Shown here one piece after another: positions 1 through 64,000 of a stretch of DNA of 64,000 nucleotides; the stretch's first letter is position 1; every line of letters starts with the position of its first letter. Both the position numbers and the translations under genes were made by a program. The notes beneath the pieces are model-generated. The model was given only the letters and a program-made list of their open reading frames with translations. It was not told where the DNA came from and made no database searches. This DNA comes from Synechococcus sp. UW105 (GTDB lineage: Bacteria; Cyanobacteriota; Cyanobacteriia; PCC-6307; Cyanobiaceae): positions 1 through 64,000 of the forward strand of contig NZ_UCNN01000008.1 in the NCBI RefSeq assembly GCF_900473935.1. The letters are read 5' to 3'.

Positions 1-3000
1 CACCATTGCCCAAACAGGCGCCACCGACGGCTCAGGCAATCTCCTCACCACAGAAGCCGGCGGCACCTCCACATTCACCGTTGTTCTTGATGCCCAGCCC
101 ACGGCCAATGTCACCATCACCATCACCGGTGCCGACAGCACAGAGCACTCACTCAGCGCCTCAACGCTGACATTCACCAATGCCAACTGGAATACACCCC
201 AAACCATCACCGTCACCGGTGTCGATGACAGCCTTGAGGATGGCGACATCACCACCACACTCACCGCCACTGCATCCAATACAGGTGGATTCACCGGCAG
301 CGAAACAGCAACCACCACCGTCAAAACCACAGACAATGATAATCCACCATCGATTAGCGATCAAAGTGAAGATGTTTTGGAAAGCGCCAGTGGTGGCACA
401 GAATTGCTTGATCTTGCCGACGCCAATTCGGGCAACGACACAGACAAAGACGGTGATCAAATCACCTATTCAATTAGCGATGGAAATGATATGGGACTAT
501 TTACAATTGAAGCAACAACGGGAAAGATTTCACTTGCCTCAGGCAAATCACTGGATCACGAAACAAGCGATCTACACGTTCTCGAGATCTCTGCGACAGA
601 CGGAACCAAATCCACAACAGCCAAAATAAGCATCAATGTCATCGACGTCAATAATGCACCAGTTGCTGAAGCAGATAGCGGCTCAGTCAACGAAAATGAA
701 ACACTTAGCATCACAGCAGCATCGGGGCTCATCCTTAACAATGACACCGATGAAGATGGTGACAGCTTGGCCATCAGCAACTTCCATGCTGGTGTACTGA
801 ATGCAAGCTCACCTCGAATTGGACAATTCAATACAGCCCTTGATGGCGATTTTGGGCAACTAACCCTGCAAACCGACGGATCATTCAGCTATACCGCCAA
901 CAAGACAGCCTCAGACGCACTCGCAGATGGCGAAACAGCGAGCGAAATTTTTTCGTACAGACTAAGCGATGGAAAGCTAACGGACTCAACAGAACTCACC
1001 ATCACAATTACAGGCGTTAATGACAATCCCTTCCTTGTCGACGCGATCAAAACGAAAAAATACATTGAAGGGCAAGGAAACATTATTGTAATCGACGGCA
1101 GCCTCGACATTCGAGATATTGACGATGAAAATATTGAAAATGCAACGGTCTCGATCTCAAACAGCACCTACATCAACACAGAAGATCAACTTGCATTCAC
1201 AAATAACTTTGGAGTATCTGGCAGCTGGAATTCCTCAACAGGCGTACTAACACTAAGTGGCTCAACCACAAAAGCAAATTACATCAGTGCCCTGCAAACA
1301 GTCACCTACACCAACACCAATGATGCCGATCCTGTAATCGGCGCAAGAACCATTCAATGGGTTGTCAATGATGGGGATGGCAGCTCAACAGCCATCGAAT
1401 CGAAAATCATTGTGGGTGGTCGCAATGATGCCCCCTCATCAGTCAATGACACTGCCAGCGTTAACGCCGGCTCCACAGTGTCAACACACACCAACTTGCT
1501 AGCCAATGACACCGACCCAGAGAGTCACTCTCTTTCCATCACATCATTTCGAAGCGGTAGCGAGCAGGAATCAAATGTTGCATTTTTACCAGGCGCCACC
1601 TTAACAGGAACCTATGGTCAGATGACCATCGAATCGAATGGCACATACAGCTATATTGCGCAAGAAACAGCAGCTAAAAAATTACTCGAAGGTGAAACAG
1701 CAACCGAAACTTTCACATACAAAATAACAGACAGTCAAAGCACTGATGAAGGCATCGACACCGGCGAAATCACAATCACGATTACCGGAGTGAATGATGC
1801 ACCAACAGCCATTAACGACACATCGAATGTCAACGAAGATTCCTCAAAGTTATTTGAGGATTTCCAGGGAATCCTAAAGAATGACACCGATGTTGATGGC
1901 GACAAGCTTTATATCAAAAGCGTACGAACAGGAACGGAAATCAGTAGTAGTGATTTCCAGCTCAACAGCGTGGGAACAGAACTCACAGGTACCTATGGCA
2001 CATTATTAGTCAATCTCGATGGATCCTATCGTTTCACAGCTAACAATGCCGACAAGTTAGATGCTGGCGATAGAGAGACCGACAATTTCACATACACCCT
2101 GACCGACCTCACGAATGACGATACTGCCGAAGTGGCCATTCAGGTCACTGGGGTCAATGATGCGCCGACGCTGAATACGATCGACAAAGGTGCAGTACTT
2201 GATCAAGCAAACTCTAATGCAATCACCAGCACGAAGCTTTCAGGTCAATTAACAGCATTCGATCCTGATGAGTCAGCTGTACTTGAATATGGAATCAGCT
2301 CAAGCAACACCGCAAGTATTAGTAGCAACAATTGGAAGAGCTATGCAAGCAATTCACTCACAGGATCTTATGGTCAGCTCAGTGTTAATTCCTCAACAGG
2401 TGAATACACCTACACACCCAAAAAAACAGCGGTCAATAATCTTGTCGCCGGCCAAACAGCAACGGAGTCTTTTACACTTTTTGTAAGCGACGGCAGCCTG
2501 ACATCTTCTCAGAATTTTGAGATTGATATCACTGGCGCAGCTGATAATCCAAGCTCTTCCAAGAGTGGCTCCTCAGGTAGTAGCTCCTCAGGTAGTAGCT
2601 CTTCAGGTAGCAACTCCACAGACACAGCAACGTCAGAAACTAGTCATAGCGAAAATTGGAGTGATGGCTTTGATCACTTAATTGGCTCTCTAATGGCTGA
2701 TAGCATCACCGGATCGGATAACTTTTCAAGCCTTTTAACAGCGTCCGACTCGTTCCTCGTCGCCTCGAATGATCTCGGCAGGATCAACGCACTTCCATCC
2801 ATCAGTTCGATCTCTTCGGATCAGAACTCAGTCAATGCATTCAACAGCGGGGAAGGCGGCTTCACGCAACGCATGCTCTCCAATGGGTTTGATTCAATCG
2901 AGCGCAGCAATGGCATTCGGCTAACACTGCCGAAATTCACAGATCACAATTGGCAAAAAACGATGCCTCCGGGCAAAACCAATCAGATTCCCCTCTTCGT

Positions 3001-3691
3001 CTCCCTCTTAGAAAACCCGAAACAGGACGCCATCGTCAAGCTCCAGATTGATGATGCATCGGTCAATCTTTCAGCAGGCGTTCTTCATTTCACACCAGAC
3101 AACTGGAATATGCCCCAAGCTGTCTGGATCGATCTCAACAGGGGCAATGAAGCGGAGGCAGAGGCACGGCTGAAGCTAACAACCAGCCTTCAGATTGGAG
3201 ATGAATCATCAGCAGCCCAGGTCGATATTTTCATGATGACACTTCCAAATCTAAACACATGTCAACAGGAAGGCTGCGCCATCCCTTCAAATCAAACCAG
3301 TGAAGCCGCGAACGATGATCCAAATCTTGATCTAGAATTGGAGACGGTCAGAGAAGAAAATTCGCCGGTTTTTTTACTGATTAAAACCGCACTATCGCCC
3401 TTCATACTCCTCACCAATATGGCAATCCATAGTATCAATCAAACTAAAAGTATCCAACCAGATACCGGCAAGACAAGATCACAAACTGAAGAACAAGCCC
3501 AGCATCAGACCAAGTCAATCATCAATTCTGATCAGAGCCTCGGCACAAGCAACACGTATGAGGCCATTGAGCTCACCAGCCAACACAACAGCAGCCACAC
3601 GTTGCCTGACACCACGCGCCTGCCATCGCTCACGCCAGCCTCAGCCACCATTGCAACAGCTGAACAGCAAGACATCGTTGTGATCTGGTGA
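1..3691 (+). CDS. Giant VCBS/cadherin-repeat surface protein, 3' part (5' end outside window)
   Basis: The frame is open from base 2 to the TGA ending at 3691, about 1,229 codons, so the real start lies left of the window; the TTG at 377 is only an internal codon. The first ~118 residues form a beta-sandwich-like repeat of the Calx-beta kind (motif LTFTNANWNTPQTITV). A cadherin-like repeat follows (nt ~360-660), then VCBS-type repeats ending in TITITGVNDAP or a variant (nt ~660-1030, ~1430-1800, ~1800-2170, ~2170-2550) with a different beta-rich module between (nt ~1030-1430). A Ser/Gly linker (nt ~2550-2625) leads to a C-terminal part holding a degenerate copy of the first repeat (LHFTPDNWNMPQAVWI, nt ~2930-3240). 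Such proteins are usually exported by type I secretion and sit on the cell surface; adhesion or motility is inference. No RTX nonapeptides are visible in this part. The family call is firm, the role is not. Confidence 0.85.
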   Translation, partial: TIAQTGATDGSGNLLTTEAGGTSTFTVVLDAQPTANVTITITGADSTEHSLSASTLTFTNANWNTPQTITVTGVDDSLEDGDITTTLTATASNTGGFTGSETATTTVKTTDNDNPPSISDQSEDVLESASGGTELLDLADANSGNDTDKDGDQITYSISDGNDMGLFTIEATTGKISLASGKSLDHETSDLHVLEISATDGTKSTTAKISINVIDVNNAPVAEADSGSVNENETLSITAASGLILNNDTDEDGDSLAISNFHAGVLNASSPRIGQFNTALDGDFGQLTLQTDGSFSYTANKTASDALADGETASEIFSYRLSDGKLTDSTELTITITGVNDNPFLVDAIKTKKYIEGQGNIIVIDGSLDIRDIDDENIENATVSISNSTYINTEDQLAFTNNFGVSGSWNSSTGVLTLSGSTTKANYISALQTVTYTNTNDADPVIGARTIQWVVNDGDGSSTAIESKIIVGGRNDAPSSVNDTASVNAGSTVSTHTNLLANDTDPESHSLSITSFRSGSEQESNVAFLPGATLTGTYGQMTIESNGTYSYIAQETAAKKLLEGETATETFTYKITDSQSTDEGIDTGEITITITGVNDAPTAINDTSNVNEDSSKLFEDFQGILKNDTDVDGDKLYIKSVRTGTEISSSDFQLNSVGTELTGTYGTLLVNLDGSYRFTANNADKLDAGDRETDNFTYTLTDLTNDDTAEVAIQVTGVNDAPTLNTIDKGAVLDQANSNAITSTKLSGQLTAFDPDESAVLEYGISSSNTASISSNNWKSYASNSLTGSYGQLSVNSSTGEYTYTPKKTAVNNLVAGQTATESFTLFVSDGSLTSSQNFEIDITGAADNPSSSKSGSSGSSSSGSSSSGSNSTDTATSETSHSENWSDGFDHLIGSLMADSITGSDNFSSLLTASDSFLVASNDLGRINALPSISSISSDQNSVNAFNSGEGGFTQRMLSNGFDSIERSNGIRLTLPKFTDHNWQKTMPPGKTNQIPLFVSLLENPKQDAIVKLQIDDASVNLSAGVLHFTPDNWNMPQAVWIDLNRGNEAEAEARLKLTTSLQIGDESSAAQVDIFMMTLPNLNTCQQEGCAIPSNQTSEAANDDPNLDLELETVREENSPVFLLIKTALSPFILLTNMAIHSINQTKSIQPDTGKTRSQTEEQAQHQTKSIINSDQSLGTSNTYEAIELTSQHNSSHTLPDTTRLPSLTPASATIATAEQQDIVVIW
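2567..2611 (+). repeat. Three tandem 15-nt repeats coding a Ser/Gly linker
   Basis: Three units of the form RGCTCYTCAGGTAGY follow each other (2567-2581, 2582-2596, 2597-2611), giving a run of Ser and Gly. It lies between the last VCBS repeat and the C-terminal domain of the giant protein and looks like a flexible spacer that may vary in copy number. Confidence 0.8.
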
Positions 3692-3841
3692 CAGCTGTTC
3701 AACGCAACGGTGCCTTCCCCGCACTACGCCTGAACGAACACTGCATCGCAGCCGCCAAACCAGCAATCACCTGCCAAGCACTCAGCTCTCAGAGACACCA
3801 GAACAACACTGAAGCGGCACCCCAATTCCGATAATGGGGAC

Positions 3842-5821
3842 ATGACCAACAGTCCAGCCCCCACTGAAGTCTTCGACGTGATCGTCGTGGGAGGCGGGCA
3901 TGCCGGCTGTGAGGCGGCGCTCACTGCAGCTCGGCTGGGTCTAAACACGGCACTGTTCACCCTCAATCTCGACCGCATCGCCTGGCAACCCTGCAATCCG
4001 GCCGTGGGCGGACCGGCCAAAAGCCAGCTGGTGCATGAAGTGGATGCCCTCGGAGGGGTGATCGGCCGCCTCGCCGATGCCACAGCCATCCAGAAGCGCA
4101 TCCTCAACGCCAGCCGCGGCCCTGCCGTGTGGGCCCTGCGCGCTCAAACCGACAAGCGGCAGTACTCACGCCAGATGCTTCAGCTGCTCCAACACACCCC
4201 CAACCTGGCCCTGCGCGAGGCGATGGTCACCGGTCTGAACATTGAGGGCGACCCCACCGGTGGCGGTGAAAGCTGGGATCCCAGCCAGGGGCCAGTCGCC
4301 CAGATCACAGGGGTTTGCACCTATTTCGGCAGCGTTTACAAAGCCAAAGCCGTCGTGCTCACAGCTGGCACCTTCTTGGGTGGCCGCATCTGGGTGGGCC
4401 ATCAGTCCATGGCTGCCGGCCGGGCCGGGGAACAGGCCGCCGAAGGTCTCACTGAAGCTCTGCAGCAGCTTGGCTTTCACACCGACCGACTCAAGACCGG
4501 CACCCCTGCCCGTGTGGACCGGCGCAGCATCGCCCTTGATCAACTGGAAGAGCAGCCCAGTGACGCTGCCGACCGCTTTTTCTCCTTTGATCCCGCCGCC
4601 TGGGCCAGCGGTGAGCAGATGAGCTGTCATCTCACCCGCACCACCGCCACCACCCACCAACTGATCAGAGACAATCTCCATCTCACGGCGATCTACGGCG
4701 GCGTGATCGACAGCAAAGGGCCCCGATACTGCCCCTCGATCGAAGACAAGATCGTGCGCTTCGCCGACAAAGACAGCCACCAGATCTTTCTGGAACCGGA
4801 AGGACGCGATACCCCCGAGATCTACGTGCAAGGCTTCTCCACCGGCCTGCCTGAACCGATCCAGCTGCAGCTGCTGCGCAGCCTGCCCGGGCTTGAGCAG
4901 TGCGTGATGCTGCGCCCTGCCTACTCCGTGGATTACGACTATCTGCCCGCCACCCAGCTGCTGCCGTCGCTGGAGACCAAACGGGTGGGGGGGTTATTCA
5001 GCGCCGGCCAGCTCAACGGCACCACCGGTTATGAAGAAGCTGCCGCCCAGGGCCTGGTGGCAGGTCTGAATGCCGCCCGCCGTATCCGTGGCCAGGAGGC
5101 GGTGCACTTCCCCCGCGAAGGCAGTTACATCGGCACGATGATTGACGACCTGGTGAGCAAAGATCTACGCGAGCCCTACCGGGTACTGACCAGCCGCAGT
5201 GAGTACCGGCTGGTGCTTCGGGGCGATAACGCCGACCGGCGCCTGACCCCCCTGGGTCGAGAACTGGGACTCATCGACGACCGCCGCTGGCAACTGTTTG
5301 AAGAGAAGCTCGAGGCGATGGAGGCTGAAAAGCAACGTCTAGAGACCCAGCGCCTCAAGGTGAGCGATCCGGTCGCCCCTGCTGTAGAGGCGGAAACCGG
5401 CGCCCCAATCAAAGGATCCATCACCTTGGCAGATCTCCTGCGCCGACCGGGGATGCATGCCGCTGATCTGGTGCGCCATGGCCTGGCCGACGTTGCTCTG
5501 CCCTTGCCGGTGCGGGAAGGGGCCGAGATCGACATCAAATACAGCGGTTATCTCCAACGCCAGCAGCAGCAAATCGATCAGGTGAAACGCCAACGCCAAC
5601 GCAAATTGCCAGACGCGATCGATTACGCCGCCATCGGCACCCTCTCCAGGGAAGCTCGGGAAAAGCTTGCGGCCGTGCGACCCCTCACCCTCGGCCAGGC
5701 CAGTCAGATCCCTGGGGTGAGTCAGGCCGACCTCACCGCCCTGCTCGTATGGCTGGAGCTACAGCAACGACGCAGCCAATCAACCGATCCGCAACTCGCC
5801 CCAAGCGCAAACTCTCGATAG
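3842..5821 (+). CDS. mnmG: MnmG (GidA), tRNA uridine-5-carboxymethylaminomethyl modification enzyme
   Basis: The 659-residue protein matches MnmG in length and order. The N-terminal FAD-binding Rossmann motif [10 protein letters not shown] is at about residues 17-26, followed by the family segments [21 protein letters not shown] and [11 protein letters not shown], the [17 protein letters not shown] motif near residue 400 and the C-terminal helical domain with [12 protein letters not shown]. With MnmE it adds the carboxymethylaminomethyl group to U34 of tRNAs reading NNA/NNG codons, in the cytoplasm. The ATG at 3842 directly precedes the conserved N-terminus. It stands 150 nt after the giant surface protein gene, with no obvious operon partner. 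The assignment is secure. Confidence 0.97.
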
Positions 5822-5917
5822 CGTTGAAGCCCTGGTCGATCCTCCATGGCCTCTTGCATCACCCGATCCAGGGCCTTCTGGAACCTGCGCGCCGAACAGG
5901 TGATGGACCAGGTGTTC

Positions 5918-6589
5918 ATGAAATCGGACAGCACCCTCCATGCCGTGCGAGTGGCGGTCGATCCCGACCAGCCACCACGACGCAACGAGAGCGGAACAAC
6001 ACGCCAACAGCAGAAGCGTAATGGACTGCTGATCAGCGCAACCGTGATGGCAGGGGTTGGGCTGAGTAGCAGCCTCTGGCTGGCCCACAACTGGCAGCGA
6101 TCCCTACAAGCGCTCAACCGTGAACGCGACCTCCAGATGATCGAGCGACTGCGCCACTTGCCTGTGAACACGCAAGCGAATCAGGCATCAAAGGCTGCCA
6201 CCGCCCCAGCACCCGCGAATGCAGCCAACGCGAATGCTGCCAACGCTGATGCTGCCAACGCTGATGCTGTGCCAACCATCGCAAGCGCCGAACTCCAACC
6301 CCTCACCATTCCTTTGGCGGGCACACTGCCCATCCCCAACGCCATTCCCAGTCCTGAGGAAGACGCAGCGCTGCTGATGGCACCCGCCGAACCACTTCTG
6401 GTGGGAGTCGTGCATGCCGGCGGAGGCCAGGGCTCAGCCATCTTCCAACTCGATCAACTCTCGCTGTCGGCATCCCCGGGCGAAGCGATCGGCAACAGCG
6501 GCTGGCAGCTGCGGTCGGTCCAAACCAATGGAGCCGTGATTGAACGCGATGGCGACGTTCGCAACCTGAGCGTGGGAGGAGCGTTCTGA
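5918..6589 (+). CDS. Membrane-anchored protein with GspC/PilP-like C-terminal domain
   Basis: A short cytoplasmic N-terminus leads to one membrane helix (GLLISATVMAGVGLSSSLWL), then an Ala/Asn/Asp-rich linker and a C-terminal domain of about 70 residues (VGVVHAGGGQGSAIF ... LSVGGAF). The pattern, a residue run about a protein that is non-functional or secreted followed by GSSGW-like and VxRDGxVRxLxVGG elements, resembles the homology region of GspC and PilP, which links inner-membrane and secretin parts of type II secretion or type IV pilus machines. That role is inference from pattern only. The start is unsure: ATGs at 5846, 5903 and 5918 are in frame, and I prefer 5918 because residues before it look non-coding. 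Its stop codon overlaps the proposed CTG start of the next gene, so the two are probably co-translated. Confidence 0.6.
   Translation: MKSDSTLHAVRVAVDPDQPPRRNESGTTRQQQKRNGLLISATVMAGVGLSSSLWLAHNWQRSLQALNRERDLQMIERLRHLPVNTQANQASKAATAPAPANAANANAANADAANADAVPTIASAELQPLTIPLAGTLPIPNAIPSPEEDAALLMAPAEPLLVGVVHAGGGQGSAIFQLDQLSLSASPGEAIGNSGWQLRSVQTNGAVIERDGDVRNLSVGGAF
6215..6274 (+). repeat. Four 15-nt tandem repeats coding an Ala/Asn/Asp linker
   Basis: Units of the form GCNRATGCWGCCAAC repeat about four times within the gene for the GspC-like protein and encode A-N/D-A-A-N. They form the low-complexity periplasmic linker and probably vary in number between strains. Confidence 0.75.
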
Positions 6590-7197
6590 ACCAACCCAGC
6601 ACCCTTCTTCCCTCGCCAACACCCCTGTGGGAAGCAGCAACGGCCGCAGTACTTCGTGGCGAGGGCCCAAGCCCTCTACCCGGTCCTTGGCGCTTGATGC
6701 TGCTGGGAGATGGCAGCCCTACACGCCATCTGCGACTGCTGACCGGCCACCCGGTGGCCGTGCGACTGGTGGCGATGGAACCGGAACCGGAATCGCCCGG
6801 TAGCCAACCATCCCAGCTGCCGCGCGAGGTCAGAGAGCTGGAGCCACCCCTCCTGCGTCGTCAGGTCTGGCTTGACTGCGGCGGACAAACCCTGGCCTGG
6901 GCAGAAAGCTGGTGGAACCAAACCGAAGCCGAACAGCATCTACGCGACCGCAACCTGCCGATCTGGCTCAGCCTCACCCAAGGGCGTTCGGAACTGTTTC
7001 GGGAGGTCGATGGCTTGGCTCTGGTGCAGAGCCCATGGCTGGAGGAGGGCTTCGCGCAGCAAGGACCCTTCTGGAGTCGGCACTACCGCTTCTTCCGCCA
7101 AGGCCGCGAACTGACTGTGATTCGCGAGGTGTTCAGCCCACGGCTTGAACAATGGCTCGGCCCTGCACCTCGCCAACCGCTTCACCTCATTTCATAA
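6586..7197 (+). CDS. Chorismate lyase-like protein (UbiC/DUF98 type), apparent CTG start
   Basis: The protein (203 residues from CTG) shows the features of cyanobacterial chorismate pyruvate-lyases: GPWRLMLLGDGSPTRHL near the N-terminus, LRRQVWLDCGGQTLAWAESWW in the middle and a C-terminal IREVFSP. The enzyme splits chorismate into 4-hydroxybenzoate and pyruvate, the first step towards the plastoquinone ring in cyanobacteria. No ATG or GTG exists before the conserved block, and TTG/ATG at 6694/6697 would delete conserved residues. CTG at 6586 has GGAGG at 6575-6579, six bases upstream, and overlaps the stop of the preceding gene (CTGA). I therefore choose CTG. The family call is fairly sure, the start is a proposal. 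Confidence 0.75.
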   Translation: MNQPSTLLPSPTPLWEAATAAVLRGEGPSPLPGPWRLMLLGDGSPTRHLRLLTGHPVAVRLVAMEPEPESPGSQPSQLPREVRELEPPLLRRQVWLDCGGQTLAWAESWWNQTEAEQHLRDRNLPIWLSLTQGRSELFREVDGLALVQSPWLEEGFAQQGPFWSRHYRFFRQGRELTVIREVFSPRLEQWLGPAPRQPLHLIS

Positions 7198-7287
7198 ACA
7201 AATCGGGAGGTTTGTCCCGATTCGCCCTTGACAAGTTGCGCCTTAATGTGCTTTCCGGATCATGGGTGCAGTCATTCGGCGTTTCCT

Positions 7288-7713
7288 ATGGCAACCCCCA
7301 CCTGGCTGAGCCTCACCGAATTGGGGCAGTTGTTCGGCATCTCCTCAACCCACTGCGGACGGGCCCTGGATCGCCTCGGCTGGCGCGATCGCCACGGCCG
7401 ACCGACAACGACCGCGGTAGAGGCAGGCGCCGCAACAGCCACAGGATCCAGCCTGCAACCACGCAATGCCGTTTGGAACACAAAAATCTGCTCCACCCTG
7501 CTGCAAAGCCAGGGTTACAAACGCATCAGCCGTTCCCAACACGTGAAGCAATGGGTGGCTCTGCTGGAGGCACTGAGCGAAGGTTCAGCCTCGATCACCA
7601 CCACCCCTGAGCAGATGGCGCAAGATCTTCCTGCTGAACTCGTCGATGATGTCAACACCCAGCTCAGCCGCCGGGGCTGCCGCTTTCAGGCTGCGCTGAA
7701 CACCAGCGTCTGA
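7288..7713 (+). CDS. Conserved hypothetical protein with helix-turn-helix-like N-terminus
   Basis: The product has 141 residues from ATG 7288; longer in-frame starts exist, but the residues before MATPTWLSLTELG look unrelated. The N-terminal stretch LSLTELGQLFGISSTHCGRALDRLGWRD has the layout of a winged-helix or Myb-like DNA-binding unit, and the rest is alpha-helical without known catalytic motifs. It resembles small proteins of unknown function in marine Synechococcus. A role in DNA or RNA binding is only a guess. It lies between the chorismate lyase gene and a convergent gene on the minus strand, six bases from the latter's stop. Confidence 0.6.
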   Translation: MATPTWLSLTELGQLFGISSTHCGRALDRLGWRDRHGRPTTTAVEAGAATATGSSLQPRNAVWNTKICSTLLQSQGYKRISRSQHVKQWVALLEALSEGSASITTTPEQMAQDLPAELVDDVNTQLSRRGCRFQAALNTSV

Positions 7714-7719
7714 ACTGGT

Positions 7720-8376
7720 TCAGGATCGCCGGCGACTGGAGCGGGGCAAGGCACGACGGCCAGCCACCGGTCGCTGGGGTGATGACGGCGAAGCCACAGC
7801 ATCCGACGCAGCCGGGGAAGGCTGAGCCTGAACTCTTGTCTGGGTACGCTGCCAGCGTTCCACGCGGAAGCTGTCATCATCGGGCCAGGCATCGTCACTG
7901 TTGTGAACAGGCCGGCCCGACGAAACGGATGAGGTCGTCGCACCGGGCGGCGTCACAGCTGCAGGCTCATTCGCAGCAGCGATGAGAGGGGGCTGACGCC
8001 TGGAAATCGCCTGCAGACGCCGTTTACCGCCAGTGCTGACGGCACGGCTGTCCCCAGCGATGGCATCGACACGAGCGGAGGAACGGTCGCGAACGGTTCG
8101 AGCCGCCGGCTCTGGCTCCCAGGGCTCACGCCAGTCATCCTCTTCATCAAGCAGCCAATCAATCTTGTCTCCCACCCAGCGACCGACAGCGTCGAGGCTG
8201 GCCCCAGAGGAGCGACCGGCACGCCCAGCCACTCCACTACGGCGACCAGGACGGGTGCCTGCCACACCATCAACAAGTTGCCGACCGGTCTCGAGCCACT
8301 GATCCAGCCGGCGATCGAGCTGATCATCACGGCGCGGCCTTGACTGGCGCGGATAGGGCTGGCGTCTGGACTCCAT
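7720..8376 (-). CDS. Conserved hypothetical protein, Arg-rich, picocyanobacterial
   Basis: This frame gives 218 residues from the ATG at 8376 (MESRRQPYPRQ); an upstream ATG at 8430 is less likely because its extra residues are unlike a conserved N-terminus. The first half is ordered-looking (DDQLDRRLDQWLETGRQLVDG, then LDAVGRWVGDKIDWLLDEEDDWREPWEPE); the second half is a basic, Pro/Ser-rich and probably disordered tail. There is no signal peptide or membrane helix. I do not recognise a function. It follows the SprT-like gene on the same strand by 107 nt and may share its transcript. Confidence 0.65.
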   Translation of the reverse strand: MESRRQPYPRQSRPRRDDQLDRRLDQWLETGRQLVDGVAGTRPGRRSGVAGRAGRSSGASLDAVGRWVGDKIDWLLDEEDDWREPWEPEPAARTVRDRSSARVDAIAGDSRAVSTGGKRRLQAISRRQPPLIAAANEPAAVTPPGATTSSVSSGRPVHNSDDAWPDDDSFRVERWQRTQTRVQAQPSPAASDAVASPSSPQRPVAGRRALPRSSRRRS

Positions 8377-8483
8377 ACCGATGACGTTAACGACGCCGGC
8401 GAGCCAGCCAACGTTCACGCCTGCAACCAATCAACGCGATCGACATCCCACACACCTGCAGGACCAAAAGGAACTGATTCATT

Positions 8484-9047
8484 TCAGCCATCAACGTCGG
8501 AGACAGACGGGACGATCGGCTCGAAGCGCAGCAGGCAGCTGGCATGCCAGACCCCGCCATGATGCCGTTCACAGCAAGGGCGACAGGCCGCGTTACGGAC
8601 TCTGCGACGGTAAGGGACCGCACGGCCACAACAAGGGCAGATCGCCATCCAGCGAGCCGGCTTGACCGGTACAGGAAAGCGATGCCGCACACTCACCTCA
8701 AAGCGACTCTGAGTGCGGTTGATCTGGGCCATGCGCGCACGAAAGTTGGGGCCATGGCTTTCCTCAACCCTGAGCACCAGATCCACCCAGGCGTGAATCA
8801 TCTCGTGACAGAGCGTGCTTTCGGTGGCGGACCGGGGCAGAGGATCCAGCAGCGGTCGCGACAACACGATCTCCCGTCCCAGCGGTGGGGCCACACCGGG
8901 CCCACGCCGATACATCCCTGCCGTGCGACACATCCGGCCATCACTCCAACGCACCGACAGCAGAGGCTGCACACCATTGACCAGCGCACCATCGAAGTGC
9001 TCCCGGTTGAGCCGATGAAAGAGGGGCAACAACGGCTCCAGGGGCAT
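8484..9047 (-). CDS. SprT-like zinc metallopeptidase-type protein
   Basis: The 187-residue protein carries the HExxH zinc-protease signature in CHEMIHAWVD (about residues 80-89), a distal ESHGPNFRARM segment providing further ligands, and a C-terminal zinc ribbon with two Cys pairs (CPCCGR and CRPCC). This order is typical of the SprT/SprT-like family, related to Spartan, whose eukaryotic members cut DNA-protein crosslinks; the bacterial role is poorly defined. The ATG at 9047 starts directly before the conserved LFHRLNREHFDG segment. No signal peptide is present, so it acts in the cytoplasm. Confidence 0.85.
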   Translation of the reverse strand: MPLEPLLPLFHRLNREHFDGALVNGVQPLLSVRWSDGRMCRTAGMYRRGPGVAPPLGREIVLSRPLLDPLPRSATESTLCHEMIHAWVDLVLRVEESHGPNFRARMAQINRTQSRFEVSVRHRFPVPVKPARWMAICPCCGRAVPYRRRVRNAACRPCCERHHGGVWHASCLLRFEPIVPSVSDVDG

Positions 9048-9145
9048 GGCAGAAGCGAAGCAGCGCAGCGATCAAACGCGAGCAGTCTGACCGTCGTGGG
9101 CAGCCGTCAGTCAGACTTATTCGCAATCTCAAGCGTGCAGCGTCA

Positions 9146-9565
9146 ATGGATGTGGCTCTGGTTCGGGACATCGGAAGCAAGGCCTTGCTGGCCGGAGCCG
9201 GAGCCCTGCTTCTGTACTGGACAATCACCGCTGTGAAGCTGGTGCTCAGCGCCCGCGGCATCAATCCGTTGATCAAGCAGTTCTTCACCCAAGTGGCGGC
9301 AGGACGGATTGATGCTGCCTATCTGCTCACCACCAAGAGCTATCGCCAACATGTCAATCGTCAGCAGTTCATCCGCTTCCTGGCGGGGCTGAAACTGAAC
9401 CGCTTCCGCAACCTCAAGTCAGGCCGTCCACGCATGCAGGAAGGCGACATCATCCTCACCGTGAAGCTCAAATCAGACAACGACGAAGAGCTGCCCCTCG
9501 ACTTCACCTTCACAAAGATGGATGACTCCTGGCGCATCGCCAGGATTAATCAGGTGAACAGCTGA
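9146..9565 (+). CDS. Small membrane-anchored protein with NTF2-like (DUF4864/4878-type) domain
   Basis: The 139-residue product has one N-terminal membrane helix (ALLAGAGALLLYWTITAVKLVL) followed by a soluble domain whose pattern (IKQFFTQVAAGRIDAAYLLTT ... FIRFLAG ... DFTFTKMDDSWRIARIN) fits the NTF2-like fold of DUF4864/DUF4878 proteins. Such domains are found in the periplasm or at the membrane, with no defined reaction. It starts at ATG 9146, divergent from the SprT-like gene, and ends 22 nt before ligA, so the two may be cotranscribed. Confidence 0.7.
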   Translation: MDVALVRDIGSKALLAGAGALLLYWTITAVKLVLSARGINPLIKQFFTQVAAGRIDAAYLLTTKSYRQHVNRQQFIRFLAGLKLNRFRNLKSGRPRMQEGDIILTVKLKSDNDEELPLDFTFTKMDDSWRIARINQVNS

Positions 9566-9584
9566 ACATCGACCACCTCACTGA

Positions 9585-11672
<2,088 letters not shown>

Positions 11673-11676
11673 CCCG

Positions 11677-12792
11677 ATGGGCACCCTGCTCCGACGTGTA
11701 CTGCAAAACATCTCCGGGGAATGGCAACTGAACCTGGAAAGCCGAGTCCCCCGCGATGAGCTTTACCGGGCCCGAATTGCCTCCTCAAAACCCTCCCTGG
11801 GCTTTTTCATACTGCTGATCTGCTCAGCCGTTATTGCCACCCTCGGACTGATCGCCAACAGCACCGCAGTGGTGATCGGCGCGATGATCGTGGCGCCGTT
11901 AATGGAACCAATCCTCAGCTTGGCCTTTGGCCTCACCGTTTCGGACGACCGTCTGATCAAACGCTCGGCCATTACGGTCATCATCGGCGTGGCCACAGTG
12001 GTGGGTACCGCATGGATTCTGGCCGGGTTATTTGGGGCTAGCGAGGTGAACAATGAGATGACGGCCCGCACCGCACCGAACCTGATTGATCTGGTGATTG
12101 CCGTTGCTGCTGCTATCGCAGGGGCCTTCACCATTAGTCGTGATCGGTTATCAAACTCGATTGCCGGCGTAGCAATCGCCGTGGCCCTTGTTCCACCTCT
12201 ATGTGTCTGTGGCATCGGTCTGAGCCTTGGATCCGAACTCACCGCAGTGTTCGGTCGCGGCACCATCACGGGCCTCACGAATCAAGTTGCAGAAGGATCT
12301 TTGCTTCTCTTTCTCGCCAACTTGATCGGCATTACTGTAGCCAGCCTGGCGGTGTTCATGTTCCAGCGCTATGGCTCAGTCAAAACAGCCTGGCGGCACC
12401 TACTGGTTTGGCTTGGCTTGCTCGGCCTGCTCTGCATCCCCCTCTCTTCATCACTGCATGACTTCAGTGTGCGTCAGCAGATCAACAGCCAATTCTCAAA
12501 CTTCAAAGCCGGTCTAATCCAGCAGGGTAAATATTCAGGCAAAGATGCTTATACCCTGCAGCGAATTAAATTGCTTTATAGCAATGTGCGCGTCTTGGAA
12601 AACTCTGCAACGATTGACATCGTGCTCAATGTTCCCGAAAAACTAGTGGGCCAGATCGGCCTTGATGAGATGCAACAAAGAATCCGTCATCAAGCCCAGG
12701 ATGAGTATGGACTGGAAGAGGTGACGATCAACATCAGCGTGATCCCTACACAGATTCTTCGCTATAACCCCACTTCGAGCAAAGCGTCATGA
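11677..12792 (+). CDS. DUF389 integral membrane protein
   Basis: The 371-residue protein contains the hallmark DUF389 core: a helix with GFFILLICSAVIATLGLI followed by NSTAVVIGAMIVAPLMEPI, and further helices (AIAGAFTISRDRLSNSIAGVAIAVALVPPLCV). About six membrane spans can be counted, then a cytoplasmic C-terminal domain of about 90 residues. The family is broadly distributed and without a proven function; transport has been suggested. The gene begins four bases after ligA, suggesting readthrough or coupling, and its stop overlaps the ATG of a 51-codon frame (ATGA). Confidence 0.85.
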   Translation: MGTLLRRVLQNISGEWQLNLESRVPRDELYRARIASSKPSLGFFILLICSAVIATLGLIANSTAVVIGAMIVAPLMEPILSLAFGLTVSDDRLIKRSAITVIIGVATVVGTAWILAGLFGASEVNNEMTARTAPNLIDLVIAVAAAIAGAFTISRDRLSNSIAGVAIAVALVPPLCVCGIGLSLGSELTAVFGRGTITGLTNQVAEGSLLLFLANLIGITVASLAVFMFQRYGSVKTAWRHLLVWLGLLGLLCIPLSSSLHDFSVRQQINSQFSNFKAGLIQQGKYSGKDAYTLQRIKLLYSNVRVLENSATIDIVLNVPEKLVGQIGLDEMQQRIRHQAQDEYGLEEVTINISVIPTQILRYNPTSSKAS

Positions 12793-12944
12793 ATCACGCT
12801 CCAACCCACCCCTGGATCAAGACTGACTGCGGCCAAGCCAAATACGCAGAGCTGTCTGCCAGAAAGGGGACGCTGGCCAAACTGCGACTGAGCTGGTTTG
12901 TTGTGATCGCCGCGCTGCGCGACTGGCATCTGCCAACCGCTTAA
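12789..12944 (+). CDS. Possible 51-residue small protein overlapping DUF389 gene
   Basis: An ATG at 12789 overlaps the stop of the DUF389 gene as ATGA and opens a frame of 51 codons ending in TAA at 12942-12944. The product starts MNHAPTHPWIKTDCG and has a short hydrophobic stretch (LSWFVVIAAL). Its stop shares the bases TTAA with the stop of the convergent gene on the other strand. The overlap at both ends fits a real compact gene, but the frame is short and I know no family for it. Confidence 0.3.
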   Translation: MNHAPTHPWIKTDCGQAKYAELSARKGTLAKLRLSWFVVIAALRDWHLPTA

Positions 12945-13561
12945 GGCTGCGTGCCCTCAGCCTGCAAGGCCCGTTGAGCAGCACGACCCACCAACCAAAC
13001 TGCAGCAATCGTGGCCACGACTCCCACCACCCGAAGCGCCCAAGCACCGGGAGAGGCCTCGCCAGCCAGCACATCACCGAAGCGGGCCACGTCACCAGCC
13101 AGCGCACCCAGGGCACAGAACAGCACGGTTCCGGGAAGGATGCCGAGCAAACCCAAGCTGTAGTCGCGCAGGCTCACATCGCTGAGCCCATAGGCCAAAT
13201 TCAGCAAAGAGAAAGGAAATGCCGGCGAGAGCCGGGTGAGCAAAACGAGCTTGAGCCCCTCACGGCTCACACCACGCTCAACAGCCTGCAACTTCGGGAT
13301 GCTGGCTAACCGCTTCTGGGCCCAGTCCCGCAGCCAATGGCGTCCAAGCAAAAAGGTCGCTTCTGCTCCCAAGCAGGCACCCACAAACACCAGCACGCTC
13401 CCCCACCAGGTGCCGTAAAGCGCACCCGCCAGCATCGAAGCCCAGACACCTGGCAGCAACAGGGTGACCCACAGGGCATACAGCGGGATGAACAGCACTC
13501 CGCCGAGGGGGGTGCGCAGAACATCCAGTGCGGGCGTCAGCAGTGAAAGGAAATCAGCCAA
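12941..13561 (-). CDS. TVP38/TMEM64-type (VTT domain) membrane protein
   Basis: The 206-residue protein shows the VTT/SNARE-associated layout: re-entrant motif LLPGVWASMLAGALYGTWWGSVLVFVGACLGAEATFLLGR, then a soluble stretch, and LLTRLSPAFPFSLLNLAYGLSDVSLRDY with LGILPGTVLFCALGALAG. About five membrane segments are visible. Relatives are DedA-like proteins linked to lipid scrambling or membrane homeostasis; the substrate here cannot be read from the sequence. The ATG at 13561 gives the usual family N-terminus. It is convergent with the DUF389 gene. Confidence 0.85.
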   Translation of the reverse strand: MADFLSLLTPALDVLRTPLGGVLFIPLYALWVTLLLPGVWASMLAGALYGTWWGSVLVFVGACLGAEATFLLGRHWLRDWAQKRLASIPKLQAVERGVSREGLKLVLLTRLSPAFPFSLLNLAYGLSDVSLRDYSLGLLGILPGTVLFCALGALAGDVARFGDVLAGEASPGAWALRVVGVVATIAAVWLVGRAAQRALQAEGTQP

Positions 13562-13701
13562 AAGCCCACAGCGTCATGCCGCGGCCATGCTGACCGATCA
13601 GCCGATCACCGGTGGATGATTCGGAAAAGGCAAGCTTTCTATCCAACTCCGCTCGCTTTGCCTCGAGATGGCAAGACTGCAGGCAATACATCGTTAGCGC
13701 G

Positions 13702-14976
13702 ATGGCAGCCCGTCGATGTCACTGGAGCTTCATTGGCCTGAGCAGCATGCTGGCGGCCCTACTCAGTGCCTGCAGCCAAACAGGGCCCTCCCTGCCAAGG
13801 GTGCTGCGAGTGGCGAGGAGTACCTCCGATCCAGGCGGCCTGAATGTGGACGAGACGGTGCGCAGTCGCCGGGTGATCAAGCAAGTGCAGGCGCTTGTGC
13901 AGGAGTTTGATCCCGGCCTGCATCTCCATCCCAGCAGCTTTTCGGAAGCCAACCTGCAACGGGAGATCGCCCGCCAGACGAACAGTGGACTGGGGCCGGA
14001 TCTGATCATCACCAACGGCAACTCCGCCCTAGCCCTGCTGCACAACAAACTCACCGATCCGATCTCGCTGTCAGCTGAAGAACGGACCCAGATCTCATCG
14101 CTGGCCCTAAATCGAATCACCACAGCGGAAGGGCAAATCGCCGGCTTACCCGTGAGCCAGTATGTGCAGCTCGCCTGTTACGACAAACGCCGACTGCCAG
14201 AGCCGCCCGAAAGCCTCGATGCACTGGCCAAAGCCAGTGGCAAAGGCAAGGTGTTTGGCCTGGCCATGCACCTGGAAGATCTGTACTGGACCCTGGGGGG
14301 CTTCGAGGCCACAGCAGCTCTGCAGATGATGTTGGATCGTGGCAGTCCCAGCATTGAGAACAAGCGTCGCTTGAACGCCTGGCTGGGCTGGCTTCAGAAC
14401 GCCAGCTTTCAGCAAAACGTGCTGTTCCTCAACAACCAGGTGGATCTGAGGGAGCAACTGATCAAGGGTCAACTCGACTGGATCACCTGCTGGAGCTCCC
14501 AGTTACCTCAGCTGCGCACAGCCCTGAAAGAGAACCTGGGAGTGACCACACTGCCTAGGGGCCCGGTTGGCAAAGCAACACCAATCACGCGTATGCAGGT
14601 GTGGGCGCTCGGACGCAATTCAAGCTCTCGCCAACGCGCCGACAGCCTGCGACTGCTGGCCTTCATGGTTGAACCCTGGGCTCAGAAAACATTGTCGCTG
14701 AAATACCGCACCTCCTTTCCCATCAATCCCAAAGTGATGCCGATCGTGCAGCGCCAGTTGGCGACAGAACGCCATCTCGATCCCGCTCAATTAGAGCTCG
14801 GACTCACCGACAAACCCAGCACCCATCACGGCAATGCATTACTGAGTGCCATCAGTTCCGATCCCCGGCGGATGACGGAAGTGGGCAACGTGCTCAACAA
14901 CGTGATCTTCGGAACGCTCAATACCAAGGAGGCATCCATGGCGCTGGAGCAAGCCTTAGCAGGAGCAAAGCCATGA
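13702..14976 (+). CDS. Extracellular solute-binding lipoprotein (ABC sugar-binding type)
   Basis: From ATG 13702 the 424-residue protein has a lipoprotein signal: basic MAARRC start, hydrophobic helix and lipobox LLSAC with Cys24. An ATG at 13612 is in frame but would bury this signal. The mature part follows type 1 solute-binding proteins: an early DLIITNGNSALALL segment, hinge regions and a C-terminal helical half with RADSLRLLAFMVEPWAQ. Such proteins usually deliver a substrate to an ABC permease, yet no permease or ATPase is adjacent. Instead, its stop overlaps the ATG of an MscS-type channel gene. Substrate unknown. Confidence 0.75.
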   Translation: MAARRCHWSFIGLSSMLAALLSACSQTGPSLPRVLRVARSTSDPGGLNVDETVRSRRVIKQVQALVQEFDPGLHLHPSSFSEANLQREIARQTNSGLGPDLIITNGNSALALLHNKLTDPISLSAEERTQISSLALNRITTAEGQIAGLPVSQYVQLACYDKRRLPEPPESLDALAKASGKGKVFGLAMHLEDLYWTLGGFEATAALQMMLDRGSPSIENKRRLNAWLGWLQNASFQQNVLFLNNQVDLREQLIKGQLDWITCWSSQLPQLRTALKENLGVTTLPRGPVGKATPITRMQVWALGRNSSSRQRADSLRLLAFMVEPWAQKTLSLKYRTSFPINPKVMPIVQRQLATERHLDPAQLELGLTDKPSTHHGNALLSAISSDPRRMTEVGNVLNNVIFGTLNTKEASMALEQALAGAKP

Positions 14977-16310
14977 GCGCGCTGCCTTGGCTCGGCGCGG
15001 TCACACCGGGGGCGATCGGCGAAGAACTGCTCAGCTGGCTGGTGTATCTGCAGCGGGGATCTGTGCTTCTGCAGCTGGTAGTGGTGATCGGTCTGCCGAT
15101 CACCATGCATCGATTCAGGGATCGCCACCTCGAGCCCCTGCGCAACCATCCAAACCTGCAGAGCCTCGTCGGCCCGTTGCTGCTGCTGCTACTCAGCCTG
15201 GTCTTCTCCCTGCTGCTCCAACCCAGTGGTCTGATTCGCTATTTCGCCCTGCTTTGGCTCGGATGGAATCTGTTCACTCCTCTGAAAACGCTGCTGCTGC
15301 ACTTCAACAACACATTCCCGGTCGAGGAGCTGGAGAGCACGTTTCTCAAGCCTGTTTATGTGATTCTCTCCATCCTCTCGTTCATCAGGCTGATGGGCAG
15401 CCTCGAAAACCTTTCACGCATCCCCGTCGCCAATCTTTTTGGCGTTGAACTGAGCTTGGGCAAGATCTACACAGCGATTGTTGCCGTCTACATCATCCTC
15501 ACGGTGGCCTCCAGACCCGCATCGTTCTTGGCCTGGATCAGTGGAAAGGTCTTCGGGGTGAAGAGCCAAAACCGCAAAGGCCTAGAGCTCATCTTCCGCT
15601 ACAGCGTGATCGGCGTCGGCCTTCTGGCCGTGGCCTACTACGTGGGCATCGACGGCAACGCCTTCATCGCCATCGCCGGCGGCTTATCGGTCGGCATCGG
15701 TTTCGGCATCAAAGAAATCATCTCTAATTTCATCAGCAGCATCTGGTTGCTGTTTGAAGGCTCGGTCAGGCCCGGAGAGATCCTGATGATCAACGGTGAT
15801 CCTTGCACCGTGCGCAATCTCGGGCTGCGAGCCACCCAGCTCCGCCGCGGCCGGGATGGGGCGGAGCTACTGATCCCCAACCAAAACTTCTTCACCGAAG
15901 AGGCGATCTCATACACGGCCACGGAGACCTCAAGACGCGACTCCGTCAACGTGGGCGCTGCCTATGACCATGACCCAGAGCAGGTGGTGGAGTTGCTAGA
16001 AGCCATCGCCACAAACCACCAGCAAGTGCTGAGCTATCCACCACCCCAGGCCTTCGTCACCGACTTCGCCGATTCCGCCGTGAACTATCGCCTGCTGTTC
16101 TGGGTGGCCAATCCGCTTCAGTCCTTCAACGTTGGTAGCGAACTGCGTCAGGCGATCTGGAAACGTTTTGAAGAAAAGGAGATCACCATCCCCTTCCCCC
16201 AGCGTCAGGTGTACCCCATGGAATGGCCACCAAGCAACCAGACAAGCCTGCGACCACAACTGCAAGCAGAGCCGAATCTTGAGCCAAGAACTGAAGACGA
16301 GATGGACTAA
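14973..16310 (+). CDS. MscS-family mechanosensitive channel (larger type)
   Basis: The 445-residue protein has about five to six predicted membrane helices ahead of a typical MscS core. The pore-lining helix and following beta domain are clear (FIAIAGGLSVGIGFGIKEIISNFISSIWLLFEG, then SVRPGEILMINGDPCTVRNLGLRATQLR and ELLIPNQNFF), followed by the alpha/beta vestibule domain. It should open under membrane tension and release solutes on osmotic downshock. The gene overlaps the preceding lipoprotein gene by ATGA (14973-14976), so both are translated together. A second, separate MscS gene follows 89 nt later. Confidence 0.9.
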   Translation: MSALPWLGAVTPGAIGEELLSWLVYLQRGSVLLQLVVVIGLPITMHRFRDRHLEPLRNHPNLQSLVGPLLLLLLSLVFSLLLQPSGLIRYFALLWLGWNLFTPLKTLLLHFNNTFPVEELESTFLKPVYVILSILSFIRLMGSLENLSRIPVANLFGVELSLGKIYTAIVAVYIILTVASRPASFLAWISGKVFGVKSQNRKGLELIFRYSVIGVGLLAVAYYVGIDGNAFIAIAGGLSVGIGFGIKEIISNFISSIWLLFEGSVRPGEILMINGDPCTVRNLGLRATQLRRGRDGAELLIPNQNFFTEEAISYTATETSRRDSVNVGAAYDHDPEQVVELLEAIATNHQQVLSYPPPQAFVTDFADSAVNYRLLFWVANPLQSFNVGSELRQAIWKRFEEKEITIPFPQRQVYPMEWPPSNQTSLRPQLQAEPNLEPRTEDEMD

Positions 16311-16399
16311 ATTCGCGACCGCAACGCTTCGGTCTCATTCCAGATCTCCATTCGGCCCAGAAATTCAAATTAGAGTTCCTGCAGACCAACACCGGTCTG

Positions 16400-17461
16400 T
16401 TGGTGGGGACCCTGGCGCTGCTGGCAGCCTGGCTCTTACTGCAACTATTGAGCCGCCATGGGCGCAATATGGGCAGCCACCTCGCGGCAGCACTCAGACG
16501 TCCTGTTCTGTTTGGGCTTGGGGTCTCGCTGTATGCGAGCTGGATCATTCATCAGCTCAATGAAGACCTCGGGCTGGGGCTGCTGGTTCAAGCTGAAGTC
16601 AACCGGATCTCCACAACCCTGGTAATCGCCAGCATCACCTGGGCCGTGATGAATGTTGGCCAGACCGTACTGCTGTCGGCATCGATGCGGCGCTGGATCC
16701 AAATCGAAGATCAGCAAGATGAGTCAATGCTGATCAATGTGATGAGCAGGCTTTACACAATTGTGGTACTGGTGATCGCCACTGCAGCCCTGATGGTGAA
16801 CTTTGGGGTTCCCTCTGGAGCCATTGCCACGATGCTCGGCGGCGCTGGCATCGGCTTTTCCTTTGCTACCCAGCAGATCAGCCAGAACTTCCTCTCTGGC
16901 TTCATGCTGTTTTTTAATCGGCCCTTCAGGGAAGGCGACTGGATCAACGCCAACAATCTGGAAGGAACAGTTGAAAAGATTGGCTGGTACTACACACGAA
17001 TTCGCACCTTTGATCGCCGACCTCTTTACATTCCGAACTCTTTATTTGCAACCAATCCAATTCAAAATCCTGGCGAAATGTACAACCGCAGGATTCTTGC
17101 GAACATCAGTCTTCGCTATGAAGATCTTGGAGCAATTAATGGCATCACCCAAGAAGTTCGCAGCCTCTTGCAACAGCATCCAGATATCGACCAAAGCCAG
17201 TCAATACTCGTCAACTTCAACGAATGGGATGCATCGTCGATCAACATGATGGTTTACTGCTTCACAAAAACGACGATATGGAAAGACTGGCTTGATATTC
17301 AGCAATCGATCTTTCTCGATATTGCTGCCGTTGTTCAGCGCAGCGGTGCCGATTTTGCCTTTAATTGCACAACGTTGTATCCAGCACCGGGCTCCGATTC
17401 AAACGCAATCACTCAGTCACTGAATCGAGGCGATCAGACGGGATCAAGCCAAACAGCATGA
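16400..17461 (+). CDS. MscS-family mechanosensitive channel (second copy)
   Basis: The product of about 353 residues has N-terminal membrane helices (LALLAAWLLLQLL, RRPVLFGLGVSLYASWIIHQL) and an MscS core: LGGAGIGFSFATQQISQNFLSGFMLFFNRPFREGDWINANNLEGTVEKIGWYYTRIRTFD and RPLYIPNSLF. It differs strongly from the preceding MscS protein, so it is a paralogue and not a tandem copy. The start is unsure: TTG 16400 or GTG 16403 are the only usual start codons downstream of the in-frame stop at ~16293, and neither has a clear ribosome site. The frame is open further upstream, so a rare start codon is possible. Confidence 0.85.
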   Translation: MVGTLALLAAWLLLQLLSRHGRNMGSHLAAALRRPVLFGLGVSLYASWIIHQLNEDLGLGLLVQAEVNRISTTLVIASITWAVMNVGQTVLLSASMRRWIQIEDQQDESMLINVMSRLYTIVVLVIATAALMVNFGVPSGAIATMLGGAGIGFSFATQQISQNFLSGFMLFFNRPFREGDWINANNLEGTVEKIGWYYTRIRTFDRRPLYIPNSLFATNPIQNPGEMYNRRILANISLRYEDLGAINGITQEVRSLLQQHPDIDQSQSILVNFNEWDASSINMMVYCFTKTTIWKDWLDIQQSIFLDIAAVVQRSGADFAFNCTTLYPAPGSDSNAITQSLNRGDQTGSSQTA

Positions 17462-17520
17462 AGCCAGCATCAAGCACCCAGCCAACCCTCCCTTCAAAAG
17501 AGCAACGAGCTCCATTCCGG

Positions 17521-18309
17521 CTAACTCGATGCTGAGGTGTAGTGACGCAAAGCAAACATCCAGAAACCACGTGCAGCGGTGAAGAATCCAGCGGCCAAAA
17601 TGATCCCTAAGGCCAACAACGGCAGTGAGGCCCGGCCCAACAACACCTCCGCCGGGACGGTGGTGAGAAACGCCACCGGCAGCACCAAGGTGAACAGGAG
17701 CCGCAGCGGTGCGGGGTAGGCCTCGATCGGATAACGGCCCGAGGCCAACAGAGCGCGCAGTACTTCCGTGGCATTCCAGGTCTTCACGAACCAGATGCTT
17801 GTGGCTGCGATCAGGAACCACAGGGAATAGAGAATCACACCACCAACCACCAACATCACCAGCACAGTGACCAACACAGCTGGCGTGAACACAACACCGG
17901 ATTGGTGCGCTCCCCAGCCCGCCAGGCCCAGCCCAAGAACCACTTCCGACAAGCCCGCGGGAGCAAACGTCCGCAGCGACACCCAAAACTGACTGTCGAT
18001 CGGCTTGAGCAGCACGAAATCCAGAGTGCCCTCACGCACATGGGTCACGATCGAGCCGAGATTGGGCCGCAGCCAGGCACTGCTCATGCCATCAAACACG
18101 GTGTAAAACCCCTGCACCATCAGGGCCTGGTTCCAGCTCCATCCACCAAGCTCACGGCCTGGGCCAAAAAAGAGGGATAACAGCAGCAGGCTGCCGCCCA
18201 GGCTCAAGGCCACCGCCAACAGTTCGATCAGCGCATTCGCCTGATACTCCAGCTGGGTTGCCAAAGCCGTTCCCCAGAAACGTCGCAAGGTGCGCCAGTA
18301 ACGCCCCAT
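17521..18309 (-). CDS. ABC-2 type exporter permease (DUF990-type), second subunit
   Basis: The 262-residue protein has six membrane helices and family motifs such as VREGTLDFVLLKPIDSQFWVS and FGPGRELGGWSWNQALMV, characteristic of the DUF990-like ABC-2 permeases found as pairs beside an ATPase. The ATG at 18309 precedes MGRYWRTLRRFWGTALATQLEYQANALIEL; a longer frame upstream overlaps the neighbour and is rejected. It lies one base after the stop of the other permease, so the three genes form one operon. Substrate unknown; related systems are annotated as multidrug or lipid exporters. Confidence 0.85.
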   Translation of the reverse strand: MGRYWRTLRRFWGTALATQLEYQANALIELLAVALSLGGSLLLLSLFFGPGRELGGWSWNQALMVQGFYTVFDGMSSAWLRPNLGSIVTHVREGTLDFVLLKPIDSQFWVSLRTFAPAGLSEVVLGLGLAGWGAHQSGVVFTPAVLVTVLVMLVVGGVILYSLWFLIAATSIWFVKTWNATEVLRALLASGRYPIEAYPAPLRLLFTLVLPVAFLTTVPAEVLLGRASLPLLALGIILAAGFFTAARGFWMFALRHYTSASS

Positions 18310-18310
18310 C

Positions 18311-19108
18311 TCAAGCCCCCATGGCGCTGTAGCGCCGCACGCCGGCCCGCCACAGCAACAACACCAACGGCAGCAGCAGCAACACCCAGCCCAGCTGTGC
18401 TGCAAAACCCCCAGCCAAATTGACCGGATCCCCCGAGAGCACCCGAGCAGGAAAATCAATCAGATAGGGGAAGGGGGTCCACTGCACCCACGCCCGCACA
18501 GCTGGTGGAAAGGCCGTCAGCGGAGCGAGCAGCCCTGAAAAGAACAGGAAAGGAAGAAACAACAAGCGCTCCAGAGCTGTGGCTTTCTCACTCCAGAAAC
18601 AGAGAGAGGCGATCAGGCTCTGGAGCAAAAAAGCGATCGCAAACGCCATCCAAGTGGCCATCCAGGCCAGTAACAAGCCTCCGAGAGAGGGCACCCAGAA
18701 CGCCTGGGGCTGAATCAAAAAGAACAGCGCAGCGATCAACGCTGCAAAGGGCAAGCGCGTGAGCTGTTCGCCAAGATGCGCAGCCACATAGCGCCAGAGA
18801 GGATGCAAGGGCTGCAACAGGTATGGCGACAACCTTCCCAACAGCGCATCCTCCTCAAAGGCGTAAACCACCCACACCACCGAAAACTGGCGCACCAGAA
18901 AAGCACTCAGGAAATACCGGTCCAGAGCGACTCCGTCCAACCCCAGCTCGGCCCGCGCCGCACTGCCGCTCCAGAGGCTGAGCATGATGAAGGGCAGCAC
19001 TCCAGAGAGAGCCCAGAGGGCGATCTCGGCTCGGTACTCCAGCATGTGGGCGTATTGACTGCTCAACAGCGCCCGAATGATGCGCCAGTTGAGCCCGAAG
19101 ATCCTCAT
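18311..19108 (-). CDS. ABC-2 type exporter permease, first subunit
   Basis: The 265-residue protein has six membrane spans, with the pattern YRAEIALWALSGVLPFIMLSLW at the N-terminus, VVYAFEEDALLGRLSPYLLQPLHPLWRY in the first half and PFLFFSGLLAPLTAFPPAVRAWVQWTPFPYLIDFPARVLSGD near the end, as in DUF990-like permeases. Its ATG shares a base with the ATPase stop (TGATG at 19106-19110). It probably forms a heterodimeric channel with the permease encoded next. Confidence 0.85.
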   Translation of the reverse strand: MRIFGLNWRIIRALLSSQYAHMLEYRAEIALWALSGVLPFIMLSLWSGSAARAELGLDGVALDRYFLSAFLVRQFSVVWVVYAFEEDALLGRLSPYLLQPLHPLWRYVAAHLGEQLTRLPFAALIAALFFLIQPQAFWVPSLGGLLLAWMATWMAFAIAFLLQSLIASLCFWSEKATALERLLFLPFLFFSGLLAPLTAFPPAVRAWVQWTPFPYLIDFPARVLSGDPVNLAGGFAAQLGWVLLLLPLVLLLWRAGVRRYSAMGA

Positions 19109-20082
19109 CAGAGACTCCCCTGACGGAACAACTCACCGATCAGCTGATCGATCGGTGGATCATTCACTTCCAGATCCCGAACCTCAAAGCGCGCAAGGAT
19201 CTGAGCCAACACGCTGGTGAGCAAAGCAGGGTCCACCCTGAGGTTGACCTCGCAGTTTTCAAGACGGTCAAGCTGCCCCAAAGCGGCGAAGGCCTCCGCT
19301 GGAGCCGGCTGTTCCAACTCAAGCCGCACATGGCGCTCCGGCGCCAAACGACTGGCCAAACGATCCAAAGCACCATCGTGGAACAGCTGCCCCTGGTGGA
19401 TGAGCATCACCCGTGGGCACAGTGCCGTGATGTCAGCCATGTAATGGCTAGTGAGCAAAACAGTGGCTCCAGTGCGCCGGTTGTAGTCCGCCAGAAACTG
19501 ACGCACCCGCATCTGGGCGTTCACATCCAGCCCCAAAGTCGGTTCATCCAGAAACAACACCTCCGGCTCATGCAGCAGGGCTGCCAGCAACTCCGCCTTC
19601 ATGCGCTGCCCAAGCGACAACTTGCGCACCGGACGGGTGAGCTCTTCGCCGAGCTCAAGCAAATCGGAGAGCTCGTTGATCCGCCGGCGGGCAACGCGAT
19701 CAGGGATGCCATACACCGCTGCGTTCACCCGCAGCGAATCCATGGGCGGCAAGTCCCAGATGAGCTGTTGCTTCTGACCCATCACCAGCGTGATGCGTCG
19801 CAAGAAATCGGGATGGCGACGTTGGGGTCGATGACCAGCCACCAACACCTCGCCGGCGCTGGGATGGATCAAGCCACACAGCATTTTGAGCGTGGTCGTC
19901 TTGCCGGCACCATTGGCGCCGAGAAAGCCCACCATTTCACCGGGAGCGATCGAAAAGGACACCCCCTTGACCGCAGACACCTCACGATGGCGACGGCGCA
20001 AAAAATGCTGCAGGGTGCCAGCGAGACCAGGTTGCTTGTCGGCGACCCGATAGGTCTTGCTCAGCCCTTCAACCGAAATCAG
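19108..20082 (-). CDS. ABC exporter ATP-binding protein, non-canonical start likely
   Basis: The protein has Walker A GANGAGKTT, signature LSLGQRMKAELLAALL, Walker B VLFLDEPTLGLD and the H-loop TSHYM, typical of ATPases paired with ABC-2 permeases. The first usual start, TTG at 20001, would begin inside the domain. In frame upstream lie residues ISVEGLSKTYRVADKQPGLAG, matching the conserved family N-terminus, so translation must begin earlier. Between them and the in-frame stop there is no ATG, GTG or TTG; CTG 20082 or ATT 20079 are the candidates, and I give CTG (324 residues). It follows valS on the same strand by 64 nt and overlaps the permease gene by one base. Confidence 0.85.
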   Translation of the reverse strand: MISVEGLSKTYRVADKQPGLAGTLQHFLRRRHREVSAVKGVSFSIAPGEMVGFLGANGAGKTTTLKMLCGLIHPSAGEVLVAGHRPQRRHPDFLRRITLVMGQKQQLIWDLPPMDSLRVNAAVYGIPDRVARRRINELSDLLELGEELTRPVRKLSLGQRMKAELLAALLHEPEVLFLDEPTLGLDVNAQMRVRQFLADYNRRTGATVLLTSHYMADITALCPRVMLIHQGQLFHDGALDRLASRLAPERHVRLELEQPAPAEAFAALGQLDRLENCEVNLRVDPALLTSVLAQILARFEVRDLEVNDPPIDQLIGELFRQGSL

Positions 20083-20146
20083 CGAGGAATTCAGCGGTCG
20101 CCTTCAGCTCTCCCATCAGGCTAGAGATCGATTCTGCTGAAGACGA

Positions 20147-22918
20147 TCAGCTGAGATCAGCGAGGCGTTTGCGGGCCAGATCCGCCTGAGCCTCCGCTTC
20201 CGCCAAGTTGGACTTGCACTCAGCCACCACCTCCGGCGGTGCCTTATCGGCGAAGTTGGGATTCCCAAGGCGACCTGCCAAACCCTTGATTTCCTTTTCA
20301 GCCTTGGAGATGTCTTTCTCCAGACGAGCCGTCAGCGCTTCAAGGTCCACCAGGCCCTCAATCGGCAGCAACACCTGCAGCTCACCGCTCACACCAGCCA
20401 GAGCCTTCGCCACCGGTGATGCTTCCGACTGGTCTGGCGTCATCACCTGCACCGATTCAGCCCGGGTGAGGGCGGTGATATCGGCCGTTCCCCGCTGCAA
20501 CATCGCTGCCAGATCGCCGCGGCCACTCACGAAACGCACCGGCACAGTCTGCGACGGCTTCAAGCCAGCCACCGCCCGCAGGTTGCGCACCACGCGAATC
20601 GCCCCAATCAGTTCCGTGAACGAGGCCTCAAGGCCATCATCCAGCGCTGCCTCATCCACAGCCGGCCATGCCTGAAGTGCCAAAAACGTGATCTCCGATG
20701 CCGCGGTGACGCTGTGCCAGAGCTCCTCGGTGAGGTGCGGCATCAGCGGATGCAACATCAGATGCATCTCGCTGATCACCTTGGCGAGTACCTGCCGAGC
20801 CGTGCGCTGGTCGGCAAGCGCTTCGGCGCTGGGATTCTCACCAGGGTTGAGCCGCCGTTTGCTCAACTCCAGGTACCAGTCACAGACATCGTTCCAAGCA
20901 AACTCATAGAGACCCTTGGCCGCTTCTCCCAGGCCATAGCTGCCGTAGCGCTCAGCCGTTTCGCGGTTCACCCGCGCCAGCCGGGAGAGAATCCAGCGAT
21001 CTGCAAGCTGCAGTGCGGCTGGATCGGGATCCCCCAGTTGGGCCGGCGTCTCACCGCCAAGATTCATCAGCGCAAAACGGGTGGCGTTCCAAAGCTTGTT
21101 CGCGAAATTACGAGAGGCCTCCACCGTGGCGGACGTGTCCTTCTTGCGGTCGTAGTCGACGCGGATGTCCTGTCCAGCGCCGGCCACCTCGCGAACGAGC
21201 GCAAAGCGCAGAGCATCGGTGCCATACCGCTCGATCAGCAGCAGCGGATCGATACCGTTGCCAGCGCTCTTGCTCATTTTGCGGTTCTGCTCGTCCCGCA
21301 CCAGGCCGTGGATGTAGACGTCCTTGAAGGGCATCTCACCGGTGAAGGCACCGGCCATCATCGTCATCCGAGCCACCCAGAAAAAGATGATGTCGAAGCC
21401 CGTCACCAGCGTGCTGGTCGGATACCAGCGCTGGAGGTCGGCACTGTCGGCATCCGGCCAGCCCAACGTGGAAAACGGCCAAAGACCGCTGGAAAACCAG
21501 GTGTCGAGCACGTCCTCGTCCTGCTCAAGCTCCGCAGCCGCGCCGTACTTCGCTTGGGCCTTCTCCAGGGCTTCGGCTTCGTTCCGCGCCACCACATAGG
21601 GCGTGCTGTCGGTGTACTTGCCGTTGGTCTCACTGATCACGAACCAAGCGGGAATGCGATGGCCCCACCACAGCTGGCGACTGATGCACCAGTCGCGGAT
21701 GTCGGTGAGCCAGTCGCGATAGACCTTCTCCCAACGTTCAGGAATGAAACGGGGGTCCTGCTTCTCCAGCGCCTCTCGGCAGCGAGCTGCGAGGGGCTCG
21801 GTCTTCACAAACCACTGGGTGGAGAGCAGCGGCTCCACCGGCACTTTGCCGCGGTCTGAGTAGGGAACGCTGTGGCGATAATCCTCCACCTTCACCAGCA
21901 GACCCAGCTGCTCAAGCCCGGCCACCACAGCCTTGCGAGCATCGAAACGGTCCAGGCCCTCAAACTGCCCAGCCTCCTGATTCATGGTGCCGTTCTTGCG
22001 CATCACCGTGATCTGAGGCAGACGATGGCGCTGACCAATCGCAAAATCGTTGGGATCATGCGCGGGCGTCACCTTGACGCAGCCGGTGCCGAAGTCCTTC
22101 TCAACATGGTCGTCCGCCACGATCGGGATCTCTCGACCCACGAAAGGAAGCGTGAGGGTCTGACCGACCAAATGGGCATAACGGTCGTCGGTGGGATTCA
22201 CCGCCACCGCGGTATCACCAAGCATCGTCTCGGGCCGGGTGGTGGCCACCTCCAAATGGCCTTCACCACTCGTCAATGGATAGCGGAAATGCCAGAGGTG
22301 ACCATCCACCTCCTTCATCTCCACCTCCAGGTCACTCACCGCCGAACCAGAGGCGGGGCACCAGTTCACCAGGTATTCACCGCGGTAGATCAGGCCCTGA
22401 TCATGCAGCCGCACAAAGGCCTCCTTCACGGCCTCACTCAGCCCCTCATCGAGGGTGAAGCGTTGGCGTTGCCAGTCGACCGAATAACCAAGACGGCGCA
22501 ACTGGCCCACAATCCGACCGCCGCTCTCCGCCTTCCACTCCCAGGCCCGCTCAAGGAACGCCTCCCGCCCCAAATCGTGACGGGTCTTGCCCTCCTCTTT
22601 GAGCTGTTTCTCAAGGATGGTCTGCACCGCAATCGAGGCATGGTCAGTACCCGGCAGGCAGAGCACGTTCTTCCCAGCCAAACGCTGGTAACGCACGATC
22701 GTGTCGATCAGAGCCGTGTTGAAGGCATGGCCCATGTGCAAGCTGCCGGTGACGTTCGGCGGCGGAATCACCACCGAGAACGGTTCACCTGGCGCTTTGG
22801 GATCGGGGTGAAAAGCTCCCTGCTCCTCCCAGGCCTGCTGCCAGCGGGCCTCGGTGCCCACCGGGTCATAGGTCTTGGCCAGCTCGGACACGAAACGCGT
22901 GCATACACAGCCGCCCAT
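20147..22918 (-). CDS. valS: Valyl-tRNA synthetase
   Basis: The 923-residue protein has class I synthetase motifs: HIGH-type [13 protein letters not shown] at residues 54-64 and [13 protein letters not shown] near residue 546. The editing domain ([17 protein letters not shown]) and a C-terminal coiled coil with repeated Lys/Glu heptads ([26 protein letters not shown]) are present, as is usual for ValRS. It charges tRNA-Val and hydrolyses misacylated Thr-tRNA. A tRNA-Val(UAC) gene lies 4 kb away. The start may lie a few codons inside the first ATG, since residues 2-10 (GGCVCTRFV) are unusual. Confidence 0.97.
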
Positions 22919-22963
22919 GCTCGCAAAGCATCGCTAGGGCGCGAACTGCCACTGGCCAGACAC

Positions 22964-23590
22964 TCAGCCCTTGGCTAGGCGCCGGAGATAAGCCTCACGG
23001 GAACCGGCATTAATCCAACCGGTCGCGATCGTCTTGCTGAAGCTGGCGTTCACGCGGCCGCGGTGGATGTGGGATGGCCCCGCCGGAAAGATCACCAGCT
23101 TCCCCCGCTCCGCAGGCTCGTGGTGGTCCTGCCAGTGAAATTCAGTACCAGCCTCAGCAACCGTGTCGCAGTAGAGAATCCAGGCCAGCACACGATGCAC
23201 CGGTTCAGTGGCTTCATCACTGATGGTCCAGTCGCAGTGCCACTGCTTGAAACCCTCCCCAGGGGCATAGCGCTGCAGATTGAAAATCGGCATCACGAAC
23301 AGCTCCTGATCGGGACAAACCGAACGGAACAGCGGCCGCTCCTGCAGGTAGCGGTCCAGCCCTGCCGTCACACCCCTGAGAATCACTTCCGAGAGAGCAA
23401 AGGCATCAGGATCGCTGCGATCGATCGCCACGAGGCTGATGTCGGTCGACACCTTGGCCGGTTCATCAGCACCGCCAGGGCCAAAGGCCACTCCAGGCCG
23501 CTGCAAATCACTGCGACGATCAAAAAAGGCCATCACCCCATCGGCCACCGCCTCGAAGCCAGCGTTGCTGTAGCGCCCGATCAGCGTCAT
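22964..23590 (-). CDS. 2-oxoglutarate/Fe(II)-dependent oxygenase
   Basis: The 208-residue protein has a double-stranded beta-helix layout with an iron triad: HxD in WHCDWTISDE, a distal His in PSHIHRGRV and the 2-oxoglutarate-binding basic residue after it (SFSKTIATGW). It resembles prolyl hydroxylase-like (P4Hc/PKHD) enzymes. The substrate is not readable. The ATG at 23590 overlaps the stop of the upstream gene by four bases (ATGA), so the two are cotranslated. It acts in the cytoplasm, as no signal is present. Confidence 0.8.
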   Translation of the reverse strand: MTLIGRYSNAGFEAVADGVMAFFDRRSDLQRPGVAFGPGGADEPAKVSTDISLVAIDRSDPDAFALSEVILRGVTAGLDRYLQERPLFRSVCPDQELFVMPIFNLQRYAPGEGFKQWHCDWTISDEATEPVHRVLAWILYCDTVAEAGTEFHWQDHHEPAERGKLVIFPAGPSHIHRGRVNASFSKTIATGWINAGSREAYLRRLAKG

Positions 23591-24087
23591 GCCCGAACCT
23601 CCTCAGCGTCGGATCCAACGGCCAGGTGCTGCCACGGGATCGCCACCACACCGTCCAACTGCTGCCAGCGGCTGCGATCCGGCACCACCCGATCCAGCAG
23701 ACCCACCCGCTCAAGGGCCCTGGCCACACGCTCAATCTCCAGCAGCGCCGGATCAGCCGCCACCTGGGGCAGCACCAGCACCTGCTGTTCAGCCGGATCC
23801 GCTAGCACTTGCAATTCCAGATCACCCAGATCTCGCTCGAAAAACACCCTGCGCAGACGGCTGGTGAGCGGTGCACCGAGGGCACTGGCGAAATGCTCCA
23901 AGCTGTCGCGCTCCCCAGACAAGCCGCAATTCAGGGCCAGCCAGATCAACAACTTGGCCCAGCTGTCCACCGTCCAAAGAGGCGCAAAACTCTCACGGTG
24001 CTGGCGGATCAACTCAAGAACCGCGAAATCAAACAGCGTGGCCTGCAGCCGAACCGGTTCAGGCGGCGTGGAAGGAGACGTGCTCAT
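23587..24087 (-). CDS. Conserved hypothetical protein upstream of the oxygenase
   Basis: This gene gives about 166 residues from ATG 24087; in-frame codons upstream to 24180 look non-conserved. The sequence is helical and acidic, without membrane segments or metal motifs (LQATLFDFAVLELIRQHRESFAPLWTVDSWAKLLIWLALNCGLSGER). I do not recognise a family beyond similarity in style to picocyanobacterial proteins of unknown function. It overlaps the start of the oxygenase gene, so a partner role with that enzyme is a reasonable but untested guess. Confidence 0.6.
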   Translation of the reverse strand: MSTSPSTPPEPVRLQATLFDFAVLELIRQHRESFAPLWTVDSWAKLLIWLALNCGLSGERDSLEHFASALGAPLTSRLRRVFFERDLGDLELQVLADPAEQQVLVLPQVAADPALLEIERVARALERVGLLDRVVPDRSRWQQLDGVVAIPWQHLAVGSDAEEVRA

Positions 24088-24183
24088 CCCTCCATCCTGA
24101 CGGAAAGAGCGAGACCAACCTGTGCGGACGAGGCTGCCTGTCGGCAATTCACAAGGCAAACTGTGGAGAGCTGAACGCATCCG

Positions 24184-24441
24184 ATGACCCTGGATCTGAA
24201 CGATCCCGAACTCGAGTTTTCGGATCTTGTCTACGCCTATCAGAGCTGGGTGATGGCGGTGATCAACGACGAAAAGCTCGACAGCGAGGACATCTTGCTG
24301 AGCGATGAGATCACAGAAGACGCCCTAAACTCGATGCGCTTCCTGCCCGGTGAAGTCACCAGTGCGATCGAGACCAGCTTGGCCCGGGTCTACGACGTGG
24401 ATGCCGACGAACTCGCGGCTCTGCTGTTCCCAGAAGACTGA
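24184..24441 (+). CDS. Small acidic conserved hypothetical protein
   Basis: An 85-residue acidic protein with no Cys, no membrane segment and mostly helical character (NDPELEFSDLVYAYQSWVMAVINDEKLDSEDILLSDEITEDAL). I recognise the style of a small cyanobacterial conserved protein, but no function. ATG 24184 is divergent from the minus-strand gene starting at 24087, so the 96-nt gap should hold promoters for both. The strong codon use and clean start support a real gene. Confidence 0.7.
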   Translation: MTLDLNDPELEFSDLVYAYQSWVMAVINDEKLDSEDILLSDEITEDALNSMRFLPGEVTSAIETSLARVYDVDADELAALLFPED

Positions 24442-24501
24442 CTTCGCCCCGCAGTCATCGCTCGCAGCTGGCCAGACTGGCTGTCGCTTTCGATCGACTG
24501 C

Positions 24502-25458
24502 ATGGGCTGGGCTGCTGCCGATATCCCCGACCAGCAGGGCCGTATTGCCCTGATCACCGGGGCCAACAGTGGCCTGGGGTTGGAAACGGCACGGGCCTTG
24601 CAGCGCAAGGGAGCCACCGTGGTGATGGCCTGCCGCAACCTGCGCAAAGGTGAGGAAGCAAAACAGCAGCTTTTGCTGGAGAACGAGGGTGGGGCCCTCG
24701 ATCTAGTGGCGCTTGACCTGGCCGATCTCACCAGCGTCAGCCGCTGCGTGGAGACGATGCACAACCGCTACGGGCGCCTTGACCTTCTGATCAATAACGC
24801 CGGAGTGATGGCACCGCCGCGGATGCTCAGTCGTCAGGGCCTGGAACTGCAACTCGCCACCAACCACCTTGGGCCGATGGCCCTCACGATCGACCTACTG
24901 CCGCTGATGGAACAGCAACGGGATCCAAGGGTGGTCACCGTCAGCTCTGGTGCGCAGTATTTCGGCCAAATCGCCTGGGACGATCCAAACGGCGAGCAAC
25001 GCTATGACCGATGGCAGGCCTATAGCCAGAGCAAACTGGCCAACGTGATGTTTGCCCTGGAGCTCGATCAACGGCTACGGGCAGGCGCGAGCAACGTCAG
25101 TTCCTTGGCGGCGCACCCAGGGCTGGCCCGCACCAATCTCCAACCAACGTCGGTGGCGGCCAATGGCTCCTGGATCGAACCCCTGGCCTATCGATTGATG
25201 GACCCGCTCTTCCAGAGCGCAGCCATGGGAGCCCTACCCCAATTGCATGCCGCTACGGCGCCCTCAGCCCAAAGCGGTGAGCATTACGGTCCGGATGGGC
25301 TCGGTGGTTTCCGCGGCCATCCCAGCCGTCAGCCTGTGGCTGCGGCCGCCAGGGATGCCGCCCAGCGCAAACGTTTCTGGGAACTCAGCGAATCCTTGAT
25401 CCAGGCAGCAAAAGGCCCAGACAGGCCACACCGATCAACGGACCTGGCGGCAGGTTGA
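24502..25458 (+). CDS. Short-chain dehydrogenase/reductase (retinol dehydrogenase/POR-like)
   Basis: The 318-residue protein has the SDR cofactor motif TGANSGLG (about residues 20-27), DLADL, NNAGVM, and the catalytic YSQSK with an upstream Ser in TVSSGAQ. A long C-terminal part (PDGLGGFRGHPSRQP) is typical of the group of SDRs related to protochlorophyllide reductase and retinol dehydrogenases that act on bulky lipophilic substrates with NADPH. The true substrate is unknown; it is not POR itself. Its 3' end overlaps the 3' end of the znuB-like gene on the other strand by 74 nt. Confidence 0.85.
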   Translation: MGWAAADIPDQQGRIALITGANSGLGLETARALQRKGATVVMACRNLRKGEEAKQQLLLENEGGALDLVALDLADLTSVSRCVETMHNRYGRLDLLINNAGVMAPPRMLSRQGLELQLATNHLGPMALTIDLLPLMEQQRDPRVVTVSSGAQYFGQIAWDDPNGEQRYDRWQAYSQSKLANVMFALELDQRLRAGASNVSSLAAHPGLARTNLQPTSVAANGSWIEPLAYRLMDPLFQSAAMGALPQLHAATAPSAQSGEHYGPDGLGGFRGHPSRQPVAAAARDAAQRKRFWELSESLIQAAKGPDRPHRSTDLAAG

Positions 25459-26155
25459 GAAACAGGGCGAGAGCAAAGCCAGCACCGCTCAGAGCCATCC
25501 CCACCAGAGAAGAGCGCAACATCGCTGCCCTTAGGCTGGTAACGCGATGCAGGCCAGGCAACACGGGCGCACAGAGCAAGGCAATCACCAAAACCACCCC
25601 CACCGCCGCCATCGCGCTGACCACCACCAGGGCCGTCACGAAGGCCAGCGCCAGACGAAGTCCGCGGACAGGCAGGCCAACGGCAGCGGCCCCATCGGGA
25701 TCAACACCGAGGTAAACCAGGCTGCGGTATGAGCAGACCACCAACAGCAGCAGTGAGGCAGCCGCGATCAGCGTGCGCAACAGATCGCTGCTGCCCACGG
25801 CCAAAAGATCACCGAACAAAACAGCCTCGAGATCAAGGCGCAGATTCAGTAGGGGGATCAACAACACCCCCAGGCCGAGGAAACCGGCCAGCACAGTGTT
25901 GATCACAGCTTCGTGGCTGCGACCATCGCGCCGCTGCAATCGCTCTGCCACAAGAGCACCGAGCACTCCGCTGAGCACACCCCCGAGGGCCGGATCAAGA
26001 CCAAGGGCCAGGGCGACCGCCAACCCAGGCAGCACAGCATGGGAAATCAGATTGCTCTGCAGCAATCGGCGCTGAGTCACCAGCAACGTTCCGGTCGCTG
26101 GGCAGAGCAGCCCCACCATCAGCGCCATCAGCAACGGCAGAAACCACCAAGGCAT
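25385..26155 (-). CDS. Metal ABC transporter permease (ZnuB/MntB-like)
   Basis: The 256-residue protein has about eight membrane helices with the family patterns LLVTQRRLLQSNLISHAVLPGLAVALALGL and LEAVLFGDLLAVGSSDLL and AMAAVGVVLVIALLCAPVLPG. It belongs to the ABC-3 permeases that import Zn, Mn or Fe. The ATG at 26155 is chosen because it begins the first membrane helix (MPWWFLPLLMALMVG); longer upstream frames overlap the ATPase gene. It follows that ATPase by four bases. No binding-protein gene is adjacent, so the metal cannot be named. Confidence 0.88.
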   Translation of the reverse strand: MPWWFLPLLMALMVGLLCPATGTLLVTQRRLLQSNLISHAVLPGLAVALALGLDPALGGVLSGVLGALVAERLQRRDGRSHEAVINTVLAGFLGLGVLLIPLLNLRLDLEAVLFGDLLAVGSSDLLRTLIAAASLLLLVVCSYRSLVYLGVDPDGAAAVGLPVRGLRLALAFVTALVVVSAMAAVGVVLVIALLCAPVLPGLHRVTSLRAAMLRSSLVGMALSGAGFALALFLNLPPGPLIGVACLGLLLPGSRIR

Positions 26156-26159
26156 CGCA

Positions 26160-26912
26160 TCAACCACAGGCGTGATTCCCCATATCGGTGAGTGCCGTGA
26201 GCGCACCCCGCACCTGAGCCGGAGTGCCGTCTGCCAGCAGCCGGCGATCGAGCACAAGCACACGGTCGTACACATCCAGAGCCTCGCCCCAGTCGTGACT
26301 GCTCACGAGCAGGCTGTATCCCGCATCGGCAAGCTGGCGCATCAAACGCAGCAACTGCTGACGAGCCGGGGGGTCAATGGCGGCACAGGGTTCATCCAGC
26401 AGGAGAACCCGAGCAGGCTGCATCAGGGCACGGGCCAACAGGGTGCGCTGTTGTTGGCCGCCGGACAGGGCATCGAGACGGCGACCCGCCAACGCCTCCA
26501 AGCCAACACGTTGCAGCGCTGCAGCAACATCACAGCAGACGCTGCGGGGAGCCTGCACCTGACCTAGTGCCACCATCTCCCGCACCGTGATTGGAAAAGC
26601 CCAGTCGATCCGGCCCCGCTGCGGCATGAGAGCCACCCGGGGCCGACAGCGGCGGATCGGCTGCTCGCCAAGCCAGACGCTGCCAGCCGTGGGCATGAGC
26701 TGACCCTGAAGCAAATGAAGCAGAGTCGACTTGCCAGCACCATTGGCACCCACCAGTGCCGTGAGGCTGCCGGGAACCAAGCTGAAGCTCACATGATCGA
26801 GCGCCTGTTTGCCGTCGTAGGCGAAGCAGAGGTCTTTGGCCCGGAGATCGTCAGCCTGAAGAGCGACAGAACGAGGGGCTGGCAGCTGCATCAGCGCAGG
26901 CCTCTTTGGCAT
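26160..26912 (-). CDS. Metal ABC transporter ATP-binding protein (ZnuC/MntA-like)
   Basis: About 250 residues with Walker A GANGAGKST, signature LSGGQQQRTLLARAL, Walker B VLLLDEP and switch His in SSHDWG. The spacing and DWAFPITVREMVALG segment fit metal-type ABC ATPases. In-frame ATGs at 26912 and 26924 are possible starts; one at 26969 is excluded because it lies within the tRNA-Val gene. It forms an operon with the permease downstream. The tRNA gene is on the same strand just upstream. Confidence 0.85.
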   Translation of the reverse strand: MPKRPALMQLPAPRSVALQADDLRAKDLCFAYDGKQALDHVSFSLVPGSLTALVGANGAGKSTLLHLLQGQLMPTAGSVWLGEQPIRRCRPRVALMPQRGRIDWAFPITVREMVALGQVQAPRSVCCDVAAALQRVGLEALAGRRLDALSGGQQQRTLLARALMQPARVLLLDEPCAAIDPPARQQLLRLMRQLADAGYSLLVSSHDWGEALDVYDRVLVLDRRLLADGTPAQVRGALTALTDMGNHACG

Positions 26913-26939
26913 GGTCTCGCCCATTCTGACGAGTGAAAG

Positions 26940-27011
26940 TGGGCGATACTGGGATCGAACCAGTGACAATCTCCTTGTAAGGGAGGTGCTCTACCGCTGA
27001 GCTAATCGCCC
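26940..27011 (-). tRNA. tRNA-Val (anticodon UAC)
   Basis: Read on the minus strand, the gene begins GGGCGATTAGCTCAGCGGTA and folds as a cloverleaf: 7-bp acceptor stem (GGGCGAT/ATCGCCC), 4-bp D stem, anticodon loop CTTACAA with anticodon TAC, and T arm ACTGG-TTCGATC-CCAGT. The discriminator is A (26940) and CCA is not encoded. The anticodon stem has one C-A mismatch at its top pair (27-43). It reads GUA and, by wobble, other Val codons. Confidence 0.96.
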
Positions 27012-27036
27012 GTTGTGATCATTTTGCCTGAGCGCC

Positions 27037-27549
27037 GTGGCCAAAGGCCGTGACCATGACCGCGCCACGGCCCTGGCCTGTATTCCGTTCGGGTTGGTGG
27101 TCATGCCCGTTCTGGGGATTCCGGCTGGATGCATCGCTGGACTGTGCTTCCTGATCGGGGGCTTGTGGTTATCACCAGACCTCGACACCCGCTCCAAACC
27201 CCTGCATCGATGGGGGCCACTCAGAGTGATCTGGTGGCCCTACCGCCGCCTCATTCCCCATCGGTCCCTGTTCTCCCACGGGCCATTGATCGGTATGAGC
27301 TTGAGAGTGCTGTGGCTTGTCGCTGTTGGCCTGCTGGCCTGGCTGCTGCTGCGCAGCATCCCGGGGCTAGGGATCCCCGACCTCAACACCCTCAGCGCAA
27401 CTGTGCAACAGCTGGTCCAGCAGCACCCAGGCTCTGTGATGGCAGCAGTCCTGGGGCTGGAAGCCAGTGTCTGGCTCCATCTCCTGCTCGATGGCGACCC
27501 CCTGCCGATGGAGTGGCACCGGCATCGCCGCCAGGGCAGGCGGCGATGA
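27037..27549 (+). CDS. Predicted membrane protein of the DUF2227 (metal-binding-like) family
   Basis: From GTG 27037 the 170-residue protein starts MAKGRDHDRATALACIPFG. It has membrane helices at residues ~16-40 and ~95-115, and His/Asp-rich segments at HDR, LSPDLDTRSKPLHRWGPLRVIWWPYRRLIPHRSLFSHGPLIG and VWLHLLLDGDP, the pattern of DUF2227 proteins often named metal-binding or YdjM-like hydrolases. The biochemical role is unknown. It lies 34 nt upstream of mazG. Confidence 0.75.
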   Translation: MAKGRDHDRATALACIPFGLVVMPVLGIPAGCIAGLCFLIGGLWLSPDLDTRSKPLHRWGPLRVIWWPYRRLIPHRSLFSHGPLIGMSLRVLWLVAVGLLAWLLLRSIPGLGIPDLNTLSATVQQLVQQHPGSVMAAVLGLEASVWLHLLLDGDPLPMEWHRHRRQGRRR

Positions 27550-27583
27550 GAAGGTAACGGCAAGCATCGCGTGCTCCACCGTC

Positions 27584-28450
27584 ATGGCCGACAACACCTC
27601 AGCCATTCCCAACCACCCTGATCCGTTGCGGAAACTGGAAGCGGTGGTGGCCCGTTTGCGCGATCCCGATCGCGGTTGCCCATGGGATCTCGAGCAAACC
27701 CACCAGTCACTGGTGCCCTACGTGCTGGAAGAAGCCCATGAAGTGGCTAACGCAATCCGCCACGGCGATGATGTCGATCTCAGGGAGGAACTGGGCGACC
27801 TCCTGCTGCAGGTGGTGCTGCATGCCCGCATCGCCGATGAGGACAACCGCTTCAATCTGAATGGCGTGGCCGACGCCATCAGCGACAAACTGATTCGCCG
27901 GCACCCCCATGTGTTCGCCAATGGCGAAGCCAGCAACAGCGAAGCGGTGCGTCGCATCTGGGAAACGGTCAAAACGGCAGAACAGGCGGATCGAGCGGGT
28001 AAGCAGAAGCCATCCCCAAGTCCTTTAAGTGATCAACTGGCCAGCAAGGTGCGGGGACAACCGGCTCTGGCCGCAGCCATGACAATCTCCAAAAAAGCCG
28101 CCAAAGCCGGCTTCGAATGGGACGACATGGCCGGCGTATGGGAGAAAGTGCAGGAAGAGCTCGATGAACTGAAGGAAGCAATCGCCTCAGGCGACAGCAG
28201 CCATGCCCAAGACGAGCTGGGAGACGTGCTCTTCACTTTGGTGAATGTGGCGCGCTGGTGCGGCCTCAATCCCGAAACAGGCCTAGCAGGCACGAACCAC
28301 AGATTCCTTGACCGTTTCTCCCGGGTGGAAGCAGCCCTAGGAGGCAACCTGCAGGGCCAAAGCATCAAGCAATTGGAAGGACTCTGGCAAAAAGCCAAAG
28401 CAGAGATCAAAGCTGAGACAACAATCTCGAATCGAAGCAACATGGCCTAG
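27584..28450 (+). CDS. mazG: MazG nucleoside triphosphate pyrophosphohydrolase
   Basis: From ATG 27584 the 288-residue protein has the two MazG domains: PWDLEQTHQSLVPYVLEEAHEVANAI...LREELGDLLLQVVLHARIA in the first half and WEKVQEELDELKEAI...DELGDVLFTLVNVARW in the second, with the EExxE-like and ExxD metal motifs. It hydrolyses (d)NTPs, and in E. coli also affects ppGpp. The in-frame codons before 27584 overlap the previous gene and are unlikely to be translated. It is the last plus-strand gene before a block read from the minus strand. Confidence 0.93.
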   Translation: MADNTSAIPNHPDPLRKLEAVVARLRDPDRGCPWDLEQTHQSLVPYVLEEAHEVANAIRHGDDVDLREELGDLLLQVVLHARIADEDNRFNLNGVADAISDKLIRRHPHVFANGEASNSEAVRRIWETVKTAEQADRAGKQKPSPSPLSDQLASKVRGQPALAAAMTISKKAAKAGFEWDDMAGVWEKVQEELDELKEAIASGDSSHAQDELGDVLFTLVNVARWCGLNPETGLAGTNHRFLDRFSRVEAALGGNLQGQSIKQLEGLWQKAKAEIKAETTISNRSNMA

Positions 28451-28518
28451 CGCAGCACCACTCTCAGAACATCGGCCAACAGCTCGGGCGCAAGCCTGCG
28501 CTGAACGCTGAGTGCTTC

Positions 28519-28683
28519 TCAGAGATGACCACCCATGGAGCCCTCTGTCGTGCCCCAAAGCTCACGCTTCGTGGCATCAGCCTTGCGAATGCAATCCTGA
28601 GCCTCGGAGCGGGAGCGACAGTTGCGCGCTCTCTCTTCGAGAGACATCAGGCCAACCAGGCGGACAAGAGTGTGCCGTGGCAT
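28519..28683 (-). CDS. Small protein of 54 residues, unknown
   Basis: Minus-strand frame from ATG 28683 to TGA 28519-28521, giving MPRHTLVRLVGLMSLEERAR followed by a Cys-containing stretch (NCRSRSEAQDCIRKADA) and a polar end. A start at the internal ATG (residue 13) is possible. The helical, charged composition with two Cys looks like protein and not chance reading. Just upstream (28688-28713) lies a 13-bp perfect tandem repeat (unit GGCGTGGAGTCCA on the plus strand). I know no family. Confidence 0.4.
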   Translation of the reverse strand: MPRHTLVRLVGLMSLEERARNCRSRSEAQDCIRKADATKRELWGTTEGSMGGHL

Positions 28684-29326
28684 TGCTGGCGTGGAGTCCA
28701 GGCGTGGAGTCCATCAGAGCCCCTTCATCGTCTTACCTTGATTCAACGTTAACCCTGGCTTAACCAAATGGCCATAGCTAGTCAAAACGTGGGGATGCAC
28801 GTGGATCAACAGGCCGTGGCGTCAGACTTAGTTAGGGCTCAAAACTTTCAGAGCAATCAATTTTTTCGCCCAAATTGATCACAGAGTAAAGATTAAGGCC
28901 ATCAACTCACATCATCCTCCATGTTGAGGGAATCCCAAACACACAAGCTTCAAGGAATTGCAGAATTCGCCTCACCAGCCAATCTGCTGCACCAAAATGA
29001 TTAGCGATTCAAACAGGAGCAGGGCTGCTTATTGACGAGCGAATTGACTGATCAATAAAGCATGATTGCAAAGCTCGTTAACACCAGCAGCCAAAGGCCT
29101 GGCAGAAGCGACTGGAGGAGCAAATGGTCTTCAACAACAATCCAATCTTTTCCATTAATGGATCAAGGAATCAAAACCAAAAATGCATCACAACAAAACA
29201 GCGACAAAGGCAACGCCGCCCAGGCATCAAGCAACAAAAATGACGTTGATGCAAACGTCAAAAATCAATATTGCCTGCACAAAGCAATGCAGAGGCGGGC
29301 AACCTTTCAGAAACAACAAAAATCTT
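28684..29326. other. 643-nt stretch without a convincing gene
   Basis: AT-rich compared with its flanks. It holds a tandem 13-bp repeat (28688-28713), an 8-bp hairpin (28856-28863 pairing with 28872-28879, no following T-run) and a 36-codon plus frame from ATG 28769 that I do not trust. The plus frame 29063-29421 has an odd Gln/Asn/Lys-rich composition and overlaps the minus-strand gene 29327-29587, so I leave it out. No RNA gene was recognised. Confidence 0.5.
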
Positions 29327-29587
29327 TTAGCTGCCAAAGCCCTTCGTTGAAGGAGAACTTTTTTTCTTGCTTGTCTTCGGGGCAGCCGTTTTTCTCTCGG
29401 ACGCAGAAGATTGATCTTTGAAAAACTGCCCATCAAGCCACACCGTGACAATATAAACAACAATGAGAACAGGAACGAGAACCAACCATTGATTCTCAAA
29501 TTGATAAGGCAGATGCTGGATTCCAAAGATGGCCAGGTATCCAGTAATCAGAGTGAAGACAAAGCGTCGGATACTAGCAGGATTCAA
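29327..29587 (-). CDS. Small membrane protein (86 residues), unknown
   Basis: The frame from ATG 29587 gives two membrane helices (IRRFVFTLITGYLAIFGIQ and WLVLVPVLIVVYIVTVWLDG) and a basic Ser/Lys-rich cytoplasmic tail (TSKKKSSPSTKGFGS). The topology and positive-inside tail are typical of a genuine small inner-membrane protein. I recognise no family. It is on the same strand as the arfB cluster but 378 nt downstream of it, with a 16-bp palindrome in the gap, so it probably has its own promoter. Confidence 0.6.
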   Translation of the reverse strand: MNPASIRRFVFTLITGYLAIFGIQHLPYQFENQWLVLVPVLIVVYIVTVWLDGQFFKDQSSASERKTAAPKTSKKKSSPSTKGFGS

Positions 29588-29964
29588 AATGATGAAGCAT
29601 ATGCCCTTATTTTATCGATACGGCAGCATTATCAAGCTGATGGGGAGAAGAAGTCCATCATTATTCATCAGCCCCAGAAAGAGTTACCCAGAGGGATCAT
29701 TCTTCTCGGCGAGCCACTTTGCTGAACGAAAGCTAGAGACGAGTCTGGATCACAACCTGAATCGCTGCTCCTCCTCCAAAACAATGAGGGCTGATTCAAC
29801 TTGTTCGTACCATTCGATCAAGAAGAAAGAAGGAGCACAAACCACCCTTAGTATTGATATCAATACGAATTAACCCTCAATCGGGTCTCAGTCAACATCT
29901 GGCCTACAGCATCGCATCACACTTTGATGATTCTGAGAAGACTCACGACCTAGAAAGATCCAAT
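29588..29964. other. 377-nt intergenic stretch with palindrome
   Basis: Between the 34-codon frame downstream of arfB and the 86-residue membrane protein gene. It holds the perfect 16-bp palindrome at 29851-29866. A plus-strand frame (29529-29873) runs across it antisense to the 86-residue gene and has no protein-like character. Nothing else was seen. Confidence 0.5.
29851..29866. promoter_or_regulatory. Perfect 16-bp palindrome, possible operator
   Basis: GTATTGAT is followed directly by its reverse complement ATCAATAC. A dyad of this length with GTA/TAC ends fits binding by a dimeric regulator. It resembles the NtcA consensus GTA-N8-TAC but has N10 spacing, so NtcA is not implied. It lies upstream of the 86-residue gene and downstream of the arfB cluster, both on the minus strand. 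Confidence 0.35.
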
Positions 29965-30069
29965 TCAGGCGATCAACAGGGCGATCAAAGCTGACATCAA
30001 GAAAATATAGATCGTTGCTCTGTACAACTCTGTTTTGCTGATCGAAGACCTGCTTGTGTATTCAGTCAT
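29965..30069 (-). CDS. 34-residue single-helix membrane microprotein overlapping arfB
   Basis: The ATG at 30069 overlaps the arfB stop (ATGACTGA), and the frame ends with TGA at 29965-29967. The product has a polar N-terminus (MTEYTSRSSISKTELYRA) and one hydrophobic helix (TIYIFLMSALIALLIA) running to the last residue, the layout of a tail-anchored microprotein. Translational coupling with arfB is likely. I know no family; it is not one of the small photosystem or cytochrome subunits I can recall. The main evidence is the overlap and the membrane profile. Confidence 0.45.
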   Translation of the reverse strand: MTEYTSRSSISKTELYRATIYIFLMSALIALLIA

Positions 30070-30499
30070 CAAAAGAGTAGCGAGACTGTCTGCCTTTCTT
30101 GATTTCACCACGCTTTTTCTTGGCGTCAACCCTTTTGCGTTTAGAACTACGAGTTGGACGTGTTTCTTTACGCTGAGGTGGTGGTGGCTTGATCGCCTCC
30201 CTAATCAAATCCGCCAAACGCTTCAAGGCAATCTGACGGTTCTGAAATTGAGATCTCTCTTCAGAAACACAGATTCGCAAGCAACCATCAACAATCCTTG
30301 AAACATAAAATTCCAACAATCTTTGCTTTCGGTATGGTCCTAATGCCTCTGATTGAGAGATATTCCAAGACAATTCAACCGCAGTTTCAACTTTATTGAC
30401 ATTTTGCCCTCCTGCACCAGACGAACGGAAGAATTTCCAAGACAACTCAGCCCGCGGGATGCTGAGCCTTGGGTTAACCACCAGATCCGAATTAAGCAT
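30062..30499 (-). CDS. arfB: ArfB (YaeJ-type) peptidyl-tRNA hydrolase, ribosome rescue
   Basis: The 145-residue protein has the GGQ catalytic motif in SSGAGGQNVNKVETAVEL (GGQ at residues 30-32) and a long basic tail (KRKRVDAKKKRGEIKKGRQSR) that in ArfB enters the mRNA channel of stalled ribosomes. Length and lack of a codon-recognition domain separate it from RF1/RF2. It releases the nascent chain from non-stop complexes. The gene lies in a compact minus-strand cluster: a 52-codon frame ends six bases upstream and a 34-codon frame overlaps its stop. Conservation of the family is certain; partnership with the neighbours is inference. Confidence 0.92.
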   Translation of the reverse strand: MLNSDLVVNPRLSIPRAELSWKFFRSSGAGGQNVNKVETAVELSWNISQSEALGPYRKQRLLEFYVSRIVDGCLRICVSEERSQFQNRQIALKRLADLIREAIKPPPPQRKETRPTRSSKRKRVDAKKKRGEIKKGRQSRYSFDD

Positions 30500-30505
30500 T
30501 CAATA

Positions 30506-30664
30506 CTATTTGTGGGCTTTCCCCTTAGCTACAGGCTTAGGGATCAATGCATTGATAATTTCGGCATAAACAAAGACAAAATTTCTTATCGCCGAGAGCA
30601 GCAGATAAAAAAGCTTTCCGATGACCTTAAAAGTGGCAAGCATGGTCTCCATCAAGAGTTTCAT
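30506..30664 (-). CDS. 52-residue membrane microprotein upstream of arfB
   Basis: The frame runs from ATG 30664 to TAG 30506-30508, ending six bases before arfB and starting three bases after the previous frame. The product has a long hydrophobic to amphipathic helix region (VIGKLFYLLLSAIRNFVFVY) and a basic C-terminus (PKPVAKGKAHK), consistent with a small inner-membrane protein with its tail in the cytoplasm. Internal ATGs (residues 5 and 8) could also serve as start. No family recognised. Confidence 0.5.
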   Translation of the reverse strand: MKLLMETMLATFKVIGKLFYLLLSAIRNFVFVYAEIINALIPKPVAKGKAHK

Positions 30665-30667
30665 TTC

Positions 30668-30832
30668 TCAAGCCACCCGCCTAACTGATTCGACGCCGAA
30701 AAGCTGGATTTGCCTCTTGATCGTGGCTAGATGCAACGAGTAGACATTTTGTTTCATACACAAATCACACTGACATACAAACGGCAGGGAGAGCTCTCGC
30801 TCCGGCTCGCCATTAAAAGGAATAGCAACCAT
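30668..30832 (-). CDS. 54-residue protein with CxCxxC motif
   Basis: The frame from ATG 30832 begins three bases after the stop of the 215-residue gene and ends three bases before the next ATG. The product holds a Cys cluster in FVCQCDLCMKQ (Cys20, Cys22, Cys25), suggesting metal binding, and a basic helical C-terminus (ATIKRQIQLFGVESVRRVA). No membrane segment. I recognise no family. The clean junctions on both sides are the best sign that it is a real cistron. Confidence 0.5.
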   Translation of the reverse strand: MVAIPFNGEPERELSLPFVCQCDLCMKQNVYSLHLATIKRQIQLFGVESVRRVA

Positions 30833-30835
30833 GGT

Positions 30836-31483
30836 TCAGGCCTTCTCCTTGAGCTGACTTTTCAGAGCTTTGATTTGTTGGTCTAATTCAAGATTTGTTT
30901 TTTTGAGCTGTAGGCAGCGACTCCTAAGCTGACTGATCGACTGTTTAGAAATCACCTGCTCAAACTGAGAAATTAGGTCATCAATCCCAATCACAGATGG
31001 CTTGGAAAGCTTTGCCTTCCATCCGGTCAACTGCTTGACATCAGCCTCTGTCACCCGTTCACCAGCGAGCAACTTGCCTTCAACAACCTTCTTTGTCTTG
31101 TCATCTGCATTCGCCACACGCGAAAGTGTTCTGATACCAATCAAGTTGAAAGCATCTGCATCTAACTCAGTTGTGCTCAGCCACTTTTCCCATGAGTTTG
31201 CAAGGTCCTGAATCTCCTTAGCGCTGAAAGGGACTAGGCCTGATTTCTTGAATTGCGTCCATTCACGCGGGCTTGACTTTGACTTGCCGCGCAGAGTCTC
31301 CTTTAACTCAAAGAGATACTTGCCGCAAACGGCCAGATAAGCGCCAGTGGCCTGACGCAACTCAAAAACAGTCTCTTTCATCGTCTCCATCTGAAAATCA
31401 GAGAGACGCGATGTTTCAACACCAGACTTGGCAAAGTCGACCGAGATGTCGGTGACCTGCTCAAGTCGCTGAACAAGGGGCAT
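30836..31483 (-). CDS. Hypothetical coiled-coil protein, 215 residues
   Basis: The protein is helical throughout. Residues ~28-110 include LRQATGAYLAVCGKYLFELKE and WTQFKKSGLVPFSAKEIQDLANSWEKWL, with a pattern like phage or plasmid DUF3102-type proteins, and the last ~45 residues form a coiled coil (LRSRCLQLKKTNLELDQQIKALKSQLKEK). No signal peptide. A DNA- or RNA-binding scaffold is conceivable, but no function can be given. ATG 31483 follows a 38-codon frame by six bases. It is the largest gene of the cluster leading to arfB. Confidence 0.65.
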   Translation of the reverse strand: MPLVQRLEQVTDISVDFAKSGVETSRLSDFQMETMKETVFELRQATGAYLAVCGKYLFELKETLRGKSKSSPREWTQFKKSGLVPFSAKEIQDLANSWEKWLSTTELDADAFNLIGIRTLSRVANADDKTKKVVEGKLLAGERVTEADVKQLTGWKAKLSKPSVIGIDDLISQFEQVISKQSISQLRSRCLQLKKTNLELDQQIKALKSQLKEKA

Positions 31484-31489
31484 GGGCGA

Positions 31490-31606
31490 CTACGCCAGAC
31501 AGAGGCCTTGTAGCGCAGCTATTGGTCTGCAGCCAGTCTGGGATTGGACGAATCGTCCAATGGGGCCAAGAGCTTTGCCCTGCAGAGAAACGCAACATCG
31601 GCCCAT
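31490..31606 (-). CDS. Possible 38-residue leader-like small protein
   Basis: The frame from ATG 31606 to TAG 31490-31492 is preceded by a near-perfect Shine-Dalgarno sequence, AGGAGGAG, with four bases between it and the ATG. It ends six bases before the 215-residue gene. The product (MGRCCVSLQGKALGPIGRFV...) has three more Cys/Gly-rich turns and no clear domain. The strong ribosome site, stronger than that of the following gene, suggests a leader peptide whose translation feeds the downstream gene. The protein itself is unconvincing. Confidence 0.4.
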   Translation of the reverse strand: MGRCCVSLQGKALGPIGRFVQSQTGCRPIAALQGLCLA

Positions 31607-31734
31607 TCAACTCCTCCTGCCGAATCAAGAAGCACAATGCTCGCAATCCTGGGCCTGCTGCAGAAGCTTTGATGCTCAAATAAAGCCTGGCCAAGTTCTT
31701 GCCGAAGCGAGTGAAAGAAAACAGGGCTTCCACC

Positions 31735-31848
31735 TCAAAAGTCTTGCTTTAGCGTCAGCATTCGGTGCTTGAACGGTCCAGCCTTCTTGAAGAGGAGGCC
31801 TTGCTCATTGGAGCACCACCCAAGGATCCATCCCAAAAGCATGCACAT
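31735..31848 (-). CDS. 37-residue membrane microprotein (or C-terminal half of a split gene)
   Basis: ATG 31848 starts MCMLLGWILGWCSNEQGLLF, a hydrophobic helix followed by a basic tail ending in KHRMLTLKQDF. In the same frame, hydrophobic codons continue upstream (FCVFIAF) to a TAG at 31885-31887, which ends the 42-codon frame. So this is either a separate short cistron or the C-terminal half of a protein interrupted by one amber codon. Membrane profile and composition are protein-like. No family recognised. Confidence 0.4.
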   Translation of the reverse strand: MCMLLGWILGWCSNEQGLLFKKAGPFKHRMLTLKQDF

Positions 31849-31884
31849 AAAGGCAATAAAGACGCAAAAATTGGGCTGAATTGA

Positions 31885-32013
31885 CTAGATAGGTTGAATA
31901 TTCGATTGTTCCTGCGGATCCGCTTTGATCTGATTCTTCGCCTTAAGCGCCAACTTTTCAGCCACTTTTTCAGCCACTGATGAAGCAAAATAATCATTTA
32001 GGCCTTTAACCAA
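31885..32013 (-). CDS. 42-residue amphipathic small protein (or N-terminal half of a split gene)
   Basis: A TTG at 32013, with AGAGGG about eight bases upstream, opens a frame to TAG at 31885-31887. The product has a strong amphipathic helix (SSVAEKVAEKLALKAKNQIK) and a polar end (DPQEQSNIQPI). The next frame, in phase behind the amber codon, encodes a membrane helix. Read as one, it would be a protein of about 92 residues with a cytoplasmic helix and a C-terminal membrane anchor. Confidence 0.4.
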   Translation of the reverse strand: MVKGLNDYFASSVAEKVAEKLALKAKNQIKADPQEQSNIQPI

Positions 32014-32090
32014 GCTTCAACCCTCTTGAGATCGACAAAATCGTGATGTGATCTGGTGTCAACGCATGCAAGTGTGTTCCCAGCCGCGGC

Positions 32091-32210
32091 TCACAGCTCG
32101 GACGCCTGACCCCTGCTCAACACCATTGTGTCCGGCACGGAGCAACCGGCATCGCCAGGCAAGCCGCGAGGAGACAGCAGCATGTAGGAGACAGCACCAC
32201 CAACTTGCAT
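32091..32210 (-). CDS. Doubtful 39-codon frame
   Basis: ATG 32210 to TGA 32091-32093 encodes MQVGGAVSYMLLSPRGLPGD and a further 19 residues. There is no ribosome site and no domain. I list it because it lies in a stretch of about 240 nt without another frame on this strand; it may equally be part of an untranslated leader or a small RNA. Confidence 0.2.
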   Translation of the reverse strand: MQVGGAVSYMLLSPRGLPGDAGCSVPDTMVLSRGQASEL

Positions 32211-32248
32211 AAATCGACACAGTCAAAGGGAGCCACTACCGGTAGTGT

Positions 32249-32404
32249 GTGGTCGTTCCAAGCGGACTACAGCTGGTGCTCAAGATCCTTGTTCTGGTGG
32301 TCTTCAGCCTGCAGACCTGGGCCATCTATGAGGCCAAACAGGCAGCAGCCGAAATCGAAATGACCCATGAAGGCGTGAAACGCCAGATCACCCCTGGTTG
32401 GTGA
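32249..32404 (+). CDS. Possible 51-residue single-helix membrane protein
   Basis: A plus-strand frame from GTG 32249 to TGA 32402-32404 encodes a hydrophobic helix (LVLKILVLVVFSLQTWAIYE) and a charged C-terminus (IEMTHEGVKRQITPGW). A later GTG at 32276 could be the start. The profile is that of a small bitopic membrane protein, and it fits exactly between two minus-strand frames. There is no clear ribosome site for either start codon. Confidence 0.35.
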   Translation: MVVPSGLQLVLKILVLVVFSLQTWAIYEAKQAAAEIEMTHEGVKRQITPGW

Positions 32405-32430
32405 TGCCTCGAGGCCTCCGATGATCCCAG

Positions 32431-33120
32431 TCATTCAAACAAGTTCGTTCTCAAAGCCTCAAACTTGCCGTCCCCACCGGATAAGCCATCAGGGATACGG
32501 AAATCAATCACATCCCATACAGGCCGATTGAGATAATTGCCAAGCAGCTGAGCATCCTCTCGAATCGCCGCGAGCGAGCCGTGGTCTGTCACGTTCAAGC
32601 GGCTGCCGTCGCGACAAACCAAATTGAGTTCGTAGCTGTAATAGGAACTCTTATTGCCACGCACATATTCACGAATCAACTGAATCGCATGAACCTCCTT
32701 GAGGTTGTGAACGGTTGTTCCCTGGATGAACTGACTTGAAAACTGGTCAAAACAGCATTCCTTGCTGCGCATCCTCCAGATCAGAAACGCCCCGATCGCC
32801 ACGAACAAGAGCGGGAACAGCAAAGACATCGAGAAGGCGCCAGGGTCCACACCACCGGTCGATAGAGAAGCAATCGCAGAGATCAACCCAACTGCAAGGA
32901 ACACTGCAGAAAATAGGTACGCGCCGAGGGTTGTCTTGAAGCTGAGGCTGGAACTCGTCAGGCTTTTGGTTCGTGTGGCCCGATGCGTGCAGAAATTCGT
33001 TCCTCCACCCACAAGCGGAGTCCACGCCACGTTCCAGGCCACTTCATCGTTGAAGCTGCTGAGATCCAGAAGTTCCCGCTTGTCCTGGAACACCGACAGC
33101 AGGCTCTGAACAAATCCCAT
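32431..33120 (-). CDS. Hypothetical membrane protein, 229 residues
   Basis: From ATG 33120 the protein has a cytoplasmic N-terminus, two membrane helices ([20 protein letters not shown] and [20 protein letters not shown]) and a C-terminal soluble domain of about 100 residues ([23 protein letters not shown]...[19 protein letters not shown]) with the look of a PH-like membrane domain as in many bacterial two-helix proteins. An ATG at 33243 would add a Cys-rich segment unlike protein. The function is unknown. It is divergent from speE and is the first gene of the minus-strand block. Confidence 0.7.
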
Positions 33121-33256
33121 CAGCCAACCTCTGCAACATTCACAGCCATGCTGCACCAGCCCAACAGGAATCAAGCGGCATTGGCAGACGACATTGTGGC
33201 GGCAGGACCCGACGCTGCCCTTAGCTGAAGACAGCAATCGCAAGGCTCAACCAGTC

Positions 33257-34120
33257 ATGACCACTGCATCCCAGTCCGGAGGGGGCTGGATCGATGAACA
33301 CCACGATGGGGTGCGCTACGGCCTCAAAGCGAAGCAACTGATGGAGGAGACCAGCCCTTTCCAGCGGATCACGCTGATCGAAAGCGAGCGCTACGGCAAG
33401 GGGCTACTCCTAGACGGCTGCTGGATGACAGCCGAACGTCAGGAACGGCACTACCACGAATCACTGGTGCATCCGGCCTTGTGCTCGGCTGCCTCAATCG
33501 AACGGGTGCTGGTGATCGGCGGTGGTGATGGCGGCACCGCTCGGGAATGCCTGCGTCATCCCAACGTGAAGCACCTCGACATGGTGGAAATCGATGGCCG
33601 AGTCGTGGAACTGAGCCAACAACACCTGCCGAGCATCGGCGGAGGCTGCTGGACGGATCCTCGCTTCCATCTGCATGTGGGCGACGGCATCGCCTGGGCC
33701 GCTGAGGCCGATGACGCGTCCTATGACGTGGTGCTGGTGGATGGGTCCGACCCCGTGGGACCAGCTGAGGGCCTGTTCAACCGGGCCTTCTTCAGCCACT
33801 GCAAACGGATTCTCAAGACAGGTGGTGTGTTCGCCACTCAGAGCGAATCGCCAGAGGCCTTCCGCCGCGTGCACATCGACACGGTGAAACTGATTAGAGA
33901 CCTGTTCGGCCACGCCGATCCGCTCTATGGCTGGGTGCCCATGTATCCCAGCGGATGGTGGAGCTGGACCTTTGCAGCCACCGATGGCCCGCGCTACCGC
34001 CACCCACTGCCGGAGCGGGCCGCTGCCGTGGCCGGTGGTTGTGAAATCTGGAGTCCACGCTGGCAGAACGGCGGTTTCGACGCCGTGCCCGCCTTCGTGG
34101 AAAGGGAGCTCGACTCATGA
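33257..34120 (+). CDS. speE: Spermidine synthase (polyamine aminopropyltransferase)
   Basis: The 287-residue protein has all SpeE motifs: an N-terminal [22 protein letters not shown] segment, the aminopropyl-donor fold [26 protein letters not shown] and the catalytic [13 protein letters not shown]. It transfers the aminopropyl group of decarboxylated S-adenosylmethionine to putrescine. ATG 33257 is chosen over 33194 by family length. Its stop overlaps the speB start by four bases (ATGA), fitting a two-step polyamine operon. Confidence 0.95.
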
Positions 34121-35028
34121 GCGGCAAGCTCCAATCGACGGATCTCAACCAGCTGTTTGACCGCGATGGCGCCATCTATATGGGTGCGCGCCGCGATCCG
34201 CAGGGCTGCCGCATCGGCCTGTTCGGCGTGCCTTACGACGGCACAACCTCATTCAGACCCGGCACCCGCTTCGGGCCGGCGGCCATAAGGGAGGTGAGCA
34301 ACGGCCTCGAGACCTACTGCCCGCAACTGCAGACAGACCTGGAGGATCTGGCCTATGTCGACCTCGGCGCCGTCGACATTCCTTTCGGCGCCCCGGAACC
34401 TGTGGTCAAGGCTGTGCAAGCAGCAACAAGCACCGTGCTCGATCTAGGCCTCAAGCCACTGATGCTGGGTGGCGAACACTCCATCAGCAGCGGCGCCGTG
34501 GCCGCCGTCGCCCAACGCCATCCGGAGCTCGTGCTGCTGCAACTCGATGCCCATGCCGATCTGCGCGACAGCTGGCTGGGGGCACGCCACAGCCATGCCT
34601 GTGCGATGCGACGCTGTCTGGACGTGCTCCCCAGTGGCCAGCTGCTGCAACTCGCCATCCGCAGCGGCACCCGCGAAGAATTCCAAGAGCTGGAACAGAG
34701 CCAACGCCTGATCAATCACCAACCCGACCAGTCCGGCCGCCAGCTGGCGGCCACGATGCGTTCAGCCCTGGAACCCCATCGCGGCAAGCCGCTCTATCTC
34801 ACGGTGGATCTCGACTGGTTTGATCCCGCGATCATGCCCGGCACTGGTACCCCCGAACCGGGTGGCTTCTATTGGCACCACTTCGCCGCGCTGATTGACG
34901 TGCTCCGAGAGCATCAGCTGGCGGGCGCGGATGTGGTGGAGTTGACTCCCCAGCTGGACCCCTCAGGCATCAGTAGCGTGCTGGCCAGCAAGGTCACCCG
35001 CAGCCTGCTGATGCTGCTCAACAACTGA
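34117..35028 (+). CDS. speB: Agmatinase-type ureohydrolase
   Basis: The 303-residue protein shows the ureohydrolase manganese motifs [15 protein letters not shown] and [20 protein letters not shown]. Agmatinase cleaves agmatine into putrescine and urea; putrescine is the substrate of the SpeE encoded just upstream, and the urea could feed the urease encoded at 56-61 kb. Related enzymes (guanidinobutyrase, guanidinase) have the same motifs, so the exact substrate rests on the coupling with speE. It overlaps speE by ATGA. Confidence 0.9.
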
Positions 35029-35040
35029 TCAATTCAGTGA

Positions 35041-35514
35041 TCAGTAGTAATGACGAGCCTGGAGGCGCTGCTCCCGCAACCGGCTGTGCTGACGCTCCAG
35101 CAAGGCCAACACGATGGTGGGGTGCCGCAGAATCAGCTCGATAAACCGAGCCCTGGGCAAGCGCACGACGGCCACAGGCGTCAGTGCCAATGCATCGCAG
35201 CGATGGGTCAGACGCGCGCCTGAAAGATCCTCGTAGCTAAAAATCTCACCGGGCCCGTAGCGCATCTTGCCGGGTTCACCGGCAGCACTGAGCTCCACCA
35301 TGCCGCGCTGCACTGCATAGATCGAATCTGAGGGTTCGCCCGCACAAAACACCCGAGCTCCCGTGGGGTAGGTGAGCTGATCGCCTTCCTGTTGATCAGC
35401 GAACAACTCAACCGGCGTTGGCAGTGAACTGGTGGAGAGCAAAAACGACCGAAACTTTCCTTTGACGAACAATCTGACGCAACCAAACAAAAAAACACGT
35501 GCCGGACACAACAC
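35041..35514 (-). CDS. Cyclic nucleotide-binding (CAP_ED) domain protein without HTH
   Basis: The 157-residue protein has a CRP-type sensor fold: FCAGEPSDSIYAVQRGMVELS, the phosphate-binding-cassette-like RYGPGEIFSYEDLSGARLTHRCDALA, and a C-helix (RFIELILRHPTIVLALLERQHSRLREQ). It ends there, so the DNA-binding winged helix of Crp/Fnr regulators is missing. The cassette lacks the usual GExxL(x)RSA arginine order, so nucleotide binding is unsure. ATG 35514 or GTG 35463 may be the start. It could pair with another protein or act as a co-regulator. Confidence 0.75.
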   Translation of the reverse strand: MLCPARVFLFGCVRLFVKGKFRSFLLSTSSLPTPVELFADQQEGDQLTYPTGARVFCAGEPSDSIYAVQRGMVELSAAGEPGKMRYGPGEIFSYEDLSGARLTHRCDALALTPVAVVRLPRARFIELILRHPTIVLALLERQHSRLREQRLQARHYY

Positions 35515-35564
35515 TTCCGCAACGCGTCAGGCGTGTTTAATCGATAAGAACTCACGTCTGGAGC

Positions 35565-35864
35565 TCAAGCGAGTGGCATGGAGCGTTCCTCCAGCTCCAA
35601 CTGCAAGCCTGTAGGAGGCAACACCTGCTCATGCTCTTGCAACTGCGGCAGCGACGGTGGCCGAGCCGTCCAGTGATGACACCAGGCCACACGCGCTAGT
35701 TCGGCATGCACCGGCAGCCGTCTCAACCGGCACCATCCCACCACGGGCCCACTGGCGCCACTGGTTGACGCCGTGCAGTGATGGCAGCTGTGACAGCAGG
35801 CCTCGGACAACACCGCAAGGGGAGAGGGACGCTCACAGTAAGGACGCTTGCAAAAGCGAACCAC
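35565..35864 (-). CDS. Cys/His-rich conserved hypothetical protein
   Basis: The 99-residue protein has Cys and His placed as possible zinc ligands (FCKRPYCERP, ACCHSCHHC, WCRLRRL, VAWCHHW), then a basic to polar C-terminus. The CxxCHHC and CxxxxxC spacing suggests metal binding. I recognise no family. The frame is divergent from gcvT, 93 nt apart, and 50 nt upstream of the CAP_ED gene on the same strand. Cys-rich composition and lack of any overlap favour a real gene. Confidence 0.55.
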   Translation of the reverse strand: MVRFCKRPYCERPSPLAVLSEACCHSCHHCTASTSGASGPVVGWCRLRRLPVHAELARVAWCHHWTARPPSLPQLQEHEQVLPPTGLQLELEERSMPLA

Positions 35865-35957
35865 GCTTCAGCTCGAATCTGCGGCTTTGCTTCCATTTCC
35901 CTCTCGCTACCCATCCAGCCAGAGTCCATAGGATTCGGCCCATCTCTGCAGCGCCCC

Positions 35958-37052
35958 GTGACCGACCTTCAGCGCACCCCTCTTCATGACCTCTGCCGCG
36001 AAGCGGGAGGTCGCATGGTGCCCTTCGCGGGATGGGACATGGCCGTGCAGTTCTCTGGGCTGATCAGCGAACACGCGGCCGTGCGCCACAACGTGGGGAT
36101 GTTCGACATTTCGCATATGGGCGTGGTGCGGCTTGAAGGTGCCAACCCCAAGGATGCTCTGCAAAAACTGGTGCCCACCGATCTGCATCGCATCGGTCCC
36201 GGCCAGGCTTGCTACACGGTTCTGCTCAATCAAACCGGCGGCATCCTCGATGATCTGATCATCTATGACATGGGCGACAGCACCCTGCTGGCCGTGATCA
36301 ATGCTGCCTGCGCCGAGAACGACCGGGCCTGGCTAGAGCAGCAGCTGAGCGGAAGTGGCATCACCATCACGGATGCCAAAGGCGATGGCGTGCTTTTGGC
36401 CTTGCAAGGCCCCAGCGCCCAGTCCGTGCTCGAAAAACTGAGCGGCTCCAGCCTGGCGGAATTGCCCCGATTCGGACAGCGGATGCTGACCCTGCCAGAT
36501 CTGCAGACCGATGTGCTGGTGGCCCGCACCGGCTACACCGGCGAAGACGGCTTCGAACTGCTGCTGCCTCGTGAGGCAGGGCGTCAGCTCTGGAACCGAC
36601 TACTACGGGAAGGCGTCACACCCTGCGGCCTCGGCGCCCGAGACAGCCTGCGGCTAGAGGCAGCCATGCATCTTTACGGTCAAGACATGGACACCACCAC
36701 CAGCCCCCTGGAGGCGGGGCTGGGATGGCTGGTGCACCTAGAAAATCCGGTGGACTTCATCGGCCGTGAGGCCCTCGAGCAAGAGGTGGAGCAAGGCAGC
36801 ACCCGCCGGCTGGTGGGCCTGCGCCTGGAGGGCCGGGCCATTCCCCGCCACGACTACCCGATTTTCGATGGCGAGGAACGTGTGGGCCAGGTGAGTAGCG
36901 GCGGCTGGTCGCCCACCCTGGAGGCCGGAATCGGCCTCGGCTACGTGCCACGGGCTTTCGCCAAACCGGGCACAGAGCTAGCTGTGGAGATCCGCGGCAA
37001 ACGACATCCCGCCACGGTGGTCAAACGGCCGTTTTATCGACGCCCGGCCTGA
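35958..37052 (+). CDS. gcvT: Aminomethyltransferase, glycine cleavage T protein
   Basis: From GTG 35958 the 364-residue protein is GcvT: N-terminal RTPLHDLCREAGGRMVPFAGWDMAVQF, AVRHNVGMFDISHMG, VARTGYTGEDGFELLLP, and LRLEAAMHLYGQDMDT, ending in a C-terminal barrel with GxVxSGGWSPTLxxGIGLGYV. It transfers the methylene group from H protein-bound aminomethyl to tetrahydrofolate, releasing ammonia, in photorespiratory glycine breakdown. A much longer frame to 35778 lies in frame but its first 60 residues are not family-like. gcvH and gcvP are elsewhere. Confidence 0.95.
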   Translation: MTDLQRTPLHDLCREAGGRMVPFAGWDMAVQFSGLISEHAAVRHNVGMFDISHMGVVRLEGANPKDALQKLVPTDLHRIGPGQACYTVLLNQTGGILDDLIIYDMGDSTLLAVINAACAENDRAWLEQQLSGSGITITDAKGDGVLLALQGPSAQSVLEKLSGSSLAELPRFGQRMLTLPDLQTDVLVARTGYTGEDGFELLLPREAGRQLWNRLLREGVTPCGLGARDSLRLEAAMHLYGQDMDTTTSPLEAGLGWLVHLENPVDFIGREALEQEVEQGSTRRLVGLRLEGRAIPRHDYPIFDGEERVGQVSSGGWSPTLEAGIGLGYVPRAFAKPGTELAVEIRGKRHPATVVKRPFYRRPA

Positions 37053-37112
37053 AAGGAATCGCCAGGCAGGTCCTGTGGGAAACTCGCTTCTCATTCCCTC
37101 CCGACAGCTTCC

Positions 37113-38948
37113 ATGCGCAGCAACGGATGCGGCGACCTGCGCAAGCAGCAAATCGATGAGCAGGTGCAGCTCTGCGGCTGGGTGGATCGGCGACGTGACC
37201 ACGGTGGAGTGATCTTCATCGACCTGCGCGACCGCAGCGGCACTGTTCAGATCACCGTGGACCCCGACTTGGGTGCTGAGGCCTTTGCCGTGGCGGAGCA
37301 CCTACGCAGCGAGACCGTGCTGCAGGTGAAAGGCAAGGTGCGGGCCCGACCGGACGAATCTCTAAACGAACGACTCGCCACTGGAGCCGTGGAAGTGCTG
37401 GCCAGCACCATCACCGTGCTCAACGGCGTCAAGGGCAATCTGCCATTCCCCGTCTCGATCCACGACGAGGAGAACACGCGCGAGGAACTGAGGCTGCGTC
37501 ACCGCTATCTGGATCTGCGCCGCAAGCGCATGAACGACAACCTGCGCCTGCGCGCCCAAACGATCCAGACCGCGCGCCGCTTCCTGGAGGACGAGGGCTT
37601 CATTGAGGTCGAGACTCCCGTGCTCACCCGGTCCACCCCTGAAGGCGCCCGCGACTACATCCTCCCAAGCCGCGTCTGCGGTGGTGAATGGTTCGCATTG
37701 CCCCAGTCTCCTCAGCTGTTCAAACAGCTGCTGATGGTGGGAGGCCTCGAGAAGTACTACCAAGTGGCGCGCTGCTTCCGCGATGAAGACCTGCGCGCTG
37801 ACCGCCAGCCGGAATTCACCCAGCTGGATATGGAAATGAGCTTCATGGATCAAGAGCAGATCCTGGACCTCAACGAGCGGCTGATCTGCACCATCTGGAA
37901 GACCGCGAAGGGGATCGATTTGCCACGCCCCTTCCCCCGCATGACCTGGCACGACGCCATGGAGCGCTACGGCACCGACCGTCCCGACACCCGCTACGGC
38001 ATGGAGCTCACCAACGTGAGCGACATCGTCAAGGACATGGGCTTCAAAGTGTTCAGCGGTGCCGTCAAGGCCGGTGGATCGGTGAAATGCATCGCCGTGC
38101 CCGGAGGCAATGACGCCGTTTCAAACGTGCGCATCAAACCCGGAGGTGATGTGTTCAGCGAGGCCCAGCAGGCGGGTGCCGGTGGCCTGGCCTTCATCCG
38201 TGTCCGCGACGGTGGCGAGATCGACACCATCGGCGCCATCAAAGACAACCTCAGCGAGGAACAGACCAAGGAGCTGCTCAGCCGCACCGGCGCCGAACCC
38301 GGCACCCTGCTGCTCTTCGGCGCTGGCGACACCGCCACAGTGAACAAAGCCCTCGACCGGGTGCGTCAATACCTCGCCAGAGAACTGGGGATGGTCAAGG
38401 CCGATCAAGAGAACGACCAGTGGAATTTCCTCTGGGTGGTCGATTTCCCGATGTTCGAATTCAACAGCGACGAGAACCGCTACGAAGCACTGCACCATCC
38501 CTTCTGCGCCCCCAACACCACCGATCTGGGCAGCGATGAGGCGATGTGGGCCGACACCCTGCCAAACGCCCGCGCCCAGGCCTACGACCTGGTGCTCAAC
38601 GGCCTCGAGCTGGGGGGCGGCTCCCTGCGTATTCACGACTCCTCCCTGCAACGCCAGGTGCTACAGACCGTGGGCCTGCCCCTGGCGGAAGCCGAGGAGC
38701 AGTTCGGCTTCCTGATCGAAGCGCTCGACATGGGAGCCCCGCCGCATGGCGGCCTGGCCTTCGGGCTCGACCGCATGGTGATGCTTCTGGCCGGGGAGGA
38801 ATCGATCCGCGACACGATCGCCTTCCCCAAAACCCAGCAGGCACGCTGCCTCATGACTGCCGCTCCCGCCAAAGTGGCGGACCAACAGCTGGAAGACCTG
38901 CATGTGGCAAGCACCTGGGTAGATCCCAACGCGGACGATGACGCCTGA
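37113..38948 (+). CDS. aspS: Aspartyl-tRNA synthetase
   Basis: The 611-residue protein has the bacterial-type AspRS layout: N-terminal OB fold ([26 protein letters not shown]), class II motif 1, motif 2 ([23 protein letters not shown]), the GAD insertion and motif 3 ([16 protein letters not shown]). It charges tRNA-Asp and, in organisms without AsnRS, may also charge tRNA-Asn. ATG 37113 is the family start. It stands 60 nt after gcvT. Confidence 0.98.
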
Positions 38949-39027
38949 GAGGACGGTCAGCGAACCGGAATAGATTCCGTTCATTCCGAACTGCTGCAGC
39001 CGGATCGCTGAACCCTGAGGGCAGTTC

Positions 39028-40170
39028 ATGGGGTGCCCTTTGGCCACCGGTTCGCGATCGACGGGTCCGTCCCGCGTCCGCACTGGTAGCGGCAACGACC
39101 TCCTGCGCCTGTATCTGCAGGACATCGGAAGGGTTGACCTGCTTACCAATGAGGAAGAGGTGCTCCTGGCTCGTCAGGTGCGGCACCGAGAAACCCTGCT
39201 GAAGGAAGAACGAGCTCTCGCTAGTGAGTACCCCCCGGTTCAACGGCTGCTTGAGCTGGAACAACTGCAACAACGGGAAGCCAATCACATCTGTCACTGG
39301 CCAACCAAACAGGAATGGGCCAAAGCCGCAGGCCTCACGCCGGAAGAACTGACCACGGTGCTGCGAGAGGGCTATGGCATCTGGTCAGACCACAGCGAAC
39401 TGGAAAGCCGGGAACTGCAGAAACGCCTGCGTGAAGGACGCAGGGCTCGCGATCGGATGATCCAGGCCAACCTGCGCCTGGTGGTGACGGTGGCCAAGAA
39501 ATATCAGCAGCGAGGCCTGGAACTGCTCGACCTGGTGCAGGAAGGCACCCTGGGGCTGGAACGAGCGGTGGAAAAATTCGACCCCACCCGCGGCTTCCGC
39601 TTCAGCACCTACGCCTACTGGTGGATTCGCCAGGGCATCACACGAGCCATCGCCACCCAGAGCCGAACGATCCGACTGCCGGTGCACGTCACCGAGAAGC
39701 TGAACCGCATCAAAAAGGTGCAGCAGGAGATCGCCGCCAATGAGGGACGGATCGCCTCTATGAGCGACCTGGCACGCGAACTGGGGCTGAGTGAAGAAAC
39801 CGTGCGCCTCACCCTGATGCGGGTGCCGCGTTCGGTGTCGCTCGAGACCCGAGTGGGCAAGGACCAGGACACCCAGCTCGGGGATCTGCTGGAAGACGGC
39901 CATGCCACCCCCGAGCAGCAACTCACCCGAGACTCCCTGCACAACGACCTTGAGGAGCTGTTGGAAGAACTGACCGCCCGGGAGGCAGAGGTGATCCGGC
40001 GCCGCTTCGGGCTGGAAGACGACACTCCTCGCACCCTGGCGGAGATCGGCGAAGGCATGGCCCTGTCGCGCGAACGGGTGCGGCAGATCGAAACCCGAGC
40101 GCTGCTCAAGCTGCGCCAGCCTCAGCGCCGCATCAAGGTGCGTGAATACATCCTTGGCCTGGAATCCTGA
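39028..40170 (+). CDS. Group 2 RNA polymerase sigma factor (RpoD-like)
   Basis: The 380-residue protein has region 1.2 (LLRLYLQDIGRVDLLTNEEEVLLARQV), region 2 (NLRLVVTVAKKYQQRGLELLDLVQEGTLGLERAVEKFDPTRGFRFSTYAYWWIRQGITRAI), region 3 and region 4.2 (RTLAEIGEGMALSRERVRQIETRAL). It lacks the long N-terminus of RpoD, which places it in the group 2 sigmas typical of cyanobacteria (SigB-E). It directs RNA polymerase to -10/-35 promoters under stress or circadian control. The exact Sig letter cannot be set here. Confidence 0.92.
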   Translation: MGCPLATGSRSTGPSRVRTGSGNDLLRLYLQDIGRVDLLTNEEEVLLARQVRHRETLLKEERALASEYPPVQRLLELEQLQQREANHICHWPTKQEWAKAAGLTPEELTTVLREGYGIWSDHSELESRELQKRLREGRRARDRMIQANLRLVVTVAKKYQQRGLELLDLVQEGTLGLERAVEKFDPTRGFRFSTYAYWWIRQGITRAIATQSRTIRLPVHVTEKLNRIKKVQQEIAANEGRIASMSDLARELGLSEETVRLTLMRVPRSVSLETRVGKDQDTQLGDLLEDGHATPEQQLTRDSLHNDLEELLEELTAREAEVIRRRFGLEDDTPRTLAEIGEGMALSRERVRQIETRALLKLRQPQRRIKVREYILGLES

Positions 40171-40179
40171 GCTGCAGCA

Positions 40180-40662
40180 ATGACCACCCCCCCTGGGATC
40201 GACATCGGTATTCCCACAGCCCAGCGCGAAGAGATTGCCGCCGGGCTGGCGCGCCTGCTGGCTGACACCTACGTGCTCTACGGCAAAACCCATGGTTTCC
40301 ACTGGAACGTGACCGGACCGATGTTCAACACTCTCCATCTGATGTTTATGGAGCAATACACCGAGCTGTGGAACGCCCTGGATGTGATCGCCGAACGGAT
40401 CCGTGCCCTCGGTGTGGTCGCACCCCACGGCGGCAGCACATTGGCAACACTGGCCTCCATTGAGGAAGCCGAGCAGCAGCCAGCAGCCCTAGCGATGGTG
40501 CAGGAATTAATGAGCGGCCATGAAGCGGTCGCAAGAACAGCACGGAGCCTGTTTCCCCTGGTCGATGCGGCCGGCGACGAACCCAGTGCTGATCTGCTCA
40601 CCCAACGGCTCCAGATCCATGAAAAAACCGCGTGGATGCTGCGTAGCCTGCTGGAGAGCTGA
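40180..40662 (+). CDS. Dps-family ferritin-like DNA-protection protein
   Basis: The 160-residue protein has the Dps four-helix signature: [48 protein letters not shown], with the His and Asp/Glu ferroxidase ligands, and the last helix ends in [12 protein letters not shown]. Dps dodecamers oxidise and store iron and protect DNA. It starts nine bases after the sigma factor gene, so it is probably in the same transcript, fitting a stress role for both. Confidence 0.88.
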
Positions 40663-40765
40663 TCCGAACGACGCAATCACGGACGTAATCACGTCGGATC
40701 AAACCGGCTGAAGTCTCAAAAGAGCGCTGGGGCCCTCGATCATTGGAGAGCACTCGGTACATTGA

Positions 40766-43053
<2,288 letters not shown>

Positions 43054-43394
43054 GAAGCATGCTTAGGCAGAAAGATGAGCGAAGCATCTGAGAGCAAGCA
43101 ACTTCAGAGCGCCCTCAGGCAATTCTCAGGCAATGCACGCAACCCACTCAGGTTTGCGCCGGCTGTGTAGTGAAAACTATGAGTTAGACATGAATCAACA
43201 ATGAATCATGAATGAGCTCACTTCACATTCAGCCAAATTTAAACGAGTCAAAATGTCACTTCAAATCCCAAAAGTGCATATGGGAAAGGAATACACAAGA
43301 TTCCTTCAGCATCCATAGGAATCCTCTCCAAAACAACGGCTAAACTTGGTAGTGCTGAGAAAGCGCTGACCGGACAACCACCCAGGCAGCTTCC
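43054..43394. other. 341-nt gap before the subtilase gene
   Basis: It holds a 31-codon frame from ATG 43075 of no clear protein character and an AT-rich second half with a likely -10 box around 43342 (TAAACT). This region probably carries the promoter of the protease gene. Nothing else recognised. Confidence 0.4.
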
Positions 43395-46300
43395 ATGGAC
43401 AACCTGTTTGATCTCCTCAGCCAGCGCTGGCATCGGCAGAAAAGTCAGCACGTCCTTGATCAGTCGCAGCTGAAGCCTCCTGGAGACCTGATCAGCCCAA
43501 CGAACAAGGGTGGCTCTTCGCATGAGCACTTCGTTTTCTTTGATCAAGCTGACAGCAGCAGCCTGAGCGAACGCTCTGCAGCCGCACTGAACTCAGCAGG
43601 GATCGAAGCAAGGCCAACGCAGCACTTTGATGCCATCAATGGCTTCAGCATTCAGCTGACGCCGCTCCAGGCCGAAACACTTCGCCAAAGCCCTGGCATC
43701 GGCAGTGTCGAAGCTGACCGTCCGATGCCGCTGATGCCACCCGTGGAGGTGAGTCCAGCTGAGCCAAGAGGCTTCCAGAATTCTTTGCCTGCAGTCCAAA
43801 AGCCCTCTAGAGAAACGTTTGACACCAACAGGCCACTAGAACTGAGCCTGGAGCGTTTTTGGGTCGAGAACAAAGTTGAGCAGAGCGAAGAGCAAGCAAG
43901 ACAAGAACAAACAAGCTCCATCTCCGCTTTGCCGGTATATGGCAACGGCACGGCCAGCACGGGTGAAGTCCTCCCCTATGGGGTGAAGGCCGTCTGGGGT
44001 GGCCAAGACATCTCCAAAAGAGGCAATGCCGGCAATGGCACCTATGCCTTCGTGATCGATTCCGGTGTGCTGAATACCACCGGCGATCTGAATATCAATA
44101 CCAGTTGGTCGAAAAGCTGGATTAGTGGTGAGAGTGCTTTCACCGATGGCAACGGCCATGGCACCCATGTTGCCGGAACGATTGCAGCACTCGCCAACGG
44201 CACGGGTGTCGTCGGCGTCGCCCCGGGCGCTGAGGTGATCTCACTGAAGGTGTTCAATAGCAGCGGTGGCGGTGCCAGCTACACCACGATCATTAGCGCG
44301 ATCAATCATGCCGTCGACATCATTAATAATAACGGCCTCGACAAAACCAAGACAGTCATCAACATGAGCCTCGGCGGAGGCTTCAGTTCGGGCCTTGATT
44401 CCGCCGTCAAAAATGCTGCCAATCAGGGAATCAAATTCGCGATTGCCGCAGGAAATAGTGGTGCGGATGCAGATGGTTATTCACCTGCTAGCGCTGGTGA
44501 CCACGCCAATGTGTACACAGTCTCAGCTGTTGACAACCAATATCAGATGTCGTCATGGTCCAACTGGGATGACGCCAGCGGTGGGGACGATGTGGATGTG
44601 GCAGCGCCTGGCGTCAGCGTGCTGTCGTATTACCGCGGTGGAAACCTTTCCTATCTTAGTGGAACATCGATGGCAGCCCCCCATGTAGCGGGTTTGCTGT
44701 TGATGGGTGGAGTCAAAGAAGGAGACATGGTCAAGGCCAATTGGGCAGGCCAGAGCGATCCTTTTGCCTTGGCCTCCAATGGTCAGCCCCCATCTAATCC
44801 ACCTTCACCACCACCGACTCCTATCAAGCCTCCTTCGGGAGGGTTAAACGACGATTTTAACGGAGGCAAGACCGAAAGCTTCTGGTCGTCAATCAGCCTT
44901 GGCTCAGTCAACAGCAACTTCACAGGGCGCACTAATTCGTTGTTTTTCTCGGGTACAGGGACCCGTTCCGCAACCACGAAGGCTATTGATCTCGATCAAG
45001 GTGCCACGATCAGTTTTGATCTGGTTTATGGCACTGATTACAACGGCGGGGAAGAAGTCGATGCTGGAGAAGAGATCGTGCTGGAGTATTCCAGTGATGG
45101 CAGCAGCTGGAAAGAACTAAAAACTTACGCCATTAGCGATAGCACACGTAGCTGGGGCAGCCACACCGCAAACCTTGCAGCAAATTTGACTACTGACAGC
45201 ATCCAACTGCGCTGGCGTCAGAAAACCCATTCAAATAGCAACTGGGATCAGTGGGCCATTGACAATATCAACATCAAGGACACTGCCTTACCCACCTATT
45301 CAGAAGTAGCAGGCAAATACTTTTACGGAAACGGCGATTACTACTTCTTCTCGGGCACAATTAGTAGCCAGTATGGCGGCGGAGCCTTTTCAGCAGGACA
45401 GAAAATTCATGCCGGCGACAACGATGACGATGCTTTTGGCCAAGCCAACAATGAAACCGGCAATCAAGGCTATTACCTGATCACCTCTTCTAATAACAAG
45501 ACCGGCAATACTAATGACTCTATTTCAATCGGAGACTATTACGACTCAGAGACCAAGGCCACTATCATTCCATACGCCAACACGGCTGGAACAAAAGGAT
45601 TAGGATCTGAGAGTGCATATTTGACTTCACGCAAAACACAAGCTGATGATCTTATCAACAACTACTACGAAGCAGATTTACCATCTTACTATTGGGAGGT
45701 TAGTGGTAAGTATTTTTATGGAAATGGCGACTATTACAGCTTTACTGGCTTTATTAACGACGAGCACACTGATGGAAACTTAAGAACGAATCTAAAAATC
45801 TATGCAGGGACAGACACAAAAGACTCATTCACCTCCAACCTCAACGAGTTAGGACTAAATGGATTCTATAAATTAGACTATTACAAAAGAAGAACAGGCT
45901 CTATCGCTGATGGCATAAAAATAATTAGCTATCACGATTCTGAGTCACAGTTCAACATTCGCCCTTATAAGGTCAATCCTGGCCTCCATGGACTTGGATC
46001 GGAAAGCGGATGGCTCACATCGACAAAAAATCGACACAAAGACTTTTTTAATTACCAAGAAGTTGCAGATGTTTCTGTAATTACAATTGAATCTTCTGGC
46101 TCCATCCATCTCGTTAAAGACTCCTCTGGAAATCTCTACGCTAAAAATGCCGCCTCAGGTGCTCTCGACGACATCATCATCGGCAATAGGCAAGTCACCA
46201 CAAGCACCTGGCAAGGATGGGCTCTAGCCGCTGCCGACTCCATCAACGGCACTAATCAAGTCATCAATCAAAATAGCGATGGTGATCTCTCCCGATGGCA

Positions 46301-46784
46301 ACTCAATTCCAATTGGGAATTCACTGGTGCCTCCTTTATCAACTACAACTCAGCCGACTACCTCAAAGCTGAATCCGACTTCGGAATTGACTTCAATCAA
46401 GATGGTCTAACAGGTACCATCGCCACCACTGCCATCGAATCGGCTGGCTCCATCCATCTCGTTAAAGACTCCTCTGGAAATCTCTACGCTAAAAATGCCG
46501 CCTCAGGTGCTCTCGACGACATCATCATCGGCAATAGGCAAGTCACCACAAGCACCTGGCAAGGATGGGCTCTAGCCGCTGCCGACTCCATCAACGGCAC
46601 TAATCAAGTCATCAATCAAAATAGCGATGGTGATCTCTCCCGATGGCAACTCAATTCCAATTGGGAATTCACTGGTGCCTCCTTTATCAACTACAACTCA
46701 GCCGACTACCTCAAAGCTGAATCCGACTTCGGAATTGACTTCAATCAAGATGGGAAAATTTCATCAATTAACAAATTCACCTGA
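43395..46784 (+). CDS. Subtilisin-family (S8) serine protease with W-rich C-terminal repeats
   Basis: The 1,129-residue protein has an I9-like propeptide (residues ~45-125), a subtilase domain with catalytic Asp222 (AFVIDSGV), His255 (GNGHGTHVAGT) and Ser425 (LSGTSMAAPHVAG), and a Pro-rich linker (~466-485). Then comes a beta-sandwich (~490-620), two copies of a YFYGNGDYY module (~635-885) and two W-containing repeats of 116 residues ending DFGIDFNQDG, like the tryptophan-rich Synechocystis C-terminal domain (PF07483). No Sec signal is seen, so export by type I secretion through the C-terminal part is likely but inferred. The C-terminal half is AT-richer than the flanks. The gene faces that of ecotin. 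Confidence 0.9.
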   Translation: MDNLFDLLSQRWHRQKSQHVLDQSQLKPPGDLISPTNKGGSSHEHFVFFDQADSSSLSERSAAALNSAGIEARPTQHFDAINGFSIQLTPLQAETLRQSPGIGSVEADRPMPLMPPVEVSPAEPRGFQNSLPAVQKPSRETFDTNRPLELSLERFWVENKVEQSEEQARQEQTSSISALPVYGNGTASTGEVLPYGVKAVWGGQDISKRGNAGNGTYAFVIDSGVLNTTGDLNINTSWSKSWISGESAFTDGNGHGTHVAGTIAALANGTGVVGVAPGAEVISLKVFNSSGGGASYTTIISAINHAVDIINNNGLDKTKTVINMSLGGGFSSGLDSAVKNAANQGIKFAIAAGNSGADADGYSPASAGDHANVYTVSAVDNQYQMSSWSNWDDASGGDDVDVAAPGVSVLSYYRGGNLSYLSGTSMAAPHVAGLLLMGGVKEGDMVKANWAGQSDPFALASNGQPPSNPPSPPPTPIKPPSGGLNDDFNGGKTESFWSSISLGSVNSNFTGRTNSLFFSGTGTRSATTKAIDLDQGATISFDLVYGTDYNGGEEVDAGEEIVLEYSSDGSSWKELKTYAISDSTRSWGSHTANLAANLTTDSIQLRWRQKTHSNSNWDQWAIDNINIKDTALPTYSEVAGKYFYGNGDYYFFSGTISSQYGGGAFSAGQKIHAGDNDDDAFGQANNETGNQGYYLITSSNNKTGNTNDSISIGDYYDSETKATIIPYANTAGTKGLGSESAYLTSRKTQADDLINNYYEADLPSYYWEVSGKYFYGNGDYYSFTGFINDEHTDGNLRTNLKIYAGTDTKDSFTSNLNELGLNGFYKLDYYKRRTGSIADGIKIISYHDSESQFNIRPYKVNPGLHGLGSESGWLTSTKNRHKDFFNYQEVADVSVITIESSGSIHLVKDSSGNLYAKNAASGALDDIIIGNRQVTTSTWQGWALAAADSINGTNQVINQNSDGDLSRWQLNSNWEFTGASFINYNSADYLKAESDFGIDFNQDGLTGTIATTAIESAGSIHLVKDSSGNLYAKNAASGALDDIIIGNRQVTTSTWQGWALAAADSINGTNQVINQNSDGDLSRWQLNSNWEFTGASFINYNSADYLKAESDFGIDFNQDGKISSINKFT
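46096..46753 (+). repeat. Two perfect 310-bp direct repeats within the protease gene
   Basis: Bases 46096-46405 and 46444-46753 read identical over the whole length, at an offset of 348 bp, which is 116 codons, so frame is kept. The unit encodes the W-rich domain. Identity at silent positions points to very recent duplication or ongoing gene conversion. Confidence 0.92.
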
Positions 46785-46829
46785 GGACCTAAATTATCTG
46801 CAAGAACTTTGATTAATCGCTAACGCTCT

Positions 46830-47396
46830 CTAGTCTAGCAATATCCCTTGAAACTGTATTGCATGTGCCTTCCACACCCTCCAGCGCAGCTGTGCACCAT
46901 GTGGAATATCGACCACAATCGGCCACGAAGCGTTAAATGGCACTAAATAAGGCTGCTTACCCAGAGTAAGGAAACTGCGCTTGCGGGGAGTCTCGGGTGA
47001 ACACAACTTTCGGGTACTCATCACCACCAGAGGTCCATTCAAAACAAATAGCGCTTTACCCGCAGCCTGGGGCAGACGCTTCATCGTCAAAGCCTGCCCA
47101 GACAACCAGGTGTTGTTACAGCCCACCTCCACCTCTTTGCCGATGATCAATTGCACCCGCCAATCGATCGGGTGAGCTGAAATCAACGGATCCGAACTCT
47201 GAGGTAAAAGACCAGAGGGTTGGATCACCCAGCGCTGAAGCCCTGCTGCAGGTGCGGGGTAACCACTCAAATCAAGTCTGGGAATAGCAGTCGCCGGTCC
47301 TGCTGCACCCAGACAGAGCATCGTCAGCACTGCAGACCATCGACCAGACCTCAATCCACCAACAGCCGAAAACAGGTTGAACAGACCCTTGGCCAT
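46830..47396 (-). CDS. eco: Ecotin, periplasmic serine protease inhibitor
   Basis: The 188-residue protein starts with a signal peptide ([14 protein letters not shown], cleavage probably after residue 37). The mature part matches ecotin: [14 protein letters not shown], a reactive loop at [10 protein letters not shown] and C-terminal [24 protein letters not shown]. Cys93 and Cys132 sit at the positions of the ecotin disulphide. By alignment with E. coli ecotin (loop STMMAC) the P1 residue is Arg129, not Met, favouring trypsin-like targets. Ecotins inhibit S1 (chymotrypsin-fold) proteases, so the convergent subtilase is not an obvious target. Confidence 0.88.
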
Positions 47397-47423
47397 GACC
47401 CATGCGGCAACAGAATGCCAAGC

Positions 47424-48101
47424 ATGACCGATTCAACCGTGATTGCCCTGCTCTCCGGTGGCCTTGATTCCGCCACCGCCGCGGCCCTCGCCGGTGAAGC
47501 CGGCCATCGAGTGATTGGCCTCTCCTTTGATTACGGACAACGCCATCGACGCGAACTGAAGGCAGCAGCAGCCTTAGTCACCACCCTCGGCCTAGCGGAG
47601 CACCACATCATTGAGGTGAACCTCGCCAGCTGGGGAGGCTCCTCCCTCACCGACGCACAACAAACCATCCCCACCGAAGGCGTGGAGGAAGGGGTGATCC
47701 CAAGCACCTATGTCCCGGGTCGCAACACGGTGTTTATCAGCATCGGCCTCAGCCTGGCGGAAGCACGCGGCGCCGATCGCATCGTTCTGGGTGTCAACGC
47801 CGTTGACTATTCCGGCTATCCCGACTGCCGGCCCGACTACCTGGCTGCCTTTCAGACTCTCGCCAATCTGAGCAGCAAGGTGGGCCGCGAAGGCCATGGC
47901 CCTCAACTATGGGCCCCTCTGGTCACCTGGAGCAAACAGCGGATCGTGGAGGAGGCCCTCCGTCTCAACGTGCCGATTGAACAGACTTGGAGTTGCTACA
48001 GCGGTGGCGAGCAACCCTGCGGCGTATGCGACAGCTGCCGGATCCGCGATCAAGCCCTGCGTGCTGCAGGCCGCCCCGATCTCTGCAGTGCAGGCCGTTG
48101 A
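47424..48101 (+). CDS. queC: 7-cyano-7-deazaguanine synthase
   Basis: From ATG 47424 the 225-residue protein has the PP-loop ATP motif [11 protein letters not shown] and the Cys-rich zinc site [19 protein letters not shown] typical of QueC, with [16 protein letters not shown] between. It converts 7-carboxy-7-deazaguanine to preQ0 with ATP and ammonia. The frame is open upstream to 47220, but only the stretch from about 47415 is family-like. Its stop overlaps the TTG start of pabB (TTGA). Confidence 0.95.
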
Positions 48102-49489
48102 CGTATCCCGCCTCTCAAGGTGCTGAGTCGCAATCCGGTGCACCGGCGACGCGTCAAACGTTGCCGTGGCTGGAGCCGAACCAGGTGGCCAATGCCATGA
48201 CAGCTCAGTGGGGAGAAGCAGGCTTCATCTGGCTCGATGGCGACGGCAGCTCCCGCGGCCGCTGGGTCACCCTTGGTGCCGATCCGGTGGAGCAGCACTG
48301 CTGCCGGGGACTACCCGGTGAAAACAGCTCTTCCAATCCCTTTGATGTGCTGCGCCAACTCTCACCGGGGCACTGGACCGGTTGGCTCAGCTACGACGCC
48401 GCCGCCTGGAGCGAAGCCACCAAGCCTTGGCGCGGCGATGCCATGGCCAGCCTCTGGATCGCACGCCATGACCCAGTGCTGCGCTTTGATCTACAGCAAC
48501 AACAGGTCTCGCTGGAGGGGGTCAACCCGCAACGCCTCAAGGCGATGCAGCAATGGTGGAACGCGCTGGTCGTCACCATGTCGACGACAAGTGAGACGAT
48601 CACAACAGCAGCAGCGAACGCCGATGCCCAAGGAAGCCAAACCCCACTCAATACCCGTTGGACGCGAGAGACGAGCCGCAACGACTACGCCAAAGGAGTC
48701 GAGCGAATCCGCGAGCTAATTGCGAGTGGTGATCTCTTCCAAGCGAACCTCACAGCCTGCGCCTGCAGTCCGATCACTGCCGAAATTACCAATCTGGATC
48801 TCTTCCAGAGACTGCGCTCCCGCTGCCCCGCTCCCTTCGCCGGCCTCGTGGTGGCTGACGGCGACGCCAACGGCGAAACCTTGCTCTCCACCTCGCCCGA
48901 ACGCTTCCTCGAGGTGCTACCTAATGGGCAGGTGGAAACCCGGCCGATCAAAGGCACGCGCCCCCGCGATAGCAATCCGGAGAAAGATACCGCCAATGCC
49001 GCTGAACTGATCTGCAGCAGCAAAGACCGAGCCGAGAACGTGATGATCGTGGACCTGCTCCGCAACGACCTGGGCCGTGTTTGCATCCCTGGTTCGGTGC
49101 AAGTGCCCCAGCTGGTCGGCCTGGAGAGCTATGCCCGTGTGCATCACCTCACCTCGGTGGTGACCGGGCAACTGCGCCAGGGCAAAACCTGGGTGGATCT
49201 GCTGGAGGCGAGCTGGCCCGGAGGCTCGATCAGTGGTGCACCCAAACTGCGTGCCTGCCAACGCATCGCCGAGCTGGAACGCAGTGGCCGAGGGCCCTAC
49301 TGCGGATCCTTGCTACGAATCGACTGGGACGGCCGCTTCGACAGCAACATCCTCATCCGCACCGTCCTTCGCAAAGACGACCAGCTGCGGGTGCACGCCG
49401 GCTGCGGCATCGTCGCTGACTCTGACCCTGAAGCGGAAGCTGACGAGCTCGACTGGAAACTGCTGCCGTTGCTGGAGGCTCTGGGATGA
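48098..49489 (+). CDS. pabB: Aminodeoxychorismate synthase component I (PabB)
   Basis: From TTG 48098 the protein has 463 residues and the anthranilate synthase I/PabB fold: [61 protein letters not shown] and [21 protein letters not shown]. The first start is set at the TTGA overlap with queC, since the frame runs further up into queC. With PabA it makes 4-amino-4-deoxychorismate for folate; the following pabC gene strongly favours PabB over TrpE. Its stop overlaps pabC (ATGA). Confidence 0.9.
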
Positions 49490-50310
49490 CCGAAACCATC
49501 GCCTGGATCAATGACCGCTGGGGGCAGCCCACGGAACTGAGCCTTCCTCTCAGCGACCGTGGCCTACAGCTGGGCGATGGCGTTTTTGAAACCGTATTGG
49601 TACGCAACGGACAGCCCCAACTTCTCCAAGCGCACCACCGGCGCTGGTGCGATGGAGCAACAGTCCTGGGGATGGCCCTACCGCCAACCCTGGAAGTGCT
49701 TCGACCTCTCATTGCAGAAGCGGTTCAACGCAGCTGCAGCGATGGCGCGCTGCGTCTGAACTGGAGCCTCGATGGTGCCGGAGCACGAGGAATCCAACTA
49801 CCACCTGGCGAGCCAGATCCCAGCGAGCACCACTTCTGGTTCAGCCTCAGCCCACATACACCAACCTTCAACACCGTGCGCACCTGGATCAGTCGCCATG
49901 AACGGCGTAACGCCAACAGTCGCCTGAGCCATTGCAAAACCTTCGCCTACGGCCAGGCCATCCAGGCCCGCCGCGAAGCGATCCGCGCAGGGGCCGATGA
50001 AGGCTTACTACTCAGCACCACCGGCGAGCTCTGCTGCGCCAGCACTGCCAACCTGCTGGTTCAACGCCAAGGCCAGTGGCTGACACCGCCCCTAAGCAGC
50101 GGCTGCCTGCCGGGCGTGATGCGCGAAGAGCTGCTGAAGAACGGCCTTGCCCACGAACAACGCCTGGACCCGCATCCGGAAGCGAATGACTGCTGGCTGC
50201 TGATCAACAGCCTCGACTGCCGCGTGGTGAGTGCAGTGGACGATCAGCCCCTCAACACCAACGTCAATGCTGCAGCGCTCTGGAAAGCGCAGCTCCACTC
50301 CGATTGCTGA
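49486..50310 (+). CDS. pabC: Aminodeoxychorismate lyase, class IV PLP enzyme
   Basis: The 274-residue protein shows class IV aminotransferase motifs: LPLSDRGLQLGDGVFETVLVRNG, the PLP lysine in LSHCKTFAYGQAIQARREA, and GLLLSTTGELCCASTANLL. Because it directly follows and overlaps pabB, lyase activity (aminodeoxychorismate to 4-aminobenzoate and pyruvate) is the best call; a branched-chain or D-amino acid aminotransferase has similar motifs. Confidence 0.88.
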   Translation: MTETIAWINDRWGQPTELSLPLSDRGLQLGDGVFETVLVRNGQPQLLQAHHRRWCDGATVLGMALPPTLEVLRPLIAEAVQRSCSDGALRLNWSLDGAGARGIQLPPGEPDPSEHHFWFSLSPHTPTFNTVRTWISRHERRNANSRLSHCKTFAYGQAIQARREAIRAGADEGLLLSTTGELCCASTANLLVQRQGQWLTPPLSSGCLPGVMREELLKNGLAHEQRLDPHPEANDCWLLINSLDCRVVSAVDDQPLNTNVNAAALWKAQLHSDC

Positions 50311-50625
50311 CGAGCAAGAAAGACCCAGACGACGTTTTTAGTGCAGCGGTCCATTCAGACGACCCTTGCCAGTCTTTCGGCAAGGCAAACCGCCGCAGCG
50401 ATAGAACTAGAACTCCGCAGAGATCTCGGGCTCTACAGCCTCACCGGGCCGTGGTCACAGGCACGATCGGCTCGGGCCAGATGGAGCTGTTGGTCTTAGC
50501 AGGTTTGTCACTCTTGCTCCTGCCAAGTGCCATCCACACAGCCCTAGCGATGGTGTCCCCCAGGCTCTGACCTACCTGGAGGGGAACTCAAGAGGAAGCG
50601 GAAGCTACAGCGAAGCAGCCCAGCC
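50311..50625. other. 315-nt gap between pabC and urtE with hairpin and tiny frame
   Basis: Downstream of pabC a hairpin (CCTTGCC 50364-50370 with GGCAAGG 50379-50385) may help end transcription; it lacks a T-run. A 29-codon frame from ATG 50481 to TGA at 50570 encodes a hydrophobic helix (MELLVLAGLSLLLLPSAIHT) and may be a microprotein, at low confidence. No other gene seen. Confidence 0.4.
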
Positions 50626-51336
50626 TTAAACGGTCAGGAACTGATCCACCACAGCCTGGCTCAACTCACTGGTAGGTCCGCTGGCGACAATGCCCCCCCG
50701 CTGCATCGCGTAATAGCGGTCGGCCTGACGCACGAAATGGAGATGCTGCTCCACGAGCAGCACACCAATCCCGGTCTCAGAAATGATCCGTCGCACCGCC
50801 GCCTCAATGTCCTGCACGATGTTGGGCTGAATGCCTTCCGTGGGCTCATCAAGAAGCAGCAATTTTGGTCGACCCAGGAGTGCCCGAGCGATGGCTAGCT
50901 GCTGCTGCTGACCACCGCTGAGATCCCCACCCTTGCGAGGCAAAAACTCTTGCAGGATCGGGAAGAGTTCATACACGAAGGGATCGATGCGGCGATGGCG
51001 AGCCAATCCCCCAGGCAAAGCTTCCATCCCCAGCTTCAGGTTCTCCTCGACCGTGAGCTGCGGGATGATCTCGCGACCCTGGGGTACATAGCCAATTCCC
51101 GCCCGTGCCCGGGAATGGGGTGGTTGCCGATCCAGCCCAGCGCCGTTGAAGACAAGCTCGCCACGGCGGGGCCGCAGCAAACCGATTAATGACTTCAGCA
51201 ATGTGGTTTTACCCACACCGTTGCGCCCGATCAGGCAGACCATTTCACCCGCTTTCACAGTGAGGTCCACATCCCGGAGGATGTGGCTTTCGCCGTAGTA
51301 GGTGTTCAAGCCACGGATCTCTAGAAGCGTCGTCAT
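50626..51336 (-). CDS. urtE: Urea ABC transporter ATPase UrtE
   Basis: The 236-residue LivF-type ATPase has Walker A GRNGVGKTT, signature LSGGQQQQLAIARAL and Walker B LLLLDEPTEGIQPNIV, the QPNIV being common in UrtE. It is the last gene of the urt operon and its ATG overlaps the urtD stop (ATGA). UrtD and UrtE energise the UrtBC channel for high-affinity urea import. Confidence 0.94.
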   Translation of the reverse strand: MTTLLEIRGLNTYYGESHILRDVDLTVKAGEMVCLIGRNGVGKTTLLKSLIGLLRPRRGELVFNGAGLDRQPPHSRARAGIGYVPQGREIIPQLTVEENLKLGMEALPGGLARHRRIDPFVYELFPILQEFLPRKGGDLSGGQQQQLAIARALLGRPKLLLLDEPTEGIQPNIVQDIEAAVRRIISETGIGVLLVEQHLHFVRQADRYYAMQRGGIVASGPTSELSQAVVDQFLTV

Positions 51337-52088
51337 CCGTTCTCCTCCTCGGACGTGCCGAGATAAACCTCAATCACACGTGGATCAGCCTGCACCTGAT
51401 CCATCGTTCCCTCGCAGAGCACATGGCCCTGGTGCAGCACCGTCACCGGACTCTCAAGCCGACGGATGAACTCCATGTCGTGCTCAATCACCAGCACGGT
51501 GTGATCACCGGCCAACGACTTGAGCAGATCGGCAGTGAGATCCGTTTCCTCATCGGTGAGACCCGCCACCGGTTCATCCACCAGCAACAGATCAGGATCC
51601 TGACCGACCAGCATCGCGATCTCCAACCACTGCTTCTGGCCATGGGACAAGGAACCCGCAGCCCAATCGGCCCGGTTCTGCAAATTGACGATGCTCATGA
51701 GGTGATGCACCTGATCCCGCTGCCCTGCTGTGAGACGTTGGAACAGCAGCGACCAGGGCTGCTTCGGACGACTCACCGCCAGGGCCAGATTCTCCTGCAC
51801 ACTCAGCTTCTCGAACACCCTTGGGCTCTGGAACTTGCGACCAATGCCCAGACGGGCGATGCGGTGCTCCGGACGTCCCAACAGTGAGCGTCCTTTGAAC
51901 ACCACGTCGCCGTCCGTTGGCGCGGTCTTGCCAGTAATCACGTCAAGAAACGTGGTCTTACCGGCTCCGTTCGGCCCGATCACTGCACGGAGTTCACCGG
52001 GCTGCAAGCTGAGGTTGAGATCTCGAAGCGCCAAAAAGCCGTCAAAGCTGACGGTGATCTGACGCAATTCCAACAGGGCTGACCTCAT
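51333..52088 (-). CDS. urtD: Urea ABC transporter ATPase UrtD
   Basis: The 251-residue LivG-type ATPase has Walker A GPNGAGKTTFLDVITGKT, signature LSHGQKQWLEIAML and Walker B LLLVDEPVAGLTDEE. LSHGQKQW is characteristic of UrtD. It overlaps urtC and urtE by four bases on each side, so the operon is tightly coupled. Confidence 0.94.
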   Translation of the reverse strand: MRSALLELRQITVSFDGFLALRDLNLSLQPGELRAVIGPNGAGKTTFLDVITGKTAPTDGDVVFKGRSLLGRPEHRIARLGIGRKFQSPRVFEKLSVQENLALAVSRPKQPWSLLFQRLTAGQRDQVHHLMSIVNLQNRADWAAGSLSHGQKQWLEIAMLVGQDPDLLLVDEPVAGLTDEETDLTADLLKSLAGDHTVLVIEHDMEFIRRLESPVTVLHQGHVLCEGTMDQVQADPRVIEVYLGTSEEENG

Positions 52089-53362
52089 GGCTGCACCTCC
52101 ACCTGACCTTCAAGTTCGAGACGGGGATAGGTACCAATGCGGCGCACGATCCCAACACTGTTGAGCGCATGACCCCAACCGATCAGCCAGTTCCCCAGAG
52201 TGTTGATTCCTAGAGAGTTGAGCCATGGAAACGCAGTGCTTTGACGGATCAACGCATTGCCCCAACGGATCAACCAGTTCCCCAGAATGTTGAGGCAATA
52301 ACCCAGACGGTTGAGCCAGTTGCCAGGGCCTTCGCCGCGGAACCAACCAATCACGCCTTCAGGCAGCGCCGTCACCACAAGGATGAACAAACCACCCTGA
52401 ATGAACAGCCAGCTCTCCGGCAGTGCCTCACTCACGAGACTCTTGGCGAAGTTGATCACCACAGCTCCGAGAATCGCCCCGACCAGGGTTCCACGACCGC
52501 CAACCGCAACCCAAATGACCATGTCAATCGACATGGGTACTTCCATGAACTGGGGCGAAGCACTTCCCGATTGAACGGTGTAGAGGGCACCGCCGATCCC
52601 GGCCAGTGCCCCAGCCAGTCCAAACACAAGCGTCTTGAACAACGTGGGGTTGTAGCCGGCGAAACGCAGTCGCGGCTCATCGTCGCGGATCGCGATCAAG
52701 ACATCGCCGAAACGACCGCGCACCACCCAACGCAACAGCGCCCAGATCAGGATCACCACTACAGCGGTGACCCAAAAGAACCAACGCTGCATCAAGTCGG
52801 AGCCGACGTACTGACCAAACAATTTGGTCGCAGGGGTCTGCAGACCGTTGGTGCCGTTAATCAGCTTCTGCTGCCCATTGAAGAAGTTGTAAAAAACCAG
52901 CAATGCGGCCTGGGTCAGGATCGAAAAGTAGACCCCTTTGATCCGATTGCGGAACACGAGTCCACCCAGGACGCCAGCCAGAACCCCGGGGATCAGCCAG
53001 ATCGCCACAAGAGTGAACCAAGGCGACGCGAAGGGATGCCAAAAGAACGGCAGCTCTTTGACGCCATAAAGACCAAAAAACTCAGGGATGCCGTTGGGCA
53101 GATCACCGGCATTACTGAGCTGCAGGTACATCGCCGCGGCATAGCCGCCAAGGGCGAAAAAGATGCCCTGTCCGAGGCTGAGCAGACCAGTAAATCCCCA
53201 GATCAGATCGATTCCGAGGGCCACGATCGCCAGGGAAAGAAAACGACCCAGAAGGTTGAGCCTGAACACCGGAAGAATCGCTGGCGCAGCAACGATTGCG
53301 GCAACGATCAGCACCCAGAGGCAGACCAGAAGCCAGCGTCGTTGTTGTAAGGATTGGAACAT
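52085..53362 (-). CDS. urtC: Urea ABC transporter permease UrtC with repeat-bearing C-terminal extension
   Basis: The 425-residue LivM-type permease has GFTGLLSLGQGIFFALGGYAAAMYL and GRFGDVLIAIRDDEPRLRFAGYNPTLFKTLVF, standard for UrtC. After the last membrane helix and the RGEGPGNWLN segment it carries a C-terminal extension of about 75 residues with repeats of the form LGNWLIxWGxAL (two full and one partial), not usual in this family. The DNA repeats at about 52160-52210 and 52238-52290. It follows urtB by three bases. Confidence 0.92.
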   Translation of the reverse strand: MFQSLQQRRWLLVCLWVLIVAAIVAAPAILPVFRLNLLGRFLSLAIVALGIDLIWGFTGLLSLGQGIFFALGGYAAAMYLQLSNAGDLPNGIPEFFGLYGVKELPFFWHPFASPWFTLVAIWLIPGVLAGVLGGLVFRNRIKGVYFSILTQAALLVFYNFFNGQQKLINGTNGLQTPATKLFGQYVGSDLMQRWFFWVTAVVVILIWALLRWVVRGRFGDVLIAIRDDEPRLRFAGYNPTLFKTLVFGLAGALAGIGGALYTVQSGSASPQFMEVPMSIDMVIWVAVGGRGTLVGAILGAVVINFAKSLVSEALPESWLFIQGGLFILVVTALPEGVIGWFRGEGPGNWLNRLGYCLNILGNWLIRWGNALIRQSTAFPWLNSLGINTLGNWLIGWGHALNSVGIVRRIGTYPRLELEGQVEVQP

Positions 53363-53365
53363 TGC

Positions 53366-54520
53366 TCAGGCCTCCACCATGCGGCCCTTCTGTGGGAAGA
53401 GACCCGCGGGACGGAACTGCAGAAAGACGACGATCAGGGCAAAGACCATCACCTGAGCCATGCTCGTCGTGGCAAAGAACTCGACCGCACTCGCCAAGGG
53501 TGCCGGCATATCAGGCCAAACAGACAGCAGCCGACCTGCACCAATCAGGTCCGTGAGAACACCAATGGCAAAGGACGCCAGAACGGTGCCATACAAATTG
53601 CCCACACCGCCAAGAACCACAACCATGAAGCAGCCGACGATGTAGGAACCACCGACGTTCGGGCCCACAGAACCGAGCAACGAGACCGCCACACCGGCCA
53701 CACCGGCCAGACCGGAGCCAATGCCGAATGTGAGCACATCAACTGTTTCGGTTGGGATGCCGAGGCAATCGCTCATCGATCTGTTCTGGGTGACGGCACG
53801 GATGCGCATGCCCCAGACACTGCGATTCAAAAACCAACTGACTCCAACGACCGCCATCACCGTCATCACGATGATCACCAGCCGGGGAACTGGGAAGGTC
53901 ATGTCGGCCATCTCCAGACCACCTCGCATCCACTGCGGTGCCGTGACATCAACATTGCGAGCATCTGCACGGGCAATCCGGTCGATCTGTGAGGCCAAAC
54001 CTCCAGCAAGGCAGACACCCAAAAAGGCGGAGAAGGCCCAGGAGCCCAATCGGATCAACCGCGCACGCGCTCCCGCGAACCAGCCGGAAGGAAGCAAAAG
54101 GGGCAAACCAAATCCAGACACAAGCGCCAGGATCAGACCGGCGGCATAGGCCATCGGCACGCTGCGCACGAACTGCTGCAAGATCAAACTGACGCCCCAG
54201 GTCGCCAGCAGCGTCTCCAGCGGACTGCCATAAAGGCGACGGATCACGGTGCGTTCCAAAAGGATGCCGACCACACCACTGACGACAAAGGCCAGCGGAA
54301 TGGCGACGAGCACATAGCAGTTGTAAAGGGGTTGCAGCGCAGGCAGCTTGAAGATCAGCTGCACCACATAGGTGGTGTAGGCACCGAGCATGATGAGCTC
54401 GCCATGGGCGAGGTTGATCACACCCATCAGGCCAAACACGATCGCCAGTCCAAGTGCAGCCATCAGCAAGACCGAGCCGATGGCGACACCGTTGAACAGG
54501 CTTTCAAAAAGCAGTTGCAC
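53366..54520 (-). CDS. urtB: Urea ABC transporter permease UrtB
   Basis: The 384-residue LivH-type permease has AALGLAIVFGLMGVINLAHGELIMLGAYTTYV and the family end FQFRPAGLFPQKGRMVEA, plus ERTVIRRLYGSPLETLLATWGVSLILQQ. It contains about eight to nine membrane helices. A hairpin followed by a T-run lies between urtA and urtB, suggesting lower expression than urtA. Confidence 0.95.
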   Translation of the reverse strand: MQLLFESLFNGVAIGSVLLMAALGLAIVFGLMGVINLAHGELIMLGAYTTYVVQLIFKLPALQPLYNCYVLVAIPLAFVVSGVVGILLERTVIRRLYGSPLETLLATWGVSLILQQFVRSVPMAYAAGLILALVSGFGLPLLLPSGWFAGARARLIRLGSWAFSAFLGVCLAGGLASQIDRIARADARNVDVTAPQWMRGGLEMADMTFPVPRLVIIVMTVMAVVGVSWFLNRSVWGMRIRAVTQNRSMSDCLGIPTETVDVLTFGIGSGLAGVAGVAVSLLGSVGPNVGGSYIVGCFMVVVLGGVGNLYGTVLASFAIGVLTDLIGAGRLLSVWPDMPAPLASAVEFFATTSMAQVMVFALIVVFLQFRPAGLFPQKGRMVEA

Positions 54521-54553
54521 GGAAGTCGGGACTGAAGCAGTCAGTGGAACGAC

Positions 54554-54582
54554 AAAAAGAGGAGTCCCTAAAGGGACTCCTC
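54554..54582 (-). terminator. Terminator-like hairpin between urtA and urtB (attenuator)
   Basis: Read on the minus strand, a 10-bp perfect stem (GAGGAGTCCC/GGGACTCCTC, loop TTTA) is followed by TTTTT (54558 down to 54554). Placed between the binding-protein gene and the permease gene, it should stop part of the transcripts and raise urtA mRNA above urtBCDE, a known layout for ABC operons. Confidence 0.85.
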
Positions 54583-54620
54583 CACAAACAATTCAGCAAT
54601 CAAACAGAGATGAAGCCGAA

Positions 54621-55928
54621 TCAGAGCTTGTACTTACCGCCCTTGGAGGAATCGGTCCAATCACAGGCATAACCGGTGGAATCAGGGTGGATCTGGTTCC
54701 AGGCTTGCGGTGACACGGGGCCATCGGTCTCCTCGAGGATGGCGAACTGACCGTCCTTGGTGATCTGACCGATCCGCACGGTCTGGGAGAGGTGATGGTT
54801 CGGCATCACCTTCACAGGACCTTGAGGAGCATCAAACTCGATGCCAATCAGAGCTTCACGCACCTTGTCGTCTTCAAAGCTGTTGGCCTTTTCGACGGCG
54901 GCTTTCCACAGGTAGACCATGTTGTAAGCCGATTCCTGAGGGTCAGCGACCATCCGATCAGCGCCATAGGTGGCCTTGAAGTCGGCAGCGAACTTCTTAG
55001 AAGCCGGGGTGTCGATCGACATCATGTAGTTCCAAGCGCCGTAGTGGCCCTCAAGGAACTCGGAACCGATGGTGCTGATTTCTTCTTCAGCGATCGAATA
55101 GCTCATCACGTAGTAGCCATTGGCAGGCGTGATGCCGGCGTCCTGGATCTGCTTGAAGAAGGCAACGTTCTGGTCACCATTCAGGGTGTTGATAATTACA
55201 CCACCATCAGGCAACGCCTTCTTGATCTTGGCGATGATTGGTGCCACCTCGGTGTTACCCAGGGGCAGGTAATCCTCACCAACAACCTTGCCGCCAAGCT
55301 GCTCAACCTGAGCCTTGGTAATGGTGTTGGAGGTACGGGGGAAGACATAGTCAGAGCCCACCAGGAAGAAGTCCTTACCGGCAGCGGGTGACTTCTCATA
55401 CATGAACTTGGTCGCCGGCTCCGACTGCTGGTTCGGGGTGGCACCGGTGTAGAAGATGTTGTTGGAACACTCCTGGCCTTCGTACTGAATCGGGTAGAAG
55501 AGGAAGGCGTTCTTCGATTCGTAAACCGGCAGCATCTCTTTGCGGCTGGCGGAGGTCCAGCCACCAAAGACGACGGGCACCTTGTCCTGGTCGATCAGCT
55601 TTTTCGACTTCTCAGCAAAGGTGGGCCAAGTGGATGCACCGTCTTCAACGATGGTTTCAATCGTGTAGTTCTTGCCATCGACCTCAACACCACCAGCGGC
55701 ATTGATCTCTGCAATGGCCATCTTCTCGGTGTCCACCAGCGTCTTCTCCGAGATGGCCATCGTGCCGGTCAGAGAATGGAGGATGCCGACGGTGACGGTG
55801 CAATTGCCGTCGTCATCACAAGTGGCGTTAGTGGCCTCATCACTACCACCACCACAGGCAGTAACGGCCAGGCCCAATGACGCCGCAGCCAGACCGGCAA
55901 ACAGACGCTTGGAGAGAGAAGAGCTCAT
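54621..55928 (-). CDS. urtA: Urea ABC transporter substrate-binding lipoprotein UrtA
   Basis: The 435-residue protein has a lipoprotein signal (lipobox AVTAC, Cys25) and a mature type I periplasmic-binding fold of the Urt/Fmd type: TVGILHSLTGTMAISEKTLVDTEKMAIAEINAAGGV, VPVVFGGWTSASRKEMLPVYE and GVIINTLNGDQNVAFFKQIQ. It binds urea and is usually NtcA-activated in cyanobacteria. The ATG 55928 is chosen because the codons upstream disrupt the signal. It begins 114 nt after ureG. Confidence 0.96.
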   Translation of the reverse strand: MSSSLSKRLFAGLAAASLGLAVTACGGGSDEATNATCDDDGNCTVTVGILHSLTGTMAISEKTLVDTEKMAIAEINAAGGVEVDGKNYTIETIVEDGASTWPTFAEKSKKLIDQDKVPVVFGGWTSASRKEMLPVYESKNAFLFYPIQYEGQECSNNIFYTGATPNQQSEPATKFMYEKSPAAGKDFFLVGSDYVFPRTSNTITKAQVEQLGGKVVGEDYLPLGNTEVAPIIAKIKKALPDGGVIINTLNGDQNVAFFKQIQDAGITPANGYYVMSYSIAEEEISTIGSEFLEGHYGAWNYMMSIDTPASKKFAADFKATYGADRMVADPQESAYNMVYLWKAAVEKANSFEDDKVREALIGIEFDAPQGPVKVMPNHHLSQTVRIGQITKDGQFAILEETDGPVSPQAWNQIHPDSTGYACDWTDSSKGGKYKL

Positions 55929-55998
55929 GAAATCCTCAACACAGGATGCGCGCCTCGCGGCGACACCGGTTGAGTAGGACCCCTGAGCAATCGTTTTT

Positions 55999-56012
55999 GT
56001 ATCAACAGGAAC
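55999..56012 (-). promoter_or_regulatory. NtcA-like binding site upstream of urtA
   Basis: On the minus strand, GTT-N8-TAC (56012 to 55999) differs from the NtcA consensus GTA-N8-TAC by one base. A hexamer TACTCA (55976-55971), close to a -10 box, follows after 22 nt, the distance expected for class II NtcA promoters. The -10 is imperfect. Regulation of urt genes by NtcA under nitrogen limitation is known in cyanobacteria. Confidence 0.45.
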
Positions 56013-56042
56013 CAAATCGTATAACGTTTTTTTAATCTCTCC

Positions 56043-56654
56043 TTAACTTGGTAACTTTGGTAACTGCTGCTGCAGAAAGGCCACCACAAATTCCAGGCCT
56101 TCGCGGCTGTGCAGATTGGTGAAGCACCAAGGCCTTTCCCCCCGCATCCGCAAGGTGTCGCGTTCCATCACCGCGAGGTCTGCACCCACCAACGGTGCCA
56201 GATCAATTTTGTTGATCACCAGAAGATCGGAACGGGTGATGCCAGGACCTCCCTTGCGCGGAATCTTGTCGCCAGCCGCGACATCAATCACATAGATGCA
56301 CAGGTCCACCAGCTCCGGACTGAAACTTGCGGCCAAGTTGTCGCCGCCGCTCTCCACCATCACCAGATCCAGATCGGGAAACTGCGCCTCCAGCTCTGCC
56401 ACCGCCGCCCGGTTGATCGAGCAGTCCTCCCGAATCGCCGTATGGGGGCAGCCACCGGTTTCCACCCCGCGGATTCGTTCTGGGGCAAGGGCACCTGCGC
56501 GAGTGAGGAACTGGGCATCTTCCTGGGTGTAGATGTCGTTCGTCACCACGGCGAGCTGCAACTGATCCCGCAGTTGTCGGCATAACGCTTCCACCAGGGC
56601 TGTTTTTCCGGAGCCCACTGGCCCTGCCACTCCCACACGCAGCTTGCTGCCCAT
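56043..56654 (-). CDS. ureG: Urease accessory GTPase UreG
   Basis: The 203-residue SIMIBI GTPase has the P-loop [15 protein letters not shown], the Ni-binding CPH motif in [13 protein letters not shown], and [17 protein letters not shown]. It hydrolyses GTP to drive nickel insertion into urease with UreF, UreD and UreE. It overlaps ureF by one base (TGATG). Confidence 0.97.
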
Positions 56655-57325
56655 CAGCTTCGGAACAAACGCGAATACAACTCAGCATGGGCCAGCTGAG
56701 CCAAAGATGCGCCAACTCCGCCAGACCAGAGCTGGCGCGGATCCTGCTCCTGAAGCAACCGCGCCTGCTCAGCGATCCTGGGCAACAGACGCTGCTGCAG
56801 CACCTGAGCCCGGGTGGGCCCCAACGGCACCAAACGCACTGCCGCACTGAGCTGATTGGCGGTCCAACCGTAGAGATAGCCCTCCACCATCTCCGTCTCG
56901 GACACGGCAAGCACTAATGCTGCCCAAGCCCAGGCCCCTGGCCAAGCGAGCTTGGCAGGATGCGGCAGATCATGGTCCATATCCGCCATCAGCTGAAGCA
57001 GAGATCCCCCCATCTGCCGCTGCTGCGCGCGCATCTCAACCGCTTCCCGGGTCGACAGCAGCCATCCATCCAGATCGAGCACACGGTTCAAAGCGGCCTC
57101 ATCACCAAGACGAGTCCAGAGCTGCAGGTCTGCCCTGAGCAACGAGAGAGCCGCAGCCTCCAAGCGCAGGGCACCCCGTTCCAGTTCGGCTGTGAGCCAA
57201 TCCTCGAGCGACGCCTCATCCGTGAGCAAACCCGCCTGAATCAACACCTCCAATCCCTCGGAGTAGCTGAAGGCACCCACCGGCAAGGCAGGACTGACCA
57301 ACTGCAGCAGGGCCAATGCACTCAT
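56654..57325 (-). CDS. ureF: Urease accessory protein UreF
   Basis: From ATG 57325 the 223-residue protein is a typical Ure[22 protein letters not shown] at the start, then all-helical with [26 protein letters not shown] near the end. It works with UreD and UreG in urease activation. An upstream TTG at 57421 is in frame but inside ureE. The ATG overlaps the ureE stop (ATGA). Confidence 0.95.
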
Positions 57326-57831
57326 ACCGAAGAATTCATCTCGGAGTCGACATGCTCGTGGCCATGTCGATGGCTGTGGCCAGCGTAGGCACCGCCTTCC
57401 GGCAGAAAGGGACGACGACAACGGCTCAGCGTGAGCCCCAACCCGGCCAACATCGTCGCGAGCACGGCGTCATCTAACAGAAACAGCTCATGCTCATGCA
57501 GCTCAAGGGACACATGCCGATTGCCCAAGTGATAAGCCGCCTGCAATAACGCCAGGGGCGAAGCAGCCTGAACCCGTAGCAACTCCTCCTCTGCCGCCAC
57601 CACCACCACCTGCCGCGTCCGCGTCCCATCGACCAACCGTTCACCAGGCTGAAGCGAGCCCTCCCGGGGCAATTGCAACAGCACATCCAGGCCACAACTG
57701 GTGCGCCTCCTGCCCCGCATCACTGTGCGCTGATGGGCACTGAGCGGGAGCTGCAACAGCTCAGCCTTTGCTGCGGCGGATGGGGCCGCAGCGGCCTGTC
57801 GATGTTCCAGCACGATCACCACGTCAGCCAC
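57322..57831 (-). CDS. ureE: Urease nickel chaperone UreE
   Basis: The 169-residue protein has the UreE fold with VIVLEHRQ start, the DGTRTRQVVVVAAEEELLRVQ segment, GNRHVSLELHEHELFLLDD and a His-rich C-terminus (HSHRHGHEHV) that binds nickel. I choose GTG 57831, which has GGGAGG nine bases before it; the TTG at 57867 would add residues without a ribosome site. It is divergent from ureD. Confidence 0.92.
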   Translation of the reverse strand: MADVVIVLEHRQAAAAPSAAAKAELLQLPLSAHQRTVMRGRRRTSCGLDVLLQLPREGSLQPGERLVDGTRTRQVVVVAAEEELLRVQAASPLALLQAAYHLGNRHVSLELHEHELFLLDDAVLATMLAGLGLTLSRCRRPFLPEGGAYAGHSHRHGHEHVDSEMNSSV

Positions 57832-57934
57832 CGATTCCGTCCTCCCTGATGACCCCAGCGTTCCCAACCATCGAACCGTTGTTTGACATGCATTGCTACA
57901 CAGTGAAGATGCCTGCTGCGCCGAGCGTGAGTCA

Positions 57935-58879
57935 ATGCAACGCCCCGAGCCCTGGCATGGCCACTGCCAGCTGCACTTCGACTACGCCAAGAATCGCACC
58001 CTTCACCAGGGAGGCTGCACAGCTCCCTTCAAGCTGCTGCGTGCAGAGCAAGGTGACAATGGCCGCTGCGAGCTACCGCTGCTGCATACCGCCGGGGGCC
58101 TCGTCGGCGGTGACCAGCTCAGTCTCGATCTCAACCTCAAAAGGGACAGTCGCGCCCTGATCACCAGTGTGGCGGCGCAAAAGGTGTATGGAACCGTGGG
58201 CCGCAGCAGCCTCCATCCCGAAGGGGCGTGGGCGCTGCAAACCGTGCAATGCCAGCTGGCCAGAGGAAGCGATTTGGAATGGCTTCCGCAGGAGCTCGTG
58301 CTCTATGCCGATGCGTTGTTCGAACAACGGCTCAGCGTGATTTTGCCCAACAACGCCTCCTTTCTGAGCGCCGAAATCGTGCGACTAGGTCGCACCGCCG
58401 CCAATGAAGTGCTGCAACAAGGACGATGGCGCTCAGCCCTCGCCATTCAACGACGCGATGGCGAAACACTGCAGTCCAGCCGCTGGGAATTGGTGGATCG
58501 CCTGGAACTCGGCAACAGCAGCCTCACCGATCAACACGGTCTCCAGGGCCAACCCGTGTTCGGATCACTGGTTTGGGCGGCACCGATAACCCTGGCTCCA
58601 GAGGTGATGACCTCTCTCCTCGATCACGCCCGCAACGATCGTGCCGGCCTCACTGGCACCATGCGCTGCGGCCAACTTGAGCAGGGCTTGGTAGCCCGCT
58701 ACGCCGGCCCCTCCAGTCGAGACGCACGTTTTTGGTTCAGCCGCATCTGGGCCCGCACCCGGGCCCTGCGGGGATTGGCCCAGCCAAGAATTCCACGGGT
58801 CTGGCCGTTGCAAGAGCAGCCATTGGAGCGACAAGAGTTCACAACGAACCCGTTATCGGCCACAACAGCGACACACTGA
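57935..58879 (+). CDS. ureD: Urease accessory protein UreD (UreH)
   Basis: The protein (314 residues from ATG 57935; TTG 57893 is a longer alternative) has CTAPFKLLRAEQ, LLHTAGGLVGGDQLSLDLNL, VAAQKVYG and LPQELVLYADALFEQRL, diagnostic of UreD. It forms the scaffold on which UreF and UreG load nickel into the UreABC complex. It heads the plus-strand ureDABC operon, ending 18 nt before ureA. Confidence 0.94.
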   Translation: MQRPEPWHGHCQLHFDYAKNRTLHQGGCTAPFKLLRAEQGDNGRCELPLLHTAGGLVGGDQLSLDLNLKRDSRALITSVAAQKVYGTVGRSSLHPEGAWALQTVQCQLARGSDLEWLPQELVLYADALFEQRLSVILPNNASFLSAEIVRLGRTAANEVLQQGRWRSALAIQRRDGETLQSSRWELVDRLELGNSSLTDQHGLQGQPVFGSLVWAAPITLAPEVMTSLLDHARNDRAGLTGTMRCGQLEQGLVARYAGPSSRDARFWFSRIWARTRALRGLAQPRIPRVWPLQEQPLERQEFTTNPLSATTATH

Positions 58880-58897
58880 AGAAGACCGAGGCCCCCT

Positions 58898-59200
58898 ATG
58901 CATCTCAGTCCCCAGGAAAAAGACAAACTGCTGGTCGTAACCGCGGCCTTGCTGGCGGAACGACGGCTCAATCGCGGCCTCAAGCTCAATCACCCCGAGG
59001 CGGTGGCCTGGCTCAGTTTTTTGATTCTGGAAGGGGCCCGTGACGGCAAAACGGTGGCAGACCTCATGCAGGAAGGCACCACCTGGCTGGCACGCGATCA
59101 GGTGATGGAAGGGGTGCCTGAGCTGGTGAATGAGGTGCAGATCGAAGCGGTGTTTCCAGATGGCACCAAGCTTGTCACCCTTCACGACCCGATCCGTTGA
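58898..59200 (+). CDS. ureA: Urease gamma subunit
   Basis: The 100-residue protein begins [23 protein letters not shown], contains [24 protein letters not shown] and ends [16 protein letters not shown], all typical of UreA. It forms the (UreABC)3 trimer with UreB and UreC. Confidence 0.98.
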
Positions 59201-59211
59201 GGCCTTTCTCC

Positions 59212-59532
59212 ATGCCATCCCTGATTCCCGGCGAGCTGCTTCCCGAACCCGGAGAACTCGAACTCAATGCCGGACGTCCCGTCACCACCATCAACGTCGC
59301 TAACAGCGGCGACCGTCCCGTCCAGGTGGGCTCCCACTTCCATTTCTTCGAAGCCAATGCAGCCCTGCAATTCGACCGGGAGGCCTCCCGCGGACAACGA
59401 CTCGACATCCCTGCGGGCACGGCGATCCGCTTCGAACCCGGCGACAACCGTGACGTGAATCTGATCCCCTACGCCGGCGCCCGACAGGTGATCGGCTTCA
59501 ACGGCCGCATCAACGGACCCCTCGACGCCTGA
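59212..59532 (+). CDS. ureB: Urease beta subunit
   Basis: From ATG 59212 the 106-residue protein begins [23 protein letters not shown] and contains the conserved [19 protein letters not shown] and the [16 protein letters not shown] end. Length and motifs are those of UreB. It starts 12 nt after ureA. Confidence 0.97.
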
Positions 59533-59536
59533 ATCC

Positions 59537-61246
59537 ATGCCTTATCGCATTTCCCGCCAGGCCTACGCCGAGACCTATGGCCCCACCCGCGGCGATCGCG
59601 TCCGCCTCGCCGACACCGAGCTGATTCTCGAGGTTGAGAAGGATTACACCGTTTATGGCGATGAGGTGAAATTCGGCGGCGGCAAAGTGATCCGCGACGG
59701 CATGGGCCAGGCCCAAACCTCACGGGCTGGCGGTGCCGTCGACACCGTGATCACCAACGCTCTGATCCTCGACTGGTGGGGGATCGTCAAAGCCGACGTG
59801 GGCCTCAAAGATGGTCGCATCGTTGGCATCGGCAAGGCCGGCAACCCCGACACCCAGGAAGGAGTGACGATCGTGGTTGGACCCGGCACCGAGGCGATCG
59901 CCGGTGAAGGCCACATCCTTACCGCTGGAGGCATCGACACCCACATCCACTTCATCTGCCCTCAGCAGATCGAAACGGCCCTGGCCAGCGGCGTGACCAC
60001 CTTGATGGGTGGCGGCACCGGACCGGCCACCGGCACGAATGCCACCACCTGCACTCCCGGTGCGTTTCACATCGCCCGGATGCTGCAAGCCGCCGAAGGC
60101 CTGCCGGTGAATCTGGGCTTCTTCGGCAAAGGCAACGCCAGCACGCCGGAAGCCCTCGAGGAGCAAGTGCGCGCCGGCGCCTGTGGACTGAAACTGCACG
60201 AAGACTGGGGCACCACCCCGGCGGCGATCGATGCCTGTCTATCCGTGGCAGACCAGATGGACGTGCAGGTCTGCATTCACACCGACACTCTCAATGAAGC
60301 CGGATTTGTTGAGGACACGATCGCCGCGATCAAAGGTCGCACGATCCACACCTTCCACACCGAAGGTGCCGGTGGTGGTCATGCTCCAGACATCATCAAG
60401 ATCTGCGGGGAGGCGAACGTGCTGCCCAGCAGCACCAACCCGACGCGCCCTTACACCCGCAACACACTCGAGGAACACCTCGACATGCTGATGGTGTGCC
60501 ACCACCTGGATCCAAAGATCCCGGAAGACGTGGCCTTCGCCGAATCACGCATCCGTCGCGAGACGATCGCCGCCGAAGACATCCTGCATGACCTCGGTGC
60601 CTTCTCGATCATCGCCAGCGACTCGCAAGCCATGGGCCGCGTCGGTGAGGTGATCACACGCACCTTCCAGACCGCCCACAAGATGAAGCTGCAGCGGGGT
60701 GCCCTGCCGGAAGACTCAAACCGCAACGACAACCATCGCCTGAAGCGGTACATCGCCAAAGTGACGATCAACCCGGCTCTGGCCCATGGCATCAGCAGCG
60801 AAGTGGGCTCGGTGGAAACCGGCAAATTGGCTGATCTGGTGCTGTGGAAGCCGGGCTTCTTTGGCATCCGCCCGGAGCTCGTGCTCAAGGGCGGCTCAAT
60901 CGTCTGGGCCCAGATGGGCGATGCCAACGCCTCGATTCCGACCCCCGGACCGGTGCATGGCCGGCCGATGTTCGGTGCCTTCGGCAAAGCCCTCGCTGCC
61001 AGTTGCCTCACCTTCGTGAGCAAAGCCGCGATGGACGCCGACATTCAGCGCCAACTGGGGCTGGATCGCACCTGCATGGCTGTTCAAGACACCCGCAACG
61101 TTGGTAAAAAATCCCTAAAGCTCAATGCCGCACTCCCAAAAGTGAGCGTGGATCCTCAGACCTATGAAGTCTTCGCCGACGGCGAGCTACTCACCTGCGA
61201 ACCCGCCGAGGTGTTGCCCCTGGCCCAGCGCTACCTACTGCTTTGA
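59537..61246 (+). CDS. ureC: Urease alpha (catalytic) subunit
   Basis: The 569-residue protein has the urease active site: HIH in [14 protein letters not shown], the lysine carbamylated for nickel bridging in GLKLHEDWG (Lys219), the flap His in [20 protein letters not shown] and the [11 protein letters not shown] segment. It hydrolyses urea to ammonia and carbamate. It is four bases after ureB and its stop overlaps the next gene's TTG start. Confidence 0.98.
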
Positions 61247-61998
61247 GCACCACCCTGCTGGTGGTCCAACACGTGGACCGTGAAGGGCCGGGCGTGATTG
61301 CCGAGCTGGCTAGGGAGCGGGGGATGTCGATCACAACGCTGCGACCAGACCGTGGCGATCCATTCCCGAACCCCGCCGACAGTGCAAACACCGTGGCGCT
61401 CGTGCTCGGTGGACCCATGGGGGTGAACGAGCAACATCAGCCTGGGATGGCATGGCTGCAGAGGGAGCTGGACTGGCTCAAGACCTGGCATGCGAGCAAA
61501 CGTCCCGTGCTCGGCATCTGCCTGGGAGCCCAGCTGCTGGCGACCGCAGCCGGGGGCAGCGTCGAGCCACTGCAGGTTGGCCAACCGCCAACCCCTCTCA
61601 AAGAAGTGGGATTGGGTGCCATTCACTGGTGGACCACTGCCGACCAGGAGCCAATGCTGCAGGGTCTGGATGCAAGTGAGATCGTGCTGCACTGGCATGG
61701 AGATCGCATCCGGCTACCGCACGAGGCCACCTTGCTCGGCTCATCACTGCACTGTCTCGAACAGGTGTTCCGCATCGACCGTCATGCAATCGGGCTGCAG
61801 TGTCACCTGGAGCTGAGCGGCAAGACCATCCACCGTTGGCTCAACGAAGACAAGGATTATGTGGTGAGCGCCCGAGGCGAACAGGGGCTGGACGAACTAC
61901 AACGCCAATGGAGCCAGTTCGGCCCAAGACTTGAACATCAGGGACGACGCCTGTTCAGCAACGTGCTTGATCAATGGGCAGCCATGAATCAAGACTGA
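61243..61998 (+). CDS. Class I glutamine amidotransferase-domain protein
   Basis: The 251-residue protein has the GATase1_1 fold: [12 protein letters not shown], nucleophile elbow [15 protein letters not shown] with Cys near residue 88, and HWHGD and GLQCHLELS near the end. It is close to the stand-alone GMP synthase-like amidotransferases (COG0518). The physiological donor/acceptor is unknown. TTG 61243 overlaps the ureC stop as TTGA, so it may be translated with urease; whether it takes part in nitrogen metabolism is unproven. Confidence 0.85.
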
Positions 61999-62138
61999 GC
62001 AGTCGAGAAGGTAATGAGAATGACAAAACCGATGGTGCTTCTGTGTAATCAACGACATTGAGCCCCGGATGCGTAACAACAGCCACCTGTCGGGACCTAG
62101 CTGTTGGCGTTCAATTCCAATGAGCGCGAGCAGCGGTG

Positions 62139-63614
62139 ATGTTCACGGAATACAGACCAACGTCTGGATATGACGAATACTTCTGCCGGCGTGATGAGGC
62201 TCCTCGCTCATCTCTCGAGCCTCTGCTGTCCTCTCTGGGGCAGATGGGCATTGCCGAACTCAACCGAAACCATGCCGCCGCCAGTCATCTACTTCGGCGC
62301 TTAGGGGCCACCTTTCGCCTCAATGAAAGTGGCATCCATAGCGGCGAACGGATCCTGCCCTTCGATCCGCTTCCACGCCTAATTGGCAGCAGCGAGTGGC
62401 AACGTCTCGAACAGGGGCTGATCCAGCGTCTTGAGGCGATCGACTGCTTTCTCGCCGACGTCTATGGCCCCCAACAGATTCTGAAGGACGGAGTAATTCC
62501 CCGTTCCGATGTGGAGAGCTCCGCCGGCTGGCGGCCAGACATCCAAGGCATCACCCTGCCCCTGAATCGCTGGTGCCATGTCTCCGGTTTAGACCTGATC
62601 CGCGATGGTGAAGGCACCTGGCGAGTCCTGGAGGACAACCTGCGCTGTCCGTCCGGGGTGGCCTACTTCTTGGAAAACAGGCGCGTGATGAAGCGCTTGT
62701 TCCCAAGCCTGTTTGAGGGAAGAACGGTGCAACCGATCGACGACTATCCCTCTCACCTGCTGCGCACCCTTCAAGACATCGCTCCCTGGAATGATGCACC
62801 TCAAGTGGTGCTGCTCACTCCTGGCGTGTACAACAGCGCCTACTTCGAGCACAGCTACCTTGCACAGCAAATGGGCATTCCCCTCGTTGAGGGGCGCGAT
62901 TTGGTCTGCGAAGACAGCCGGGTCTGGATGCGAAGCACCAATGGGCTTCGAGCGGTTGACGTCATCTACCGCCGCATTGACGATGATTTCCTAGACCCGA
63001 CTGTGTTCCGCAGCGACTCAATCCTGGGGATCCCGGGGCTGATTGAGGTGCTGCGTCAAGGCAAGGTGGCCATCGCCAATGCACCAGGCACAGGCGTAGC
63101 CGACGACAAACTGATCTACGCCCATGTACCGGCGATGATCCATTACTACCTCGGCGAAGAGCCGATCATCGAGAACGTTCCCACCTACCTGTGCTCTCGC
63201 GAGTCAGACCGCCAATACGTTCTCGACCACCTCGAACACCTGGTGGTGAAATCCGTGGCCGAAGCCGGAGGCTATGGAATGCTGATCGGCGCTCAAGCCA
63301 GTCGCTCGGAACTCGCCTGCTTCGACGCCAAGATCCGCGCCAATCCGCGCAACTTCATCGCCCAACCGACACTGCAACTCTCCACCGTGCCCTCCCTAAG
63401 CGACGGCGAGCTGTATCCATGCCACGTTGATCTTCGCCCTTACGTCCTGCGCGGCAAGAGCAACTGGGTCAGCCCGGGAGGATTAACGCGCGTGGCGCTC
63501 AAGCGGGGCTCCTTGGTGGTGAATTCTTCCCAGGGCGGCGGCTGCAAGGACACCTGGATCGTGGATGAGCATCACGTCAGTGCCGGTCACCATCAGGAGG
63601 CTGTGCCGTGTTGA
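62139..63614 (+). CDS. Circularly permuted ATP-grasp protein
   Basis: The 491-residue protein has the CP-ATP-grasp (DUF404/DUF407) motifs: VYGPQQILKDGVIP, GLDLIRDGEGTWRVLEDNLRCPSGVAYFLENR, VIYRRIDDDFLDP, VKSVAEAGGYGMLIG and PTLQLSTVPSLSDGEL. The fold joins a carboxylate to an amine or peptide with ATP. GTG 62136 is directly before ATG 62139; I take the ATG. The next gene, alpha-E, is the usual partner of this family. Substrate unknown. Confidence 0.92.
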   Translation: MFTEYRPTSGYDEYFCRRDEAPRSSLEPLLSSLGQMGIAELNRNHAAASHLLRRLGATFRLNESGIHSGERILPFDPLPRLIGSSEWQRLEQGLIQRLEAIDCFLADVYGPQQILKDGVIPRSDVESSAGWRPDIQGITLPLNRWCHVSGLDLIRDGEGTWRVLEDNLRCPSGVAYFLENRRVMKRLFPSLFEGRTVQPIDDYPSHLLRTLQDIAPWNDAPQVVLLTPGVYNSAYFEHSYLAQQMGIPLVEGRDLVCEDSRVWMRSTNGLRAVDVIYRRIDDDFLDPTVFRSDSILGIPGLIEVLRQGKVAIANAPGTGVADDKLIYAHVPAMIHYYLGEEPIIENVPTYLCSRESDRQYVLDHLEHLVVKSVAEAGGYGMLIGAQASRSELACFDAKIRANPRNFIAQPTLQLSTVPSLSDGELYPCHVDLRPYVLRGKSNWVSPGGLTRVALKRGSLVVNSSQGGGCKDTWIVDEHHVSAGHHQEAVPC

Positions 63615-64000
63615 GCCGCGTCGCCGATTCCCTCTACTGGATCCATCGCTATCTAGAGAGAGCAGAGAACATCTCCCGCTTTTTAGAAGTCAGTGGGGCC
63701 ATGGCCCTCGATTGCCCTCCCGGCAGTGCCGAACCCTGGTTGCCCCTGGTCGAAGCCAGCGGCGATCGTCACCGATTTGATCTGGCCTATCCAGCTGGCA
63801 GCCCCAGAGAGGTGATCCGCTTTCTGCTCTACGACCTGGACAACCCCAACAGCATCGTGCGCTGTATTTCCAGCGCCCGCGAGAACGCGCGCCAGATTCG
63901 TGATGTCATCACGACCGAGATGTGGGAACAGATCAATGATCTGCACTGGAGCTTGCAGGTTGGTGAACCGATCTGGCAGGAGCCGCTGCAAGAGCAGCTG
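63608..64000 (+). CDS. Alpha-E domain protein (DUF403), 5' part
   Basis: GTG 63608 (or TTG 63611, overlapping the ATP-grasp stop as TTGA) starts VLSRVADSLYWIHRYLERAENI, the classic N-terminus of the alpha-E family, and the frame stays open for 131 codons to the right edge. Later residues (DNPNSIVRCISSARENARQIRDVIT) also fit. These genes occur beside CP-ATP-grasp and often transglutaminase-like genes; a peptide-forming or tagging pathway has been proposed for them, without a proven product here. Confidence 0.9.
   Translation, partial: MLSRVADSLYWIHRYLERAENISRFLEVSGAMALDCPPGSAEPWLPLVEASGDRHRFDLAYPAGSPREVIRFLLYDLDNPNSIVRCISSARENARQIRDVITTEMWEQINDLHWSLQVGEPIWQEPLQEQL

Follow-up and report, generated by a model that had tools for sequence, protein, structure and literature searches.

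Why does the gene for an alternative ribosome-rescue factor lie in a tightly packed row of minus-strand frames beside a coiled-coil protein, and under whose control would it stand there? The window analyzed here is a stretch of 64,000 nucleotides of the marine cyanobacterium Synechococcus sp. UW105, in which the following features are distinguished.

28451–32272, no strand assigned: AT-rich replacement island, between mazG and a conserved 270-aa gene/speE
31484–31627, minus strand: leader/operator region of the apparent operon, containing a 38-codon frame (31490–31606) that is not a gene
31544–31560, no strand assigned: palindrome TTGGACGA-N-TCGTCCAA, proposed operator, whose core recurs 5' of divergent CC homologues
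30836–31483, minus strand: CC, 215 aa, proposed autoregulator (dN/dS, family, AF2 model)
30668–30832, minus strand: C54, 54 aa, with CxCxxC
30506–30664, minus strand: M52, 52 aa, hydrophobic, with relatives upstream of arfB elsewhere
30062–30499, minus strand: arfB, alternative ribosome-rescue factor (PF00472, NCBIfam NF006718)
29965–30069, minus strand: M34, 34 aa, with a C-terminal hydrophobic segment

The initial annotation had described six minus-strand frames separated by gaps of 6, 3, 3 and 6 nt and ending in a ATGACTGA overlap, and we found all of these frames, coordinates and junctions as described. When frames of 34 codons or more that start with ATG are chained, the real region yields a chain of six; among 300 dinucleotide-preserving shuffles, none reached a chain of five and seven reached a chain of four. 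So long a chain would not be expected to arise by chance. The ATGACTGA overlap was rejected as evidence of coupling, because it is a by-product of the ArfB C-terminus, which ends in Asp-Asp-stop (GAT GAC TGA).

The coding comparison was based on Synechococcus sp. UW140 (G029), the only relative in the genus that carries the block. Between the window and UW140, CC shows 22 synonymous and 6 nonsynonymous differences (dN/dS 0.07, synonymous excess p = 4e-10), arfB 10 and 9 (dN/dS 0.25, p = 0.004), C54 7 and 6 (dN/dS 0.23, p = 0.016), and M34 five and none (p = 5e-4), and coding constraint is evident in all four. M52 is uninformative in this pair (2 synonymous, 3 nonsynonymous, p = 0.31) and has a synonymous excess against G001 (p 0.007). 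The 38-codon frame, proposed as a fourth microprotein, was rejected as a gene and is a non-coding leader: in UW140 its ATG start is ATA and its third codon is TGA, and its dN/dS is 1.07. Coding constraint is absent from all three frames of the leader, though 119 of its 144 bases are identical in the two strains. The 6-nt gap between this frame and CC exists because the two share one reading frame; the TAG that ends the 38-codon frame reads CAG in UW140. Five of the six proposed genes (CC, C54, M52, arfB and M34) are gene-like, and the entire block is more alike between the window and UW140 than its non-coding flanks are.

On the block's strand, a consensus scan, whose site numbers are close to those of shuffles, gave no promoter-like site within the block or upstream of CC and no terminator-like site until 29887. 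On this arrangement, CC, C54, M52, arfB and M34 form an apparent five-gene operon. The compact operon of the initial annotation stands in that it is compact, apparently co-transcribed, and contains a genuine ArfB and small conserved proteins; its 38-codon member is lost.

ArfB proteins are defined by a GGQ motif and a basic C-terminal tail, and the translated protein carries GGQ within SSGAGGQN together with a Lys/Arg-rich basic tail. The assignment is genuine, with 168.6 bits against the NCBIfam ArfB model NF006718 (cut-off 100) and 84.2 bits against PF00472 (cut-off 35). It is the only arfB match in the strain's own genome (G000, E ≤ 1e-10). Across the genus, arfB is matched in 27 of 31 genomes, CC in two and M34 in two. 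The GC content of the island is 0.47–0.51 and that outside it is 0.60–0.62, and in G005 approximately 0.85 kb with the native arfB occupies the island's place. The window ArfB matches those of G001 and G007 at 80–81% and that of G005 at 54%; for SpeE the G005 value is 88%. These comparisons of composition and synteny show that the arfB locus consists of AT-rich DNA that has taken the place of the arfB native to the genus. A search for tmRNA with RF00023 was uninformative, giving only sub-threshold matches in five of five genomes (33 of the 35 matches listed span 65–113 nt). PADLOC at E ≤ 0.1 returned one weak match, to ArfB, which leaves a defence-system reading of the block unsupported.

A search for the short frames elsewhere found M52 and M34 relatives beside arfB in other lineages, and C54 convincing in only two of 400 genomes. 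At E ≤ 0.05, matches to M52 occur in 11 of 400 genomes, of which five were counted as convincing (G000, G029, G001, G007 and G289); the other six matches are weak (E 0.002–0.047), with internal stops in G033, G269, G277 and G388. Its relatives lie immediately upstream of arfB in G001 and G007; G289 has one away from arfB, and so does UW140 at another site in its genome. M34 is matched in five of 251 genomes, three of them convincing, while the weak two (G085 and G250) have an internal stop; its relative in G055 lies directly downstream of arfB, spans 28 codons and has lost the hydrophobic end. C54 is matched in three of 400 genomes, convincingly in the window strain and UW140 and weakly in G094 (E 0.028), and no family, no convincing relative beyond UW140 and no copy beside arfB in other lineages was found. 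The initial annotation had suggested an uncharacterized module that perhaps acts on, or signals from, rescued ribosomes. The positions of M52 and M34, each beside arfB in another lineage, fit such a module, but C54 is restricted to two genomes, one of the supposed genes is a leader with a palindrome, CC is linked to mobile elements in part of its family, and arfB is far more widespread in the genus than CC and M34. Nothing found suggests a role for the small proteins on ribosomes, and we regard this explanation as very improbable; there is no support for a module that serves ribosome rescue in general.

CC belongs to one alignable family. Of 400 genomes of the taxonomic family, 42 gave matches to it, the window's own and UW140 included, and no name for it was found in the protein and phage libraries searched. 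The AF2 model (pLDDT 72.9) predicts a helical, DNA-binding-like core at approximately residues 49–155 and a long, coiled-coil-like C-terminal helix at 183–214, and weak profile matches include coiled-coil chains. In VIA-align, DNA-binding domains of ParB, Spo0J, KorB and SopB make up 10 of the best 14 rows for the core, with a best Z of 7.8 among 302 chains aligned, which is below the reliable range. Foldseek gave no PDB row below E 1 for the model, and its viral rows have E values of 0.011 or worse and TM-scores of about 0.33–0.38, with rmsd values of 13–22 among the best four. The predicted core thus resembles the helix-turn-helix domains of ParB and KorB, below significance. The N-terminal CTP-binding ParB domain is not among the four Pfam families listed for the window CC (E ≤ 1), nor among the 25 of 62 Pfam families listed for 21 relatives. 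No relative of CC was found in 50,697 phage records (queried with the window CC and one relative) or in viral contigs (queried with the window CC, a seven-row alignment and three relatives), where the scan detects only relatives with short exact peptides in common. A reading of CC as a free-phage gene is unsupported.

The surroundings of CC in other genomes were examined at 17 context loci of our choosing, which cover 19 of the 52 other CC matches. Five of these loci contain a full-length tyrosine recombinase, within about 2 kb of CC, and one contains a fragment; the full recombinase is absent from 12. In three of the five it lies 5' of CC on the same strand, at distances of 100, 676 and 468 nt. 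Four of the 17 carry a T7-like RNA polymerase. In L083/L113, CC lies inside an insertion of about 16 kb that interrupts a comM/yifB-type gene, with frames of 34–47% GC in surroundings of 61–71% GC, and it adjoins a Gp2.5-like ssDNA-binding protein. The coiled-coil protein had been tied to ribosome rescue; in a good part of the examined loci it is associated with integrative elements instead. None of the five recombinases matched the window at E ≤ 1e-3, and a tRNA-Val gene (26939–27011) lies outside the island.

At 45 other CC loci (28 short, 17 long), arfB was not found at E ≤ 1e-3. The sole near case is G081, in which CC (L117, 3469–4107) and arfB (6355–6786) share a strand and lie 2.2 kb apart, separated by three frames of the opposite strand, and the operator core is absent; this proximity is counted as chance. 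CC and arfB share one operon in two genomes only, the window strain and UW140. Since these are closely related, a recent neutral rearrangement is possible, in which CC and C54 (an element leftover) and M52-arfB-M34 (an exchanged cassette) came to abut by chance at a mazG/speE hot spot. CC would then control only itself, and arfB would be expressed as before. The absence of arfB from the other CC loci, the distance and opposed frames in G081, the occurrence of M52-arfB and arfB-M34 pairs without CC, and M52-like genes away from arfB are all consistent with such a mosaic. Against it stand the 3- and 6-nt gaps, in which the block's strand shows neither a candidate terminator nor a candidate promoter, and the greater likeness of the block than of its non-coding flanks between the two strains, and we consider it possible, though rather unlikely.

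The palindrome in the leader, 19 bp with flanking A/T, lies 61–77 nt upstream of CC. Its core ACGANTCGT has six sites in the 221,685 bases of the context loci, all six just upstream of CC, and one site in the window. The longer form TTGNACGANTCGTNCAA occurs once per genome in five of 12 genomes, and each of these sites precedes CC by 33–77 nt; the backward control of this form occurs in none of the 12. By a score whose consensus was derived from the window and UW140, 12 of 21 CC upstream regions exceed shuffles (p ≤ 0.037), and 10 of 19 do so after these two strains are left out; by the same score the palindrome is missing from nine of the 21, including the chromosomal copies in genus g56. When one mismatch is allowed, the backward control pattern, too, has one or two sites on each strand of G000 and of UW140. 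One near-match per genome is in itself no more than chance; the comparative case for a specific short DNA site is strong, and it comes from the place of the sites, not their count.

The same sites could be read as partition or replication sites and CC as a ParB- or RDF-like factor that acts in partition, replication or excision. The ParB and SopB rows in VIA-align, the recombinases in five of the 17 context loci and the Gp2.5-like neighbour point in that direction. In the context loci, however, the sites occur only just upstream of CC, as an autoregulator predicts; the CTP-binding ParB domain is missing among the Pfam matches listed, and strong selection has retained CC in the window, although a recombinase was not found there. 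Such a factor is quite improbable here.

On balance, the likelier explanation is a five-gene operon with an operator, in which CC, an element regulator that controls its own expression, has captured arfB. CC would be a small autoregulatory DNA-binding protein from a family carried, among others, by integrative elements of picocyanobacteria that are phage-like in make-up, with a tyrosine recombinase and a T7-like RNA polymerase. Probably as a dimer formed through its coiled coil, it would bind TTGGACGA-N-TCGTCCAA at 31544–31560 and repress its own promoter. Titration or inactivation of CC would then allow all five genes, arfB included, to be expressed. As for the origin of the arrangement, an AT-rich arfB cassette (M52-arfB and M34), accompanied by a CC gene of element type with its operator, would have displaced the native arfB from its place between mazG and speE in the ancestor of the window strain and UW140. 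The genes and their conservation, the replacement, the element context of part of the CC family and the palindrome with its recurring position are all observed. We infer DNA binding and repression by CC, co-transcription of the block, and a benefit, which may consist of more, or timed, ArfB when mRNAs break, for example during phage attack or DNA damage.

A bolder form of this explanation, which we hold to be distinctly unlikely, makes ribosome rescue in this lineage subject to the switch by which a phage-like element is induced. In this form, CC would sense the element, a phage or DNA damage and release arfB with its small membrane partners. If this were true, ribosomes stalled on broken mRNA would be cleared exactly during element or phage activity. 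As a separate observation touching on such a switch, CC stands behind a LexA-type box in several other loci: boxes with at most one mismatch occur on the coding strand upstream of nine of 21 CC genes, against a background of 74 in the 221,685 bases with both strands counted, and four of the nine cases are orthologous copies of one place. No such box at ≤1 mismatch precedes the window's CC.

The proposed autoregulator has partial counterparts among known systems. KorB of plasmid RK2 is described in PMC11790492 as a ParB-family regulator of a mobile element with a 16-bp operator. The likeness of CC to KorB lies in a short DNA site, putative for CC, in a regulator carried on a mobile element, and in a predicted core whose fold resembles the helix-turn-helix domain of KorB, below the reliable range (1r71, Z 6.3; 8qa9, Z 4.8). 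They differ in that CC has 215 aa, lacks the ParB domain among its Pfam matches listed, and has its site only at its own gene in the examined loci; the core of the CC site is GACGANTCGTC, and the KorB operator sequence was not compared. KfrA of RK2 and RA3, according to PMC7783346, has an N-terminal helix-turn-helix and an alpha-helical coiled-coil tail and is an autorepressor at its own promoter. The same working mode is proposed for CC, whose predicted helical core and long C-terminal helix are similar in plan. In contrast, the CC tail is much shorter, the KfrA model is not among the Pfam matches listed, and the RA3 operator consists of five 9-bp direct repeats, whereas the proposed operator of CC is a palindrome. 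No sequence relation between CC and KfrA was found.

Among the three best-ranked BFVD fold rows for CC, two are named as DUF3102 phage proteins (PF11300), with prob values of 0.99 and 1.00 and E values of 0.011 and 0.051, but their TM-scores are only 0.33–0.38, and the window CC has no DUF3102 match at E ≤ 1; the Pfam model matches three of 21 CC members weakly (best E 0.015). Tycheposons of Prochlorococcus are presented in PMC10872708 as tyrosine-recombinase elements of picocyanobacteria, and the CC elements with a tyrosine recombinase are similar in kind and host. Some CC elements differ in carrying a T7-like RNA polymerase, and one CC element lies inside a comM-like gene. A tycheposon would have its tyrosine recombinase within an element bordered by a tRNA; no recombinase was found in the window block, and the tRNA-Val lies beyond the island. 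ArfB (YaeJ) itself is represented by a protein that matches the NCBIfam model and differs in its operon setting and regulator. In the literature searched, with partial coverage, no description of the CC regulator family or of this operon was found.

Little seems to be known about the control of arfB. For E. coli, PMC11633108 reports that expression from the native locus is too low to rescue viability. Since the single arfB found lies in an apparent operon with a putative autoregulator and a predicted operator, control of rescue becomes directly testable in this strain. As this kind of regulator is also found on integrated phage-like elements, a housekeeping arfB may be under mobile-element control. 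These findings outline a regulator family with its predicted DNA site, common to T7-RNA-polymerase-bearing integrative elements of picocyanobacteria, and in marine genomes the CC family may serve as a marker of such elements and of remnants that have been domesticated.

The chain of minus-strand frames around arfB had been proposed in the initial annotation to be a six-gene operon linked to ribosome rescue. All six frames lie where it placed them, the gaps of 6, 3, 3 and 6 nt and the 8-nt overlap are confirmed, and a chance origin of the chain is unlikely: five linked frames arose in none of 300 shuffles of the region and four in 7 of 300. The frames follow in this order:

Minus strand: ORF1 (38 codons), CC (215-aa protein with a coiled-coil-like tail), C54 (54-aa CxCxxC protein), M52 (52-aa hydrophobic protein), arfB (ribosome rescue), M34 (34-aa protein)

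In the aligned orthologous region of Synechococcus sp. UW140, CC, C54, M52, arfB and M34 are free of stops and frameshifts, and ORF1 is broken. Its ATG is ATA there, its third codon is TGA, its dN/dS is 1.07, and coding constraint is absent from every frame of the 144-nt leader in this alignment; the reading of ORF1 as a gene was therefore dropped. ORF1 shares the frame of CC and closes with TAG two codons ahead of the CC ATG. An excess of synonymous changes between the window and UW140 is found for CC (p = 4e-10), arfB (p = 0.004), C54 (p = 0.016) and M34 (five synonymous, no nonsynonymous; p = 5e-4). M52 has too few changes to be informative in this comparison (p = 0.31) and shows a synonymous excess against its relative in comparison genome G001 (p = 0.007). 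A further frame, hydrophobic by eye, lies inside the same island and is strongly conserved relative to UW140 (20 synonymous, 5 nonsynonymous; p = 4e-9); family searches gave it no known family:

29327-29587, minus strand: 86-codon frame with a TTG start

Among the 31 genomes searched in the genus, CC and M34 were found in the window's own genome and UW140 only. The genes mazG and speE flank arfB in all 13 genus relatives with fetched surroundings. In G005, the closest of these by SpeE after UW140, SpeE and SpeB are 88% and 85% identical to those of the window, but ArfB is only 54% identical; ArfB identity reaches 81% in G007 and 80% in G001, with SpeE at 82%. The GC content of 28451-32272 is 47-51%, versus 60-62% outside, and the window's genome holds a single ArfB match. 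This mismatch between ArfB and SpeE identities, the low GC and the single match suggest that an AT-rich version most likely replaced the native arfB. Next to this region lies a gene whose relative in G022 stands 18 nt ahead of the native arfB:

32431-33243, minus strand: gene for a 270-aa protein

By eye, five further genus loci show resembling frames whose ends lie 16-18 nt ahead of arfB. The gene is perhaps the ancestral operon partner of arfB, split off by the island.

C54 is convincing in two of 400 family genomes, the window's own and UW140, and M34 in three of 251. In G055, from another genus, an M34 relative begins at the same overlap behind a 67% identical ArfB; this relative is shorter, at 28 codons, and its hydrophobic end is missing. 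An M52 relative immediately precedes arfB in G001 and G007, and M52 relatives apart from arfB were found in G289 and at a second UW140 place, with a tyrosine recombinase (L104 4153-5511) some 2.8 kb away:

L104 (UW140 locus) 8276-8428, minus strand: second M52-like frame

CC has matches at 54 places in 42 of the 400 genomes sampled from the larger family. Alignment of its members covers the core and in most cases reaches the ends, and Pfam, NCBIfam and PHROG models gave them no convincing name. No relatives were found in phage records queried with the window protein and one relative, or in viral contigs by pattern scans. Seventeen longer context loci were fetched, covering 19 of the 52 CC places outside the window and UW140. 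A full-length tyrosine recombinase occurs in five (L073, L083, L085, L088 and L089) and was not found in the other 12, one of which (L078) holds a fragment, as does the short locus L071. The recombinase lies upstream of CC on the same strand in L073 (100 nt), L083 (676 nt, with a short frame between) and L088 (468 nt). A T7-like RNA polymerase is present in L073 (in two frames), L082, L083 and L085. Of the four recombinases scanned with Pfam or PHROG models, those of L083 and L085 score and those of L073 and L088 give no hit; the latter two and the L089 recombinase were assigned through their BLAST cluster, as was the L073 polymerase. The clearest element (L113 11358 to L083 11326) spans about 16 kb with frames of 34-47% GC, and interrupts a comM/yifB-like gene in surroundings of 61-71% GC. 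It encodes CC together with a T7-like RNA polymerase, a tyrosine recombinase and a Gp2.5-like ssDNA-binding protein. Genus g56 carries a chromosomal CC copy near a glycyl-tRNA synthetase gene:

L085 14669-15340: chromosomal CC copy
L086 7949-8620: chromosomal CC copy
L087 7688-8359: chromosomal CC copy

At -67 this copy carries a LexA-type box, and related copies in L071 and L078 have recombinase fragments nearby; the g56 copy resembles a domesticated element regulator. Tiny frames follow CC in L074, L076, L078, L082, L085, L086 and L088; several end in Ala-Ala, possibly a degron-like sequence. The window's genome holds two more tyrosine recombinases related to the CC-adjacent ones (C7:73392-74438 and C29:42606-43511).

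The AlphaFold2 model of CC, built from six sequences, has a mean pLDDT of 72.9, with residue blocks within 91-150 averaging 87-92. Foldseek against the PDB gave nothing significant (no row below E 1). Ten of the best 14 VIA-align rows are DNA-binding domains of ParB, Spo0J, KorB or SopB (96-114 residues aligned; Z 7.8 to 4.7, where values below 8 may reflect merely a common arrangement); the others are three Raf1 chains and a PDCD5-like protein. Among viral models, DUF3102 names two of the best three rows (probabilities 0.99 and 1.00; E 0.011 and 0.051; TM-scores 0.33-0.38), with no row at E ≤ 0.001. A DNA-binding role for CC is likely, with a fold similarity that stays below significance.

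A perfect palindrome, TTGGACGATTCGTCCAA, the candidate operator, lies at 31544-31560, within ORF1. When one of 16 positions may differ, the window's genome and UW140 each contain this single site, and none was found in G001, G007 and G005, in which no CC was detected; the backward control also gives 1-2 sites per strand in the window's genome and UW140, so this count by itself is not above chance. A similar core stands at a similar place upstream of CC in L073, L074, L079-L081, L082 and L083, and even-spaced forms in L085 and L088. The 17 context loci total 221,685 bases, and all six of their sites for the core ACGANTCGT lie just upstream of CC, three of them in the close relatives L079-L081. 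Across 12 scanned genomes, TTGNACGANTCGTNCAA occurs exactly once, always upstream of CC, in the window's genome, G172, G100, G059 and G147, and its backward control nowhere; it was not found in the other seven, four of which carry CC (UW140, G072, G081 and G155). Scoring against shuffled sequence places the palindrome upstream of 12 of the 21 CC genes (p ≤ 0.037); once the window and UW140, the source of the consensus, are left out, the figure is 10 of 19. The remaining nine upstream regions, among them those of the g56 chromosomal copies, stay below threshold. This fixed place at CC genes, with none elsewhere in the surroundings, is at the sequence level a mark of autoregulation. In L075, a perfect inverted repeat with 33-bp arms lies 30-96 nt upstream of 2816, before a CC gene without the usual palindrome.

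The cyanobacterial LexA box (RGTACNNNDGTWCB; AGTACWNWTGTACT), as given in PMC3091678, occurs at up to one mismatch in nine of the 21 upstream regions, seven times at -67 or -68, against a background of 74 sites when both strands of the 221,685 context bases are counted. Some CC genes may therefore be linked to DNA damage. At the same stringency no such box was found upstream of the window CC; it seems to have been lost from this operon or never present.

We consider it fairly probable that CC binds the palindrome and represses its own promoter, the mode described for the plasmid regulators KfrA and KorB in PMC7783346 and PMC11790492. No promoter- or terminator-like site was found on the block strand from C54 through M34 until 29887; C54, M52, arfB and M34 would thus be co-transcribed behind the CC promoter, and arfB would come under CC control. 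Since the full arrangement is seen in two closely related genomes only, the linkage could instead be recent and neutral, which we regard as rather unlikely; a search of 45 other CC loci found no arfB. In G081, CC (L117 3469-4107) lies 2.2 kb from arfB (L117 6355-6786), both on the minus strand, with opposite-strand frames between them, and no operator core was found there; this second place where the two are neighbours is likely due to chance. Under the proposed control by CC, occupancy of the palindrome would govern arfB together with its small neighbours, and in the boldest reading, an improbable one, the arrangement would have been kept for rescuing ribosomes from broken mRNA during element or phage activity.
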